Shown piece after piece: positions 1 to 64,000 of a stretch of 64,000 nucleotides of DNA (its first letter is position 1; each line of letters starts with the position of its first letter). The notes beneath the pieces were generated by a model, which ran no database searches, was not told the DNA's origin, and saw only the letters and a program-made list of their open reading frames with translations. Source of the DNA: an uncultured Actinomycetes bacterium (GTDB taxonomy: Bacteria > Actinomycetota > Acidimicrobiia > Acidimicrobiales > RAAP-2); the NCBI GenBank assembly GCA_903825305.1, contig CAIKAC010000012.1, positions 186,001 through 250,000 on the forward strand, in the 5' to 3' direction. Both the position numbers and the translations under genes were made by a program.

Positions 1-371
1 TTGTCGTGGGGGCGCTGTTAGCGGGATGTGGTGGGATCTTGTTGGGCTCCACGCTTGGTTCGGCAGCACCTGACACATCTGGAGGCCTTTTGATCCCTGC
101 GTTTGCCGGCGCTTTCCTCGGTGCTACTGCCTTCATGCCAGGTCGCTTCAATATTCCTGGCACCTTCGTTGCCGTGTACCTTGTCGCGGCGGTACTTACC
201 GGCCTCGACCAGTTCGGCGCCGCACAGTGGGTAGCGCCCGCGTTCGAAGGGGCAATTCTATTCGTAGCTGTGATTTTGCAGACATGGACTACCAGGGCCC
301 GCGCACGGGCCGCCGCCGCATCTCGGCTCAAGGAACTTAACGAATTGCAGTCTGCAGACAACCAGTCTTAG
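1..371 (+). CDS. Sugar-type ABC transporter permease, C-terminal part (cut by window start)
   Basis: This is the last ~120 residues of an inner-membrane permease of the ribose/simple-sugar importer family (RbsC-like, BPD_transp_2). The reading frame is open to the left edge, so the gene begins outside the window. What is visible is the characteristic end of these permeases: Gly/Ala-rich membrane helices with PAFAGAFLGAT, a short FNIPGTF loop, then a final helix and a charged Arg/Ala-rich cytoplasmic tail. It stops 24 bases before the mutase large subunit with no terminator between, so it is probably co-transcribed with it. The substrate cannot be read from this fragment. The family assignment is fairly safe; the substrate link to the mutase is inference. 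Confidence 0.75.
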   Translation, partial: VVGALLAGCGGILLGSTLGSAAPDTSGGLLIPAFAGAFLGATAFMPGRFNIPGTFVAVYLVAAVLTGLDQFGAAQWVAPAFEGAILFVAVILQTWTTRARARAAAASRLKELNELQSADNQS

Positions 372-395
372 CGAGGTAACGAAAGGTCAGATTTC

Positions 396-2018
396 ATGGC
401 GAGTGGCAAGAAGTACGAGACAGTTTCTGGAATTGAAGTAAAGGCGAGTTATGGGCCTGATGACATTCCTGATGACTATGCCGCCGCCGTTGCGGCACTC
501 CCTGGTGAGGCTCCGTATCTTCGAGGTGCGCATCGCGAAGGGTACCGTTCTAAGCCATGGCGCATCTTTCAACTTTCGGGATTCGGGAACCCAGAAGATG
601 AGGCGGAGCGCATTCGTTTTCTACTAAGCAAGGGCGCCACCGGCTTCATCATGGAGCATGATCGAATGACCGGTGATCATCTCTATGACCCTGATCATCC
701 CGAGGTCGTTGCTCGTCGTGAAGACGTGGGTATTAATGGCGCCGTCATCATGTCAGCCCATGACTACGAATTGGCCCTTGAAGGAATTGATCAAAAGGGT
801 ACGTATGCTCACGCTGGTGGCGGAGTCGCGCAGCACGCACCGTTCTGTCTTGCCGGGTACTGGAACGTTGCGAGGCGGCGCGGTATCGACCTCAAAGACT
901 TAAATGGAACTGGTCAATCTGACTTGTTTTTGACTTATGTAGGTTGCCCACCGCTCCAGCAAATCCCACCCGCGGATGCGTTGAAAATTAACTGCGACAT
1001 TGTGGAGTTCACGAATAAAGCAGTGCCCAACTGGGTGCCCATTTCGATGGCCGCTTACAACGGCGCGGACTCAGGACTCAATGCCTACCAAGAGTTGGCT
1101 GCCTTGATGGCCGCCAATGTGGATCATCTCGATGAAGTGAAACGCCGAGGTAATGTGCCGCTTGAGAGTCTGGCTCACGCACTTGGTGGTGTGAGCTTTC
1201 GGGTTGCGATGGATTTCTTCGAAGACATTGCGAAACTTCGCGTAGCGCGGAAAATGTGGCATGACTTGTTGGTCAAGCGTTATGGCATTACTGACGAGCG
1301 AGCGCTTCGCTTGCGAGTGCACATCGTGACGGCGGGTTCGGCAATGACCTATCAAGAACCCATTAACAACATTGTTCGTGGAACCATCATGGGCATGGCA
1401 GCGGTGCTCGGTGGAGTTCAATCAATGGGAATTTCCGCCTATGACGAGGCACTTTCGGTACCAAGTGAACAAGCGCACCAGCAGTCGGTTCGGATTCAGC
1501 AGATCTTGATGGAAGAGACGGGAATCGCTCGAGTGGCCGATCCACTTGGAGGCTCGTATTTCCTTGAAGCCCTCAGTGCTGATCTTGAAGCAAAAGCCTG
1601 GGAATACTTCGACGAAATTCAAGAGCAAGGTGGGTTCATCGCTGCATTGGAGAATGGATTCATTCACCAGACGGCAAGTGCAAATCAAGTTGAACTTGAA
1701 GCCAAGATGATCACCGGCGAGCGATCAATCGTGGGAGTGAATTATTCGCCGAGCGATCATGACCCCTTTGGCATTGATGGCTTTGCCGGCTCTGCTGATG
1801 CTTGGGACAAGGCCATGATTCGACTCGGTGAGCTTCGGAGCGGTCGAGACAGTGCGCTCGCCATGGCCAAACTTCACGAATTGGAATCAATTTGTCGCGA
1901 TGGAGGCAACGTGATGGCCGGCGTATTCGAGGCGGTTGGCGCGGATGCAAGTGTCGGCGAAATCGGAGATGTCTTTAGGGAGGTGTACGGCTCATGGAAG
2001 TTCCCAGTCAGCTTTTAA
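396..2018 (+). CDS. Divergent adenosylcobalamin-dependent acyl-CoA mutase, large subunit
   Basis: 540 residues matching the catalytic (TIM-barrel) subunit of the methylmalonyl-CoA mutase superfamily; the B12 domain is on the next gene, as in isobutyryl-CoA and 2-hydroxyisobutyryl-CoA (HcmAB) mutases. Family landmarks are GFGNPED (62-68), YDPDHP (97-102), LGGVQS (338-343), YDEA (349-352) and DPLGGSY. Usual active-site motifs are altered: RQxAGF reads FQLSGF, so the residue that is Tyr in methylmalonyl-, Phe in isobutyryl- and Ile in hydroxyisobutyryl-CoA mutase is Leu60; the HcmA Asp117 position is Glu87; the usual Arg of the CoA-carboxylate region is Lys197; the near-invariant His of GYHxxEAG is Asn222; QSLHTN reads QSMGIS. 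These comparisons were made by eye against remembered family sequences. It is neither a standard mutB/scpA nor icmA; substrate unknown. It overlaps the small-subunit gene by 25 bases. Confidence 0.85.
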   Translation: MASGKKYETVSGIEVKASYGPDDIPDDYAAAVAALPGEAPYLRGAHREGYRSKPWRIFQLSGFGNPEDEAERIRFLLSKGATGFIMEHDRMTGDHLYDPDHPEVVARREDVGINGAVIMSAHDYELALEGIDQKGTYAHAGGGVAQHAPFCLAGYWNVARRRGIDLKDLNGTGQSDLFLTYVGCPPLQQIPPADALKINCDIVEFTNKAVPNWVPISMAAYNGADSGLNAYQELAALMAANVDHLDEVKRRGNVPLESLAHALGGVSFRVAMDFFEDIAKLRVARKMWHDLLVKRYGITDERALRLRVHIVTAGSAMTYQEPINNIVRGTIMGMAAVLGGVQSMGISAYDEALSVPSEQAHQQSVRIQQILMEETGIARVADPLGGSYFLEALSADLEAKAWEYFDEIQEQGGFIAALENGFIHQTASANQVELEAKMITGERSIVGVNYSPSDHDPFGIDGFAGSADAWDKAMIRLGELRSGRDSALAMAKLHELESICRDGGNVMAGVFEAVGADASVGEIGDVFREVYGSWKFPVSF

Positions 2019-2416
2019 GAGGTACCAATGGCTCGGTCTCGGGCGACGTTCGCGTGCTCATGGCAAAAACCAGCCTTGACGGTCACTGGCGTGGCATCAA
2101 TGTCGTCTCTCGAGCGCTTCGTGAAGCCGGTTTCGAGGTGATCTTGGCAGGCATGGTCACGGCAGACACCATTGCCAAGGTCGCAATCGACGAAGATGTG
2201 GATCTCATCGGACTGAATGTGGGTGGGCGCGTTGAAGTAGTCGAACGCATTCTTGATGTCCTGGCGGCCAATGACGTGAAGGTTCCGGTGTTCGCAGGTG
2301 GAACCATTCCGCACTACGCATCAGACAAGCTCGAAGCGCGTGGGGTCGAATGCTTCCCGCCAGGTTCGGATCTTGATGACATTGTGGCCGCCGCGCGGCG
2401 CTTGACCAATCAGTAA
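1994..2416 (+). CDS. Cobalamin-binding small subunit of the mutase
   Basis: 140 residues forming a single B12-binding Rossmann domain. The base-off/His-on motif DxHxxG is intact as DGHWRG (29-34), and the late GG motif is present as VFAGGTIP. The middle SxL region reads LNVGG rather than the usual Ser-containing form, so it is as divergent as its partner. Length fits the separate small subunits of IcmB/HcmB type. The start ATG lies inside the end of the large-subunit gene, implying translational coupling and a stoichiometric complex. Together the two subunits should bind adenosylcobalamin and carry out a radical carbon-skeleton rearrangement of a CoA thioester. Confidence 0.88.
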   Translation: MEVPSQLLRGTNGSVSGDVRVLMAKTSLDGHWRGINVVSRALREAGFEVILAGMVTADTIAKVAIDEDVDLIGLNVGGRVEVVERILDVLAANDVKVPVFAGGTIPHYASDKLEARGVECFPPGSDLDDIVAAARRLTNQ

Positions 2417-2438
2417 CGCTGAGTCGAACCAAGGGGGA

Positions 2439-4058
2439 GTGGTGGAACAAGTTGAAGTAACGAATCCTGCCCGCAGAGCGTCCATTGGGGCGTTTCTGCG
2501 TAGGAATGCAAAGCGGTACCCGGATCGCAACGCCATTGTGGTGCCGGCTAGCCCATCGAATCCAAAGCGCCGGGCGATTACCTACGCAGAGTTGAATGCA
2601 ACCGCGAATCGCATTGCCAACCACCTGAGTGAGCTCGGTCTCAAGCGTGGTGATGTGATGGCATTTATGGGGCGCAATTGCCCCGAGCACTTTGCAACCT
2701 TTTATGCATGTCAAAAACTCGGCATCGCGACGACGGGTGTTAACTACACGTTCAAGCCCACTGAAATCACCTATCAGTTGAGCCATTCGGGCGCGAAGGC
2801 GGTGATCGTTGAGGACCAATTCGTGCCCAAGGTCGAAGAAGTCATAGCCGAAGTGCCAACACTCGCAATTCGGATTGTGAACGAGACCTATGGCGACACG
2901 GCGAGCCAAGACTGGATTCGCTACGGTCAACTCGCATCGTCGGGTTCTGAACAAGAGCCAGATTCAGAGGTTTTTGAATCGGATCTTGCCATCTTGCCCT
3001 ACACCTCAGGAACTGAGGCCTTGCCAAAAGCAGTCATGGTTCCGCACCGCAACTACCTGATGTCGATGATTCCGTCCTACATCACGGGCATGGGGCTCAC
3101 TGAAGATGACGTCCACTATTACGTGCTTCCTTTCCACACCATCGCTGGGATGGGTCTTCAGATTGCCCTGATTTCCTTGGCCAATACGCTCGTGTTGCCC
3201 ATTGAATGGACACCAGCTGATGCGCTGGACAGCATCGCGGATGAAGGAGTCACGAACGTAGGGCAAACGCCCACGTTCTATCTCCAGTTGATCAACCTTC
3301 CAGGATTTGCAGAAAAGGATCTGTCGAAATTGCGTCGAGCCGTTACCTACGGTGGCACCATGCCCCAAGCCATGTTTGACGCATTTGCCAAGACCTCGCC
3401 AGATTTGCTGTGGCTGACATTGTGGAGCCAATCTGAACTCACCCAAACGCCCACGATCGGTCGCTTCCGTTCCTTGGCTGACATCCCTAATGGTGACGTC
3501 GCGTGGATCGGTCGGCCCACTTCGCAATTAGAAGTGCGCGTCGTAGATGAAAACGACCAAGACGTGGATGCAGATATTGAAGGGGAACTTATTTGTCGGT
3601 CACCTGGCGTGATGCTCGGCTACTTCAACAACCCAGAGAAAACTGCTTCAGTGATGCGCAACGGTTGGCTTCACACGGGAGACCTTGTTCGCCATGATGG
3701 CAAAGGAAACATTTTCTTTGTTGATCGCCAAAAGGACGTCATCAAGTCAGGTGGCATGAACGTGTCTTCGGTGGAAGTGGAACGTACCTGTTACCAATTC
3801 CCCGGCGTCGTTGAGGTGGCGGTTGTCGGTGTAGCCGACGAATATTGGTCACAAGCCGTCACCGCATTTGTCGTGGCGAAGGCAGATGCGCCCATTGAGG
3901 GTGAAGCACTTATTGCCCACTGCAAGGAACGGCTCGCCCCCTTCAAGGTGCCCAAAAATGTTCGATTCGTCGATGCGCTCCCCAAGGACTCTCAGGGCAA
4001 AATTTTGAAGCGCGAGCTTCGTCGCCAAGCTGAAGAGGAGGCTCAGGCAAAGGCCTGA
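2439..4058 (+). CDS. Acyl-CoA synthetase (AMP-forming ligase)
   Basis: 539 residues of the ANL adenylate-forming family. Seen: the phosphate-binding loop as YTSGTEALPKAVMVPH (a variant of TSGTTGxPKG), the GYFNNPEKT and GWLHTGDL segments, the hinge region DRQKDVIKSGGMNVSS and a C-terminal catalytic lysine in PKDSQGKILKREL. It would activate a free carboxylic acid to its CoA thioester with ATP. Placed between the mutase subunits and MeaB, it most plausibly makes the CoA substrate of the mutase, as the ligase Hcl does for 2-hydroxyisobutyryl-CoA mutase. Two GTG codons (2439, 2442) follow a GGGGGAG ribosome-binding site. Acid specificity cannot be read by eye. Confidence 0.85.
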   Translation: MVEQVEVTNPARRASIGAFLRRNAKRYPDRNAIVVPASPSNPKRRAITYAELNATANRIANHLSELGLKRGDVMAFMGRNCPEHFATFYACQKLGIATTGVNYTFKPTEITYQLSHSGAKAVIVEDQFVPKVEEVIAEVPTLAIRIVNETYGDTASQDWIRYGQLASSGSEQEPDSEVFESDLAILPYTSGTEALPKAVMVPHRNYLMSMIPSYITGMGLTEDDVHYYVLPFHTIAGMGLQIALISLANTLVLPIEWTPADALDSIADEGVTNVGQTPTFYLQLINLPGFAEKDLSKLRRAVTYGGTMPQAMFDAFAKTSPDLLWLTLWSQSELTQTPTIGRFRSLADIPNGDVAWIGRPTSQLEVRVVDENDQDVDADIEGELICRSPGVMLGYFNNPEKTASVMRNGWLHTGDLVRHDGKGNIFFVDRQKDVIKSGGMNVSSVEVERTCYQFPGVVEVAVVGVADEYWSQAVTAFVVAKADAPIEGEALIAHCKERLAPFKVPKNVRFVDALPKDSQGKILKRELRRQAEEEAQAKA

Positions 4059-4068
4059 TACTTCAGTG

Positions 4069-5040
4069 ATGGCCCCAGAGAGAGAAAGCGCAGCCGAGGT
4101 CGCTGCGAAACTCCGTGATCGCGATCGCCGAACCTTGGCAAGAACCATTAGCGCCCTTGAACGCGGCGGCGAGAACGCCACAGCAATCTTGGGGGCGGTG
4201 AAGGCTCTCGGGGCTGAACCCGCGTGGACCATAGGGATTACGGGACCGCCAGGAGCTGGAAAGTCAACCTTGGTTGATCAACTCATCGCGCACCTTCGCG
4301 ACAGCGGCGACCAGGTGGCGGTGTGTGCGGTTGACCCCACGTCACCTGAAACTGGGGGATCAATACTGGGCGATCGTGTTCGACTTCGCGCGGACCATGT
4401 TGTTGACGACGGGGTGTACATGCGCTCGCTTGCGGCAAAACACTCCCTTGGGGGCCTTTCTGACGTGATACCTGGAGCCATTGCGGCGCTGGAACTCGCT
4501 GGTTGGCCTGAAGTTATTCTCGAAACCGTTGGGGTAGGACAATCCGAAGTTGACGTAGCTCGTCAAGCCGACACGACCATCGTTGTGTTGACTCCCGAGT
4601 CTGGAGATGACATTCAAGCCTCGAAAGCCGGCTTGTTGGAAGTTGCAGACATTGTGGTGATCAACAAGGCCGATCGGCCAGGCGCGACCCAGATGGCGAC
4701 GAGTTTGCACATCGCCCTGTCTGGCAGTCGTGATGCGTGGTCAGTTCCCGTCCTCCAAGTAGTTGCAGCGGACGGACAAGGCGTGGCCGAACTCCTCGAG
4801 GCTGTTCGAGATCATCGAGCCTACCTTGAAGAATCTGGCATGCGCTATGTTCGCCAGCGGCGTCGCCGCAGAAGCGAGCTTGAGCGCCACCTAACCAAGG
4901 CCATCGAAGCGCGCGTTTCTCAGCTCCTCCAGTCAGAGGAAGGCCAGGAATTGCTTCGCGAATTGGATGAGGGTCGTCGCACACCCGCCGAAGTGACGCA
5001 GCGTCTGTTTGAAGATCGCCAGGCCAATCACGCCTCTTGA
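4069..5040 (+). CDS. meaB: MeaB/ArgK-type G3E GTPase, mutase chaperone (copy 1)
   Basis: 323 residues. Walker A GPPGAGKST, the MeaB-typical DPTSPETGGSILGDRVR segment, ETVGVGQSEVD switch region and NKAD guanine-specificity motif are all visible, followed by the C-terminal dimerisation helices. MeaB proteins gate cofactor loading and protect or reactivate AdoCbl-dependent acyl-CoA mutases using GTP. Its position as last gene of the mutase-ligase cluster says it serves this mutase. The frame also allows a GTG three bases earlier; ATG chosen. A second, distinct copy lies at 18318-19286. Confidence 0.9.
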   Translation: MAPERESAAEVAAKLRDRDRRTLARTISALERGGENATAILGAVKALGAEPAWTIGITGPPGAGKSTLVDQLIAHLRDSGDQVAVCAVDPTSPETGGSILGDRVRLRADHVVDDGVYMRSLAAKHSLGGLSDVIPGAIAALELAGWPEVILETVGVGQSEVDVARQADTTIVVLTPESGDDIQASKAGLLEVADIVVINKADRPGATQMATSLHIALSGSRDAWSVPVLQVVAADGQGVAELLEAVRDHRAYLEESGMRYVRQRRRRRSELERHLTKAIEARVSQLLQSEEGQELLRELDEGRRTPAEVTQRLFEDRQANHAS

Positions 5041-5173
5041 CTACGACGGCCGGAACGGGGGCTGGGTGGATACAACGGGGTTGGTGCTGTCTTCGGTGAT
5101 CTGCATGTCTGGCTACTGGTGACGATTCCAGATCGATACCTGAAACAAGGAGCAGTGTCGGTAGCATGGGGAA

Positions 5174-5626
5174 ATGCGAATAGCTGTTGCTGCTGACCAT
5201 GGGGGCTACCCCCTCAAGACTGAGGTGATTGCACACCTGCTCGCACGCGGCTTTGAGGTCGAAGATTTGGGTTGCCATTCGGCGACTGAATCAGTCGATT
5301 ATCCAGACTACGGAGCAGGAATTGGACGCGCCGTTGTGGCGGGTCAGGCAGATGTGGGAATCGCAATTTGTGGTTCGGGCATCGGTATTTCCATTGCTGC
5401 CAACAAGATCGATGGGGTGAGAGCAGCACTGGTTCATGATGTGACGACTGCCCACTTGGCCTGTGAACACAATCATGCGAATGTGCTGTGTCTCGGGGCG
5501 AGAACGACCGGGAGCACAGTGGCCCTCGAATGTGTTGATGCTTTTTTGGCCGCGAAGCCCGAGGATCGTCACCAGTATCGACTCGACAAGATCACTGCGT
5601 TGGAACAAAGCGCACGAGAGGAATAA
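5174..5626 (+). CDS. rpiB: Ribose-5-phosphate isomerase B
   Basis: 150 residues of the RpiB/LacAB isomerase family, which interconvert ribose 5-phosphate and ribulose 5-phosphate in the pentose phosphate pathway. Diagnostic segments are AADHGGYPLK near the start, DYPDYG, and the active-site loop GICGSGIGISIAANK-like stretch followed by NHANVLCLGARTTG. The length is typical. It is 12 bases upstream of glyA and separated from meaB by 133 bases in which I see no gene, so it probably begins a new transcription unit. Confidence 0.93.
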   Translation: MRIAVAADHGGYPLKTEVIAHLLARGFEVEDLGCHSATESVDYPDYGAGIGRAVVAGQADVGIAICGSGIGISIAANKIDGVRAALVHDVTTAHLACEHNHANVLCLGARTTGSTVALECVDAFLAAKPEDRHQYRLDKITALEQSAREE

Positions 5627-5638
5627 GGGAAGGCAACT

Positions 5639-6925
5639 ATGGCATTGGACGCTGACAAGTGGCTCTCAGGGGACCCCGAGATTGCCCGACTACTCAACGA
5701 AGAAACCACCCGCCAGCGCACGACCTTGCAGCTGATTGCCAGTGAGAACTTCACCTCGCCGGCGGTTATGGCCGCCACGGGCTCATCGTTGACCAACAAG
5801 TACGCCGAAGGATACCCAGGTCGCCGGTACTACGGCGGTAACCAAATCATCGACGAGGTCGAAGACCTCGCCCGGGAACGACTCAAGGCCCTCTTTGGCG
5901 CAGAGCACGCCAACGTGCAACCTCACTCGGGGGCCAATGCCAACTTGGCTGCGTACATGGCAGTCCTCAACCCTGGTGACACCATCTTGGCGATGCGCCT
6001 CGATCAAGGCGGCCACCTCACCCATGGCTCACCGGCCTCGCTGACTTCAAAGATTTATCGATTCGTTTCTTATGGCCTCACGCCTCGAAGTGACGACCCG
6101 GAAAGCCTCGGCGAAATGATTGACCTCGATCAATTGCGGGACTTGGCCTTGGCGGAACGCCCCAAACTCATCGTGGCGGGAGCGACGGCCTATGCACGCA
6201 CCATTGATGCTCGCGACTATCGCCGCATTGCTGACGAGGTTGGCGCGTTGTTGATGTTTGATGCCGCACACCCAGCTGGCCTGATTGCTGGTGGCGCCCA
6301 CCCCTCTCCCGTTGGCGTCGCTGATTTGGTGACCTTCACTACACACAAAACACTTCGAGGACCTCGCGGTGGTGCCATTTTGTGCTCTGAAGAGTTAGCC
6401 AAGAAAGTCGATGCAGCGGTCTTTCCTGGACTTCAAGGCGGGCCACTTGAGCACGCGGTCGCAGCTAAAGCAGTGGCCTTCAAGGAAGCAAACACGCCAG
6501 AGTTCAAGGCCTACGGCCATCAGGTGGTTGCCAACGCAACCGCCCTTGGCGATGCATTGACCCACGAAGGCTTCCGTTTGGTCTCTGGGGGAACTGACAA
6601 CCATCTGGTGTTGTTGGACCTGACAACCTTTGACGGCGAGCTCACGGGTAAAGAGGCGCAAGAGGCTATGGACCGTGCGGGTATCACGGCGAATCGCAAC
6701 ACTATTCCTGACGACCCGCGTAGCCCCTTTATTACCTCGGGCCTTCGCTTAGGCACCGCAGCTGAGACCACCGCAGGCATGGGCACTGCCGAAATGGCAA
6801 CCATTGCCACGCTCATTGCTCGTGCGCTTCGCTCCCGAAACGACGAGGCTCAACTCGCAGCCATTCGCTCAGAAGTAGCCGAGCTGTGTGGTCGCTTCGA
6901 CCCTTACGCCGAATTTGGGGCCTAG
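5639..6925 (+). CDS. glyA: Serine hydroxymethyltransferase
   Basis: 428 residues, the normal length for bacterial GlyA. It interconverts serine and glycine with tetrahydrofolate, using PLP. Seen are [12 protein letters not shown] near residue 35, [13 protein letters not shown], the SGANANLA segment, [12 protein letters not shown] with the PLP-ring aspartate, and the Schiff-base lysine in [12 protein letters not shown]. The start follows an AGGGAAGG ribosome-binding site. It belongs to the same run as rpiB and the following WecA-like gene (10-base gap). Confidence 0.95.
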
Positions 6926-6934
6926 AGCGGTTCG

Positions 6935-8104
6935 ATGCCCTCCTTTGAGTGGTACGTGGTCATTGCGGTGGTTGCCAGCTTGGCCACTGCTGGAGCCGTG
7001 TGGCCCATTCGTTCGATAGCTATCAAAGTTGGCTACGTAGACCAACCCGATGAACGCAAAATGCATGACCGCGCCACGCCCTATGGCGGGGGAGCGGCCA
7101 TGTTCATTGGAACATGCTTGGCCTTTTGCATCGCGGATTTCATACCTGCGCTCCATCCGCTGTTCCAAGGCTCAGCTGAAGCGCAAGGTGTCTTGATCGC
7201 AGCAGCAGCGATTTTTGTTGTTGGCCTTGTCGACGACTTTCGCGACATGTCGGCACCAGCGAAGATTGGCGGTCAAGTACTGGCCGCGTCGATTCTGTAT
7301 TTCGCTGGGGTCACGATGTACCAAATCAAGGTCCCCTTGGCCGGCTTTGTGGTGTTGTCACCTGGGGTGATTCCCCTGATTACGGCCCTCTGGGTGGTCG
7401 CGCTGTCTAATGCCATCAACTTGATCGATGGCCTCGATGGCTTGGCTGCTGGTCTCGTGGCCATTGGAGCTGGCGTGCTGTGTATCTACGGATTCCGCCT
7501 TGAGCAACTGGGGCTGTTGCCGGGGCAAAATATTGGACCGCTGGTCGCGGCCATTGCCTGCGGGATATGTCTTGGATATCTGCCCTTTAATTTTCACCCA
7601 GCAAAAATTTTCATGGGAGATGCCGGAGCGCTTCTGCTCGGACTTTTGATGTCGGCATCCACCATGGTGATTGGAGGGCGTACCCCTCCGGCCTCAGGGG
7701 TGACGTTTTTCTTCTTCGCGCCGCTCTTTATTCCCTTCTTCATCCTTGGTGTTCCGCTCCTCGACGCAGGCTTTGCCTTCATTCGGCGAACTGCCAAGGG
7801 CCAGGGATTTCATGCGCCCGACAAGGATCACATCCACCATCGACTGCTTCGTCTTGGCCATGGACCAAGGAGGACCGTGGTGATTCTGTGGCTGTGGACG
7901 GCCGTGTTGAGTGGTTTTGCTCTATTTCCCCTCTTTGCTCCTCGATCCAACCCCCTCATCCCTTTCGGAATTTTGGCGGCCTGTGTGGGCCTCTACACCT
8001 GGTTCCACCCCGGCCTGAAGCGTGGCACTGACTCCGATGATGACGAGGAAGATGAGGCCGTGGGTCGGGGTGTTAATCACGCCGGACGGGGCTCTCGGCC
8101 CTAG
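6935..8104 (+). CDS. WecA/TagO-like undecaprenyl-phosphate sugar-1-phosphate transferase
   Basis: 389 residues with about eleven hydrophobic segments. It belongs to the MraY/WecA/TagO family, which move a sugar 1-phosphate from a UDP-sugar to undecaprenyl phosphate at the cytoplasmic membrane face, the first step of a surface glycan. Motifs seen: DERKMHDRATPYGGG, LVDDFRD, NAINLIDGLDGLAAG, KIFMGDAGALLLG and the His-rich loop DKDHIHHRLLRLGHG. A rather acidic Asp/Glu tail ends the protein. Genes of this type often stand just upstream of atpI in actinobacteria, as here. WecA versus TagO specificity is undetermined. Confidence 0.88.
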   Translation: MPSFEWYVVIAVVASLATAGAVWPIRSIAIKVGYVDQPDERKMHDRATPYGGGAAMFIGTCLAFCIADFIPALHPLFQGSAEAQGVLIAAAAIFVVGLVDDFRDMSAPAKIGGQVLAASILYFAGVTMYQIKVPLAGFVVLSPGVIPLITALWVVALSNAINLIDGLDGLAAGLVAIGAGVLCIYGFRLEQLGLLPGQNIGPLVAAIACGICLGYLPFNFHPAKIFMGDAGALLLGLLMSASTMVIGGRTPPASGVTFFFFAPLFIPFFILGVPLLDAGFAFIRRTAKGQGFHAPDKDHIHHRLLRLGHGPRRTVVILWLWTAVLSGFALFPLFAPRSNPLIPFGILAACVGLYTWFHPGLKRGTDSDDDEEDEAVGRGVNHAGRGSRP

Positions 8105-8229
8105 GGTTTCTTGACCACTGCTGTCGTTCAAATGTGCAAGAATCGTCCCGTGCGCATCAGTGAGCAACACCAAGACTAACGAGGGGTTGTGGATGCTGAT
8201 GCTTGGAACGAACTCTGCTGTGGTGCGCT

Positions 8230-8439
8230 GTGAGCGACAAGAAAACGTCACGTTCGCCCCTCGCCGAATTACTGTCGCTGGGAATCACCTTGGCGATCAC
8301 CGTTGGCATTCCGACGGGCATCGGCATCGCACTCGACGCAGCCTTCAACACCGGCCCGCTGTGGCTCTTTGTGGGGCTCGTGGTGGGCTGCATCGTAGCT
8401 GTGACTACGGTACGCGATCTGGTGAAAAAGAACAGGTGA
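8230..8439 (+). CDS. AtpZ/AtpI-like small membrane protein of the ATP synthase operon
   Basis: About 69 residues with two transmembrane helices separated by a short DAAFNTGP turn and ending in a basic VRDLVKKNR tail. This is the shape of the ATPase_gene1/AtpZ proteins found in front of atp operons, thought to help ion supply or c-ring assembly. I chose the GTG at 8230, which gives a polar MSDKKTSRS start; the frame extends to a TTG at 8203. It is 12 bases before the next gene. Confidence 0.65.
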   Translation: MSDKKTSRSPLAELLSLGITLAITVGIPTGIGIALDAAFNTGPLWLFVGLVVGCIVAVTTVRDLVKKNR

Positions 8440-8451
8440 GAGGCATATTTC

Positions 8452-8868
8452 ATGTTTGAAGGCCTCCAGCACCTTGATGCTCCTGTCTTGCAAAAGCTGC
8501 TCCGTCGCACGGTACTCATGACTTTGGTGGCAGGTGGCATCGCCATCATCATTGCTTTGGCGGTCGGACCCCCGCTCGCCGCCGTCGGTCTCTTCATCGG
8601 CCTGGGCCTCGCAATATTAAATTTGCGTTTTCTTGACGCTGGAGTGGCAAAGGTGGAAAGTACAGGCGAAGGCTCGGGTAAAGTCGTTCGCCGGATGCTC
8701 CGCACGAAGACCGCGTGGCGTCTGGCGCTCATTACAGTGATCGTCGTTGTTCTATTGGTGCTCGATGCCCCACTTGGGGTAGGGATGGTGATTGGTCTGG
8801 TGATTTTCCAGGCGCTCTTCGTAGCGAATGCTGCGCGGCTGATCTTTAGCCAGGGTGGTTTGTCATGA
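8452..8868 (+). CDS. atpI: ATP synthase I-like assembly protein
   Basis: 138 residues with four hydrophobic helices (roughly 20-40, 45-60, 85-105 and 108-130) and a basic loop RRMLRTKTAWR, fitting the ATP-synt_I family that assists c-ring assembly of F-type ATP synthase. The stop overlaps the atpB start by four bases (GTCATGA), implying coupled translation. Assignment rests on topology and position more than on strong motifs. Confidence 0.75.
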   Translation: MFEGLQHLDAPVLQKLLRRTVLMTLVAGGIAIIIALAVGPPLAAVGLFIGLGLAILNLRFLDAGVAKVESTGEGSGKVVRRMLRTKTAWRLALITVIVVVLLVLDAPLGVGMVIGLVIFQALFVANAARLIFSQGGLS

Positions 8869-9590
8869 CCCCTGTCGCGTATTCCATGGGTCAAATCACC
8901 GTTGGCGACCACGTCGTCGAGTCACACATCTTTGGCATGACCATCTACACCGACGTGGTGTGGGCGACACTGATTGCCGCCGCAATCGTGCTTGGTCTCG
9001 GTTTTTACATGCGCTCCAAGGTCACCGCAGGGGTGCCGGGCAAGATGCAGCTGTTCTACGAAACGATTTACACGCAGATCAAGGATGTCACTGACTCCTC
9101 GATTGGCGAGCAGGGCGCTCGGTTCATTCCGCTAGCGATGACCCTGTTCTTGTTCATTTTGGTGTGCAACTGGTTGGAAGTCCTTCCCAACAACGGGCAC
9201 GACTGGATGCCTACGCCAACGGGTGATGTGAACTTGCCGCTCGCCATGTCGTTGACGGTCATTGTCTGGGTGCATGTCGAATCCATTCGGGCTCGTGGCA
9301 TTCGTGGATACCTTGCCCACTACGGAACGCCGTACAAGGCATTGATTCCCATCAACGTCATCGAAGAGATCACCAAGCCGGTCACCTTAACCTTCCGTCT
9401 CTTCGGCAACATCTTCTCTGGCGGCCTCATGGTCGTTGTCATGGCTTCTTTGCTTCCTTGGTATGCATCAACGGTTGCTCAGTTGATCTGGAAGCCTTTC
9501 GATTTGGCTATCGGACTCATCCAGGCCTTCATTTTCGCGCTGCTAACCATCCTCTACTTCGGCATGGCCATGAGCCATGAAGAACACTGA
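8865..9590 (+). CDS. atpB: ATP synthase subunit a
   Basis: 241 residues, membrane subunit a of the Fo sector that forms the proton half-channels. The essential arginine lies in the conserved helix VTLTFRLFGNIFSGG, and the last helix LIQAFIFALLTILYFG is typical. Early NWLEVLPNNGHDW is characteristic of actinobacterial AtpB. Seventy bases with a strong AGGAGG site separate it from atpE. Confidence 0.95.
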   Translation: MTPVAYSMGQITVGDHVVESHIFGMTIYTDVVWATLIAAAIVLGLGFYMRSKVTAGVPGKMQLFYETIYTQIKDVTDSSIGEQGARFIPLAMTLFLFILVCNWLEVLPNNGHDWMPTPTGDVNLPLAMSLTVIVWVHVESIRARGIRGYLAHYGTPYKALIPINVIEEITKPVTLTFRLFGNIFSGGLMVVVMASLLPWYASTVAQLIWKPFDLAIGLIQAFIFALLTILYFGMAMSHEEH

Positions 9591-9660
9591 GTCTGGCGAG
9601 TTAGTTCGAATCAAGTAATCCAAGTCTCTATAGAGAGTTCCCATCACACAGGAGGAAATA

Positions 9661-9927
9661 ATGGCAAGCACGAATGACATGCAGCACGCAGTGCGCGTCG
9701 CAGGTGCGTTGGTCGGTGGCGGTCTCGCACTTGGTGGCGGTGCTATCGGTGCAGCTATCGGTGACGGCCTGGCTGGTTCACAGACCATTGCCGCAATTGC
9801 CCGTCAACCCGAGATTGAAGACAAGGCTCGTACCTACTTCTTCCTCACCGTTGGTCTGGCAGAAGCCATGTACTTCATTAACTTGTTGTTCATGGTCGTG
9901 TTCATCTACGTCTTCTCGGCGAAGTAA
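9661..9927 (+). CDS. atpE: ATP synthase subunit c
   Basis: 88 residues in a two-helix hairpin. Helix 1 is rich in glycine ([18 protein letters not shown]), the polar loop is [11 protein letters not shown], and the ion-binding carboxylate is Glu68 in GLAEAMYF. The residue after the Glu is Ala, not the Ser/Thr seen in sodium-binding rings, so proton coupling is expected. It starts after an AGGAGG ribosome-binding site, in keeping with the high copy number needed for the ring. Confidence 0.96.
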
Positions 9928-10008
9928 CACCCCACATATCACGGTGACTCGAGCTCCACGCTTTGGTCGCCTCGACCTAGTCCTTAAACCCGAACCCGGG
10001 AGATAATC

Positions 10009-10527
10009 ATGCAGACAGCGGGCATTTTCCTGCTTCCCAACGCAACGTTCTTCGTTGAGCTGTTCGTCTTGCTCGTCATTTTGTTCATGACGACCAAGTA
10101 CATCGTGCCGCCCATCAACAAGGCGATGACGAAGCGTCAAGAAGAGATTCGCTCATCACTCGAAGCGGCAGAGTCGGCACGTACCGACGCTGCGGCTGCA
10201 GACGATGAGCGTCGAGCACTGCTTGATGAAGCACGCATCCAGGCACGTGACATCGTGACGCAAGCCAATTCGGTCGCTGACACGGTTCGAGCCGAAATGC
10301 ATGACCGGGGTCAAGCGGAGTATGACCGCATTGTGGCGAGCGCAGAAGCTGAAGTTGCCCTTGCTCGCCAGCGTGCCATTGACGACGCGGCCAGCCAGCT
10401 CGGCACCATTGTGATGGGAGTTGTCGAGCGGGTCATTGGCCGCGAAGTCGACATGAAGGCTCACCAGGACCTCGTTGACGAGGCCGTGACGGCACTTCGA
10501 GCCACCGAAGGTCAGGGCGCGAACTGA
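10009..10527 (+). CDS. atpF: ATP synthase subunit b
   Basis: 172 residues: one N-terminal membrane helix (about 12-32), then a long charged helical stretch rich in Ala, Glu and Arg that forms the right-handed coiled coil of the peripheral stalk. PINKAMTKRQEEIRSSLE just after the membrane helix and the VIGREVD segment near the end are typical. The last base of the stop overlaps the atpH start codon region (TGATGA), so the two are translationally coupled. Confidence 0.93.
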   Translation: MQTAGIFLLPNATFFVELFVLLVILFMTTKYIVPPINKAMTKRQEEIRSSLEAAESARTDAAAADDERRALLDEARIQARDIVTQANSVADTVRAEMHDRGQAEYDRIVASAEAEVALARQRAIDDAASQLGTIVMGVVERVIGREVDMKAHQDLVDEAVTALRATEGQGAN

Positions 10528-11495
10528 TGAACGCCGCACTGCAGGGATACGCCGCTGCCGTCTTGGCAGAGTTGGACAAGGACACGACCGCTACGGTGGC
10601 CGAGGACTTGACCAGCCTTGAGAGCGCTGTCCTTTCGAACCCCGATTTGCGGGCTGCCCTCACTGACACCTCGGTGTCGGGGGCTGACCGTCGCGAGGTA
10701 GTGCGTGCGTTGCTGACGGGAAAAATTGCAGAACCAGCGGTCCGACTTGCCGCGCATGCCGCCTTTGCGGTTCACGCGCAAGACATGCCTAGCTCCATCG
10801 CGTACCTGGCGATTCGGGCACGCGCAGCTGCCGAAGGCAAGGAATACCAAGAGCCGCCGCTCGGTGCACTTGCGGCTCGCCAACGCGTCGGAGGCTTCGC
10901 AACCGCTCGCTTTGAAGAACTCGAGGTGTCAGACCTTGAGCACATCGAAGACGAATTGTTCCGCTTTGCTCGCGCTGTTGAATCGAACAAGGACCTTCGC
11001 GCCGCACTCACTGATCGTGAATTGCCTGTCGCTCAGCGTCAGGGAATCATCGAAGCGATCTTGGCGGGCAAGGTTTCGACACCTCGTCACGGCTTGATCG
11101 CCTACGTGACCTCGCTCTTTTCCAACCGCAATCCCGAAGCACCAACGATTGCATTGTTGAAGTACGTAGTTGAGGGCGGTCGCTCCCGCGACGTACTTGG
11201 CACCATTGACTGGTTGGTGGAACAAACGGCGATTGCACGCGGATGGCGGGTTGCTCGCGTGTCCACTGCTAAGCCGCTAACCGACCAGCAAGCTGATGCG
11301 CTTCGCGCATCGCTCAAATCCGTGACGGGTAACCCTGTCGAATTGCAAGTAACTGAGAACGAAGCCCTGCTCGGCGGTGTGCGTATTGAGGTGGGAGACC
11401 TCCTTGTTGACGCATCCGCTAAGGGTCGCCTAGCCCAACTCCGCGATGTGCTCGATGCTGATCACCGTGCATTCGCGAAGACGAACGAGAACTGA
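10527..11495 (+). CDS. atpH: ATP synthase subunit delta with duplicated N-terminal domain
   Basis: 322 residues against about 180 in most bacteria. The helical OSCP/delta N-terminal domain occurs twice: SNPDLRAALTD at 37-47 in the first copy corresponds to SNKDLRAALTD at 153-163 in the second, each followed by a LLTGKI/ILAGKV-type segment. A single C-terminal domain follows, with the family's GGVRIEVGDLLVDASAKGRL ending. Streptomyces AtpH (about 270 residues) has a related duplication, so this is an actinobacterial trait rather than a unique event. It joins the b stalk to the top of the alpha3beta3 head. Confidence 0.92.
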   Translation: MNAALQGYAAAVLAELDKDTTATVAEDLTSLESAVLSNPDLRAALTDTSVSGADRREVVRALLTGKIAEPAVRLAAHAAFAVHAQDMPSSIAYLAIRARAAAEGKEYQEPPLGALAARQRVGGFATARFEELEVSDLEHIEDELFRFARAVESNKDLRAALTDRELPVAQRQGIIEAILAGKVSTPRHGLIAYVTSLFSNRNPEAPTIALLKYVVEGGRSRDVLGTIDWLVEQTAIARGWRVARVSTAKPLTDQQADALRASLKSVTGNPVELQVTENEALLGGVRIEVGDLLVDASAKGRLAQLRDVLDADHRAFAKTNEN

Positions 11496-11515
11496 ACTAA
11501 CAGGAGGAGCCAAGA

Positions 11516-13033
<1,518 letters not shown>

Positions 13034-13082
13034 GGCGTATCGGTGATCAGGACTACGAGAGAAACGAAGGAGGTGGAGCAAC

Positions 13083-15438
<2,356 letters not shown>

Positions 15439-15440
15439 TC

Positions 15441-15953
15441 ATGGCCCTGATCGGAGTCGAGGTCGTCACCCCAGAGAAGAATCTCTTTACGGGTGCAGCG
15501 GTCTCGGTTGTGACCAAGACCTCCGACGGAGATCTGACGGTCATGGCCGAGCACGCTGAACTCATTGGTGACATCGTTCCTGGCATCACCAAAGTTGAGT
15601 TGGCCTCGGGCGAGATCATGGACGTGGTCGTGCACGGTGGGTTCCTCCAAGTTCACACCGGCGAGGGCGTCGCTGACGACTTGTTCAAAGACGGCGAAGA
15701 CGTACCGGCTCGCTCAACGCGGGTCACCATGTTGGCTGGCGTTGCCGAACTCACGTCGGACATTGATCTCGCTCAGGTTGAAGTCGAAATCGCAGAGTTC
15801 GAAGTGGCCGTCGACAAGTTTGTGGCGCTCGTCAGCGGCAAGGGTGCTGATGACCCGGATCTCAAAGAGTCGCAGTTCGAACTCGAGCAAGCCCGTGTGG
15901 CCCTTGATCGTGCTCGCTTGCGCAAGCTCGCAGTGAGCGCTAAATCGGCCTAA
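15441..15953 (+). CDS. atpC: ATP synthase subunit epsilon
   Basis: 170 residues, longer than the usual 120-140. The N-terminal beta-sandwich is clear (VVTPEKNLFTGAA, LTVMAEHAELIGDIVPG, VHGGFLQV). About 25 extra residues (GEGVADDLFKDGEDVPARST) sit where most epsilon subunits turn back to VTMLAGVAE. The C-terminal helical hairpin, which can inhibit ATP hydrolysis, is present from about 110. Last gene of the atp operon. Confidence 0.92.
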   Translation: MALIGVEVVTPEKNLFTGAAVSVVTKTSDGDLTVMAEHAELIGDIVPGITKVELASGEIMDVVVHGGFLQVHTGEGVADDLFKDGEDVPARSTRVTMLAGVAELTSDIDLAQVEVEIAEFEVAVDKFVALVSGKGADDPDLKESQFELEQARVALDRARLRKLAVSAKSA

Positions 15954-16002
15954 GGCATTCTCTGAACAAGGGTTCTCAGCCTTAGAAGTCGATGGCTGAG
16001 AA
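15950..16002. terminator. Probable bidirectional terminator between convergent atpC and glpX
   Basis: Two alternative hairpins can form between the convergent ends: CTAAGGC (15950-15956) with GCCTTAG (15979-15985), enclosing GAAC/GTTC, and TTCTCAGCC (15973-15981) with GGCTGAGAA (15994-16002). The second crosses the glpX stop codon. There is no long T-run, so the terminator call is moderate. Confidence 0.45.
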
Positions 16003-16974
16003 TTGACCGAGTTTTTCGAGCCGGTGTGTCGCCGTTACCTTGCGGCGCGTCCCTGACTTGGAACGCATTACGAGCGATTCGGTGGTAGCTCCCCAGGAGT
16101 GGAAGCGCACGCCTTCGAGAAACTCACCGTCTGAGATCGCCGTAGCGGAGAAGAAACAGTTCTCAGAGTTCACGAGATCGTTCGTCGTTAAGACCCGGTC
16201 CACGTCATAGCCAGCCTCAATGGCCAATTGGCGTTCTGCTTCGTCGCGAGGCTTCAAAATCCCTTGAATTTCACCATCAAGGCATTTGAGGGCGGCGGCA
16301 GAGATCACACCTTCAGGAGTGCCGCCGACCCCCATCAAGATGTCAACGCCTGAATTCTCCCAACCTGTGGCAATGGCGCCGGCAACATCACCGTCGGTAA
16401 TGAGGCGCACGCGAGCCCCCGCTTGGCGAACTTCGCCAATCAAGTCATCGTGTCGAGGGCGATCCAAGATCACCACCGTGAGGTCGCGGATGGGCTTGTG
16501 AAGTTTCTTCGACAAGGCCGTGAGGTTTTCGGTAGGGCTGGCCAAAATGTCTACGGCCCCCACACCCGAGGGACCAACGGCGATTTTGTCCATGTAGACA
16601 CAAGGGCCTGGGTCGAACATCGAGCCTCGCTCAGCGACAGCGATCACGCTGATAGCTCCAGGGCGGCCCTTGGCTGTCAAGGTAGTGCCGTCGATGGGGT
16701 CAACGGCGATGTCGGTCATCGGAGGAACCCCGGAGCCAATCTTTTCTCCGTTGAAGAGCATGGGGGCTTCATCTTTTTCGCCTTCACCAATGACGACGAT
16801 GCCGTCCATGGGTACGGTTTGGAGCACAACGCGCATTGCCTCAACGGCCGCACCGTCGGCTTCGTTCTTCTCGCCTCGGCCGAGATAGCGGCTTCCCGCG
16901 AGGGCTGCAGCCTCGGTGACGCGGACGAGTTCGAGGGCAAGGTTGCGATCGGGGCTTTGTCGGTTCTGAGGCAC
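15982..16974 (-). CDS. glpX: Class II fructose-1,6-bisphosphatase
   Basis: 330 residues of the GlpX family, which remove the 1-phosphate from fructose 1,6-bisphosphate in gluconeogenesis. Metal and substrate motifs seen include [13 protein letters not shown] (the EGE metal site), [27 protein letters not shown] and [16 protein letters not shown]. The length is typical of actinobacterial GlpX, the main FBPase of this phylum. It is transcribed away from murA with 84 bases between the two starts. Confidence 0.95.
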
Positions 16975-17058
16975 AGAGAAAACTTAGTGCAGGGTCGCCG
17001 CAGTGGGGGAATGCGCATCGGCATCATGAGGGGTGAGAAAGCGGCAATAATCGATGCT

Positions 17059-18327
17059 GTGAAGAGCGTCGTCGTCACCCCTGGAGCCCCCCTCTCGGGC
17101 TCGGTGCGAGTTGGTGGGGCCAAGAACTCAGTGCTCAAGCTCATGGCCGCTTGTCTGCTTGCCGAGGGAACACACCGAATTACCAACGTTCCGGCCATTT
17201 CTGACGTTGACACGATGGCCGAAGTGCTCGAAGCCTTGGGATGCAGCGTGAGCAAGCCCGAAGTGCACACCGTGGTGATCGAGGTCCCGGCCACCTCAGA
17301 AATCAACCCTGAGGCCCCCTACGAGCTCGTAGAGCGCTTCCGAGCCTCGATTGTGGTGCTTGGTCCCCTCTTGGCTCGCTGCGCGCAGGTGAGGATCTCC
17401 ATGCCTGGTGGTGACGACTTTGGATCGCGACCCATTGACTTTCACCTCCACGGTCTTGGCGCCATGGGCGTGCAGTTCCACGCTGACCATGGTTGGGTAA
17501 CCGGCACGGTTGAGCATGCCAGTAAGCGCCTCCAAGGCGCCCACGTGGTGTTGGAGTACCCGAGTCACACCGCAACCGACAATTTGGTGATGGCGGCGGT
17601 CTTGGCTGAAGGCGTCACGGTCATTGATAACGCCGCCAAAGAGCCTGAAGTTGAAGATCTCGCCACGATGCTGGTCTCCATGGGGGCGCACATCGAGGGC
17701 GTGGGCACGTCTCGACTCACCATTCACGGCGTCTCCGAATTGCGTCCTGCGGACCATGCGGTGATTCCTGACCGCGTGGTGGCCGCAACCTATCTTTTGG
17801 CTCCGGCGCTTGGTGAAGGACAGGTGCGCGTCGTCGATGCTCATCGCGAACACATGGAGACGCTGTTGGTGAAACTGCGCCAAATGGGCCTCGAGGTTGA
17901 TGAGTCCGGTGAGGGCATCGCCACCACCAAAATCAGTCGCCTCCGGGCGGTCGACATTGCTACCTTGCCCTATCCGGGGGTTGCCACCGACTACAAACCC
18001 TTCCTCGTTGCCGCCCTCTGCCTCGCCGATGGAGTTTCCATCGTGTCTGAGAATCTCTTTGAAGGGCGTTTCCGTTACATCGATGAATTACGCCGCATGG
18101 GCGCCGATGTGCGCACCGAAGGACACCACGCCGTGATTCGCGGTGTAGAGCGACTCTCAGGGGCCACGGTGAAGGCTCCTGATATTCGAGCTGGCGCCGC
18201 ACTCGTGCTTGCTGGCATGGCAGCCGATGGCGAAACGGTGATTGGTGGCGTTGAGCACATTGAGCGCGGCTATGACGATCTTGTTGGCAACTTGACCCGA
18301 TTGGGGGCTTCGGTCCAATGGCGCTAA
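17059..18327 (+). CDS. murA: UDP-N-acetylglucosamine 1-carboxyvinyltransferase (MurA, Asp variant)
   Basis: 422 residues from the GTG at 17059; the frame runs on upstream to 16423 but that part is the antisense of glpX. In-frame ATGs at 17011 and 17026 are possible starts; GTG gives a MKSVVVTPGAPLSG start like other actinobacterial MurA. It adds enolpyruvate to UDP-GlcNAc, the first committed step of peptidoglycan synthesis. Lys22 and Asn23 are in GGAKNSVLK. The residue at the Cys115 position of E. coli is Asp119 (MPGGDDFGSRPID), the form that gives intrinsic fosfomycin insensitivity in mycobacteria. It overlaps the next gene by ten bases. Confidence 0.93.
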   Translation: MKSVVVTPGAPLSGSVRVGGAKNSVLKLMAACLLAEGTHRITNVPAISDVDTMAEVLEALGCSVSKPEVHTVVIEVPATSEINPEAPYELVERFRASIVVLGPLLARCAQVRISMPGGDDFGSRPIDFHLHGLGAMGVQFHADHGWVTGTVEHASKRLQGAHVVLEYPSHTATDNLVMAAVLAEGVTVIDNAAKEPEVEDLATMLVSMGAHIEGVGTSRLTIHGVSELRPADHAVIPDRVVAATYLLAPALGEGQVRVVDAHREHMETLLVKLRQMGLEVDESGEGIATTKISRLRAVDIATLPYPGVATDYKPFLVAALCLADGVSIVSENLFEGRFRYIDELRRMGADVRTEGHHAVIRGVERLSGATVKAPDIRAGAALVLAGMAADGETVIGGVEHIERGYDDLVGNLTRLGASVQWR

Positions 18328-19286
18328 GTCGACAACCCGACGAGCTCATCGAGCAAGCGCGCCAAGGCTCGCGCACGGCATTGGCGCGCTTGCTCACCAT
18401 GGTGGAACGCGGGGGCTCTGAATCCGAAGCGGTTGCCTCATTGAGCTACCTCGAATCGCCGCCTTATAGTGTCGGCCTCACCGGTGCTCCGGGGGCGGGA
18501 AAATCAACCTTGACTGACCGTCTCATTACGGCAGCGCGCACCGGCTTCCCTGAGATAGATGGCGTTGCGGGTCTTGAGAATGACCAGGTTGCGGTTTTGG
18601 CGATCGACCCCTCATCGCCCTTCACGGGGGGCGCGATTCTTGGGGACCGTATTCGCATGCAAGAACACGCGACCGATCCAACGATCTTTATTCGCTCTAT
18701 GGCTACCCGTGGCCACCTCGGGGGATTGTCGTTGGCCGTTCCCGACGCCATCCGGGTCCTCGGAGCCATTGGGATGCCCACCGTGTTAGTGGAGACGGTG
18801 GGCGTGGGTCAGATGGAAGTCGAAGTGGCCTCTGCTGCTGACACCACGGTGGTGGTCATGAACCCCGGCTGGGGAGACGCCATGCAGGCCAATAAGGCGG
18901 GCCTGCTTGAGATCGCCGACATCTTTGTCATCAACAAGGCCGATCGGCCTGGGGTGCGCGAGACTCGACGCGATCTTGAACAAATGCTGGATCTGTCCAA
19001 TACCGACGACTGGCGACCACCCATCGTGGAGACCATTGCCCATGACGGAACGGGCCTCGATGAGATGTGGGCGACGATCGCTCAGCATCGCGCTTCGCTC
19101 ATTGCGCGCCATGAACTCGAAGCTCGGCGTGCTCGTCGCTTGGCCGAAGAGCTCCGACGCGTGGTGGCAGCGCAGCTCGCTGATCAGGTGGAAAAAGTTG
19201 CCGGGGGGGAAGCGTTCAATGCCCAAGTCGAAGCACTGGTCGCTCGACGTATTGACCCCTACCGTGCAGCTAAGGCGTTGATTTAG
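18318..19286 (+). CDS. MeaB/ArgK-type G3E GTPase (copy 2)
   Basis: 322 residues with Walker A GAPGAGKST, DPSSPFTGGAILGDRIRM, ETVGVGQMEVEVA and NKADRPGV. It is clearly homologous to copy 1 at 4069-5040 but differs enough to be an old paralog; it carries a longer insert after the P-loop (GFPEIDGVAGLENDQ). DPSSPFTGG matches the form usual in MeaB of true methylmalonyl-CoA mutases, so this copy probably serves a mutase encoded elsewhere. It overlaps murA by ten bases, and its end overlaps the convergent galT by four. Confidence 0.88.
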   Translation: MALSRQPDELIEQARQGSRTALARLLTMVERGGSESEAVASLSYLESPPYSVGLTGAPGAGKSTLTDRLITAARTGFPEIDGVAGLENDQVAVLAIDPSSPFTGGAILGDRIRMQEHATDPTIFIRSMATRGHLGGLSLAVPDAIRVLGAIGMPTVLVETVGVGQMEVEVASAADTTVVVMNPGWGDAMQANKAGLLEIADIFVINKADRPGVRETRRDLEQMLDLSNTDDWRPPIVETIAHDGTGLDEMWATIAQHRASLIARHELEARRARRLAEELRRVVAAQLADQVEKVAGGEAFNAQVEALVARRIDPYRAAKALI

Positions 19287-20266
19287 CGCTCGAGGTGCTG
19301 TCGGAGTTCTTCTGCCGCGAGCTCTGGCGGCACGATGTTGATGGCGACGCCGGTGCCCATTTCGAAACCGGCTCGCGTGGTGGCTTTCGGTACGAGGTGA
19401 ACGTGCCAGTGATAGGTCTCGGCTGAGCGGAAGGTCGACGAGTGGAATACCAAGTTGTAGGCCACGTCACCAAGAGTCGCTTGGAGCGCGGTGAGGGCTT
19501 TGCTCAAGGCATGGCCCACTCCGGCAATTGCCTCATCCGAAGCCAGGTGCAGGTGACTTGAGTGACTCGTCGGCAGCACCAGCATTTCATAGGGCACCGA
19601 TGCCCAATAGGGCGACAGCACCACCACGTCATCGTCCGCATAGACGACTCGCTCATTGACCGCGAGCTCTGACTCGATGGTGGTGCACAGCAAACAGCGT
19701 GCGGTAAAGCGCGAGAATCGAGCTTGCTCTTCGGCTACTTCGCGAGGCACAAAGCTCATGGCCATGAGTTGGCCATGGGGGTGCTCGATTGAGGCTCCGG
19801 CTTCTCGGCCCGCATTCACGATGGCCTGGGAGTAGCGAAGATTCTCCGACATGGCGTGGTCGCTAATCCGGTCACGCATAATCCGCATGACATCGGCCGC
19901 CTGAGCTTCACTCAGTTCGGCCCAAGTCCGATCGTGATCGGGACTGAGGACAAGGACCTCATGGACACCGCCCGCAGTTCCCGCTGTGAATACTGGCCCG
20001 CGGTTCTCCACGATGAAGGGTTCGTCACCTTCAAGAGCGGGGTACTTGTTGGCGATGACGCGAGTCGACCAATTGCCATGCTCGTCAGTGATGACACGCG
20101 TTGGCGGTGTTGGCTCTTCGTGGCCGGGGCAAAACGGGCAGGGCTTGAGTGGTTCGTGGCGCAGTCGTTCAGAGTGAAGCACAAAGGCATCGGGGCGTTT
20201 GGCTCGCGCAGCGGAGATAACGACCCAGCGGCCCGAGAGCGGGTCGAGCCGCATTTCAGTACTCAT
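19283..20266 (-). CDS. galT: Galactose-1-phosphate uridylyltransferase
   Basis: 327 residues of the GalT branch of the HIT superfamily. Zinc-ligand pair CPFCPG sits near residue 45, and the nucleophilic histidine is in IEHPHGQLMAM (the HPH triad). A second HIT-like half contains VFHSSTFRSAETYHWHVHLVP. It exchanges UMP between UDP-glucose and galactose 1-phosphate in the Leloir pathway, although actinobacterial homologs can act on other sugar 1-phosphates. No galK or galE is adjacent. It probably forms its own unit or follows the Pit genes upstream (72-base gap). Confidence 0.88.
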   Translation of the reverse strand: MSTEMRLDPLSGRWVVISAARAKRPDAFVLHSERLRHEPLKPCPFCPGHEEPTPPTRVITDEHGNWSTRVIANKYPALEGDEPFIVENRGPVFTAGTAGGVHEVLVLSPDHDRTWAELSEAQAADVMRIMRDRISDHAMSENLRYSQAIVNAGREAGASIEHPHGQLMAMSFVPREVAEEQARFSRFTARCLLCTTIESELAVNERVVYADDDVVVLSPYWASVPYEMLVLPTSHSSHLHLASDEAIAGVGHALSKALTALQATLGDVAYNLVFHSSTFRSAETYHWHVHLVPKATTRAGFEMGTGVAINIVPPELAAEELRQHLER

Positions 20267-20338
20267 TGGGCGTTCCCTGACGAAGAAAAACTGTTCACAA
20301 GGCCTAAGGCTAGTTACTCACCAAGCGACACGTGGTCA

Positions 20339-20593
20339 TCACTTCGACATCATGATGACGATGCCGTAAATGACAATGGCTGCCACTCCCGCAGCGAACA
20401 CGATCGCTAAGGCGAGAGCACCAAAGCGTTTGGCACCAACGCTTGACGTAGCTGCAGCGCTCAGGCGTACCGTACATGACACCAACACAACGGTCACGAG
20501 GGCGAAGGCAATAGAGATGCCAAAGACTTTCAAGAGGCCAACCCAGTCGAAGAGGGGTTTGGCGGTAGCGAGCAAGAGAGCGGTTGATCTCAT
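20339..20593 (-). CDS. Small membrane protein coupled to the phosphate transporter
   Basis: 84 residues with two clear transmembrane helices (about 22-42 and 58-80) joined by a short polar loop. It is not a family I recognise. Its ATG overlaps the stop of the Pit transporter gene (ATGA), so the two are translated together; this pairing of a small two-helix protein with a Pit carrier suggests an accessory subunit, which is inference. Confidence 0.6.
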   Translation of the reverse strand: MRSTALLLATAKPLFDWVGLLKVFGISIAFALVTVVLVSCTVRLSAAATSSVGAKRFGALALAIVFAAGVAAIVIYGIVIMMSK

Positions 20594-21744
20594 GCGGCCG
20601 TCGCCTCGAAGCTCGCCTCAATGGGCTCGTGGTCTGATCCCCACTCGTTGTTGACGTTGTCGGCATTGACCGGTGTGCGTCGAGAGAGCACATAGAAGAT
20701 TGCGCAGACCACCACCATGGCGCCGAGCATGACGGCGACGCCCGCCGAACCACCAATAGCGTTGGCGAGCCAAAACACGAGAGCCCCCACGATGCCGGCC
20801 GATGGCAAAGTGATCAACCACGCGGCGACCATCTCACCAAAGACGCGCCAGCGAACTTTGTTGCCGGTACCGATGCCAACGCCCACCACCGATCCGGAGC
20901 AGACCTGGGTGGTTGAGAGCGGCACGCCAAAATGGGTGGAAGCCAAGAGCACGGCTGCCGAAGAAGTTTCTGCGGCGAAACCTTGAGGAGTATTCAATTC
21001 AGTAAGTCCCTTGCCAATGGTGTGGATGATTCGCCAGCCACCAAAGTACGTCCCGAGCGCAATCGCGGTGCCGCAGGCAATGACCACCCACAGCGGCACT
21101 GACGCGGATGCACCTAGGTTGTGGTTGGCGATTAAGGCCAAGGTAATGATGCCCATCGTCTTTTGTGCATCATTGGTGCCGTGGGCAAGGCTGACGAGCG
21201 ATGCCGAGCCAATTTGGGCGAATTTGAATCCAGCTCCTGTGGTCTTTTCCTCGCCTCGCTTGGTGATTTGTAGTGCCACAAATACTGCAAGTGCCGCGCA
21301 AATGGCGGCGACAACGGGGGCGATCACGGCGGGGATGAGCACTTTGCCAAACACCCCGGACCACTTAATGGAAGAGCTGCCTGCATGCACCAACATGGCA
21401 CCGACGACGCCACCAATGAGCGCATGGCTCGAACTCGATGGTGTCCCGAAGTACCAGGTGGCGACGTTCCAGATAATGGCACCGACCAAGCCCGCAAAGA
21501 CAACGTTGAGTGTTACCAAGTCGGCGTTCACGATGCCCTTGGCGATGGTTGCAGCCACCGACAGTGACAAGAACGCCCCCACCAAGTTCAAGACAGCGGA
21601 AAGACCCACAGCAACCTTTGGTTTGAGCGCCTTGGTGGCAATGGAGGTAGCCATGGCATTGGCAGTGTCGTGGAAACCGTTGGTGAAGTCAAAACCAAGG
21701 GCGGTGACCACCACGAGTGCAAGAACAATGTTGTTGGTCATCAC
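20590..21744 (-). CDS. Inorganic phosphate transporter, Pit (PHO4) family
   Basis: 384 residues with about ten membrane helices and the two signature repeats of the PHO4 family: GFDFTNGFHDTANAMATSI near residue 17 and the second-half SLAHGTNDAQKTMG. TPSSSSHALIGG and PLSTTQVCSG are the matching inverted-repeat loops. It would co-transport phosphate (or metal-phosphate) with protons across the inner membrane. GTG at 21744 and ATG at 21741 are both possible starts after an AGAGG site. The acidic C-terminal tail is cytoplasmic by prediction. Confidence 0.92.
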   Translation of the reverse strand: MMTNNIVLALVVVTALGFDFTNGFHDTANAMATSIATKALKPKVAVGLSAVLNLVGAFLSLSVAATIAKGIVNADLVTLNVVFAGLVGAIIWNVATWYFGTPSSSSHALIGGVVGAMLVHAGSSSIKWSGVFGKVLIPAVIAPVVAAICAALAVFVALQITKRGEEKTTGAGFKFAQIGSASLVSLAHGTNDAQKTMGIITLALIANHNLGASASVPLWVVIACGTAIALGTYFGGWRIIHTIGKGLTELNTPQGFAAETSSAAVLLASTHFGVPLSTTQVCSGSVVGVGIGTGNKVRWRVFGEMVAAWLITLPSAGIVGALVFWLANAIGGSAGVAVMLGAMVVVCAIFYVLSRRTPVNADNVNNEWGSDHEPIEASFEATAA

Positions 21745-21868
21745 CTCTATTTCTAGATGATGGGTTCGCTATATTCGTCCCAGAAGACCCTATGCCAGCA
21801 GGATTTCATAGGAAATTTACCTTGTCGCCTAGCGATGCGACAGCGTTGCTGTCGGGCACAATGGGTGA

Positions 21869-22333
21869 ATGCCCTTGATTGCTGCTTCCCATTCCGTGGT
21901 GTTCGACGTTGTATTGATGGCCCATATCGGGATTGGCCTCGCTAGTTTGGTGCTCTTTATCGTCAGCTATAGCGCAGCGCGACAACTCCCCATGGCGAGC
22001 AAAACGGCCCAGCAGTACTTTGGTCCGGGAGCGCAGTGGCCACTACGGATCATCCACCTCTTGCCGCTCACGGGCATTGTGCTGGTAATCACGAGTCGTC
22101 ACGCCATCGCCTTTTCCGAACCCTTTGTGGGTATTGGGTTGGCCCTGTGGTTGGCGATGAGCGCGGTGCTCGAAGCGATGGTGATGCCTTCCATCACCAA
22201 GACAAGTGCGGCTCTGCTCAAAGGCACAACGCCAAATTTTGGATTACTTCGAAGAATTAAAGTCGGCCTCGACGTCGCGGCGGTGCTCTTGGTGGTTGCT
22301 GCGGTCATCATGGTTGCTCAACCGGGCTCATGA
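21869..22333 (+). CDS. Four-helix membrane protein of unknown function
   Basis: 154 residues with four hydrophobic segments (about 12-35, 62-80, 88-108, 128-150). The GPGAQWPLRIIHLLPLTG segment with RxxH in a membrane context recalls DUF2269-like proteins, but I cannot confirm the family. Its stop overlaps the start of the following ABC ATPase by four bases (ATGA), so the two are co-translated; it lacks the look of a typical permease subunit. Confidence 0.55.
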   Translation: MPLIAASHSVVFDVVLMAHIGIGLASLVLFIVSYSAARQLPMASKTAQQYFGPGAQWPLRIIHLLPLTGIVLVITSRHAIAFSEPFVGIGLALWLAMSAVLEAMVMPSITKTSAALLKGTTPNFGLLRRIKVGLDVAAVLLVVAAVIMVAQPGS

Positions 22334-23121
22334 GTAACGGTGTCCTGCTCCGAGTTCGAGATGTAGTTGTTGAGCGTGAGGGCCGGACTATTTGTTGCGT
22401 TGAGTCTCTTGATGTAGCGCCCGGCCAGCATTGGGCGGTCATAGGGGCCAATGGTTCGGGTAAGTCGACCCTGCTGAGTGTCTTGGCGGCCCGATTGTGG
22501 CCCAGTTCGGGAACCGTGGACTTACTCGGCGAGCGCGTGGGTCGCACGGATCTGAGAGCACTTCGTGGACGCCTGGGCCTCTTGAGCTCTTCGTTGACTC
22601 GACAACTTCGAGAGCAACTCGAGACCCACGATGTGGTGGTTACGGGTCGCGACGGAGCACTCGAACCTTGGTGGACGACCTACTCGGAGGAGGACCACCG
22701 CCGCGCTGATGCCATCTTGGCGCACCTTGGATTGCATGGCTCTGAACGTCGCGATCTCGCCAGCTTGTCTGAAGGCGAGCGGACCACGGTCATGCTCGCC
22801 CGAGTTCTCATGGCTGAACCCGAAGTCTTGTTGCTTGACGAGCCCGCATCGGGGTTAGATCTTGGGGCCAGAGAGCGGCTCTTGGGTTTGCTCGACACCC
22901 TCGCGCAGGAAGGTGAGACACCACGGGTAATGGTAAGTCATCACTTAGAAGAACTTCCAGCGTCAACCAGCCACGCCATTGTCTTTAAATCGGGGTCCGT
23001 TATTGCTCAAGGTGCAGCCGAAGATGTCATTACCTCTGGGGTCATCTCTGAAGCCTTTGACGTCGATGTCACGGTTGAACGCTTGAGTCATGGTCGATAT
23101 GTGGTTCACGCAAAATCCTGA
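22330..23121 (+). CDS. ABC transporter ATP-binding protein
   Basis: 263 residues, one complete ABC ATPase domain: Walker A GANGSGKST (38-46), signature LASLSEGERTTVML instead of the usual LSGGQ, Walker B EVLLLDEPASGLDLG, and switch histidine in MVSHHLEELP. The LSEGE signature and the HxLEELP ending resemble ModF/iron-type ATPases of the YlmA group. No solute-binding protein or obvious permease is nearby except the four-helix protein overlapping its start, so its partner and substrate are unknown. Confidence 0.8.
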   Translation: MSNGVLLRVRDVVVEREGRTICCVESLDVAPGQHWAVIGANGSGKSTLLSVLAARLWPSSGTVDLLGERVGRTDLRALRGRLGLLSSSLTRQLREQLETHDVVVTGRDGALEPWWTTYSEEDHRRADAILAHLGLHGSERRDLASLSEGERTTVMLARVLMAEPEVLLLDEPASGLDLGARERLLGLLDTLAQEGETPRVMVSHHLEELPASTSHAIVFKSGSVIAQGAAEDVITSGVISEAFDVDVTVERLSHGRYVVHAKS

Positions 23122-23190
23122 GTATCCACCACTTTTCATTCAGAAATAGATAATTTCTACTCCCAGCCGATAGAGGAGGCCGGGGGACGA

Positions 23191-24033
23191 ATGACAGTCA
23201 TCTTGATCCTCGTGGTGTTGTGGGGTGTGGTGCTCGGGATTCCGGCCGCCCGCTGGGTGCAACGCCGCTCAGGACAGGGGTCAATTGACTCGTTTCATCA
23301 CTCGCTCGACACTCTTCAACGGTCAGGGCCGAAACTCGTCGTGCCCGCCTACCGCTTGTCGGGTTCAGTAGGTGAAGAGCAAGAGCAACGAGGAGAGACC
23401 CTCGTGGGTGCGCAACGACCCAAGCTCGTTCTGCTTCGTCCAGTGAACGCGGAAGAAGGGGAAGCGATGTATTACGAAGACGATGCCTGGACTGATGATG
23501 ACTCAGGGGAACGCTACGAGCGAGTAGCACCTGAGCGCGACGGCTATGCCTACGACGACGAGTACTTTGGCGCACAAGTGCCCCAGGGCAGTGCTGGTCG
23601 ACGTCTTGCCGCTGCTAAGCGTCGGAAAATCGTCTTGGGTCTCGCTGGCACGTTTGTTGGCACCTTGATTCTTGGCTTCGCGATTTCCATGCTGTGGGAC
23701 ATCACGGTAGTGGCCCTGATCGCTCTCGTCGCTTACGTGGGCCTCATGGCCCGGTCCGCATTGGCTGAAGGAGACACGCAGCGCGACGCCCGACCTTCAA
23801 TGGCAGATCGCCTTCGTGACCGTATGGTCCGCGATGAGTATGAAGACGAGGCTTACGACGACTATGACGATGAGTACGAAGATGAGTACCAAGCACCTGT
23901 GGCTCGAAGCACTCGTGGGGAGCGTCACATCGCTCACGGCGTTGCATCCTCAGCGAGTTCACATCGAGTTGAGCCCGAATACTTCGACGAGGACGATTGG
24001 TATGAAGAGCCTCGGAGGGCTGTGGGTCGTTAG
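23191..24033 (+). CDS. Acidic membrane protein, SepX/GlpR-like topology
   Basis: 280 residues: one N-terminal membrane helix (about 2-20), a conserved-looking DSFHHSLDTLQ segment just behind it, a long acidic and tyrosine-rich cytoplasmic region, a pair of helices at about 150-190, and a strongly acidic Asp/Tyr/Glu tail (EDEAYDDYDDEYEDEY). I do not recognise it with certainty. The order helix-acidic linker-helix pair recalls the actinobacterial divisome protein SepX/GlpR, offered only as a suggestion. The gene ends 30 bases before tRNA-Ala. Composition of the tail is low-complexity and will mislead database searches. Confidence 0.65.
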   Translation: MTVILILVVLWGVVLGIPAARWVQRRSGQGSIDSFHHSLDTLQRSGPKLVVPAYRLSGSVGEEQEQRGETLVGAQRPKLVLLRPVNAEEGEAMYYEDDAWTDDDSGERYERVAPERDGYAYDDEYFGAQVPQGSAGRRLAAAKRRKIVLGLAGTFVGTLILGFAISMLWDITVVALIALVAYVGLMARSALAEGDTQRDARPSMADRLRDRMVRDEYEDEAYDDYDDEYEDEYQAPVARSTRGERHIAHGVASSASSHRVEPEYFDEDDWYEEPRRAVGR

Positions 24034-24063
24034 GCAACTCGGGGCTACACTAGAGACCCCGTT

Positions 24064-24139
24064 GGGGGTGTAGCTCAGTTGGCAGAGCGCTACGTTCGCA
24101 ATGTAGAGGCCGTGGGTTCAACTCCCATCACCTCCACCA
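24064..24139 (+). tRNA. tRNA-Ala (anticodon CGC)
   Basis: A complete cloverleaf can be drawn: acceptor GGGGGTG with CACCTCC, including the G3-U70 wobble pair that is the alanine identity element; D arm GCTC/GAGC; anticodon stem CTACG/TGTAG with loop TTCGCAA, giving anticodon CGC for codon GCG; T arm GTGGG-TTCAACT-CCCAT; discriminator A. The CCA end is encoded (24137-24139). Confidence 0.97.
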
Positions 24140-24146
24140 ACTGGAG

Positions 24147-24174
24147 AAGCCGGCGCTGATGCGCCGGCTTTCTT
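24147..24174 (+). terminator. Rho-independent terminator after tRNA-Ala
   Basis: Perfect 9-bp GC-rich hairpin AGCCGGCGC (24148-24156) / GCGCCGGCT (24161-24169) with loop TGAT, followed by TTTCTTC. It lies eight bases beyond the tRNA CCA end. Confidence 0.85.
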
Positions 24175-24226
24175 CGCTTCTCGGGCAGTGAACCACGAGG
24201 GCAATGTTCTCTGCCATGATCGAAGC

Positions 24227-25588
24227 ATGACAACTTTTGATGTACTCAACCCCGCCACCGCGGCAACCATTACGTCCGTCAAGCATTCGACGGTTGCCGA
24301 GACCGATGCCGCGATTGACGCTGCAGCTAAGGCCTTTGAAACCTGGCGTCACGTCGCCCCGGCGGATCGAGCTCGCCTGCTCCGTCGTTTTGCCGACCTC
24401 GTGGATCAGCACCTTGAAGAACTTGCCCAGATTGAAGTTGCGAACGCGGGCCACACCATCGGCAACGCCCGCTGGGAAGCCGGCAACGTACGTGACGTAC
24501 TTGAGTACTACGCGGCCGCCCCCGAGCGAAACTTGGGCAAGCAAATCCCTGTCGCGGGTGGTCTCGACATCACCTTCAATGAACCACTCGGTGTCGTTGG
24601 CATCATTGTGCCGTGGAACTTCCCCATGCCCATTGCGGGGTGGGGCTTCGCTCCCGCGCTGGCGGCTGGCAACACGGTGGTGCTCAAGCCTGCAGAGATC
24701 ACGCCGCTCTCGGCGATTCGCTTGGGAGAGCTCGCACTCGAAGCGGGAATTCCTGCCGGGGTATTTACGGTCATTACGGGATCGGGCTCTGAAGTTGGAT
24801 GGCGCTTTGTGACCAATGAAAAGGTTGCCAAGGTTTGTTTCACTGGTTCTACCCGAGTGGGCAAAATGATCATGGCGGGGGCAGCCGAACAGGTCAAGCG
24901 CATCACCTTGGAACTCGGCGGCAAGAGCGCCAACATTGTCTTCGCGGACTCCGACCTCGAGCTCGCGGCCGCACGCGCGCCCTATGGTGTGTTCGACAAT
25001 GCCGGTCAAGACTGCTGTGCGAGAAGCCGCATTCTTGTGGAACGAAGTGCCTACGACCGTTTCTTGGAAATGCTCGAGCCGGCAGTCAAAGGCGTCAAGG
25101 TGGGGGATCCCAATCTCGAAGAGACCGAGATGGGACCGCTCGTTTCAGCCCAACAACTCAGCGTGGTGAGCTCCTTTGTGCCCGAAGGTGCTCCGGTGGC
25201 GTTTCAGGGAACCGCTCCGAGTGGTCCTGGTTTCTGGTTTCCTCCCACGGTCTTGACCCCTGCGAGTGCATCTGATCGCGCAGTGGTGGAAGAGATCTTC
25301 GGGCCAGTCGTCGTGGTGCTTCCCTTTGACGATGAAGCTGATGCCATTCGAATTGCCAATGACACGGCCTATGGCTTGTCGGGATCGATCTGGACCAACA
25401 ACGTAGGCAAAGCCATCCGCGTTGCGCGTGGGGTCGAGGCGGGCAACTTGAGCGTGAACTCACACTCATCGGTTCGCTACAACACGCCCTTCGGCGGATT
25501 CAAGCAGTCGGGCATTGGCCGTGAGCTTGGTCCCGATGCCTTGCTCAGCTTCAGCGACGTGAAGAACGTCTTCATCGCGACGGAGTAA
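24227..25588 (+). CDS. NAD(P)-dependent aldehyde dehydrogenase
   Basis: 453 residues from the ATG at 24227; a GTG at 24188 is in frame but overlaps the region just after the terminator. Family motifs: VPWNFPMPI, the cofactor loop FTGSTRVGK, the general-base glutamate in LELGGKSANIVF, the catalytic cysteine in NAGQDCCARSR and the end PFGGFKQSGIGRE. Closest in feel to betaine-aldehyde or gamma-aminobutyraldehyde dehydrogenases, but substrate cannot be read by eye. It is followed by the 760-base region with the structured RNA. Confidence 0.9.
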   Translation: MTTFDVLNPATAATITSVKHSTVAETDAAIDAAAKAFETWRHVAPADRARLLRRFADLVDQHLEELAQIEVANAGHTIGNARWEAGNVRDVLEYYAAAPERNLGKQIPVAGGLDITFNEPLGVVGIIVPWNFPMPIAGWGFAPALAAGNTVVLKPAEITPLSAIRLGELALEAGIPAGVFTVITGSGSEVGWRFVTNEKVAKVCFTGSTRVGKMIMAGAAEQVKRITLELGGKSANIVFADSDLELAAARAPYGVFDNAGQDCCARSRILVERSAYDRFLEMLEPAVKGVKVGDPNLEETEMGPLVSAQQLSVVSSFVPEGAPVAFQGTAPSGPGFWFPPTVLTPASASDRAVVEEIFGPVVVVLPFDDEADAIRIANDTAYGLSGSIWTNNVGKAIRVARGVEAGNLSVNSHSSVRYNTPFGGFKQSGIGRELGPDALLSFSDVKNVFIATE

Positions 25589-25711
25589 GCCTGCGTTCTC
25601 GGCTGTGGGTAACTACCCTCAGTCCTGTGGGAAGTGCTGTGGGCAGTGTGGTGTTCGCAGTGGAATACCACTAGAAGGCCGTGGAATTCATGAGGATTTC
25701 GTGAATTTGCG

Positions 25712-25740
25712 TTGACCATGTCATTGCTATGGCGCAGAAT
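25712..25740 (+). promoter_or_regulatory. Predicted sigma70-type promoter of the structured RNA
   Basis: -35 box TTGACC (25712-25717), exactly 17 bases of spacer, and -10 box CAGAAT (25735-25740). A start at about 25746-25748 would place the first repeat module some 15 bases into the transcript. Confidence 0.6.
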
Positions 25741-25760
25741 GCATGCCAGCAAGTAGTGCG

Positions 25761-25845
25761 ATCCACCGATCGATTACTCGTGAGGGCAACCTACCGGGTA
25801 ATGACTGGCGCAGGGGGCGAGTGGCAACACACGTTGGAGTGTCAG
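25761..25845 (+). repeat. RNA module repeat unit 1
   Basis: Begins ATCCACCG. Hairpin A: ATTACTC (25773-25779) with GGGTAAT (25796-25802), inner AGG/CCT, loop GCAA. Hairpin B: CTGGCGC (25805-25811) with GTGTCAG (25839-25845), inner GCGAGTG/CACACGT around GCAA (25824-25827). Most diverged of the three copies in primary sequence but the same fold. Confidence 0.65.
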
Positions 25846-25908
25846 GGGAGAGCTGCTCGTCAAGGGCGGCTACCTGAACGGCGAGGACTGCGAGCGATGA
25901 GGTGATGT

Positions 25909-26007
25909 AATCCACCGAACACGTGGTGCAGAAGATTCTGGGCAACCAGGGGAGGCCGCAGCAGGTGATCTGTGTTGGGGGCGTGTGGCAACACACGCTG
26001 GAGCACA
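25909..26007 (+). repeat. RNA module repeat unit 2
   Basis: Begins AATCCACCGAACACGTGG, nearly identical to unit 3 for the first 60 bases. Hairpin A: CTGG-GCAA-CCAG (25938-25949) inside TGCAG/CCGCA, which has one A-C mismatch. Hairpin B: GCGTGTG-GCAA-CACACGC (25981-25998) inside TGTGT/GCACA (25971-25975, 26003-26007). Confidence 0.75.
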
Positions 26008-26072
26008 AATGGGACTACAGGTTGGAAGGACCTGTGGGCTTAGAAGGTAAAGATCATCTCGGGCGGAGGAGG

Positions 26073-26173
26073 AATCCACCGAACACGTGGTGCAGAGGAT
26101 TCTGGGCAACCAGGGGAGGCTGCAGCAGGTGACCTTGCTAGGGGGTGCTTGGCAACAGGCGCTGGAGGCGAGG
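26073..26173 (+). repeat. RNA module repeat unit 3
   Basis: Starts 164 bases after unit 2 (unit 1 to 2 is 149). Hairpin A: CTGG-GCAA-CCAG (26102-26113) inside TGCAG/CTGCA (26091-26095, 26120-26124). Hairpin B: GTGCTTG-GCAA-CAGGCGC (26145-26162) inside CCTTGC/GCGAGG (26133-26138, 26168-26173); the changes relative to unit 2 preserve pairing. Confidence 0.75.
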
Positions 26174-26289
26174 AGTGGCGCTGGCGCGAAAGGGCCAGCG
26201 ACACAGAGGAAACATGCTCTCGCCAAACCCGTTGAGAGAGCGGAGGCAAGCTGCCCGACACAGCGAGCCAGGGCCCATCTCAGAACGGA

Positions 26290-26351
26290 CGGCCCCGAGA
26301 GGCAGGAGGCAATCGCTTCTGGTCACTCGGGGCCGACCCGTACCGGGTTTA
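26290..26351. terminator. Terminal hairpins of the structured RNA, also serving the convergent gene
   Basis: CGGCCCCGAG (26290-26299) pairs perfectly with CTCGGGGCCG (26326-26335), extended inward by CAGGAG/CTTCTG. A second small hairpin ACCCG-TAC-CGGGT (26336-26348) is followed by TTTA. The stop codon of the minus-strand gene lies in the last bases, so the structure may end transcription from both sides. Confidence 0.55.
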
Positions 26352-27221
26352 GGGCAGGGTCGCGAAACAGCTTGCTGGGCGCAGCCCCGAGCGAATCAAC
26401 TTGTTGATTTCCTCTTGGACGATCACAAGGTCGCCAGGGTGGGTGACGCCAACGCAGCGTGATTCAGTCGCGAGAACGCGAACGTCACGCAGTGCCTCGT
26501 CGGTGAGCTTGAATTTGCCTTCGATCATGTCCTCAACCGCTACCGGCAACAGCACTTCAGACTCTTCGCTCGCTGATGTCGCGAGGGACATGGCTTGGTT
26601 GAGGACCCCCCACATAGCCGGGGCAAAGCCCCAAAGGTTCATGGAAACGAGCCCATCTGCTTCGAGGAAACGTGGCTCGAGGCCATCATCACTTATGAAC
26701 TCCTCACCGCGATGGGTCACGTTTCTACGCTCGGTGATGGAGACCAGGTGCTCACCGTCGACCACGCATACCCCACGCGTAACGGGGTCATTTCCCACCA
26801 GCGCCCCCGAGAGGTGGAAGCCAATGAGGGCATTACTGGCATGAGTCCCAAGATGGTCGGCCAAGAGACGCATCGCTTCATAGCCATAGAGGTCATCAGC
26901 ATTCGATACGGCAAAGGGTGCCGTTGGCTCCACGAAGTCTTGGGCGCACAAAACGGCATGAACGGTACCGAGGGCTTGATCTTGGGTGGCAAAACTGACG
27001 TGAAGATTGCTCGGCCAGGTCGCGGCAACGTGCGCTCGAATTTCAGGTCCCGTCTCATTGTTGATGACGAGCACGAGATGATCAAAGCCGGCCGCAATCG
27101 CATCGGACGCGATGAGATCGATGACTGCTTCGTTGTTGGGGCCAATGGGTGCTAGCGGCTTCACCGCGCCAAAGCGACGGGCACGGCCGGCGGCCAGGAT
27201 GACCAGGGCAGGTCCACTCAC
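26349..27221 (-). CDS. Nucleotidyltransferase (sugar-phosphate NTP-transferase-like)
   Basis: 290 residues. The N-terminal LVILAAGRARRFGAVKPLAPIG is a recognisable NTP-transferase signature (LAAGxGxRxxxxKPL), followed by a divalent-metal aspartate pair in NADDLYG and a later FHLSGALVGND segment. It probably joins a nucleotide to a sugar phosphate or similar acceptor; the acceptor is unknown. I start it at the GTG at 27221, which overlaps the FabH stop (GTGA) and has an AGGTGG site six bases before it; the frame opens further upstream to 27251. Confidence 0.78.
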   Translation of the reverse strand: MSGPALVILAAGRARRFGAVKPLAPIGPNNEAVIDLIASDAIAAGFDHLVLVINNETGPEIRAHVAATWPSNLHVSFATQDQALGTVHAVLCAQDFVEPTAPFAVSNADDLYGYEAMRLLADHLGTHASNALIGFHLSGALVGNDPVTRGVCVVDGEHLVSITERRNVTHRGEEFISDDGLEPRFLEADGLVSMNLWGFAPAMWGVLNQAMSLATSASEESEVLLPVAVEDMIEGKFKLTDEALRDVRVLATESRCVGVTHPGDLVIVQEEINKLIRSGLRPASCFATLP

Positions 27222-28144
27222 GGATTCCACCTCAAGATGGCGCTGGCCCATGTCATGCCGGCGCCAAAGCCCGTCAGTAGCACCAAATCTCCCGCTTGGA
27301 GGCGGCCCTCAGTAATCGCGTCAACCAAGGCGAGGGGAATGGAAGCTGCAGAGGTATTGCCATATTTGTCCACCGTCACCATGGCCTTTGCTTCATCGAT
27401 GCCCAGCCGCTGACAGGCTGCTTGGATGATGCGAAGGTTGGCCTGGTGAGGCACCATGAGCGCAAGGTCATCGACGCCGATGCCGGCCTTGACCATGGCT
27501 TCACTTGCAGACTCAACAATGACTTGGACAGCCTTTCGGAACACTTCTTTCCCCACCATTTGGAGGTAGCCACCATGCTCCGCATAGAGCAGGTGCTTGA
27601 GATCTCCATCGGAGCCAAGGACTGAACTCAACAGATCGCCAGGACCATCCGTGGCTTCGAGCACCACGGCACCAGCCCCATCACCGAATAACACGGCGGT
27701 GGAACGATCGGAAAAGTCGGTAATGGTAGAGAGTTGCTCGGCGCCAATCAGTACGATGCGCTTCATGCCCGTGGCCAAGAGACCGTTGGCCACCACCATG
27801 CCGTAGGCGAAGCCCGAGCACGCCGCATTGAGGTCGAGGGCCCCGCCCGTGACCCCGAGAGCCGCCTGAATGACGACTGCAGTCGAGGGAACTATTTGAT
27901 CTGATGTGGTCGTGGCAAGTAGCACCATGTCAATATCTGAACCAGTGAGACCAGCAACCTCAAGGGCGCGTTGCGCGGCTTGCGTGCCGAGACTGGCAAC
28001 TGATCCGCCGATGTAGCGCTGGCGGATGCCGGTGCGTTCGGTAATCCAATCGTCTGACGTGTCAAGCGTCTGGGCGAGATCGTCATTCGTAACGAGCTTT
28101 TCGCCGAGGGCTTTTCCCCATCCGATGACGCGCATCCCGGTCAC
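27218..28144 (-). CDS. fabH: 3-oxoacyl-ACP synthase III (KAS III)
   Basis: 308 residues of the FabH family, which condenses an acyl-CoA starter with malonyl-ACP. The catalytic triad is visible: Cys109 in LNAACSGFAYG, His in VPHQANLRII and Asn in KYGNTSAASIP. The N-terminal TSDDWITERTGIRQRYI is a strong FabH signature. It overlaps the nucleotidyltransferase by four bases. It is not next to other fab genes, so it might serve a dedicated acyl chain rather than the housekeeping pathway; that is conjecture. Confidence 0.9.
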   Translation of the reverse strand: MTGMRVIGWGKALGEKLVTNDDLAQTLDTSDDWITERTGIRQRYIGGSVASLGTQAAQRALEVAGLTGSDIDMVLLATTTSDQIVPSTAVVIQAALGVTGGALDLNAACSGFAYGMVVANGLLATGMKRIVLIGAEQLSTITDFSDRSTAVLFGDGAGAVVLEATDGPGDLLSSVLGSDGDLKHLLYAEHGGYLQMVGKEVFRKAVQVIVESASEAMVKAGIGVDDLALMVPHQANLRIIQAACQRLGIDEAKAMVTVDKYGNTSAASIPLALVDAITEGRLQAGDLVLLTGFGAGMTWASAILRWNP

Positions 28145-28228
28145 TGGGGAGTCTCGGCGGTTGCGGTGGGGGTGAATTGCATCCTGATCAGCATACGAGG
28201 GTGGGCGCCCTCGGCGAGGATTCCCCGG

Positions 28229-28633
28229 TTATGGCTTGGAAATTACCGCCACGGTGCACCGAGCATCGCAAATCCCGCGCCCTTGGTCATCGCTGACGCC
28301 AATGTGCCAAACGTGAACGGCACGGCCTTTGCGGATGGGTGTGGCGGTAGCGGTGATGGTGCCCTCTGAAATACCGCGCAAGTGGCTGGCGTTGATTTCG
28401 ATGCCCACGGCACTCTGGTGCTCCCCGATGCTGAGCGCCGAGCCCATCGAGGCTGCTGATTCGGCCAAGAGTGCTGAGACCCCTCCATGGAGCAGGCCAA
28501 ATGGTTGATGGGTAATCTCGGTAACGTCCATTTCAAGGACCACGAGTTCGGGATCTGCGTGGGCAACCCTGATCCCGAGATGGCGGTGAACGCCGCGTTG
28601 CTCGATACCTTCAAAGATCGACTCAGTAGCCAT
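28229..28633 (-). CDS. Hotdog-fold thioesterase (PaaI/YdiI-like)
   Basis: 134 residues with a single hotdog domain. The catalytic and substrate segment QPFGLLHGGVSALLAES is the HGG motif with the usual acidic residue on the following helix, and the ending GRAVHVWHIGVSDDQGR is typical of the PaaI/MenI group, which hydrolyse acyl- or aroyl-CoA. It probably shares a transcription unit with fabH upstream on the same strand direction. The substrate is not evident. Confidence 0.85.
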   Translation of the reverse strand: MATESIFEGIEQRGVHRHLGIRVAHADPELVVLEMDVTEITHQPFGLLHGGVSALLAESAASMGSALSIGEHQSAVGIEINASHLRGISEGTITATATPIRKGRAVHVWHIGVSDDQGRGICDARCTVAVISKP

Positions 28634-28676
28634 GGCAACAGCCTAGAGGGCCCGGTTCATCGGTAGGCTCGGGATT

Positions 28677-29696
28677 ATGGCCGATTACGTCATTGATCTA
28701 CGCTCCGATACCGTCACGCAACCGACCGAAGAGATGCGCCAAGCGGCCTTTGAGGCGCCGGTAGGAGACGATGGCTTCGGCGACGATCCAACGGTGGATT
28801 TGCTCGAACGGACCTTTGCCGCTCGAGTTGGCAAAGAAGCGGCCGTATTTGTTCCCTCTGGTGTCATGGCCAATCAAATCGCCCTCCGAATATTGACTCG
28901 CCCTGGAGAGAGCGTCGTGACGGGTGAGCGTAACCACGTCGTGGGCTATGAACTGGGCGCGGCCGGCCGAAATTCCCAGGTGCAATTCCACACGCTGCCC
29001 GATGACCAGGGGTACCTCGATCTTGATGCCATTGCGGAAGCAATGGAAGGCGAGGCTCATCACCTGCCCGCTGTCGGGGCGATCTTTATTGAAAACACTC
29101 ACATGGCATCAGGGGGGCGTGTATGGCCCATTGAGCAACTCACCGCACTGAAATCGGTAGCCAAAACCAAACCCATCCACCTCGATGGAGCACGATTGTT
29201 CAACGCAGAAGTTGCAACCGGCATTTCGGCAGCTGAGCTCAGCCGCAGCGCGACGACGGTCATGGCGTGTTTATCGAAGGGTTTGAGTGCACCCATCGGG
29301 TCGCTCCTCGCTGGCCCTCAGTCGCTTATGGAAGCTGCTCGCATTGAGCGCAAGCGACTCGGCGGAGCCATGCGCCAAGTGGGTATGGTTGCGGCTCCGG
29401 GTCTCGTGGCCCTGCACACGATGGTGGATCGACTCAAAAATGATCACCGCAGGGCCGGAGTTATCCGCGAGGCGGTGGCTGCACGGTTTCCTGAGTGCGC
29501 GGCTTCTCTGGAAGGTCAAGTTACCAACATCATTGCGTTTCACCATCCCGAGGCGAGTGGCATCGTGGCTCAACTTGAAAGCAAAGGAATCTTGGCGGGG
29601 ACGGTGGCGCCTCGCGTGGTGCGACTCGTGACGCATCGTCACATTGACGACGAGGCGCTCGTGCGAACGCAAGAAGCAATTCACGACCTGCGTTGA
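28677..29696 (+). CDS. ltaE: Low-specificity threonine aldolase
   Basis: 339 residues of the PLP fold-type I threonine aldolase family, which splits threonine or allo-threonine into glycine and acetaldehyde. It starts with the family hallmark [11 protein letters not shown], then [24 protein letters not shown] with the PLP-binding aspartate, and the Schiff-base Lys201 in [13 protein letters not shown]. The length is normal. It is divergent from the thioesterase gene with 43 bases between. Confidence 0.92.
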
Positions 29697-29810
29697 GCGC
29701 GAAGGGATTTTTCCTTGCGTTTACGCTGGCGTCACACGCCCCGTGAGGTAGTCAGTTCATGCGAGAATGGAACCTGATCTTGACGGCTGAGATGAGGTAA
29801 GGAGGTGCCT

Positions 29811-31058
29811 ATGGACACGAATATTGTGCTGCTGTCTCGCGTGGTACATCGGCATCTCGTTGATGACGCTGGCGACCGCATTGGCCGAATCGAAGATGTC
29901 GTGGTTCGACTCGGCGACGTTCCCCACCCACCCGTCGTCGGGATTGTGGTTCGCTTCGCCGGTCGGGACCTCTTCGTGCCCGCTCGAAAGGTGGGATCAC
30001 TCGCTGATGGTGAAGTTCGCTTCCTCGGTAAGCGCGTTGACCTTCGGCGTTTTGAGCGCCGCGAGGGCGAGGTACTACTCGCGCGAGACTTGCTGACACG
30101 CAACCTCATTAACTTCGTTGGTGGCAAGCTCATTCGCGCCCACGACATCATTGTGGCCCAGAGCGATGGTGCGTGGTCGGTCGTCGGAGTCGACCCATCG
30201 CGGCCTGGACTCGCAGGGAAACTGTTCTCTCGTGGAGATGCGCATCGCGTGGTCGACTTTGCTTCCATCGAACCGTTCGTCAGCCATGTCCCCACCGCGA
30301 AGCTTCGCATTCCGTACCGAAAGTTGGCCAAACTTCATCCTGCGCAAATCGCGGACCTCGTTGAAGCAGCAAGCCACGAAGAAGGCGAAGAGATCATTGA
30401 GGCAGTCGGCGAAGATGTCGAGCTTGAGGCCGACGTCTTTGAAGAACTTGACATGGTTCACCAAGTCGAATTCCTCGAGAGCCGTAGCGACGAAGAAGCG
30501 GCACGAATTCTTGATCGCATGGCATCTGATGATGCTGCTGACTTGCTCCTAGAAATTGACCAGGAACGGCGCATCCCAGTTCTGGCCTATCTAGAGCCTG
30601 GCCAACAGGCCAAAGTGAAGAAGTTGCTGAGTTACAACTCAGAAACCGCGGGCGGCCTCATGAGCCCCGACTTTGTTGCGGTGCGCGTTACCGGAGATGT
30701 GGCTGCCGCCCTTGGGGCCGTTCGTGACTCCACCGCACCGTCAGCGGCGCTCAACGTGGTTTATGCCACCGACGATGCCGGGCACCTCGTAGGGTCGGTG
30801 GCATTGGCGACCTTGGTTCGCACTGATGCCGCAACGTCGCTTAGCGAGGTCATTGGCGACGAACCAAGCCACGTGCATCCAACGTGGGATCTTCACCGCA
30901 CGGCGCGCCTCATGTCTGACTTCAACCTCACGGTGGCCCCCGTGGTCGACGATGACCACAAGACCATCCTCGGGGTCGTCACGATTGACGACTTGGTTGA
31001 GCAGCTCTTGCCACAAGGTTGGCGTCGCGAGTTCGGCATGTCGAGGGTAGAAGAGTGA
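29811..31058 (+). CDS. Soluble PRC-barrel / MgtE-N / CBS-pair protein
   Basis: 415 residues and no membrane helix. Two PRC-barrel-like beta domains (about 1-70 and 85-155) are followed by an MgtE intracellular N domain (about 165-285; HPAQIADLVEAA, EEAARILDRMASDDAADLL, YNSETAGGLMS) and a CBS pair (about 290-410; DLHRTARLMSDFNLTVAPVVDD). In MgtE channels the N and CBS domains sense cytosolic Mg2+ and close the pore; here they are detached from any channel. ATG at 29811 chosen because AAGGAGG lies six bases before it. It stands immediately before an NRAMP-like carrier, which suggests it is that carrier's metal sensor or regulator. Confidence 0.87.
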   Translation: MDTNIVLLSRVVHRHLVDDAGDRIGRIEDVVVRLGDVPHPPVVGIVVRFAGRDLFVPARKVGSLADGEVRFLGKRVDLRRFERREGEVLLARDLLTRNLINFVGGKLIRAHDIIVAQSDGAWSVVGVDPSRPGLAGKLFSRGDAHRVVDFASIEPFVSHVPTAKLRIPYRKLAKLHPAQIADLVEAASHEEGEEIIEAVGEDVELEADVFEELDMVHQVEFLESRSDEEAARILDRMASDDAADLLLEIDQERRIPVLAYLEPGQQAKVKKLLSYNSETAGGLMSPDFVAVRVTGDVAAALGAVRDSTAPSAALNVVYATDDAGHLVGSVALATLVRTDAATSLSEVIGDEPSHVHPTWDLHRTARLMSDFNLTVAPVVDDDHKTILGVVTIDDLVEQLLPQGWRREFGMSRVEE

Positions 31059-31077
31059 CCTTCGAACTGGTGCCACA

Positions 31078-31246
31078 CGAGGAGAGGGGATCTTTCTGAA
31101 ACCCCCAAGTACCACCTGGCAGGAGCAATCCTGCGCAGGCACGGCAGCACACCTCGAGATGGTCTAAGAGCATCATCACACCTCCGGGGTCGCAAGCCGT
31201 GTGACAGCACACGATATCTACGACCTAGCAGTGAAGGAGGTGAGCA
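31078..31246 (+). promoter_or_regulatory. Candidate metal-responsive structured leader of the NRAMP-like gene
   Basis: A three-way-junction-like fold can be drawn: outer stem CGAGG (31078-31082) / CCTCG (31152-31156) enclosing GGGG/CCCC and a hairpin CCTG-GCAGGA-GCAA-TCCTGC-g-CAGG (31115-31139). Downstream, CACCTCC (31179-31185) is fully complementary to the ribosome-binding site GGAGGTG (31236-31242), but part of it can instead pair as CACAC/GTGTG (31177-31181 / 31199-31203). These exclusive pairings look like a translational on/off switch. It does not fit the M-box or yybP-ykoY consensus. Confidence 0.5.
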
Positions 31247-32833
31247 GTGACGACAGAACAACGCAATGACGACGACGCCATTCATGGCGCGTTCGGAACG
31301 ATTTCGCACCATGACTACGGCGCGCGACAGTCCTGGAAGGCCAAACTGCTCACCCTGCTTGCCATTTTGGGCCCGGGCATCATTGTGATGGTTGGAGACA
31401 ATGACGCGGGTGGTGTCTCCACCTACGCCCAAGCTGGTCAAGATTTTGGCTATTCACTCCTGTGGACCTTGCCATTGCTGATTCCCGTGTTGATCGTCAA
31501 CCAAGAAATGGTGGTTCGGCTCGGGGCCGTAACGGGCATTGGTCATGGCCGGCTCATTCGAGAGCGCTACGGACGATTTTGGGGCTTTACGGCCGTGATT
31601 GATCTGTTCGTCTTGAACTTCATGACCATCGTCACCGAATTCATCGGAGTCGGACTCGCTCTTGAATTCTTTGGTGTCTCCAAGTACTACTCGGTCCCTA
31701 TAGCGGGCGTGTTGTTGATTGCAATGACCACATCAGGCAGTTTCCGGAGATGGGAACGCTTTATGTTCGTCTTTGTCTTTGCCAATTTTTTGGTCATTCC
31801 GTTGGCGATTATGGCCCACCCTTCCATAGCGCAGATTGGTCAACATCTCGTTATTCCAGGAATTCAAGGTGGAGCCACATCGGACTCGGTCTTGCTGATC
31901 ATTGCAATCGTGGGCACCACGGTGGCCCCATGGCAGTTGTTTTTCCAACAGTCCAACATCATCGACAAGAAGATTTCACCTCGGTGGATTAACTACGAAC
32001 GAGCTGACACTGCGATTGGCTCCATCGTGACCGTGTTCGCCGCCACGCTCTTGGTTGCGGTGACCGCGGCTGCATTTGCCCATACGTCGCTCTTTGGTCA
32101 TTTCAGCGATGCCCTCGGCGTTGCTGAGGGATTGAAATCACATCTTGGCTATTGGGCCGGTGCGTTCTTCGCCATCATCTTGCTCAATGCCTCCATCATC
32201 GGTGCAGCTGCTGTGACGCTGTCCACGGCATATGCCTTTGGAGACTTGGGGAGTAGCCATCTGAGTTTGAACATGAAGATTCGTGAAGCCAAGGGCTTCT
32301 ACGGAGGCTTTGCTGGACTGGTCCTCCTTGCGGTGATTTTGGTGCTGACGCCGGGGGCGCCACTCGGCATCATTGTTACTGCCGTGCAGGCACTTGCTGG
32401 ATTGTTGCTTCCGCTTGCCACCGTCTTTTTGCTGTTGCTGTGCAACGACACTGATGTGCTGGGCCCGTGGGTGAATCGACGATTCCTCAACGCCATCGCG
32501 ACGGTGATCGTCTCAGTTCTGGTGGTGCTTTCTCTCATTCTGATGGCCACCACCGTCTTCCCTCACATCAATGTGGTGATGCTGGCGAGTTGGCTAGGCA
32601 TCCTCTTAGTGGTGGTTTTGCTCATCGGCGGGGCGGTATGGATCTTGCGTCGAGGGGAGTCGGAACCAAAGGCTGATTTCGAATTCCGGAGCACCTGGAG
32701 AATGCCGCAAGCGGTGTTGTTGGATCGGCCGGCGCTTCGTGGTTGGCGCCGGTGGGTGCTCGCGGGCCTCCTGGGCTACTTGGTGCTGTCGGTGGCGTTG
32801 CTGGTCGTTAAAGCTGTCCAGCTCGCCCACTAG
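31247..32833 (+). CDS. NRAMP-related divalent metal transporter (atypical)
   Basis: 528 residues, about eleven membrane helices with the LeuT-type NRAMP pattern. The TM1 metal-binding motif usually DPGN reads DNDAGG (51-56), and the TM6 motif usually MPH reads APW (227-229). Loss of the TM6 Met is associated in NRAMP-related magnesium carriers with acceptance of Mg2+ instead of strict transition-metal selectivity. With the MgtE-N/CBS protein just upstream, Mg2+ (or Mg2+/Mn2+) import is the best guess. GTG start follows GAAGGAGGTG. The mntH symbol is not justified. Confidence 0.82.
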   Translation: MTTEQRNDDDAIHGAFGTISHHDYGARQSWKAKLLTLLAILGPGIIVMVGDNDAGGVSTYAQAGQDFGYSLLWTLPLLIPVLIVNQEMVVRLGAVTGIGHGRLIRERYGRFWGFTAVIDLFVLNFMTIVTEFIGVGLALEFFGVSKYYSVPIAGVLLIAMTTSGSFRRWERFMFVFVFANFLVIPLAIMAHPSIAQIGQHLVIPGIQGGATSDSVLLIIAIVGTTVAPWQLFFQQSNIIDKKISPRWINYERADTAIGSIVTVFAATLLVAVTAAAFAHTSLFGHFSDALGVAEGLKSHLGYWAGAFFAIILLNASIIGAAAVTLSTAYAFGDLGSSHLSLNMKIREAKGFYGGFAGLVLLAVILVLTPGAPLGIIVTAVQALAGLLLPLATVFLLLLCNDTDVLGPWVNRRFLNAIATVIVSVLVVLSLILMATTVFPHINVVMLASWLGILLVVVLLIGGAVWILRRGESEPKADFEFRSTWRMPQAVLLDRPALRGWRRWVLAGLLGYLVLSVALLVVKAVQLAH

Positions 32834-33649
32834 GTGAGGCACGCAAAGGTGCCGAGTCTCCTGCTCGTCCATGCCCATCCAGACGATGAATCGCTCTTTA
32901 GCGGCCTGTTGACACTGCGGGCCAAAGCGCGCGGGTGGTGGGTGACCTTGGTAACCCTTAGCGATGGACGTCTGGGTTTTGACCCCATGGGCCGTGATGG
33001 ACTTGAAGCGGATCATGACGCCGAAGCCACCGCACTGCTTCGCCATCGTGAGCTCGTGACAGCGTGTGGACAGCTCGGCATCGATGAACTGATTCACCTT
33101 GCCTATCGAGACTCGGGGATGGCGGGATGGTCGAGCAACCAAGACCCCCAAGCATTGACCTCAGCACCCGTATCCGAGCTTGCACAGCAGATCGGCCGGC
33201 TCATGGACACGATGGGTGCGGACCTCGTGGTCACGTACGGATCTGATGGTTTCTATGGTCACCCTGACCACATTGCTTGTCATGAGTCGGTCAACGAGGC
33301 GCTGAAAGAGCGAAGCAACGTAGCATTCCTCGCCCCCGTAGTCGCAGTTGGAGAACTGCCACCTCTTGCTGCATGGCTGTCCGACCACGGATCGCTACTT
33401 CCCGATTGGCTAGGAGCAGATCTCGCGCCCGGAGTGGATCCCGCTGCCATTGTGGGCAGCATCTCGGACCCTCACACCGCTCCCTTGAAACAAGCGGCCC
33501 TGGCGTGTCATCGCTCGCAGCGGGACAACGAATTGTTCGCGCAGCTCGAAACCTCAGCATTCGCAACGGTACTGGGCACCGAGCACTACCAGCTGTGCCA
33601 AGCAGGTAACGCTCACGCTCACCACCTTGCGCTCAGCCTCTTGGATTGA
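32834..33649 (+). CDS. PIG-L/LmbE zinc deacetylase (copy 1)
   Basis: 271 residues with the zinc-binding motif HAHPDDES at 13-20, LAYRDSGMAGW (about 90-100) and the distal histidines in GFYGHPDHIACH. The family removes acetyl groups from N-acetylglucosaminyl compounds; MshB (mycothiol synthesis) and Mca (mycothiol conjugate cleavage) are the actinobacterial members. RDSGMAG is MshB-like, but assignment needs a tree. GTG start directly follows the NRAMP stop codon. Confidence 0.85.
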   Translation: MRHAKVPSLLLVHAHPDDESLFSGLLTLRAKARGWWVTLVTLSDGRLGFDPMGRDGLEADHDAEATALLRHRELVTACGQLGIDELIHLAYRDSGMAGWSSNQDPQALTSAPVSELAQQIGRLMDTMGADLVVTYGSDGFYGHPDHIACHESVNEALKERSNVAFLAPVVAVGELPPLAAWLSDHGSLLPDWLGADLAPGVDPAAIVGSISDPHTAPLKQAALACHRSQRDNELFAQLETSAFATVLGTEHYQLCQAGNAHAHHLALSLLD

Positions 33650-33665
33650 TCGCTTAACCTGCCCC

Positions 33666-34469
33666 ATGATGACTACGCCCTGTGTTCTTTTTGTCCATGC
33701 TCACCCCGACGATGAAGCGTCATCTACGGGGGTCACGATCGCTACCTTGCATGCTCAAGGCGTGCGGACGGTTTTGGTGACGTGCACCGGAGGAGAACTT
33801 GGAGATAGCCCTTCGGGGATCACGCCTGATCATGATGATCACGACACTGATGAAGTTGCGCAGCATCGCCTCGACGAACTTCGTGCGGCATGCGCCATTC
33901 TCGGGATTGATCGTCTTGAACTGCTGGGCTATCACGATTCAGGAATGATGGGTTGGGACAGCAATAAGCGAGCAGATTGCTTTTGGCAAGCCTCGATACC
34001 TGATGCGGCGCAACGCCTCGCCAACATCATGCGACAAGAGCAGCCCGTCGCTGTTGTTACTTATGACGAGAACGGCTTCTACGGCCATCCAGATCACATC
34101 CAAGCCAATAGGGTCACGCGAGCGGCACTCGATCTGCTTGAGGAGGCGCCTGCGCTTTATTACCCCGTCTTGCCGCTCAGTCGAGCTCGGGCATTTGCAG
34201 CCATGGCGCCTCCTGAGGGCATGGAAGGGGAGGGTCCCAACTTGGAGGAACTCGAAGCCATGGCCACCCCAGATGAAGAGGTGGTTGTGGAAATTGATGG
34301 ACGTGACGTTGTGAGCCTCAAGCGAGCAGCACTCTTGGCGCACCAATCCCAAACAGGATCATCCTTTTTTGCCACCATGCCCGAAGAACTCTTTGCGCAG
34401 GTGTTCGCCGTCGAGGCCTACGCCCAGCCTGGCCATCGCGATGAGCCGGTACGCCACTCCTTGTTCTGA
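33666..34469 (+). CDS. PIG-L/LmbE zinc deacetylase (copy 2)
   Basis: 267 residues from the ATG at 33666. HAHPDDEAS at 10-18, TGGELGD, YHDSGMMGWDSN and YDENGFYGHPDHI are visible. TYDENG-YGHPDH and the acidic insert near 190-210 make it closer to Mca than to MshB, while copy 1 leans towards MshB. The two are adjacent paralogs (16-base gap), compatible with a mycothiol synthesis/detoxification pair; this is inference. Acidic region GEGPNLEELEAMATPDEE is likely a surface loop. Confidence 0.85.
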   Translation: MMTTPCVLFVHAHPDDEASSTGVTIATLHAQGVRTVLVTCTGGELGDSPSGITPDHDDHDTDEVAQHRLDELRAACAILGIDRLELLGYHDSGMMGWDSNKRADCFWQASIPDAAQRLANIMRQEQPVAVVTYDENGFYGHPDHIQANRVTRAALDLLEEAPALYYPVLPLSRARAFAAMAPPEGMEGEGPNLEELEAMATPDEEVVVEIDGRDVVSLKRAALLAHQSQTGSSFFATMPEELFAQVFAVEAYAQPGHRDEPVRHSLF

Positions 34470-34481
34470 GGCGCCCAGGTT

Positions 34482-35927
34482 CTAGTAGCGATAGGTATCG
34501 GGCTTGAACGGGCCTGCCGTGTCAAGACCAAGGTATTCAGCCTGGCTCGGCAGGAGTTCGGTCAAGGTGACGCCTAGTGAGTCCAAGTGCAGGCGCGCGA
34601 CCTTCTCATCGAGATGCTTCGGCAGCACGTAGACACCTACGGGGTACGCAGTGATGTTGGTGTGCAACTCAATTTGGGCCATCACTTGGTTAGTGAAGCT
34701 CGCTGACATGACGAAGCTGGGGTGCCCCGTGGCATTGCCGAGGTTGAGCAAGCGACCCTCCGACAAGATGATGATGGAGTGGCCATCAGGGAAAGTGAAT
34801 TCGTCCACCTGAGGCTTGATGGTCACGCGTCGGACCCCGGGGGTGGTGCTGAGGCCGGCCATGTCAATTTCGTTGTCAAAGTGACCGATGTTGCCAACAA
34901 TCGTCTGGTGCTTCATGGCGGCCATGTGCTCAACGCGCACGACGTCTTTGTTGCCAGTCGCCGTAATGACGATGTCGGCTCGGGTGAGGGCATCTTCGAG
35001 CGTGGTGACCTCGTAGCCGTCCATGGCGGCCTGGAGGGCGCAAATGGGGTCGATTTCCGTCACGATCACGCGGGCGCCCTGGCCACGCAGTGACTCGGCG
35101 CAGCCCTTACCAACATCGCCATAGCCACACACCACGGCAACTTTGCCGCCAATAAGCACATCGGTGGCCCGGTTGATGCCGTCAACCAAACTGTGGCGAC
35201 AGCCGTATTTATTGTCGAACTTTGACTTGGTGACGGCGTCGTTGACGTTGATAGCGGGGAAGAGCAGCTCGCCCGAGCGTTGCATTTCATAGAGTCGGTG
35301 CACGCCTGTGGTGGTCTCTTCGCTCACGCCGGTGATGGCATTGGAAGCGCCCGTGAATCGACTTGGGTTCTCGGCAATCAAGGTCTTGATCAATCCCAAG
35401 ACAACGGCGTATTCCTCAGAGTCAGCCGACGAGGGGTCGGGCACAACGCCAGCCTTTTCAAATTCAAGGCCCTTGTGAATGAGCAAGGTGGCGTCGCCAC
35501 CGTCGTCGAGAATGGCCGTCGGCCCATCTTCGCCTGGCCACCGCAATGCTTGATCCGTGCACCACCAGTACTCTTCGAGCGTCTCACCCTTCCACGCAAA
35601 AACCGGAACACCCTTGGGCTCTTCGACACTGCCCTCCGGGCCGACCACGACGGCGGCTGCAGCGTGGTCTTGAGTCGAGAAGATATTGCAACTCGCCCAG
35701 CGGACGTCAGCTCCGAGGGCCACGAGTGTTTCAATGAGCACCGCAGTCTGAATGGTCATGTGGAGACTGCCGGTGATGCGAGCTCCCTTGAGTGGCTTGG
35801 ATTCACCAAATTCTGCTCGCATTGCCATCAAGCCGGGCATCTCATGCTCTGCAAGTCGAATCTCATTGCGACCGAACTCGGCAAGGCTCAGGTCGGCGAC
35901 CTTGAAATCGAAGTTTGTGGCAGACAC
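34482..35927 (-). CDS. ahcY: Adenosylhomocysteinase
   Basis: 481 residues, typical of bacterial S-adenosylhomocysteine hydrolase with the ~40-residue insert ([20 protein letters not shown] region). NAD-binding [13 protein letters not shown], catalytic-site [14 protein letters not shown] and the C-terminal KPDTYRY ending, whose Lys and Tyr reach into the partner's NAD site, are all present. It clears SAH from methylation and regenerates homocysteine. GTG start with GAGGAG site seven bases upstream. About 120 bases upstream of the start hold no riboswitch that I can recognise. Confidence 0.96.
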
Positions 35928-36051
35928 CGTGGGCTCCTCAGGGGTAGGTTGATGCCGTGGACTCCATGTGCTTCATGGCGACACCTCAGCACGATTAGGT
36001 TAGTCACGTCGGCCACGAGTAGGGCCTATCTTGAGGGTTGGTTGCTAAAAC

Positions 36052-37593
36052 TTGTCGCTGCCGGTATCTGTCATCATTACCTTTCACCACGAAGGAGTAC
36101 TGGCGCACCCAACCTTGCGTTCGGTGGCAACCGCCGTATCAAAGGCGGAAACTGCTGGAATTGGTATCGAGACCCTGTTGATTCTCGATCGTCCCGATGA
36201 GCGCACGGAAGCCACGGTGCGTAGCAGTGCTGCTGCTGTGTTGCCGCAGGCAACCATCGTGGTCACCGATCATGGGGACCAAGCGGGATCACGAAATGAT
36301 GGGATCGCTCGGGCTTCTCATGAACTCGTGGCACTGATTGACGGCGACGACCTGATCGGTGAGAACTGGGTGGTTGAACTTTCAGCCAAGCTGACGATGT
36401 GGGGACCCGAGGTGGTGGCACACCCTGCAGTGTGTTTGATGTTCGAAGATGAACCACGAAATCCTCCCGTGGCATGGTTGATCCAAGATTCGCGAGATCC
36501 TTCGTTTAACTTCTCGATGCTCGCCCAGCAAAACGCCTGGCCGGCCTGTGTGGCCCTGCATCGATCAACCGCTCGTCGTTTCCCCTTCATTGCGACACCA
36601 AATAGTGAAGGATTTGCAGCGGAAGATCTTCACTGGAATCTCATCTTGCTCGGTGCGGGTATTCACCACGCAGTAATTCCTGAGACGAGTTACTGCTATC
36701 GCATTCGCGGCCATGCCAACAATGTTCGAAAAGGTCGACCCATCCGACCGGTGTCGGTATTGCGTGAAACACAGCTGTTGAAGTCACTCGGCCGATTTGA
36801 GCCTTCTGGTGCCATGATGCCATCGCCTGCCGCTCCACCCCAGCGTGCGTGGCACAGCGAGGCGTTTCGCGAATTGGCCGTAATCGCTCGAGGCGTTGAA
36901 CGCCGGGTCGCCCCGTCACTGCTGAGCGCGCGGCAGAAACGGCGTGATCAGGCTGCTCGGCCCCCGATCGCTTCGAAACGGTGGTTTCTCAACCATCTCG
37001 ATGCGGCTAGTGAGATCGAGCCTCGGCTGGCAACGGGCCTCGCTCACGATTACCAGATGCATCAAGTCACGAATCAGCCCGATGCATTCAGTGATCTCTA
37101 TTGGGAATTCGTTGATTACCTTGGCACGGACATTCACCATCTCGTCATTGCCTCGGATCCCGAGCACGTGCTTGGCGATTCTGATGCGACCGTGTTGCTC
37201 ACCACAGGATCGGGGAGTGGCGTTGCGAGCCGATTGGGCGCCAAGCTCGAAGCGCTGTGCGATCCCCATTTCAGCGCTGATCGCCTGCTCAGTGTGGTTG
37301 TGACGCAACTGACCCCAGCCTCGGTGACCATTTGTGGATCAGCAACAGCCTGGAAGGCACTCCTCCGATGGGGATTGGCGATGAGTCAAGCTTCGGAGAT
37401 CAACGTTGCCTTTCATGAACTCGACATAAGCGAAGGGGTGCGACTCCTCCCACTGGAGGCGCAGCGCATTCGCGAGGTCTCGAACCATCTCACTCGCATT
37501 GAGGTCGCGACTGCGGCGCAAGCACATCATGTGGTTGACGTGTTTGGCATACCGGCCGAGCTGGTGACGGTGAATGGACAATCCCATGCCTGA
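36052..37593 (+). CDS. Family 2 glycosyltransferase with uncharacterised C-terminal half (copy 1)
   Basis: 513 residues. The first ~250 form a GT-A fold: SVIITFHHEG start, ILDRPDE, QAGSRNDGIARASHELVALIDGDD with the DxD-type metal motif, and AEDLHWNLILL as the acceptor-site acidic motif. The second half (about 260-513) has no motif I recognise but is shared with the next gene. The start is a TTG with no strong ribosome-binding site, so it could be slightly off. It overlaps the next gene by 20 bases. Confidence 0.8.
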   Translation: MSLPVSVIITFHHEGVLAHPTLRSVATAVSKAETAGIGIETLLILDRPDERTEATVRSSAAAVLPQATIVVTDHGDQAGSRNDGIARASHELVALIDGDDLIGENWVVELSAKLTMWGPEVVAHPAVCLMFEDEPRNPPVAWLIQDSRDPSFNFSMLAQQNAWPACVALHRSTARRFPFIATPNSEGFAAEDLHWNLILLGAGIHHAVIPETSYCYRIRGHANNVRKGRPIRPVSVLRETQLLKSLGRFEPSGAMMPSPAAPPQRAWHSEAFRELAVIARGVERRVAPSLLSARQKRRDQAARPPIASKRWFLNHLDAASEIEPRLATGLAHDYQMHQVTNQPDAFSDLYWEFVDYLGTDIHHLVIASDPEHVLGDSDATVLLTTGSGSGVASRLGAKLEALCDPHFSADRLLSVVVTQLTPASVTICGSATAWKALLRWGLAMSQASEINVAFHELDISEGVRLLPLEAQRIREVSNHLTRIEVATAAQAHHVVDVFGIPAELVTVNGQSHA

Positions 37594-39142
37594 TGTGAGC
37601 TTGGTGATTAATGCCCATCGCGAAGGATTGCTGTCATATCCCACGGTGCGCTCAATTGGCGCCATGGTGGATCACGCGCGTGCCAGCGGCCTCAAGGTTG
37701 AAGTCGTGGTGGTGTTTGACCGTAGTGATAGCGAGACGAACGACACCTTTGCTCGACTAGGTCAGATCATCCCGAGTTCGTCCGTTGTCTTGCTCGAGGT
37801 CGACGAAGGTGATTTGGGTGCGGCGCGCATGCACGGCATCAGCCAGAGCACAGCAGATCTCATTGCCTGGGCCGATGCCGATGACCTCTTCAGCGCCTCG
37901 TGGCTGACCAACGCCGTGGCGACCGTGGCAGGGACTCAGGGCCGAGCAGTCGTGCATCCGGCCTGGGTAGTGAGTTTTGGTCAGCGCTACGAATGGTTCC
38001 CTATCCTCGCTTCTCGCGATGCGGGTCTTGATCTTGGCATCGTCCCCGCGTTCCACCCGTGGACCTCGATGGCACTCACCACTCGCGAGGTTGTTGCTCG
38101 CCATCCCTTCACGCGCAATGCACTGCGCGAGGGATTTGGTCCTGAAGACTGGCATTGGAATCTTGAGACACTCGCCGATGACATAGCTCACGTCGTAGCC
38201 CCCGAAACTGCACTGTTCTATCGGCTCAAACACGATGGTTCCCTGTGGCAGTCACAAGCATCACGCGGCGTAGTGCTTCGCCCGACGCCATGGCTGCGAG
38301 ATGAACATGAAGCCCAACGCCACGCCAGCCGAAGTGTCGAACGTTCGCTCAGCCACCCACTCAGTCGATCCCAACGCCTGGCCCAGCAGTTTCCGGCTCT
38401 GACATTGCCACTGCGGATTGCAACCAAGAATCTTCGTCCCGCACGTCAGCCAAATATCCAAGCGCCGAGCACGGTAGAGCCGTGGTTGGCTGACGCCGTA
38501 GCCCAAGCCATCGCCTTCGAGCCAGAAATTCCTGATGTAGAGGACTACCGTGAGCTCGGAACGCCATGGCGGCCACAGTTCGACGACTATTGCGCCTCCT
38601 ACTGGCAAGCCGTGCAGAGTTTCGGCCCGAAGATTGATCGTCTTTTTGTTGCCTCCAAACATTGTGATGTCGATGAAGTAGCGAGAATCAATGAGTACGC
38701 GACGCGCTATCCCGATCACCAGACTGCGCTGTGGTGTGAATCCCCAACGGTTGACGTACTGAGTTCCCTGCATCCTTCAGTGAAGGTTGCGTCCGCCACG
38801 ATCGACATGGAGCCGCGACGAGGTGGTGCGCGCTCTGGAGAGCGACTTCTGGCGTCACTCGTTGTGCAGCTTTCACCCAAAACGCTCGAAGTGCTTCACA
38901 GCGCGGTTGGGCAGAGAGCCTTGGCCGTATTTGGAGTTGCCATGGCGCAATCCACGAAACTAGAACTGCGGCTTCGGGCTCTCACGCGCGATGCCCACGG
39001 TGCACCGATCTCGTGGTACTTCGACTACCCCTCAGACATCGGCATCATGCACCGCATTGAAGTGGCGACGGCCCACGATGCGGAGACCATCCACGAGATC
39101 ACCGGCGCAGACCTAGCGCGCTTCGAAATTCGCCACCACTAA
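37574..39142 (+). CDS. Family 2 glycosyltransferase with uncharacterised C-terminal half (copy 2)
   Basis: 522 residues, clearly a paralog of the preceding gene: SLVINAHREG start, VFDRSDSET, GAARMHGISQSTADLIAWADADD, and GPEDWHWNLETL matching the AEDLHWNLILL of copy 1. The C-terminal halves also match in places, for instance LVVQLSPKTLEVL against VVVTQLTPASVTI. No membrane helices, so probably cytoplasmic or peripheral. The sugar donor and acceptor are unknown. Convergent with ychF, overlapping it by four bases. Confidence 0.8.
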   Translation: MDNPMPDVSLVINAHREGLLSYPTVRSIGAMVDHARASGLKVEVVVVFDRSDSETNDTFARLGQIIPSSSVVLLEVDEGDLGAARMHGISQSTADLIAWADADDLFSASWLTNAVATVAGTQGRAVVHPAWVVSFGQRYEWFPILASRDAGLDLGIVPAFHPWTSMALTTREVVARHPFTRNALREGFGPEDWHWNLETLADDIAHVVAPETALFYRLKHDGSLWQSQASRGVVLRPTPWLRDEHEAQRHASRSVERSLSHPLSRSQRLAQQFPALTLPLRIATKNLRPARQPNIQAPSTVEPWLADAVAQAIAFEPEIPDVEDYRELGTPWRPQFDDYCASYWQAVQSFGPKIDRLFVASKHCDVDEVARINEYATRYPDHQTALWCESPTVDVLSSLHPSVKVASATIDMEPRRGGARSGERLLASLVVQLSPKTLEVLHSAVGQRALAVFGVAMAQSTKLELRLRALTRDAHGAPISWYFDYPSDIGIMHRIEVATAHDAETIHEITGADLARFEIRHH

Positions 39143-40215
39143 ACGTTGAATCGGAATTCAACCACGTCGCCATCGGCCATGACATAGTCCTTGCCTTCGA
39201 CCCGTGCTTTGCCTGCGGCTCGAGCGTTGGCTACGGAACCGGCCTCAACGAGATCATCGAAACTAATGACCTCTGCCTTGATAAAGCCTCGTTCGAAGTC
39301 AGTGTGAATCACTCCGGCAGCTTGGGGGGCCGTATCGCCGATGTGGATGGTCCAAGCACGGGCCTCCATAGGGCCGGCGGTGAGGTATGTCTGAAGTCCC
39401 AGGGTTTCGAATCCAACGCGGATGAGTCGATCGAGACCTGGCTCTTCGAGGCCGTAGGAATTGAGCATCTCGACGGCATCGTCACGCTCGAGTGACGCGA
39501 GCTCCGCTTCGAGCTGCGCGCAGAGCACGATGGCTTTGGCGGGTGCGACGTGTTCGACCAAAGACGCGACCTTCTCGCTTGCGGCGAGGCCCGCTTCGTC
39601 AACGTTGAACACGTAGAGAAACGGCTTGGCCGTGAGGAGATGCAGGTCGCGGAGATCGTTGATGTTGACCTCTTTTGATGCGGAGAAGATGGTACGACCT
39701 TCATTCAAGATTGCTTCTGCTTTTCGCGCGGCTTCTAATGCGGGGGTTACCCCAGCCTTCTTCGCTTCACGTTCCATTTTGGGAAGACGGTTATCAATGG
39801 TCTGCAGGTCAGCGAGGATGAGCTCGGTATTGATGGTCTCAATGTCGCTCACGGGATCAACGCGCCCATCGACGTGAATGACGTCGTCATCTTCAAACAC
39901 TCGCACCACTTGGCAAATGGCATCGGATTCGCGAATAGCAGCGAGGAATTGGTTGCCGAGACCTTCGCCTTCACTCGCGCCGCGAACAATGCCGGCAATA
40001 TCGACGAAGGTCACCGACGCTGGCAAGATTCGCTCAGATCCAAAGATGTCAGAGAGCACCTGAAGGCGGGGGTCGGGAACTGCTACGACGCCAACGTTTG
40101 GCTCGATGGTGGCGAAGGGGTAATTCGCGGCGAGTACATCGTTTTGCGTGAGCGCGTTGAACAGCGTTGATTTTCCAACGTTGGGTAGTCCGACAATTCC
40201 AATTGATAGTGCCAT
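39139..40215 (-). CDS. ychF: Ribosome-associated ATPase YchF (Obg family)
   Basis: 358 residues. P-loop [15 protein letters not shown], switch [23 protein letters not shown], the NVDE segment in place of the guanine-specific NKxD, and a C-terminal TGS domain ending [16 protein letters not shown]. These are the standard YchF features that favour ATP over GTP. Conserved single-copy housekeeping gene associated with translation and stress response. Length normal. Confidence 0.95.
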
Positions 40216-40324
40216 TGGTGCGCTTTCTTAGAGACAGTACTGACGCTTCGAGGGTACCTGAGGGAACGAAGCCCCGGCTGCTATCTCGTAGACTGAGGTT
40301 CCCCAACCGAAAAAGCAGGAACTC

Positions 40325-41158
40325 ATGCGTTTGGCAAACCTTCGTGGTCGCGCTCATCTCGTTGTTGACGATGGAGCTGTTGATATCGCAGATCTGACCG
40401 ATGGGCGTATCGGCCCAGACATGACGAGCGCAATTGCCCATATTGATGCTCTGGCTGGTCTTGACCTTGGCGGCGCTGATCGTGTGGCGATCAATCAAGA
40501 CGAGTTGGGGCCGGTAAGCGACGAACCACGGCAAATCATCGCCATTGGTATTAACTACCACGACCACGCCGCTGAAATGGGACTTGATCTCGCGAAAGTC
40601 CCCGCGACCTTTGTGAAATTCCGGTCAGCGCTTACGGGTCCGCATCCCGTCGTTGTCTTACCTAATGAACATTGTGACTACGAAACTGAAATGGTGGTCG
40701 TCATTAAAGAGCACGCGCAGCATCTGACCGCTGACACTGCGTGGGACGTGGTGGCAGGTCTCACCCTTGGTCAAGATCTGTCAGATCGCTACACCCAGAT
40801 GGAAGCGGGCCGACAATTCTCCCTCGGCAAGAGTCATCGAGGCTTTGCCCCCGTGGGTCCCATCATGGTGACCCCTGATGAGTTCCGAGATCGCAACGAT
40901 ATTCGCCTTCAGTGCTCGATCAACGGTGAGCTTCGCCAAGATGCCACCACCGCTCAAATGATCTATTCGGTGGCCGATATTTTGGTCGCCCTGACCGGCA
41001 TTATTGATCTCTACCCTGGAGACTTGATTTACACGGGCTGCCCCAAAGGCGCTGGTCAGAGTTTTGATCCTCCTCGATTCTTGGCCCCTGGAGACGAACT
41101 CGAGTGCTCAATGGAATCGGTGGGCGACATCACCATTCGCTTTGTGGGCGCAAACTAG
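40325..41158 (+). CDS. Fumarylacetoacetate-hydrolase family enzyme
   Basis: 277 residues. The FAH fold is shown by GINYHDHAAEMG, the metal ligands in DYETEMVVVI and the conserved LGQDLSDR/FSLGKSHRGFAPVGP segments, with VALTGIIDLYPGDLIYTGCPKGAG near the end. Family members hydrolyse or decarboxylate 2-oxo acids such as acylpyruvates and oxaloacetate. The substrate is not evident from the neighbours. Ribosome-binding site GCAGGA precedes the ATG. Its stop is about 30 bases before the cobalamin riboswitch. Confidence 0.87.
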   Translation: MRLANLRGRAHLVVDDGAVDIADLTDGRIGPDMTSAIAHIDALAGLDLGGADRVAINQDELGPVSDEPRQIIAIGINYHDHAAEMGLDLAKVPATFVKFRSALTGPHPVVVLPNEHCDYETEMVVVIKEHAQHLTADTAWDVVAGLTLGQDLSDRYTQMEAGRQFSLGKSHRGFAPVGPIMVTPDEFRDRNDIRLQCSINGELRQDATTAQMIYSVADILVALTGIIDLYPGDLIYTGCPKGAGQSFDPPRFLAPGDELECSMESVGDITIRFVGAN

Positions 41159-41179
41159 CAAACCCGGGCGTCGCCGTTC

Positions 41180-41391
41180 GCGCTGGTGGGCGTGATACGG
41201 TCAATATTGAACACAGCTCACAGGGGAAGCCGGTCAAAACCCGGCACTGGTCCGCAACCGTGGGTGGCGAATAATCGCCACGAGTCGGGATACCTGAGAG
41301 GTGGCAGAAATCCTGCAACGTCGAGACACGTGGGCGGGCCTGGCTTGGCCTTGCATGGCTATTCCTGGTCCATTCACACCAGGAGTAATTC
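41180..41391 (+). promoter_or_regulatory. Cobalamin riboswitch with a translational expression platform
   Basis: The B12 aptamer core is plain: CACAGGGGAAGCCGGTC, CCGGCACTGGTCCGCAACCG, then GAGTCGGGATACCTGA at 41282-41297. Downstream, TCCTGGT (41363-41369) pairs with ACCAGGA (41378-41384), burying the ribosome-binding site AGGAG (41381-41385) that lies six bases before the ATG at 41392. So the switch most likely acts on translation: B12 bound, hairpin formed, uptake operon off. The aptamer's exact ends are approximate. Confidence 0.93.
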
Positions 41392-42387
41392 ATGAACAAG
41401 ATCATCCGCAGCCTCAGCGTCGCGGTGGCAGCAACGCTGGCCATTGGCGCAAGTGCAGCAAGCGCCTCAATCAAAACCAAACAATCGGTGCCGGTAAGCA
41501 AAGGCACTGCATGGCTCAGCGCCAATGTTCAACCCAATGGTTCGGTGCTGGGCACTGCTGGCGTGAACTTTGACAACACCGCGCAGACTGCGCTCGCTTT
41601 GTCGGGCACTACTGATGCCAAGGTGGCCCATGAGATTGCTCTCTACCTGTCGCGTCACGTGTCCCAATACGTGAATCCGACCAATGGTGCTGCATCAAGT
41701 GGGGATGACCCGGCCGCACTCGCCATGTTGGTCAAGATCGCTGAAGCCACGAAGACCACATCGCAAATGCATGTGTCAACGTTGATCTTCAAGATTCTGC
41801 AGACTCAGCAGAGTACGGGCCTCTTTGGTGTGCAAGACCCGACCTATAACGGTGCCTATCGACAAGGACTCATTATCTCGGCACTGCGCGGAGCTGGCGT
41901 GAAATCCAATACCGCTGCCATGACCAAGGCGACCAACTGGCTCTTGGCTCAACAGTGCCCGAGCGGTGGCTTCTCTGAAGATGCAGCCTTAGACCCATGC
42001 AACGGCCTTGCCAGTAATTACCAAGGGCCAGATTCGAACGCCACGGCCCTCGCCCTCGATGGGTTGGCCTCAGTGGGACTGTTGAATTCTTCCGCCGGCA
42101 AGCATGCGATCACCTGGCTGAAGAACACCGAAACTGCTCAAGCTGGGTGGGGTTTCTACGTGGGCAACAACACCGACTCCAACTCGACAGCCATCGTGGC
42201 CGGAGCACTGCACGCCATGGGGGTATCGCCATCGTCGAGTGCCTTCGCCAAAGGCAAGGCGACCCCAGTGACCTGTCTGGAGCGCTACCAAGCTGCCAAC
42301 GGCGGCTTTGTCTATCAAGCAGGTCTCAGCCCTGATCAGATCTCCACCCAAGAAGCGGTGCGAACCCTCTCCATGCTCACCAAGTAA
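41392..42387 (+). CDS. Secreted alpha/alpha-toroid protein, transcobalamin-like
   Basis: 331 residues with a signal peptide (basic MNKIIRS, hydrophobic core, cleavage near ASA-S at 25). The mature part carries repeated alpha-helical hairpins of the terpenoid-cyclase/prenyltransferase toroid type: NWLLAQQCPSGGF, ITWLKN...GWGFYVGN, RYQAANGGFVYQ, each followed by an ATALALDGLASVG-like helix. This is the fold of the alpha domain of intrinsic factor and transcobalamin. Directly under a cobalamin riboswitch and first of an ECF operon, it is probably an extracellular B12 capture protein. Stop and next start overlap (TAATG). Confidence 0.82.
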   Translation: MNKIIRSLSVAVAATLAIGASAASASIKTKQSVPVSKGTAWLSANVQPNGSVLGTAGVNFDNTAQTALALSGTTDAKVAHEIALYLSRHVSQYVNPTNGAASSGDDPAALAMLVKIAEATKTTSQMHVSTLIFKILQTQQSTGLFGVQDPTYNGAYRQGLIISALRGAGVKSNTAAMTKATNWLLAQQCPSGGFSEDAALDPCNGLASNYQGPDSNATALALDGLASVGLLNSSAGKHAITWLKNTETAQAGWGFYVGNNTDSNSTAIVAGALHAMGVSPSSSAFAKGKATPVTCLERYQAANGGFVYQAGLSPDQISTQEAVRTLSMLTK

Positions 42388-43028
42388 TGCTGCGCAGAAT
42401 CTTCAGCCTGATCGTGGCGACCATGGGCGTGAGCGCGATCCTTGCGCTGAGTCCTGGGGTGCCGCAAGCATTCGCGGCGAGCACCAAGGTCATCGCTGTC
42501 GTCATTGACTATGGCACTGGCGCACACCGTGCAACCTTGAGCCACTGCGTGAGAGTTCCCATGACAGCGACCGACGCTGATGCGGTGGCTGATCTCATTG
42601 CTGTCGATGGCGGCGGCTCACTTCGTTGGGCATCAAGTGGCCTGCTTTGTGGTGTTGCAGGCGTGCCGGCCACAGGTTGTGGAACTACCAAAGCAAATGG
42701 TCAGTACCAATACTGGGCCTACTTCCACGGCAGTGAAAAGGGATGGGTCTACGCCAATAATGGGCCCGCCGAAGTGGTGGCAGCAAAAGGGCAAGCGGTA
42801 GGACTTCGCTTTGAGACCAATGGCAAAGGGGCAGCGAGCGACTTAGCTCCGTCGGTGCTTGCTGGTGAAGCGTTGCAATGCTCAACAGGGATACTCGACG
42901 CGAAAAATCTTCCCGAGGCGCCTCAATCAAAGTCGGCATGGATGGCTGCGGTACTCGCAGGTGGGCTCTTGGTGATTTTGATCCCCGCGGCAATTGTTGT
43001 GCTGCGGATCAGGAGCCGTGAAGACTGA
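42387..43028 (+). CDS. Membrane-anchored DUF4430-like protein, transcobalamin beta-domain-like
   Basis: 213 residues: signal peptide to about residue 31 (AFAA-S), a small beta domain with the aromatic pattern QYQYWAYFHGSEKGWVYANNGPAE, then a C-terminal membrane helix (about 188-208) with a short basic tail. The YWxYF...GWxY...G pattern recalls DUF4430 and the beta domain that closes over cobalamin in transcobalamin. Together with the preceding toroid protein it would rebuild the two halves of transcobalamin from separate chains, one fixed to the membrane. Four Cys in the exported part could form disulfides. Function inferred from fold and operon. Confidence 0.75.
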   Translation: MLRRIFSLIVATMGVSAILALSPGVPQAFAASTKVIAVVIDYGTGAHRATLSHCVRVPMTATDADAVADLIAVDGGGSLRWASSGLLCGVAGVPATGCGTTKANGQYQYWAYFHGSEKGWVYANNGPAEVVAAKGQAVGLRFETNGKGAASDLAPSVLAGEALQCSTGILDAKNLPEAPQSKSAWMAAVLAGGLLVILIPAAIVVLRIRSRED

Positions 43029-44130
43029 CCGCCCCATCCACGCGGGGGCATGGTGGCTCTGGGCGGCCGGCGTAGCAGTTGCGGGAGTGGCGACGTCTAA
43101 CCCGCTGTTGCTTCTTGCACTGTGCACGCTCTCGATCATGGTGGCAACCTTGCGAGGACGCATCGCAACGGCCGCGACTTCGATCAGAGCGTTCATCAAG
43201 ATCGCTGTGTTTGTGGTGGTGGCACGCATCGTGCTGCAGATCCTCTTTGGCCAACGAAGCCCTGGCCATGTCTTGTTCACGATTCCGTCACTCCAATTAC
43301 CAAATTGGCTTGCCGGTGTATCGCTCGGTGGACCCGTAACTGCCGAAGCATTACTTACCGCACTGCAAGGCGGTCTTCGTCTGAGCGTCATCTTGCTGGC
43401 TTTTGGTGCAGCGAATTGCTTGGCGAGTCCCCGTGATCTTCTTCGGTCACTGCCCGGCGTGTTTCACGAAGTGGCTGTTGCGGTAACGGTGGCGTTGTGT
43501 TTCACGCCGGCATTGATGGCTTCAGTGAAGCGTCTCCATGAGGCTCGCACCCTTCGAGGACGACCCACGCGGGGGATAGCTGGCATGAGAGGCATTTTGG
43601 TCCCAGCGCTCGAGGATGCGCTTGAATCTGCGACCACCTTGGCAGCCTCGATGGGCTCGCGCGGTTTCGGTCGATCGGTGGGACAAGCCACGACACCTCG
43701 GTTGAATCGCGCATTGGTGGTACTTGGAGTACTCGTGCTGCTTGTTGGCGGCTATGGTCTTTTGGCCACCAGCGCGAGCGTTCCTCTGCCAATTCCCCTT
43801 GCTGGCCTTGGGGTGATTCTTGTTGGCACGGGCGTTGTGCGCAGTCACCGACGTGCGCAAAGAACTCGCTATCGCCGAGCAGCATTCACGCTGGCTGCTG
43901 GAGCGATTGCCTGCTTGGGTTGGGTGCCCGCCGCATCGTTTGCGCTGCTCGGCCACCTTGCCTGGTCGGGGATTTCGTGGTCGCCGAGTCCACTGAGTGC
44001 TCCGCCGGTGAGCGCCTTGGGAATGCTTTCCATCGCCGTGAGTGCCGCGGTGCTCCTCATTGCCCCTGTGCCAACGGGTAGTAGTCGGTCACGAACGTCC
44101 ACACGCACAAGAACAGCGGTCAGCGCATGA
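43018..44130 (+). CDS. ECF transporter T component
   Basis: 370 residues. Membrane helices flank the two coupling segments of EcfT proteins that contact the ATPases: ARTLRGRPTRG and ASMGSRGFGRSV (the Ala-Arg-Gly-type motifs). I start at GTG 43018, which overlaps the preceding stop by 11 bases; the frame opens at 42994. A C-terminal pair of extra helices and a Ser/Thr/Arg tail make it longer than the ~260-residue norm. It is the scaffold that passes ATPase motion to the substrate-binding S component. Confidence 0.85.
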   Translation: MKTDRPIHAGAWWLWAAGVAVAGVATSNPLLLLALCTLSIMVATLRGRIATAATSIRAFIKIAVFVVVARIVLQILFGQRSPGHVLFTIPSLQLPNWLAGVSLGGPVTAEALLTALQGGLRLSVILLAFGAANCLASPRDLLRSLPGVFHEVAVAVTVALCFTPALMASVKRLHEARTLRGRPTRGIAGMRGILVPALEDALESATTLAASMGSRGFGRSVGQATTPRLNRALVVLGVLVLLVGGYGLLATSASVPLPIPLAGLGVILVGTGVVRSHRRAQRTRYRRAAFTLAAGAIACLGWVPAASFALLGHLAWSGISWSPSPLSAPPVSALGMLSIAVSAAVLLIAPVPTGSSRSRTSTRTRTAVSA

Positions 44131-45731
44131 TCCGCTTTACTTCTTTTGGATTCCGCTACGACCAAGAAAGTCGTTGGATCGTTCGCGACTTAAACGTCGA
44201 GATCCTCGATGGAGAATTCCTGGTCGTGATTGGGCCTACTGGTTCGGGTAAATCGACCTTGCTGCGTGCCATCGATGGGCTCATTCCCCACTTCAGCGGG
44301 GGAGAGATGCACGGCGATGTGACCATCGCTGGCCACTCGGTGAGGAACACCACACCCACAGAGCTAGCGGGGCTCGTTGGATACGTGGGACAAAACCCAG
44401 CGCAGTCATTTGTCACGGATCGCGTCGAAGACGAAATTGCCTACGCGATGGAGAATCTCGGTATCGATGCGGTCACCATGCGCCGACGCGTGGAAGACGT
44501 CCTCGATCTGCTCAATCTTCATGAGGTGCGCGACGAACAACTTCGGGCCTTGTCCGGTGGTCAACAGCAGCGAGTTGCCATTGCCGCAGTGTTGGCCGCA
44601 TCCCCTCGGGTCTTAGTCCTTGATGAACCAACCTCAGCCCTCGATCCCGGCTCGGCCGAAGAAGTACTGAGCTCGCTTACACGTCTCGTTCATGACGTAG
44701 GACTTAGCGTCGTCATCGCAGAGCATCGGCTCGAGCGCGTACTGCCTTTTGCGGATCGTGTTTTATCCCTGGGCAATGACGGCGTCGAGCTTGGTACTCC
44801 TTCAGAGGTAATGGAGCGAGCCCGTATCGCCCCACCCATCGTTGAACTTGGTCGAATCGCGAAGTGGTCTCCGCTCCCCGTTACGGTGCGAGCAGCTAGG
44901 CGAATGGCGGGACCACTCTTTGATGAGTTATCTGGATTGGAGCCACCTGAAGGCCAGCCAGTGGCGGGACCACTCGTAGCATCCATTGACAAGGTCCATC
45001 TCAAATACGGATCCTTTGGCGCGCTCAACGGCGTGTCGTGGGATCTCTTGGCAGGAACGATCACGGCCTTGATGGGTCGAAATGGATCGGGGAAGACCTC
45101 CCTGTTGAGTTTGCTGAGTGGTATGCGCGAAACCAATAAGGGAACGATTCTTCTTGAGGGTACGAACCCTGCCACCATGAAACCCGCTCAACGCATCCAT
45201 CGAGTTGGCCTCGTGCCACAAGATCCTGGCTTGTTGTTGTATTGCCAAAGTGTGGCAGACGAATGCGAAACTGCTGATCGCGAACACGGCCTTGAGGCTG
45301 GAACGACGTGGGCGGAACTTGAAAAGCTCGATGCGGTGTTGGATGCAGATCGCCACCCTCGTGACCTTTCTGAAGGACAGCGACTCCAACTGGCTCTCGC
45401 GGTCGTGCTGGCAGCTCGCCCGACATTGCTCTTGCTTGATGAGCCGACACGAGGACTCGATTACGAAGCGAAGTGGTCCCTGTGCTGCCAACTCACCGGA
45501 CTTCGTAACCAGGGAGTGGCGATTTTGCTGAGCACTCATGACGTAGAGCTCGCCGCTTCCATCGCCGACCACACGGTGGTGTTAGCGGGTGGAGAAATCA
45601 TTGCGGGCGGCGAGACGCGAAGTGTGGTCCGTCAAACCCCAGCTTTTGCGCCGCAGGTATCGAAAATTTTGAGTCCTGAGCCGTGGTTGACCGTTCACGA
45701 GATCAAGGCCGCGTTGGCGGGGCGAAACTAA
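44127..45731 (+). CDS. ECF transporter tandem ATPase (EcfA-EcfA' fusion)
   Basis: 534 residues with two complete ABC ATPase domains. Domain 1: Walker A GPTGSGKST, VGQNPAQSFVTDRVEDEIAYA (the ECF-type Q-loop), LSGGQQQRVAI, LVLDEPTSALD. Domain 2 from about 280: GRNGSGKTS, LSEGQRLQLAL, LLLLDEPTRGLD. Fusion of both ECF ATPases in one chain is common in actinobacteria. ATGA overlap with the T component and TAATG overlap with the S component show a single coupled operon. Confidence 0.93.
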   Translation: MIRFTSFGFRYDQESRWIVRDLNVEILDGEFLVVIGPTGSGKSTLLRAIDGLIPHFSGGEMHGDVTIAGHSVRNTTPTELAGLVGYVGQNPAQSFVTDRVEDEIAYAMENLGIDAVTMRRRVEDVLDLLNLHEVRDEQLRALSGGQQQRVAIAAVLAASPRVLVLDEPTSALDPGSAEEVLSSLTRLVHDVGLSVVIAEHRLERVLPFADRVLSLGNDGVELGTPSEVMERARIAPPIVELGRIAKWSPLPVTVRAARRMAGPLFDELSGLEPPEGQPVAGPLVASIDKVHLKYGSFGALNGVSWDLLAGTITALMGRNGSGKTSLLSLLSGMRETNKGTILLEGTNPATMKPAQRIHRVGLVPQDPGLLLYCQSVADECETADREHGLEAGTTWAELEKLDAVLDADRHPRDLSEGQRLQLALAVVLAARPTLLLLDEPTRGLDYEAKWSLCCQLTGLRNQGVAILLSTHDVELAASIADHTVVLAGGEIIAGGETRSVVRQTPAFAPQVSKILSPEPWLTVHEIKAALAGRN

Positions 45732-46561
45732 TGCGCAGCCATCGCTTTGGATTCACTGGCTCACTCTTGGTGGGCGTAGTCAGCGTGATAGGGCTGGCGA
45801 GCTTGCTGTGGCCGTTTTTCATCAGCACCCACGCCAACGCCAATCAGGCCCATGCGCACGATGCACCGTTCGTTCTCTTGCTTTTGGTGCCAATTTTGCT
45901 CGGGCTCAGCGCTATCGAAATGTCCAAGGGTGGCATTGACGCGCGGGGCATTGCAGTGCTGGGGATCTTGGCGGCATGTGGGACTGCGCTGCGGATCCCT
46001 AGCCCTGGCGTGGCGGGTCTGGAGCCCGTGTTCTTTCTGCTCGTCCTTGCGGGCTACGTGTACGGCGCGCCCTTTGGCTTTGCCTTGGGTGGGCTCACCA
46101 TGTTTGTCTCGGCTGTTGCCACCGGGGGAGTGGGGCCGTGGCTCCCGTTTCAAATGCTCTGTGCGGGCTGGGTTGGTAGTGGTGCAGGATTCCTGCCGCA
46201 TCCGCGACGCCATGAGCGCTGGGTGCTCGCTAGCTACACCGCGGTGGCGTGTTTGCTCTACGGAGCGGCCATGAATCTTTGGTTCTGGCCATTCGTCGCT
46301 GGCTCCTCTACCTCGGTCTCCTATGTTGCTGGAGGTGGCTGGCTGGTGAATGTCAAACACTTTCTGGTGTTCGATATCACCACCTCGCTTGGTTTCGATC
46401 TACCTCGGGCAGTGATCAACGTTGTATTGATTGTGCTGCTCTCAACACCGGTGCTCGTGGCCCTTCGACGCTCTCATCGTCGGACTGTCATCCAACCTCT
46501 CTCGGCGTCTGGAACGATGGAGGCATGCGATATCTCAAGACCCCCTCTGGTCGAGCGATAG
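45731..46561 (+). CDS. ECF transporter S component, predicted cobalamin-specific
   Basis: 276 residues from the ATG at 45731 (the frame opens at 45683 inside the ATPase gene). About seven hydrophobic stretches; helix containing AACGTALRIPSPGVAG carries the Ala/Gly small-residue character that docks on the T component. A long extracellular loop HANANQAHAHDAP near residue 40 may contact the capture proteins. S components bind the vitamin in the membrane; B12 specificity is inferred from the riboswitch, not from residues. It overlaps arfB by 37 bases. Confidence 0.8.
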   Translation: MRSHRFGFTGSLLVGVVSVIGLASLLWPFFISTHANANQAHAHDAPFVLLLLVPILLGLSAIEMSKGGIDARGIAVLGILAACGTALRIPSPGVAGLEPVFFLLVLAGYVYGAPFGFALGGLTMFVSAVATGGVGPWLPFQMLCAGWVGSGAGFLPHPRRHERWVLASYTAVACLLYGAAMNLWFWPFVAGSSTSVSYVAGGGWLVNVKHFLVFDITTSLGFDLPRAVINVVLIVLLSTPVLVALRRSHRRTVIQPLSASGTMEACDISRPPLVER

Positions 46562-46929
46562 AAGCGTCATCGTTTCGCTACAGCTTTGCTCGCTCCGGCG
46601 GCCCTGGCGGACAGCACGTAAATACGGCATCAACCAAGGTGTCGTTACGCATCGAATTGCGCGACACGGGGCTGAGTGAACAGGATCAGGCTCGATTGGG
46701 GGCCAAGTTTGGTCCGGTGATGCAATTCACCGAGAGTCAAAGCCGCTCACAACTTCGCAACCGAAATGTGGTTACCGAGCGAGCTCTCGCAGCCATAGAT
46801 GATGGTTTAGTGCGCAGCAAAGTTCGTCGCGCCACTCGGGCTACGCGGGGATCGGTCGAGCGACGCCTCAATGACAAGGCACAAAATGCCAAACGCAAGG
46901 CGCAGCGACGATTTCGTGGAGACGATTAG
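46525..46929 (+). CDS. arfB: Peptidyl-tRNA hydrolase ArfB (YaeJ), stalled-ribosome rescue
   Basis: 134 residues. It holds the release-factor GGQ motif (28-30) within SGGPGGQHVNTASTKVSLR, a domain-3-like body and a basic C-terminal tail (SVERRLNDKAQNAKRKAQRRF) that in ArfB enters the empty mRNA channel. Lacking a codon-recognition domain, it frees stalled ribosomes without a stop codon. The ATG lies within the end of the S-component gene; upstream frame to 46249 is antisense-free shadow of that gene. Confidence 0.88.
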   Translation: MRYLKTPSGRAIEASSFRYSFARSGGPGGQHVNTASTKVSLRIELRDTGLSEQDQARLGAKFGPVMQFTESQSRSQLRNRNVVTERALAAIDDGLVRSKVRRATRATRGSVERRLNDKAQNAKRKAQRRFRGDD

Positions 46930-46932
46930 GTC

Positions 46933-47376
46933 TTAGCGAGGGCGGGCAACCAGCACCGGAATGATGCGATCGGTGTTTGCTTGGTACTCCTCATAAGGGG
47001 GATATGCCGCCACGCCGCGATGCCACCATTCGTCGCGCTCTGAGCCAAAGACTTCTTCCACCACGTAGGCCTTCTTGACGGCTCCATCTTGAATCAGCAC
47101 TTCGTCAGGATGGGCGAGCAGGTTGAAATACCACGAGGGATGCTCCGGTGCACCACCTTTGGAAGCGATCAGGCCGTAGTCTCCATCATGCTCAACTCTC
47201 ATGAGGCCGATTTTGCGCACCGCACCACTAGATGTGCCTCGCATGGTGACGACGACGACCGTCCATTCAGTCCCAGGAAGCACATTGGCCTCTTGGCCGT
47301 TACTGGCCTCATAGGCCGCAACTTGGTCACGGACCCACTCGTTCGAACTCGGGATGTATTCGCCAGAAAGCTCCAT
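46933..47376 (-). CDS. Ddn-family F420-dependent nitroreductase/quinone reductase
   Basis: 147 residues of the deazaflavin-dependent nitroreductase family: VTMRGTSSGAVRKIGLMRVEHDG, ASKGGAPEHPSWYFNLLAHP and the ending DRIIPVLVARP. Members use reduced F420 to reduce quinones or nitro compounds. The split beta-barrel motif K-GG-P-HP-WY-NL is very well preserved. Its presence indicates an F420-producing organism. Monocistronic, convergent with arfB. Confidence 0.9.
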   Translation of the reverse strand: MELSGEYIPSSNEWVRDQVAAYEASNGQEANVLPGTEWTVVVVTMRGTSSGAVRKIGLMRVEHDGDYGLIASKGGAPEHPSWYFNLLAHPDEVLIQDGAVKKAYVVEEVFGSERDEWWHRGVAAYPPYEEYQANTDRIIPVLVARPR

Positions 47377-47628
47377 GTGATGAATTTAACCGCGAGAATC
47401 GATACCTCCCACTGTTGATTAAAGGACCTCGTGCAGAATCGCGATGATTCGCCGATGGAGCCTTGGTGAATGAAGCAACGGCCTGGGTGTGGATACCATG
47501 GGCAGCATTGGGATTATCGAGCCTCGGGTTCAGGCTGCTCCTGGCACTAAAGGGAGATCGCAGTAGGCCTTTCTCGACTGGAATTTCATCTTGGTAATCT
47601 TCAAAAACCATAAAGTGAGGAAGATTTC

Positions 47629-49617
<1,989 letters not shown>

Positions 49618-49900
49618 GAATCCTAAGATTCGCGAGGGCGTTTTCGTGGTGGAATTCTTTTCTCAATAACGAATTGCTTCTCATTGAGATGGAAGACGAT
49701 GGGGCGAGTCCCGCGCGTCAACATCGTCGCTGACCTCAGCGCTTCTCAACTCGGTTCCTGTTGGTCCGTTCGCTTGTGTGACCAAATAGGGAGGAAACCC
49801 GATACCGCAAGGGTCGGGTCGCTCCGATAGGGTTGCTCAGGAGTTTCATTCATCCTTTGCTCGTAACCTGAGCATCACGTCCAACCATCGGGGGAGGGTT

Positions 49901-51544
49901 GTGACATCAACGCGACGTCACCCATGGTTCTTGCGACCCGCGCAGCCCGCGAATTGGAAAGCGGCGCTGCTCGGTTTTGGCATCGTTGAGAGCGTTGGCT
50001 TGCTCGTTCGAGGGTTACTTCTGTGGGCGCAGCCAGGCGTCTGGTATTTCCCTGATTCCAAGTCCTATATCTATGCCCTCGCGTACCCACGCGAAACGGC
50101 ATCTCGGCCTGGCGACATTGCAGCGTTTTGGTTTCATCTGACCTTTGGTAACTACCACGAGCACGACGTCGTCGTGCTGCAATTCATTTTGGGCATGGCT
50201 TCGATCGGATTCCTCTACGACGGATTGCGACGCATAACGGGAAAGGTCGGCGCTATCGCATGGACTTCGCTTTACGCGGCGCTACCCATCATCGCGGTCT
50301 ATGAACGCACTATTTTGTCCGAGTCGCTGACGATTGATTTTGTGGTGTGCTTCCTTTGGGCCACCTGCATCGCCTTTTCGTGCCGTCAATGGTGGCTTCG
50401 GCCGTGGTTTGTCGTGGTGGGCGTGGCGAGTTTGGCTGCCGCGGCTTCGATTCGAACCGCCTTGCTTATTCCGTCAATAGTTGCCGGTCTTGCCCTTGGC
50501 GTTTCGTGGATGGTGCTTGAGCTCATCGATAAGCGATCTATTCTCAGGGCGGCAACGAGCGTGGTGGCCCTAGCTGCATCCGTCGTGGTCTTTATCGCGC
50601 CACTTGAGGGAACCTTGAGCCAAAACCAGCGAGTGTTTTCCATGCGAACCCTGAATGTATTGTCAGGTTCGTTCTTGGCTGCCCGTTGGAACACCATTTT
50701 GCCGTGCACCTCATCTTTGGCAAAGCAGTCTGACGTTAAAGCAGCCCTTCGCCAACTGTGTCATGAGCATGACACCAGTCAGTATCCCGGCTTTTCCATG
50801 AATTTGGTTTGGGTGCCCAACACAGCAATTTTTCAAGCCGGTCGTCTTGGGCCATCATTAGCCAACGACCAGCGTGAGCTATCAGCGATCACGATTGCTG
50901 CGCTCATATCTCACCCGACGGCCGCAATTGGCGGCATGACTGCCGTAGCACTCGATGAACTCTTCGGGCCGGTGTTTGTCAATGTCGCGCAATACGACGA
51001 TGGTTACCAAATGTGGGTACACCAAGGAACGAAGCAATATCGCCAGGTGCTTTTAGATTGGTCACAACGTAGCTCCGCGCCGAGGCAAAACGTGCTCCCG
51101 GTGTTTCGATCGATTGCACTCCAAACTTCGAAGATTCCCCAAGCGCTGCTTTGGCTTCTGATTGCTGGCATTGTGGTTCGTCTTGTTTATTTTTTTGTAA
51201 TAGTGCGGCGACGTGACGATGTGCCTGTTGCTCGAGATCCTTGGATCGCAAAGAGCCGATTTGGCATCGGGGTCGTCGCGAGTTTGTTTTTGGTGGGAAA
51301 CGTAATCGGGATCGCAGCAACGGCCTTCGCGAGCTTCCGATACAACTTGGTACTCATCGCACCTTTGATTGTGCTCTTGGCGATGACATGGGGGCGGTGT
51401 CCAATAACGGGCTCTCAGAGTGCATCCTCCGACGACGTTCCACTCGCGCCCGACTCGGCGTCGCCCGAGGGCGGCAACGCAATTCCAGAACTCAATCTCG
51501 CAGCAGCTGATTGTTTGGCAATGAAGAGCAAGTACTCGTTCTAG
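49901..51544 (+). CDS. GT-C-like multi-spanning membrane protein (copy 1)
   Basis: 547 residues, about twelve membrane helices. An acidic residue in the first extracytoplasmic loop within GVWYFPDSKSYIYAL, and a long luminal-type loop with LPCTSSLAKQ and YPGFSMNLVW, are features of GT-C lipid-linked-sugar transferases such as mannosyl- or arabinosyltransferases. It is paralogous to the protein at 55650-57308 (shared GVWYFPDS, SGSFLAARW, LPCTS, GFSMNLVW). The acceptor is unknown. GTG start with GGGGGAGGG site. Confidence 0.72.
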   Translation: MTSTRRHPWFLRPAQPANWKAALLGFGIVESVGLLVRGLLLWAQPGVWYFPDSKSYIYALAYPRETASRPGDIAAFWFHLTFGNYHEHDVVVLQFILGMASIGFLYDGLRRITGKVGAIAWTSLYAALPIIAVYERTILSESLTIDFVVCFLWATCIAFSCRQWWLRPWFVVVGVASLAAAASIRTALLIPSIVAGLALGVSWMVLELIDKRSILRAATSVVALAASVVVFIAPLEGTLSQNQRVFSMRTLNVLSGSFLAARWNTILPCTSSLAKQSDVKAALRQLCHEHDTSQYPGFSMNLVWVPNTAIFQAGRLGPSLANDQRELSAITIAALISHPTAAIGGMTAVALDELFGPVFVNVAQYDDGYQMWVHQGTKQYRQVLLDWSQRSSAPRQNVLPVFRSIALQTSKIPQALLWLLIAGIVVRLVYFFVIVRRRDDVPVARDPWIAKSRFGIGVVASLFLVGNVIGIAATAFASFRYNLVLIAPLIVLLAMTWGRCPITGSQSASSDDVPLAPDSASPEGGNAIPELNLAAADCLAMKSKYSF

Positions 51545-51574
51545 GCTCGAGGAGTAGTCGCGGAGCGAGGTTGC

Positions 51575-53284
51575 GTGGGGAATAAGAACTTGAATGTACG
51601 TGAGAACCCCACGGCGGAACGTTACAAGTGGGTAGTGCTCTCCAATACGACGCTTGGCGTGTTGATGGCCACTATCGATACGTCGATCGTGTTGATTTCG
51701 TTGCCCAATATTTTCGATGGCATCCACGTCGACCCGCTACAACCCGGAAATACCTTTTACATGTTGTGGATGATTCTGGGGTTCATGATTGTCACCTCAG
51801 TGCTTGTGGTGAGTCTCGGACGCCTTGGCGACATGTTGGGCCGGGTCAAGATGTACAACCTTGGCTTTGCCGTTTATACCTTCTTCTCTCTCTTGCTGTC
51901 CGTGACGTGGATGAGCGGAACGGCCGGAGCGATTTGGTTGGTGGTCATGCGCTTGTTCCAAGGCGTGGGAGCGGCATTTCTGATCGCGAACTCCACGGCC
52001 ATTCTTACTGACGCATTCCCTGAACATCAACGAGGTATGGCGATTGGGATTAACCAGATCGCTGGCATTTCAGGAAGTTTTCTCGGTCTGGTACTCGGGG
52101 GTCTGCTCGGCCCTATCCAGTGGCGCTTGGTATTTATCGTTTCAGTTCCCATCGGACTCTTTGGCACCGTGTGGGCCTATCGCAAACTCAGGGAAGTACC
52201 TCATCGAATCGATCACCACATGGACTGGTGGGGCAATGCCACCTTCGCCCTCGGACTCATCGCCCTCATGGTCGGCGTCACCTATGGAATTCAGCCCTAC
52301 GGAGGCCACACCATGGGATGGACGAGTCCTGTCGTACTCGGGATGTTGGCCTTAGGCGTGTTGTCCCTCGTTGGGTTTGCGGTGATTGAGCAGCGCTCAG
52401 ACGACCCGATGTTCCGACTCGAACTATTCAAGATTCGAGCTTTTAGTGCGGGGAGTCTGTCTACCTTGCTATCTGCGATTGGGCGAGGTGGCTTGATGTT
52501 CACCATGGTGATTTGGCTGCAGGGCATCTGGCTGCCCCTTCATGGATATTCGTTTTCGAGTACCCCATTTATTGCCGGCCTCATGCTGCTGCCACTGACC
52601 GCTGGGTTTTTAATTGCCGGACCGCTGTGCGGATACTTGTCAGATCGTTTCGGGGCACGGCTCTTCACGGTGACCGGTATGGCGCTCGCCACACTCTCGT
52701 TTTTGTGGTTCCCAGCTCTGCCTGCGGTATTTCGTTATGAAGCCTTTGCGGCCTTGCTCTTCATGAATGGCATTGGCATGGGTATGTTTGCCGCCCCGAA
52801 TCGAACCAGTGTGATGAATGCGTTGCCGGCACAACACCGGGGGGTTGGTTCTGGCATGAACTCCACTTTCCAAAATTCCGGGCAAGTGATTTCGATCGGG
52901 GTGTTCTTTACCTTGATGATCATTGGACTTGCTCGATCACTTCCCGCGGCACTCACCCAAGGTTTGACACGAGTGGGGGTGCCCTTTGCAACGGCGCAGC
53001 ATGTGGCGTCACTACCACCAGTGTCAACACTCTTTGCGTCATTCTTGGGGTACAACCCCATGGAGCATCTTTTAGGCCAACAGGTGCTCACGGGTTTGAG
53101 TCCTTCGAACCGCGCAGTGGTGCTTGGTCATGAGTTCTTCCCCAACGTCATCAAGAACGCTTTCATGGCGGGGCTTCACCCGGCCTGTTATTTCGCCGCG
53201 TTGTTATGTGCGGTGGCTATGGGAGCGTCTTGGCTGCGCGGATCCAAAGACTCCTTGGTTGCGGCCAACTCGTGCTTGCCTTGA
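51575..53284 (+). CDS. MFS transporter, DHA2 (EmrB/QacA) family
   Basis: 569 residues with about fourteen membrane helices. GVLMATIDTSIVLISLPNI (motif D1-like), GRLGDMLGRVKMYNLG (motif A), RLFQGVGAAFLIANSTAI (motif B) and GSFLGLVLGGLLG (motif C, antiporter) are plain. It would export drugs or a cell-envelope intermediate with proton exchange. It starts 30 bases after the GT-C-like gene, suggesting co-transcription and possibly a lipid or glycan substrate. GTG start. Confidence 0.9.
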   Translation: MGNKNLNVRENPTAERYKWVVLSNTTLGVLMATIDTSIVLISLPNIFDGIHVDPLQPGNTFYMLWMILGFMIVTSVLVVSLGRLGDMLGRVKMYNLGFAVYTFFSLLLSVTWMSGTAGAIWLVVMRLFQGVGAAFLIANSTAILTDAFPEHQRGMAIGINQIAGISGSFLGLVLGGLLGPIQWRLVFIVSVPIGLFGTVWAYRKLREVPHRIDHHMDWWGNATFALGLIALMVGVTYGIQPYGGHTMGWTSPVVLGMLALGVLSLVGFAVIEQRSDDPMFRLELFKIRAFSAGSLSTLLSAIGRGGLMFTMVIWLQGIWLPLHGYSFSSTPFIAGLMLLPLTAGFLIAGPLCGYLSDRFGARLFTVTGMALATLSFLWFPALPAVFRYEAFAALLFMNGIGMGMFAAPNRTSVMNALPAQHRGVGSGMNSTFQNSGQVISIGVFFTLMIIGLARSLPAALTQGLTRVGVPFATAQHVASLPPVSTLFASFLGYNPMEHLLGQQVLTGLSPSNRAVVLGHEFFPNVIKNAFMAGLHPACYFAALLCAVAMGASWLRGSKDSLVAANSCLP

Positions 53285-53556
53285 AGGGGTAACCATCTGC
53301 GATCACCTTCGTAATTCCTCACAGCAGCACAAACTTGTGGTGCTCTCCATTGAGGACGGATTCGAGCCACGAAAATAAGTTAAATCAATGGCCGCCAAGA
53401 GCCATAGTCTGATTTTCTCTTTTGTTGACGATCTTTCGGAGGCAAATACGGCTCAACACGAGATTCGCTTGAAGCAAGGTACGATTTGTCGCTAGAAGCA
53501 GAACGCTCGCAGAAACAAATGTTGCTGCTGGCTCAACCTGTGATGATCAGGATTCT

Positions 53557-53632
53557 TGCTCCCGTAGCTCAGGGGATAGAGCGTCGGTTTCCTAAACCGT
53601 GCGTCGCAGGTTCGAATCCTGCCGGGGGCACC
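53557..53632 (+). tRNA. tRNA-Arg (anticodon CCT)
   Basis: Cloverleaf: acceptor GCTCCCG with CGGGGGC, D arm GCTC/GAGC, anticodon arm CGGT-TTCCTAA-ACCG giving anticodon CCT for codon AGG (the outermost arm pair is U-U), T arm GCAGG-TTCGAAT-CCTGC, discriminator A and encoded CCA (53630-53632). The 272 bases before it (53285-53556) hold no gene. Confidence 0.96.
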
Positions 53633-53649
53633 AGTTAATGATGCATGGA

Positions 53650-54402
53650 TTACTTGGAAGCAGCCAAGGTTGAAGCGAAAATTTGCCACGCCAAGAGTGA
53701 CTTCGCAACAAAACTCAAGATGATGTAGGTCCGTTCTCCGGTGAGGTAGTTGGCGAATCGTCCAATCTGTCGATACTGCAGATATTGCACGATGGCAAAG
53801 CAATTGAATAGTACGAAGATTGAGAAGTAAATCCCAAAGACGAACCCAGGTGCATGCTGAGATGCATCTGGAGAGAACAAATAAATCCCCAACGCAATCC
53901 AAGGGATGGCACCCGCAATGCAGCCAAGCCAGAATGGTTGCAGGGAACCTCCGGGTTGTTCGTATCGCTCTTGCATCCAGCCAAATCCAATCATGGAGCC
54001 GTTGACACCGACCAGGGCGATGAGCGCCGCGATGTCGCTGATACCCGTGAGTTGAGCAATTGCAAAAATCATGATGGAGGAAGACGCGGCATACTCAAGC
54101 CATCGGTATGGGTTGCGACTCATCACTAAGTTGGCTTGATAACTCGCCCAACGGGGGCCGGCAACGGTGAAATGAGCGATTGCTGAAAGCGCAAAAAACA
54201 CTGCGATGAGTAGCGCCATGGATACCGAACCAAATGAGACCAGTTGGTACTTATTCGATCCAGGCTGTCCGGCCATGTACCTCGCAACGACGGGCAGCGC
54301 AAAACTATTGGCCAAGACAACGATGGCGATGGCTGAGGCGAGATGGAGCAGGCCCGCATAGATGTTGAGCCGCCGAAGTGACGTCATGGACGGGGAACTC
54401 AT
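53650..54402 (-). CDS. Heliorhodopsin
   Basis: 250 residues, seven membrane helices. It matches heliorhodopsin 48C12 closely as I recall it: the retinal-binding lysine is Lys234 in LSFVAKSLLAWQIF, the counterion Glu103 in RWLEYAASSSIM, with FGWMQERYEQP, PFWLGCIAGAIPWI and NCFAIVQYLQYR also conserved. Heliorhodopsins are inverted in the membrane relative to type-1 rhodopsins, do not pump ions in most cases, and have slow photocycles; their role is still unsettled. GGAGG site six bases before the ATG. Flanked by tRNA-Arg, no retinal synthesis gene nearby. Confidence 0.95.
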   Translation of the reverse strand: MSSPSMTSLRRLNIYAGLLHLASAIAIVVLANSFALPVVARYMAGQPGSNKYQLVSFGSVSMALLIAVFFALSAIAHFTVAGPRWASYQANLVMSRNPYRWLEYAASSSIMIFAIAQLTGISDIAALIALVGVNGSMIGFGWMQERYEQPGGSLQPFWLGCIAGAIPWIALGIYLFSPDASQHAPGFVFGIYFSIFVLFNCFAIVQYLQYRQIGRFANYLTGERTYIILSFVAKSLLAWQIFASTLAASK

Positions 54403-54469
54403 GGGTGCCTCCTATTGATCGCGTTCCTAGGAACCCTAATGGTGCCGAGATGCCATGAGTTGAGATGCA

Positions 54470-55657
54470 GTGTCTCGTAAGATGAGCCAGAGAATAAGCG
54501 CTGGAGAATCTGTGGAATTAACAATTTTGATGCCATGCCTCAATGAATCTGAGACCCTGGCGATTTGTATCAACAAGGCCACGGCGTATCTTGAGCTTGC
54601 GGGTATCGACGGAGAAGTACTGATTACCGACAACGGAAGCAACGATGGCAGTCAAGAAATCGCTCGTTCGCTCGGCGCACGCGTTGTTGATGTTCCTTCG
54701 CGGGGATACGGCAACGCCCTGATTGCCGGGATCGCAGCGGCGCATGGTGAGTTTGTCATTATGGGCGATGCCGACGACTCCTACGATTTTTCTGATCTTG
54801 ATGCATTCGTCGCTGCATTGAGGAGTGGCAACGAACTCGTGATGGGTAATCGCTTCAAAGGTGGCATTGCCGAAGGGGCCATGCCACCTCTGCATCGCTA
54901 TCTCGGCAACCCCGTGCTTTCATTCATCGGTCGACTCTTTTTCAAATCGAAGATCGGCGATTTCCACTGTGGCTTGCGTGGATTTAGACGTGATGCCATT
55001 TCAAATCTTCAGTTGGAATCCGGAGGAATGGAATTTGCCAGTGAGATGGTCGTCAAGTCTGAGTTGGCACGGCTAGTTATTGCCGAAGTGCCGACCACCT
55101 TGCGCAAGGATGGCCGGAGTCGCCCGCCACATCTTCGAACGTGGACTGATGGGTGGCGACACTTACGATTTCTTCTGCTCTACAGCCCTCGGTGGTTGTT
55201 TTTCTATCCCGGGCTCGTTCTCATGGCGATTGCTCTGGTGAGTGGAATTCTCATCGAAACGGACAAGTTGACCGTAGCGAACGCCCGATTCGGGATGGAT
55301 AGTTTGGTTGTCGCCGCGGGATTGCTCATTATTGGCGTGCAAGCCGTTTTGTTCTCCGTGTTGACGCATCTCTACGGAGAGCAAGCAGGGTTCCTGCCGA
55401 GGAATCAGAAAGTTCATTCTCTTCGGTCAAGAATTTCCCTTGAGTCTGGTGTCGGTATTGGCGCTGTGTTGGCGCTTGCTGGGATTGTGATGCTGGTCGT
55501 CGCTTTCATCCTTTGGCAACGTTCGGGATTTGGATCACTCAATGTTGTGAGCCAGCTCCACTTGGTAGTTCCCGCGGTGACCCTGTTGGTGGTCGGAGTC
55601 CAAATTTCCTTGTCGAGCGCGTTTATGGGAATTTTGCTTATCAAGCACCATGACTAG
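54470..55657 (+). CDS. Polyprenyl-phosphate glycosyltransferase (GT2, GtrB/DPM1-like)
   Basis: 395 residues. GT2 catalytic domain: TILMPCLNESETLA, DNGSNDGSQEIA, MGDADDSYDFSDL (DxD), GDFHCGLRGFRRDAI. From about 235 follow four membrane helices. Such proteins charge undecaprenyl phosphate with a hexose on the inner face, to be used by GT-C enzymes on the outer face. It overlaps the GT-C-like gene downstream by eight bases, which fits exactly that division of labour. The start could lie a little later than 54470 (another ATG at 54482). Confidence 0.85.
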   Translation: MSRKMSQRISAGESVELTILMPCLNESETLAICINKATAYLELAGIDGEVLITDNGSNDGSQEIARSLGARVVDVPSRGYGNALIAGIAAAHGEFVIMGDADDSYDFSDLDAFVAALRSGNELVMGNRFKGGIAEGAMPPLHRYLGNPVLSFIGRLFFKSKIGDFHCGLRGFRRDAISNLQLESGGMEFASEMVVKSELARLVIAEVPTTLRKDGRSRPPHLRTWTDGWRHLRFLLLYSPRWLFFYPGLVLMAIALVSGILIETDKLTVANARFGMDSLVVAAGLLIIGVQAVLFSVLTHLYGEQAGFLPRNQKVHSLRSRISLESGVGIGAVLALAGIVMLVVAFILWQRSGFGSLNVVSQLHLVVPAVTLLVVGVQISLSSAFMGILLIKHHD

Positions 55658-57308
55658 CGATCATCCCGAAGCTTTCGCGCAGCCCACTCGACGTGAAATT
55701 CAAGCTAAGCGCCACGAACACCATTCCAATGAGGAGCTATCAGAGCAAGGCGGCGCACGAGAGAAACTCTCGTTCCATCTAGTTGACTTGTTGATTATTG
55801 AGACGGCAGCCATCGTGTTGCGAACCTGGATGTGGGCCACGCAACCAGGCGTTTGGTACTTCCCGGACTCGAATATCTATATTTACGCCCGTCAATATCC
55901 GCTGTATTCCTCATCGCGACCAGGGGCCATCTCGACCATTTGGTACTACATGACCTTTGGCGTCTTTGATGAAAGATCGCTCGTTGTGATGCAATTTGTT
56001 GCAGGTCTTGTGGCTGTCGCCATGGTCTACGACATGCTTCGACGCATCGCTCATCGCTATGCAGCGCTTACGGTCTCACTCGTGTTTGCCCTGTTCCCTA
56101 TGACGGCGATCTACGAGCGTTCCGCGATGACCGAAGCGTTGGCCCTTGATTTTCTGGTTGGAGGATTTTGGGGATTGACGATGGCGCTGAGGTCGAAAAG
56201 TTGGTGGTTTCGCCTCGTTGGCGTTGTCGCGAGCCTTGGCTTGTTTGGGCTGTCGGCTGTCGTGCGCTCAGCACTCGTCATCCCTATTGCTGCGGTTGTG
56301 GTCATCGCCGGGGTGGTGTGGCTCATTCGGGAACAGGGCGGTCGTCTCAACCCATGGGTAATGGTGAGAAGCGTTGCCGCCCTCGTGATTGGTGGGCTGC
56401 TCTTTATCGCTCCCCTCGAGGCGCAAATGAACGCGGCAGAGACATCAGTTGGCGTTCATTCATTGAATCCATTGACGGGCTCCTTCTTGGCTGCTCGCTG
56501 GACGCAAATCATGCCCTGCACCTCACCCCATGCCACGCTTAAGCTCGTGAAGCGCGTTTTGAAGGAACTCTGTGTTGACACTCGATTCACGCAAGGAGTT
56601 CCCGGGTATTCCATGAATCTCGTCTGGTATGCGCACCTGCCTATCGGCAAAACAGTCTTTGTTAACCACAATTTCCCCGTCGTCGAGAAAGAGCTTCAGA
56701 CGATTGCCATGAAGGCAATCGAACAGCATCCATCATTTGTCGCTACCAGCATGTCGCGAGTAGTGATCAATGAACTCCTCAGTACTCCCTACATTGATGC
56801 TCGCGATTACAACAACGGTTATAAGTTGTTTACCTATTCAAGTTTCAAGCACCATCCCGAGGTGCTGAAGCATTTCCTCCAGGTATCAACCAAGCCGGCG
56901 AAAGGGACCTATCCCTTCCTGGAATCGCTCGCCATAAGTACCGCCCGATGGCCCCAATATTTGTTTTGGCTGGTGCTACTTGGCCTCATGTTCAGGTCTG
57001 CTTGGTGGCTCATTGGAGTGATCCGAAACACTCGCGCTAGAGCCATTCGAAGCCAAACGCAGCGCAATTACCTGTGGGGGAGGGCCACCATGGTGGGGGC
57101 TGCCTGGATTTTTCTCGTGGTCTACGTCCTCAGTGTGGCCTTTAGCGCGTTTGCGGTCTTTCGCTACAACCTGATGCTCATGCCGTCACTCTCGATTCTC
57201 TTGGCTTGCATATGGAGCCGACCGGTGAATCTTGATGTGACAAGCGAAGAGAGGAACGAGGAAGTTGCCAGTTCGATCGATGTCAGTTCCTCATATTCGC
57301 TGAGATGA
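55650..57308 (+). CDS. GT-C-like multi-spanning membrane protein (copy 2)
   Basis: 552 residues: a ~45-residue hydrophilic N-terminus, then about twelve helices. Paralog of 49901-51544 with shared GVWYFPDSNIYIYAR, TGSFLAARWTQIMPCTS and GYSMNLVWYAH. As it overlaps the polyprenyl-phosphate glycosyltransferase gene, it probably uses that lipid-linked sugar as donor. Ser-rich C-terminal tail (SSIDVSSSYSLR; copy 1 also ends with SKYSF). Acceptor unknown. Confidence 0.75.
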   Translation: MTSDHPEAFAQPTRREIQAKRHEHHSNEELSEQGGAREKLSFHLVDLLIIETAAIVLRTWMWATQPGVWYFPDSNIYIYARQYPLYSSSRPGAISTIWYYMTFGVFDERSLVVMQFVAGLVAVAMVYDMLRRIAHRYAALTVSLVFALFPMTAIYERSAMTEALALDFLVGGFWGLTMALRSKSWWFRLVGVVASLGLFGLSAVVRSALVIPIAAVVVIAGVVWLIREQGGRLNPWVMVRSVAALVIGGLLFIAPLEAQMNAAETSVGVHSLNPLTGSFLAARWTQIMPCTSPHATLKLVKRVLKELCVDTRFTQGVPGYSMNLVWYAHLPIGKTVFVNHNFPVVEKELQTIAMKAIEQHPSFVATSMSRVVINELLSTPYIDARDYNNGYKLFTYSSFKHHPEVLKHFLQVSTKPAKGTYPFLESLAISTARWPQYLFWLVLLGLMFRSAWWLIGVIRNTRARAIRSQTQRNYLWGRATMVGAAWIFLVVYVLSVAFSAFAVFRYNLMLMPSLSILLACIWSRPVNLDVTSEERNEEVASSIDVSSSYSLR

Positions 57309-57347
57309 TCACATTAGGATCGAGTTATTGACTTCGAAAGGACTGAG

Positions 57348-57764
57348 ATGGCGAGCGTCAGCACGTATTTGAACTTCATGGGAGACACTGAAGCTGCGTT
57401 CAGTCTTTACGGGCGAGCGTTTGGCTCTACCATGCGAGGTTTGCAGCGCATGGGCGAAATCCCTGACGGACCTGAACTCAGCGATGAAGAGAAGATGAAG
57501 GTCATGCATGTGGAGCTCGACATCCTTGGTGGCCACACGTTGATGGCGACCGACATGCTCGAATCCATGGGGCATCAGTTGCGAATTGGCAACAATGTCA
57601 CGGTTTCATTGCAGTTTGATTCTCGCGAACAAGCCGATGCAACCTATGCCATCTTGAGCGAGAATTCGACCGAGGCCACGGGCATGTCTGAGATGTTTTG
57701 GGGGTATTGGGGCGTCTGCCTTGACCAATTCGGTGTTCGATGGATGTTCAACGTCTCTTCGTGA
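57348..57764 (+). CDS. PhnB-like VOC-superfamily protein
   Basis: 138 residues, compact alpha/beta VOC (glyoxalase/bleomycin-resistance) fold of the PhnB/3-demethylubiquinone-methyltransferase-like group: STYLNFMGDTEAAFSLYGRAFGS start, HVELDILGGHTLMATD, MFWGYWGVCLDQFGVRWMFNV end. The family has mixed or unknown roles; metal-site His residues are only partly evident. It overlaps the next gene's start region by a few bases. Confidence 0.8.
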   Translation: MASVSTYLNFMGDTEAAFSLYGRAFGSTMRGLQRMGEIPDGPELSDEEKMKVMHVELDILGGHTLMATDMLESMGHQLRIGNNVTVSLQFDSREQADATYAILSENSTEATGMSEMFWGYWGVCLDQFGVRWMFNVSS

Positions 57765-59224
57765 GTAACCCAGAGGACCGCGAAGGGTCCGACAACAGTC
57801 ACCAAACGTCGCCGTGGTCTCGTCGCCTAGATGTATTCGCAGTTCTTTCATTCTTTCTCGGCTTGATCCCAGGTGTGGCAGCCATCGGCAACTACGGCTT
57901 TGCTGATGACTACGGGCAAATGGCCCTCACCAATCATCAGGCAGTCGGGTGGATGAAGTCCATGGTGGGCTGTGGCCGACCATTGCAAATTTTGGCCCTT
58001 GGCGTGTGGAAGCTGTTTCCTGGCATTGAAGATCTCTGGATTTATCACGCGATTGCAGCATTGGCCGGTGGAGTCCTAGCGTGGGTGCTCTATCGCTTCA
58101 TGAAAGCACTCGGCAGAAGTGCTCCGAGTGCTGCGTTGCTCGGTGCTGGGACGGTGGCGCTCGTTCCCGGGCTCCTTATCCAAATTGCGTGGCTGCAAAT
58201 GTTTCCCTTTCTCATTGCAACCATTGGAAGCGTTATTGCGGCCACGATGCTGCTCGAGAACAAGAGACGTCCGTGGATTGCGGGCTTCATTATCGGATGC
58301 GCGTGGCTTTGTTATCAGCCATCAGCCCTTGTTGGCGTCGTCTTGATTGCGGCGACCCCCTTTCTGGCCGCTAAAGACTCAGCAGTTGACTCTTGGCGAG
58401 GACTGTGGTGGAAGCGCCTCGTTGAATCACTCGCACCGGTGGCAGCGGCCGGGGCTATATCGATCCTGATGGTGAAAGTTGCTGTGGCGCAGCACTGGGC
58501 CAAAGCAGGGGGTCGACACCAGTTTCTCGGCAATCTAGGCCACCACCTCCACGTTTGGTTTCATGCACAACTCCCTATGGCTTTTCGGTTGTGGAGTCCT
58601 TTTGGACTCTCGCATCGAGCCTTCTTCGTTGAGCTTGCACTTGGAATGGTGTGTGTCATCAATGCATTGCGTCGACGCAGGGTGCTTGACCTGGTGATTG
58701 CGGTTGTGGTCATGGCGATAGCGAGCTACCTGTTGGCCTTTGCTACCGCAGAAATTGATGTCGATAGCCGGGCTTTGGTGGCTTCCCAAGTGGCCGTGGC
58801 GATTCTCGTGTTGTGTGGGTTGAATCAACTCGTTGAGTGGGCCACAAGACGTTGGCGCGTTGCAACGACTGGAGCGCTGGTCATCCTCAGCGTTGTTTTC
58901 TGCGTGCACGCCACGATCCTGCTCAACCATGACTGGAAACGTCCGAATGACCTTGAGCTCACCTTGGTCTCGGATGCACTCACGCCACAGAAGTGTGAGC
59001 ACCTCCGCTATATCGTGTTGGCGCCATCGCAGACGAACGCGCTTGGGCCAGCCGAAGCCAATGAATTTGGTTCACCAACATCCAAAGCTCCCTGGATGGC
59101 CCAAAAGATGGTTCAGCTGATTTGTGTGAGCAAGGGCGTGACAAACGTGCCGCTTCCTCACGTCGTGCCAACTGATGTGGAGCCGAGTACGACTCTTGAT
59201 TTTGCAGCGATTCTGAATCATTAA
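57761..59224 (+). CDS. Polytopic membrane protein, GT-C-like, unknown acceptor
   Basis: About 487 residues. A short hydrophilic N-terminus then some eleven helices. An acidic pair in the first periplasmic loop (NYGFADDYGQMA) resembles the catalytic aspartate region of GT-C proteins, and the C-terminal ~100 residues are soluble with a Cys pair. Not clearly homologous to the two GT-C paralogs nearby. I place the start at GTG 57761 (GTGA overlap with the previous stop); an ATG at 57740 is also possible. Function is a topology-based guess. Confidence 0.62.
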   Translation: MSNPEDREGSDNSHQTSPWSRRLDVFAVLSFFLGLIPGVAAIGNYGFADDYGQMALTNHQAVGWMKSMVGCGRPLQILALGVWKLFPGIEDLWIYHAIAALAGGVLAWVLYRFMKALGRSAPSAALLGAGTVALVPGLLIQIAWLQMFPFLIATIGSVIAATMLLENKRRPWIAGFIIGCAWLCYQPSALVGVVLIAATPFLAAKDSAVDSWRGLWWKRLVESLAPVAAAGAISILMVKVAVAQHWAKAGGRHQFLGNLGHHLHVWFHAQLPMAFRLWSPFGLSHRAFFVELALGMVCVINALRRRRVLDLVIAVVVMAIASYLLAFATAEIDVDSRALVASQVAVAILVLCGLNQLVEWATRRWRVATTGALVILSVVFCVHATILLNHDWKRPNDLELTLVSDALTPQKCEHLRYIVLAPSQTNALGPAEANEFGSPTSKAPWMAQKMVQLICVSKGVTNVPLPHVVPTDVEPSTTLDFAAILNH

Positions 59225-59289
59225 GCCCCTTGGTTTTCGAGACTTTCTCTGGTGAGTAGCGTTGGGGATGTTGGCTAAAGGGAGGTCAG

Positions 59290-60462
59290 ATGGGAAATCA
59301 GTGGTTCGAGACAGTTGCCGTCGCGCAGCGCCGGGCGCAAAAGCGCCTCCCATCTTCCGTCTACGGTGCATTGATCGCCGGCTCAGAAAAGGGTCGCAGT
59401 TCGTCCGACAACCTCGATGCTTTTGATGAACTTGGCTTTGCTCCCCATGTTGCCAACTTGCCCCGAAACAGGGATCTCGCCACCAGTGCGTTAGGCCTGG
59501 ACCTACCCATGCCCGTATTGATTTCACCTACTGGCGTTCAGGCAGTTCATCCCGACGGTGAAGTAGCGGTTGCTCGTGCCGCCGCAGCGCGTGGCGTTCC
59601 CATGGGTTTGTCAAGTTTTGCATCGAAGTCCATTGAAGAGGTTTGTGCCACCGGAGCGTCGGTATTGTTCCAAATGTATTGGTCGGGAACGAAGGACCAA
59701 ATGCTTGAGCGCCTTGATAGAGCCAAGCGTGCAGGTGCCAAGGGCATCATCGTGACCCTCGACTGGAGTTTTTCCAATGGGCGCGACTGGGGAAGTCCTT
59801 GGATTCCAGACAAGCTGGGAATCAAAAACATGATCAAACTTGCGCCACAAGGACTTAGTCGTCCACGGTGGTTGTGGTCATGGTTGAAGACGGGACAGTT
59901 GCCCACGTTGGGAACCCCCAACATGGCACCAGCGGGTGAAACGCCCCCAACCTTTTTTGGCGCCTATTACGAATGGATGCAGACTCCGTTGCCAACGTGG
60001 GAAGACATTGCCTGGCTCCGTAATTCGTGGGATGGCCCCTTTTTGGTTAAAGGAGTGTGCCGAGTCGACGACGCCAAGCGTGTGCGGGACCTTGGCGCTA
60101 CGGCATTGTCAGTTTCCAATCACGGCGGCAATAATGTCGACTCGACCCCGTCTCCGCTTCGAGCACTCTCAGCAGTCGCTGATGCCGTGGGCGGCGATAT
60201 CGATATTTTGCTTGACGGAGGCGTCCGACGCGGCGGCGATGTGGTGAAGGCCGTTGCGCTGGGTGCGAAATCCGTGATGATTGGTCGGGCGTATCTCTGG
60301 GGTCTTGCCGCCAATGGTCAAGCAGGCGTCGAGAACGTCCTCGACGTACTGCGTTCAGGTATTGACTCGACCATGACGGGAATTGGGGTGGATGCGGTTA
60401 CTAAGCTCACCCGCTCTGATGTTGTGGCGCCCGAAGGGTTCTACCGGCACCTCGGCGCCTAA
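59290..60462 (+). CDS. mftD: MftD-type FMN-dependent pre-mycofactocin synthase
   Basis: 390 residues of the FMN alpha-hydroxyacid dehydrogenase fold. Although the fold is shared with lactate dehydrogenase LldD, the sequence follows mycobacterial MftD from the first residues (WFETVAVAQRRAQKRLP, VYGALIAGSEKG, LGFAPHVANLP) to the end (APEGFYRHLGA), as far as I recall it. LDGGVRRGGDVVKAVALGA and SVSNHGGNN carry the active-site His and FMN contacts. MftD oxidises the MftA-derived intermediate AHDP to pre-mycofactocin. No mftA, B, C, E or F is in the window, so the gene is separated from its pathway. GGGAGG site before ATG. Confidence 0.88.
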   Translation: MGNQWFETVAVAQRRAQKRLPSSVYGALIAGSEKGRSSSDNLDAFDELGFAPHVANLPRNRDLATSALGLDLPMPVLISPTGVQAVHPDGEVAVARAAAARGVPMGLSSFASKSIEEVCATGASVLFQMYWSGTKDQMLERLDRAKRAGAKGIIVTLDWSFSNGRDWGSPWIPDKLGIKNMIKLAPQGLSRPRWLWSWLKTGQLPTLGTPNMAPAGETPPTFFGAYYEWMQTPLPTWEDIAWLRNSWDGPFLVKGVCRVDDAKRVRDLGATALSVSNHGGNNVDSTPSPLRALSAVADAVGGDIDILLDGGVRRGGDVVKAVALGAKSVMIGRAYLWGLAANGQAGVENVLDVLRSGIDSTMTGIGVDAVTKLTRSDVVAPEGFYRHLGA

Positions 60463-61868
60463 AGCGCTGGACCTTTTTCGAGGGTAAGCACTGATGTGTG
60501 CCGCCCATTCGAACTATCAGTCCAGACCACGGTGATCTTGGTTCCGGGGTGGTAGCGAACCATCAGGTTCGTCAAATCGCCACTTTGGTTTACGGTGATC
60601 CCATTCACGCTCAGGATGCTTGAACCGTTGCCAATGCCAGCTTGCGCTGCAGGGGAGCCAGACACCGATCCGAGAACAGAAAGACCGTTGCTTGACGTAG
60701 TCGAGCTCGAAGGACTCACCTCAACGCCGATAAATCCGGTTTGGCCGATGTGAATCGTGTCTGAACTTTGGTTCGTCACAATCTTGTGGGCAAGGCTTAA
60801 CGCTTCATCAATGGGAATCGAAAATCCTTGAGCTGATCCAGTCGAAAATTGAAAGCTTGTGGACGCCGCGGTGTCCATGCCGATGATCTTGCCTTGCATG
60901 TTGACCAACGGGCCGCCCGAATCACCTGGTTGAATTGGAGCGTTTGTTTGAATGAGGCCGGCCAAGGTTTCAGCGTTGGAGCCATTTTCGTCAGTTGCAG
61001 TAATGGACTGATCAAGCGCCGTGATCGAGCCTGCAGCATGAGACGGCGTGCCGCCTACGCCGCCGGCGTTGCCAACGCCCACGATGGACTCACCAACGGA
61101 TGCATACGAGGAATTTCCAATGGGGTCAACCGACAAGTTGCTTGCCCCTACGGCCTTCAGGACTGCAACATCCTTACCGCGGTCATAGCCAACGATGTCT
61201 GCGGTGTAGGTCTTGCCGTCGCCGATGTCGGTCACTGTTACTGACGTCGCCCCGTCAATCACGTGATTGTTGGTCAGGATGTAACCGTTTGAGGTCAAGA
61301 CAATTCCTGTGCCGGCGGCCGCTGCTTGCTGGAGGCCGATGGTGGTATTTACGTCAACGAGTCCAGGGCTGATGGCTTTGGCGACGGCAGCTACCGCGCT
61401 CGAGCTCGCTGCACCTTCGCCGCTCTGCGTACTTGTATCTCCCGATGTCCCCGTGGCTCCCGTGTCACCCGAGGTGCCCGATGACCCTCCGAAGGGATTG
61501 AAAGTTTGGCCGGAATCTCCCGTAGTTGGGGAAAGTGAACTGGCGTCGTTGCCGTGCTCAGTTGGCCATAGTGAGTGGCCGATGGCTGCGCCGAGTACCA
61601 GGGCGGCAGCGACGGCAACCACGCCAATGAGCGTCAGGGCTTTCTTGCCGCGGGGAATATCACGGCCACCGCCTGCGCTCGCCGGCTCGTAGTCCTTGGG
61701 TGGCGCGGAGAATGGCGCTGCTTGCTCTTGATCGTCGCTGCTGTCCCAGAGGCTCCAATTGGGTCCTGTGGGAGATACTGGCGCAACCGCCGTTGGCTCA
61801 TTGCTTTGACCAAGTGAGGATGGCTGCTCGTCGTGAGCTTCGAAAGGGTTGTGTGTGCTGTCCATCAT
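60459..61868 (-). CDS. HtrA-family serine protease with PDZ domain
   Basis: 469 residues: about 90 cytoplasmic, one membrane helix (about 78-98), a Gly/Ser/Thr-rich linker (100-155), a trypsin-like domain with His in LTNNHVIDG, Asp in GKDVAVL and Ser in QPGDSGGPLVN, and one PDZ domain (about 375-465). Same layout as actinobacterial PepD/HtrA membrane-anchored quality-control proteases facing the outside. It converges with mftD, overlapping by four bases. Two Met codons at the start (61868, 61865). Confidence 0.92.
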   Translation of the reverse strand: MMDSTHNPFEAHDEQPSSLGQSNEPTAVAPVSPTGPNWSLWDSSDDQEQAAPFSAPPKDYEPASAGGGRDIPRGKKALTLIGVVAVAAALVLGAAIGHSLWPTEHGNDASSLSPTTGDSGQTFNPFGGSSGTSGDTGATGTSGDTSTQSGEGAASSSAVAAVAKAISPGLVDVNTTIGLQQAAAAGTGIVLTSNGYILTNNHVIDGATSVTVTDIGDGKTYTADIVGYDRGKDVAVLKAVGASNLSVDPIGNSSYASVGESIVGVGNAGGVGGTPSHAAGSITALDQSITATDENGSNAETLAGLIQTNAPIQPGDSGGPLVNMQGKIIGMDTAASTSFQFSTGSAQGFSIPIDEALSLAHKIVTNQSSDTIHIGQTGFIGVEVSPSSSTTSSNGLSVLGSVSGSPAAQAGIGNGSSILSVNGITVNQSGDLTNLMVRYHPGTKITVVWTDSSNGRHTSVLTLEKGPAL

Positions 61869-61951
61869 TCGCCTCGAACTTTCATCTCGATCCGATACCC
61901 CTAGTCAATCGGATCACCATCGCAGCAGTCTTGGCAGAGGTTAAGACCTCG

Positions 61952-62461
61952 CTAAGAGTTGCCGAGGTCTACTTCGACGATTTCCCCCGTGTCTACATCA
62001 AAGACAAATCCCCGGAGTCCCTCATGACGGAGTTCAGGTTCAGCATTGAGTCGCTGGGCAGTAAGGCGGACGTTGGCATAGACATCCTGGAACGAGCCAA
62101 ATTCGCGCGTCGAGGTCTGCTTGGTATCGGTTGTGAGTTCGTCTCTCAAACTGTCTTCATCGAGCCCTTCAAGTCCGCAGCGAGTGTGTTGGATCACCAT
62201 GATCTCTCGGGTGCCCAGTTTGCGTTGAGACAAGATCAAAGAACGGACTGCATCATCGGTGTCGAGACCGCCTGCATTGCGAATGATGTGTGCTTCACCG
62301 AGATCTAATCCCAGCGCCCCAAAGAGGTCCAAACGTGAGTCCATACACGTCAAGATGGCCAGTCGCTTCTGAGGCTCGGTGGGGAGTTGGCGAACTCCGT
62401 GGCGCGCTACGTAATCAGTGTTATGGGAAACAAACTCTGAGATCGGGTCCATACCTTCCAT
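61952..62461 (-). CDS. Beta-class carbonic anhydrase
   Basis: 169 residues. Zinc ligands and the Asp-Arg dyad are visible: Cys39, Asp41 and Arg43 in LTCMDSRLD, then His92 and Cys95 in QHTRCG. AHIIRNAGGLDTDDAVRSL is the standard middle segment. It interconverts CO2 and bicarbonate, supplying carboxylases. The short form fits the Rv1284-like group of actinobacteria. Confidence 0.92.
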   Translation of the reverse strand: MEGMDPISEFVSHNTDYVARHGVRQLPTEPQKRLAILTCMDSRLDLFGALGLDLGEAHIIRNAGGLDTDDAVRSLILSQRKLGTREIMVIQHTRCGLEGLDEDSLRDELTTDTKQTSTREFGSFQDVYANVRLTAQRLNAEPELRHEGLRGFVFDVDTGEIVEVDLGNS

Positions 62462-62515
62462 TGTCTACGAACACTAGAGGCTCAACACACAAAACCGATC
62501 AGTAACCTTGGCCAT

Positions 62516-63094
62516 ATGGAACTTCTTGGAACCATCGACCCGACCTTGCCCTTGGTGGTGGTGGCGGTGGATCTTGAGGCGAAGGAGCTCCAAACCTCGC
62601 TTCCTATCCTCATCACTGGCGTGGGGAAGATTGCGTCGGGCCATGCGGTGCTCGCAACTCTCGGCCCCTTGGCGCCAACACAACGTCCCGCCATGGTGCT
62701 GAATATGGGTACCGCCGGAGCCTTGATCGACGGCATCAGCGGCACGCACCTGATTGGTCGGGTCCTCCAACACGACCTTGATGGCCTTGCCATCGAAGCA
62801 CTAGTGGGACACAATCCGACGCCAGATTTGATGCTTGGCGATGGGCCAACCTTGGCCACGGGGGACCGATTCATCGCTACCGAATCTGAGCGCCGGGCGC
62901 TCGCACAGCGAGCACAGCTCGTTGACATGGAGGGCTACGCGGTGGCAAGAGCCGCGATGGCACTCGGCGTTGAGGTGGCGCTGGTGAAACATGTGAGCGA
63001 TAACGCGAACGAAGCAGCATCGCTCACCTGGGCGCAAAGTGTGACTGCCTGCAGTCATCATCTCGGCACATGGCTCGCAGGCCAAGGATATTGA
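62516..63094 (+). CDS. Nucleosidase of the MTA/SAH nucleosidase (phosphorylase superfamily) type
   Basis: 192 residues, shorter than the ~230 of typical MtnN. GTAGALIDGISG matches the phosphate/ribose loop, VDMEGYAVARAA carries the ribose-binding Glu and VSDNANE the base-binding Asp. It should hydrolyse or phosphorolyse a purine nucleoside such as methylthioadenosine or SAH. AhcY is also encoded in the window, so MTA may be the more likely role. The short first 40 residues suggest a reduced N-terminus. Confidence 0.78.
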   Translation: MELLGTIDPTLPLVVVAVDLEAKELQTSLPILITGVGKIASGHAVLATLGPLAPTQRPAMVLNMGTAGALIDGISGTHLIGRVLQHDLDGLAIEALVGHNPTPDLMLGDGPTLATGDRFIATESERRALAQRAQLVDMEGYAVARAAMALGVEVALVKHVSDNANEAASLTWAQSVTACSHHLGTWLAGQGY

Positions 63095-63114
63095 CGCAGA
63101 ACAAGGAGGTAGTC

Positions 63115-63453
63115 ATGGACCACCAACACACGAGTGATGATCTTCGCGATGCAGCCAAAGCGTTGCGAGATTTGATTCCCGAAACCTATCGAGCCTTTGC
63201 AGGGCTCAGTAGAGAAGCGATGGGTGATGGTGCATTGTCAAGAGCCACCAAAGAGCTCATTGCCTTGGCCATCGCGGCAACGCGCGAATGTGACGGCTGC
63301 ATTGCTGCCCATGCCAGAAATGCAGTCGCGGCAGGGGTTACCCGACAAGAAATTGCAGAAGCAATGGGTGTGGTGATATTGATGAACGGCGGCCCGGGAA
63401 CGGTGTGGGGACCGCGAGCCCTTGAGGCTTTCGATCAGTTCTCGAAAGACTGA
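63115..63453 (+). CDS. AhpD/carboxymuconolactone-decarboxylase-like protein
   Basis: 112 residues from the ATG at 63115, set by a textbook AAGGAGGT site 5-6 bases ahead (the frame opens at 63070). The AhpD core motif is present: KELIALAIAATRECDGCIAAHARNA with the CxxC pair and downstream His. It is probably a small peroxidase or disulfide reductase; CMD-type lactone activity is unlikely because of the CxxC. Its end overlaps the minus-strand YihY gene by 19 bases. Confidence 0.85.
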   Translation: MDHQHTSDDLRDAAKALRDLIPETYRAFAGLSREAMGDGALSRATKELIALAIAATRECDGCIAAHARNAVAAGVTRQEIAEAMGVVILMNGGPGTVWGPRALEAFDQFSKD

Positions 63454-64000
63454 CCATTCTCAGCAAGTTCTGCTTTCACTTCATCGGATGGCTCGAAGAG
63501 GCCGCGAGGCCACGCCCGGTTGACCCGGACCACATTGATTTGGGTTGCGTACATGAATAATTGTGCGCCCAAATTCAGCCAAAAAATCAGTCCTAAGACA
63601 ATTGCGAAGAAGCCATAGATGGCAGTGGTGCGGTGTAGTTGGTGCTGAATGAGATAGCCACCGAGGTTTTGGAGAGCTAGCCAGCCCAGTCCACCCACCA
63701 TGATGCCTGGGATGAGTTGGCGTCCCGTTACCTCCTTAGGGCTGAGAATGCGCATAGCGACGTAGTAAGCCACAAGGTCCACGACGGCGGTGCCAAGCAG
63801 TACCAAGAGTCGAATGACTAAGGGGCTGGTGTGAAAAATGCCAGCCTGGGAGATGCCTGTGAGCACCGTGGCCGCACCGACGGAGAGGCCAATAACGCCA
63901 AGCAGGCTCAATCCACGAAGGGTGCGCACCAAGATGTTTGGCTCTTCGTGACGAGGCCGGCTCCATGCTTGGTGTGACGCCGTCTGCAGCGCTGACGTGA
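63435..64000 (-). CDS. YihY/BrkB-family membrane protein (cut by window end)
   Basis: The C-terminal part, about 188 residues, of a YihY/UPF0761 protein; the frame is open to the right edge, so the start lies outside. Visible are four to five helices, with LIPGIMVGGLGWLALQNLGGYLI, YGFFAIVLGLIFWLNLGAQLFMYATQIN and an acidic tail. Often called ribonuclease BN in databases, wrongly; function is not established. Confidence 0.87.
   Translation of the reverse strand, partial: TSALQTASHQAWSRPRHEEPNILVRTLRGLSLLGVIGLSVGAATVLTGISQAGIFHTSPLVIRLLVLLGTAVVDLVAYYVAMRILSPKEVTGRQLIPGIMVGGLGWLALQNLGGYLIQHQLHRTTAIYGFFAIVLGLIFWLNLGAQLFMYATQINVVRVNRAWPRGLFEPSDEVKAELAENGQSFEN

Follow-up and report, generated by a model that had tools for sequence, protein, structure and literature searches.

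The window (the whole stretch of DNA analysed, 64,000 nt) carries a candidate RNA gene of about 590 nt on the plus strand (25747-26336), lying between an aldehyde dehydrogenase (ALDH) gene upstream (24188-25588, plus strand) and a convergent nucleotidyltransferase (NTP transferase) gene (26349-27251, minus strand). The ends of the RNA gene are placed from its promoter and its 3' hairpin: a sigma-70-type promoter on the plus strand (25712-25740), made of TTGACC at 25712-25717, a 17-nt spacer and CAGAAT at 25735-25740, would set the start of transcription near 25747. The sequence-only reading had placed tandem hairpin modules at 25761-26173; the modules are there, but the feature reaches further, from about 25747 to 26336. 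A homologue with 74% identity and the same neighbouring genes is present in a genome of the same genus (G001), and conservation between the two runs from the upstream region through the promoter (TTGACC-17-CACAAT at the corresponding place in G001) to the terminal hairpin at 26289-26336. No Pfam family is matched by the open reading frames that cross the region, and any such frame is interrupted by 1-2-nt indels between the window and G001. The folding energy of the whole region is low compared with shuffled sequence (z = -7.3). Moreover, RNAalifold predicts 177 pairs for the window RNA and its G001 homologue, 26 of them with double changes and none broken, a double-change count that is biased upward since the program picks pairs fitting both sequences.

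Repeated hairpin modules of the window RNA

Three modules occupy the 5' half of the RNA, all on the plus strand: module 1 at 25762-25846 (hairpin A1 at 25773-25802, hairpin B1 at 25805-25845), module 2 at 25909-26008 (GCAA loops of hairpins A2 and B2 at 25942-25945 and 25988-25991) and module 3 at 26073-26173 (GCAA loops of hairpins A3 and B3 at 26106-26109 and 26152-26155). A 95-nt unit at 25909-26003 reappears at 26073-26167 with 87% identity and a spacing of 164 nt, and the core of hairpin B occurs three times in the window, at 25813, 25977 and 26141, with a spacing of exactly 164 nt. What the first module has in common with the others is limited to hairpin B and the leader GATCCACCG; hairpin A is shorter there and has an unrelated stem, so that the array consists of two full copies and a partial one. 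The three GCAA-hairpin modules initially described are thus present, except that the first is partial and differs in its hairpin A; the stem pairings quoted for them were all found in the sequence. Two further plus-strand hairpins lie between the modules, one at 25851-25871, in which pairing is kept against G001 through one double change and three single ones, and one at 26015-26037, which carries the conserved AGGTTGGAAGGACCT. The last module is followed by a predicted hairpin, GTGGCGCTGGCGCGAAAGGGCCAGCGACAC (26175-26210, plus strand), which may be a counterpart of P4 in the compact form described below.

Hairpin B gives the clearest view of pairing within the locus. Over three copies in two species (window and G001), 97.6% of cells are paired and 9 of 14 pairs show changes on both sides. 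Its covariation score of 0.90 was reached by none of 500 shuffles (0.39 in shuffles), and pairing is destroyed when the strands are slid against each other. All six copies keep the internal loop (AGGGG or TGGGG facing TGGA), whose constancy was first noticed in the window.

A 3' domain common to the bacterial family

Two hairpins on the plus strand follow the modules. P5 (26245-26269) contains CCGACA at 26255-26260 and has CCGAC as its loop; the terminal hairpin P6 (26289-26336), GGCCCCGAG-A-GGC...GGTC-A-CTCGGGGCC, is found in all members aligned and is probably a transcription terminator. The link to other genera was found by blastn prior to any model: a 44-nt match at P6 to two genomes from genus g21 (E about 1e-4), located at what proved to be the 3' end of a compact RNA some 245-260 nt long. 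Trained on four sequences, a first model of the 3' domain (R1) then detected this domain in 107 of 172 genomes from the bacterial family (E up to 0.1), and a model built from 48 sequences (R2) in 151 of the 172, covering 21 of 21 genera (E up to 0.001). Among high-quality genomes (at least 90% complete, at most 5% contaminated), 91 of 101 are positive, mostly with one copy each. The 3' domain of the window scores 58.7 bits against R2 (E 8.9e-10), the window being among the 48 training sequences. One R1 match (L051) lacks the P5/P6 pattern, reads as coding sequence and was excluded from the alignment.

In a phylum sample of 396 genomes, matches were confined to family members and one weak match. 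Within the class, families other than this one also gave weak matches (L101-L105, with E from 1e-5 to 0.01). These are short RNA-like loci ending in CCCCGAG...CTCGGGG hairpins, and some of them and of the genomes G178, G295, G415 and G436 have two matches about 280-430 nt apart; it is possible that such loci are distant relatives, or that they merely share a common terminator type. Pattern matches in Streptomyces, Actinomadura and others were judged to be chance, those that were read resembling ABC-transporter coding sequence. All named members come from metagenome-assembled genomes recorded as Acidimicrobiaceae, Acidimicrobiales or simply actinobacteria, and bog, palsa or permafrost is the source of several. 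The host family apparently lies within the Acidimicrobiales and would have no cultured member. A search of the literature on non-coding RNAs of Acidimicrobiia and Acidimicrobiales returned nothing relevant.

In the 48 aligned members, 9 of the 11 pairs of the P5 stem have changed on both sides and CCGACA is identical in all 48, an invariance that is due in part to selection of the members, because they were gathered by patterns requiring CCGACA; stem covariation is unaffected by this requirement. The 3' domain alone shows double changes in 14 of 25 pairs (48 sequences), and the P2-P3 part of the compact RNAs, taken separately, in 15 of 18. In the compact form (consensus of 30 members, about 245 nt), a stem P1 encloses P2, P3 and P4 and is followed by P5 and then P6, P2 and P3 corresponding to hairpins A and B and both being GNRA-capped. 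Double changes occur in 38 of the 69 consensus pairs, with 96.3% of cells paired (n=30); pairing drops below 50% after strand sliding, and 0 of 500 shuffles matched the consensus in any of the five measures, a comparison in which related sequences can somewhat exceed shuffles even without any structure. Conserved G.U pairs support the plus strand as the RNA strand, since they would be C.A mismatches on the opposite one (for example, G-U in 30 of 30 members at columns 219-242). The earlier claim of selection on RNA structure is therefore borne out both by hairpin B in the window and by stems that covary in independent homologues.

The window RNA shares with the rest of the family P5, P6 and the promoter, and with genus g6 also the locus, where an ALDH (76% identical) and an NTP transferase (49% identical) flank a much shorter RNA (L047). 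The predicted RNAs, from promoter to P6, are about 200 to 410 nt long elsewhere and about 590 nt in the window. The three-module 5' half is confirmed in the window's genus only, and other genera have GNRA hairpins of their own in this part. RNAs of genus g1 have four to six GNRA hairpins, where mononucleotide shuffles have about 0.4. Hairpins A and B of the compact P2-P3 part were used for a further model (R3), and it gave no significant match to the window modules, which for this reason are not claimed as copies of the compact module. Given this variation of the 5' half among genera, the compact P2/P3 part is not taken as family-defining either. The tandem modules were thus rightly recognised as structured RNA, but the unit that defines the class is another one: sequence comparison supports a family defined by its 3' domain with P5 and P6, by its promoter and partly by the locus, the repeated hairpins being a lineage-specific part of the RNA.

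Upstream boxes and tandem copies

The region preceding the promoter is also conserved. DnaA-box-like sites lie on the plus strand at 25604-25646 (TGTGGGTAA at 25604, TGTGGGAAG at 25626 and TGTGGGCAG at 25638), are conserved in G001, and are followed by weaker GTGGAATA/GTGGAATT sites on the same strand near 25661 and 25682. A GGATTTC element (25694-25700, plus strand) upstream of the -35 box is kept in G001, and many members of the family have GGATTT/TGATTTC-like elements ahead of their promoter. An alignment of 44 members anchored on the RNA start shows GTGGAWAA-type boxes near -141 and -88, and TGGGYAAAA at -68; boxes occur in places at -119 too, and the spacings come close to whole numbers of helical turns. 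The density of GTGGAWAA in the upstream region is about 90 times that in the complete loci. The base preceding the -141 box is T in 24 of 25 cases, giving TGTGGAWAA, and that preceding the -88 box is mostly G. The relaxed DnaA box is TTWTCCACA, of which TGTGGAWAA is the complement, and we hypothesise from these motifs that DnaA may control synthesis of the RNA. Moreover, most of the genera examined have TTGACC and a GCACACT-like -10 box at the equivalent position, the -10 box of compact members reading CACAGT. This promoter, conserved across genera, and the fixed positions of the upstream boxes support the view that the RNA gene would form its own transcription unit.

Some genomes carry the RNA in tandem copies. 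In G134 (L071), the copies are identical at 326 of 333 positions over the RNA and about 100 nt upstream, and P5 holds six of the seven differences, five of which swap the loop from CCGAC to CCUGU and the closing pair from U-A to C-G, leaving the hairpin intact. The same CCGAC/CCUGU swap occurs in G120 (L017) among 21 differences between copies, and in G115 (L072) and G132 (L073) one copy has yet another P5 loop, UCCG being among these loops. Over the compared stretch, the copies of these four loci are 87-98% identical. That near-identical copies differ mainly in the P5 loop points to a specific contact made by P5, and suggests that the loop may recognise a target, although altered loops could also mark decaying duplicates. 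Inspection of the RNA by eye revealed no GUCGG sequence with which the P5 loop could pair. In four other genomes (G127, G130, G124 and G141; L070, L013, L014 and L069), the tandem copies show no difference over the compared stretch of about 245 nt, nor in the 150 nt preceding it; the duplication may be recent, the copies may have been homogenised or, in some cases, the assembly may be responsible.

Possible function and comparison with known RNAs

Rfam 15 gave no gathering-score match in the window region and none credible up to E=5, a minus-strand match to mir-486 (E=1.2) being attributed to chance; 28 further loci had no match either, and a scan of ten relatives gave nothing credible up to E=0.5. 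The covariance models of GOLLD, ROOL and OLE likewise found nothing in the window region or relatives. Elsewhere in the window, a cobalamin riboswitch was identified at 41224-41294 (33.5 bits against an Rfam gathering score of 31.5). The initial impression that no described RNA class has this layout has thus withstood the Rfam scan, GOLLD, ROOL, HEARO and OLE included, and that the locus belongs to a structured RNA family outside Rfam is in our view nearly certain.

As to function, we tentatively propose a scaffold RNA that acts in trans and uses P5 as its recognition element, a statement that as a whole we find quite plausible without leaning firmly towards it. A chromosomal non-coding RNA would be transcribed from its own promoter and act in trans. 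The hairpin body and P6 would serve as a scaffold, probably bound by a conserved and purely conjectural partner, and the P5 loop would pair with another RNA or be read by a protein. Additional modules might add binding sites or rigidity, and the DnaA-box-like sites upstream may tie RNA synthesis to growth or replication. A broader version, in which a conserved scaffold carries swapped P5 loops, with copies having different targets, and is elaborated by GNRA modules lineage-wide, is possible but somewhat doubtful.

The RNA could instead be a regulator binding RNA polymerase, of the 6S/Ms1 type, either diverged beyond recognition or evolved separately. Like Ms1/6S, it has a separate gene with a sigma-70-type promoter, measures a few hundred nucleotides and is widespread, here nearly universal, in its own lineage; moreover, 6S RNA (RF00013) has no match in six family genomes, and there is a precedent for such divergence in Streptomyces, where Ms1 is so divergent that it was located via its gene neighbourhood (PMC9130861). 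However, Ms1/6S is a long hairpin with a central bubble (PMC4191392), whereas the new RNA is a multi-hairpin domain closed by P1 and followed by the separate hairpins P5 and P6, without an Rfam match in the window region, RF00013 included. In addition, Ms1 adjoins a HAD hydrolase gene (PMC4191392, PMC9130861), and none was present among the neighbours examined (the nearest genes at some of the loci). We consider such a regulator unlikely.

Somewhat less credit is given to an "ornate" RNA comparable to GOLLD, ROOL or OLE, in which, by analogy, arrays of GNRA-capped hairpins would dock between molecules to form homo-oligomers. The constant internal loops and the excess of GNRA hairpins in genus g1 would fit it, as would a conserved 3' region combined with a variable 5' region, known from GOLLD (PMC12286853). 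But GOLLD and ROOL are phage or prophage RNAs, and no genuine match to the new RNA was obtained in phage records, plasmids or viral contigs (the latter searched with an exact pattern), the single viral pattern match (L035) lying in unrelated sequence that lacks the remainder of the RNA. The compact members, of only about 245 nt, and the lack of an Rfam match to these three classes also speak against it, and it appears improbable.

A cis-acting role towards the convergent NTP transferase gene, whether as a leader or by antitermination or antisense control, is suggested by the position of P6, which ends about 13 nt short of the end of that gene, and by the recurrence of this arrangement in several genera. 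The predicted RNA does not overlap the gene, however, and neighbours vary by genus (ALDH and NTP transferase, an ECF sigma factor, cation efflux, others), which argues against a common cis target, favours action in trans and makes this role very improbable. Finally, a DNA element such as a replication or segregation site, to which the phased DnaA-box-like sites and the inverted repeats might belong, is scarcely credible in view of the strand-specific G.U pairs, the GNRA loops, the conserved promoter, the terminator-like hairpin and the location of the boxes outside the structured part of the RNA gene.

The trans-acting scaffold that we propose lends itself to direct study: the compact form is of a size that suits probing and mutation, and the tandem copies with different loops, together with the series from compact to three-module RNAs, make the function of loop and modules directly testable. 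Its presence in about nine of ten good family genomes makes the RNA likely to be important there, yet no known class matches it. With RNase P RNA, SRP RNA and tmRNA it has in common that it is near-universal, structured and encoded by its own gene; it was rejected as any of the three, as RNase P RNA (RF00010) is found elsewhere in the window's genome (G000:C8, 246 bits), and so are the SRP RNA and tmRNA genes. On a side note, the tmRNA model gives nothing but tRNA-like matches in G142 (best E 5e-12), in which this genome differs from the five others tested; its tmRNA would be missing, permuted or unassembled. OLE, ROOL, HEARO, raiA and other Rfam RNAs are likewise elaborate bacterial RNAs, with no credible model match to the new one. 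GOLLD resembles it as a large structured bacterial RNA with the same plan of conserved 3' and variable 5' parts (PMC12286853); in contrast to that phage or prophage RNA, the new RNA is chromosomal and shorter and has other hairpins. Structured bacterial RNAs in general are already known, and the novelty lies at the level of the RNA family.
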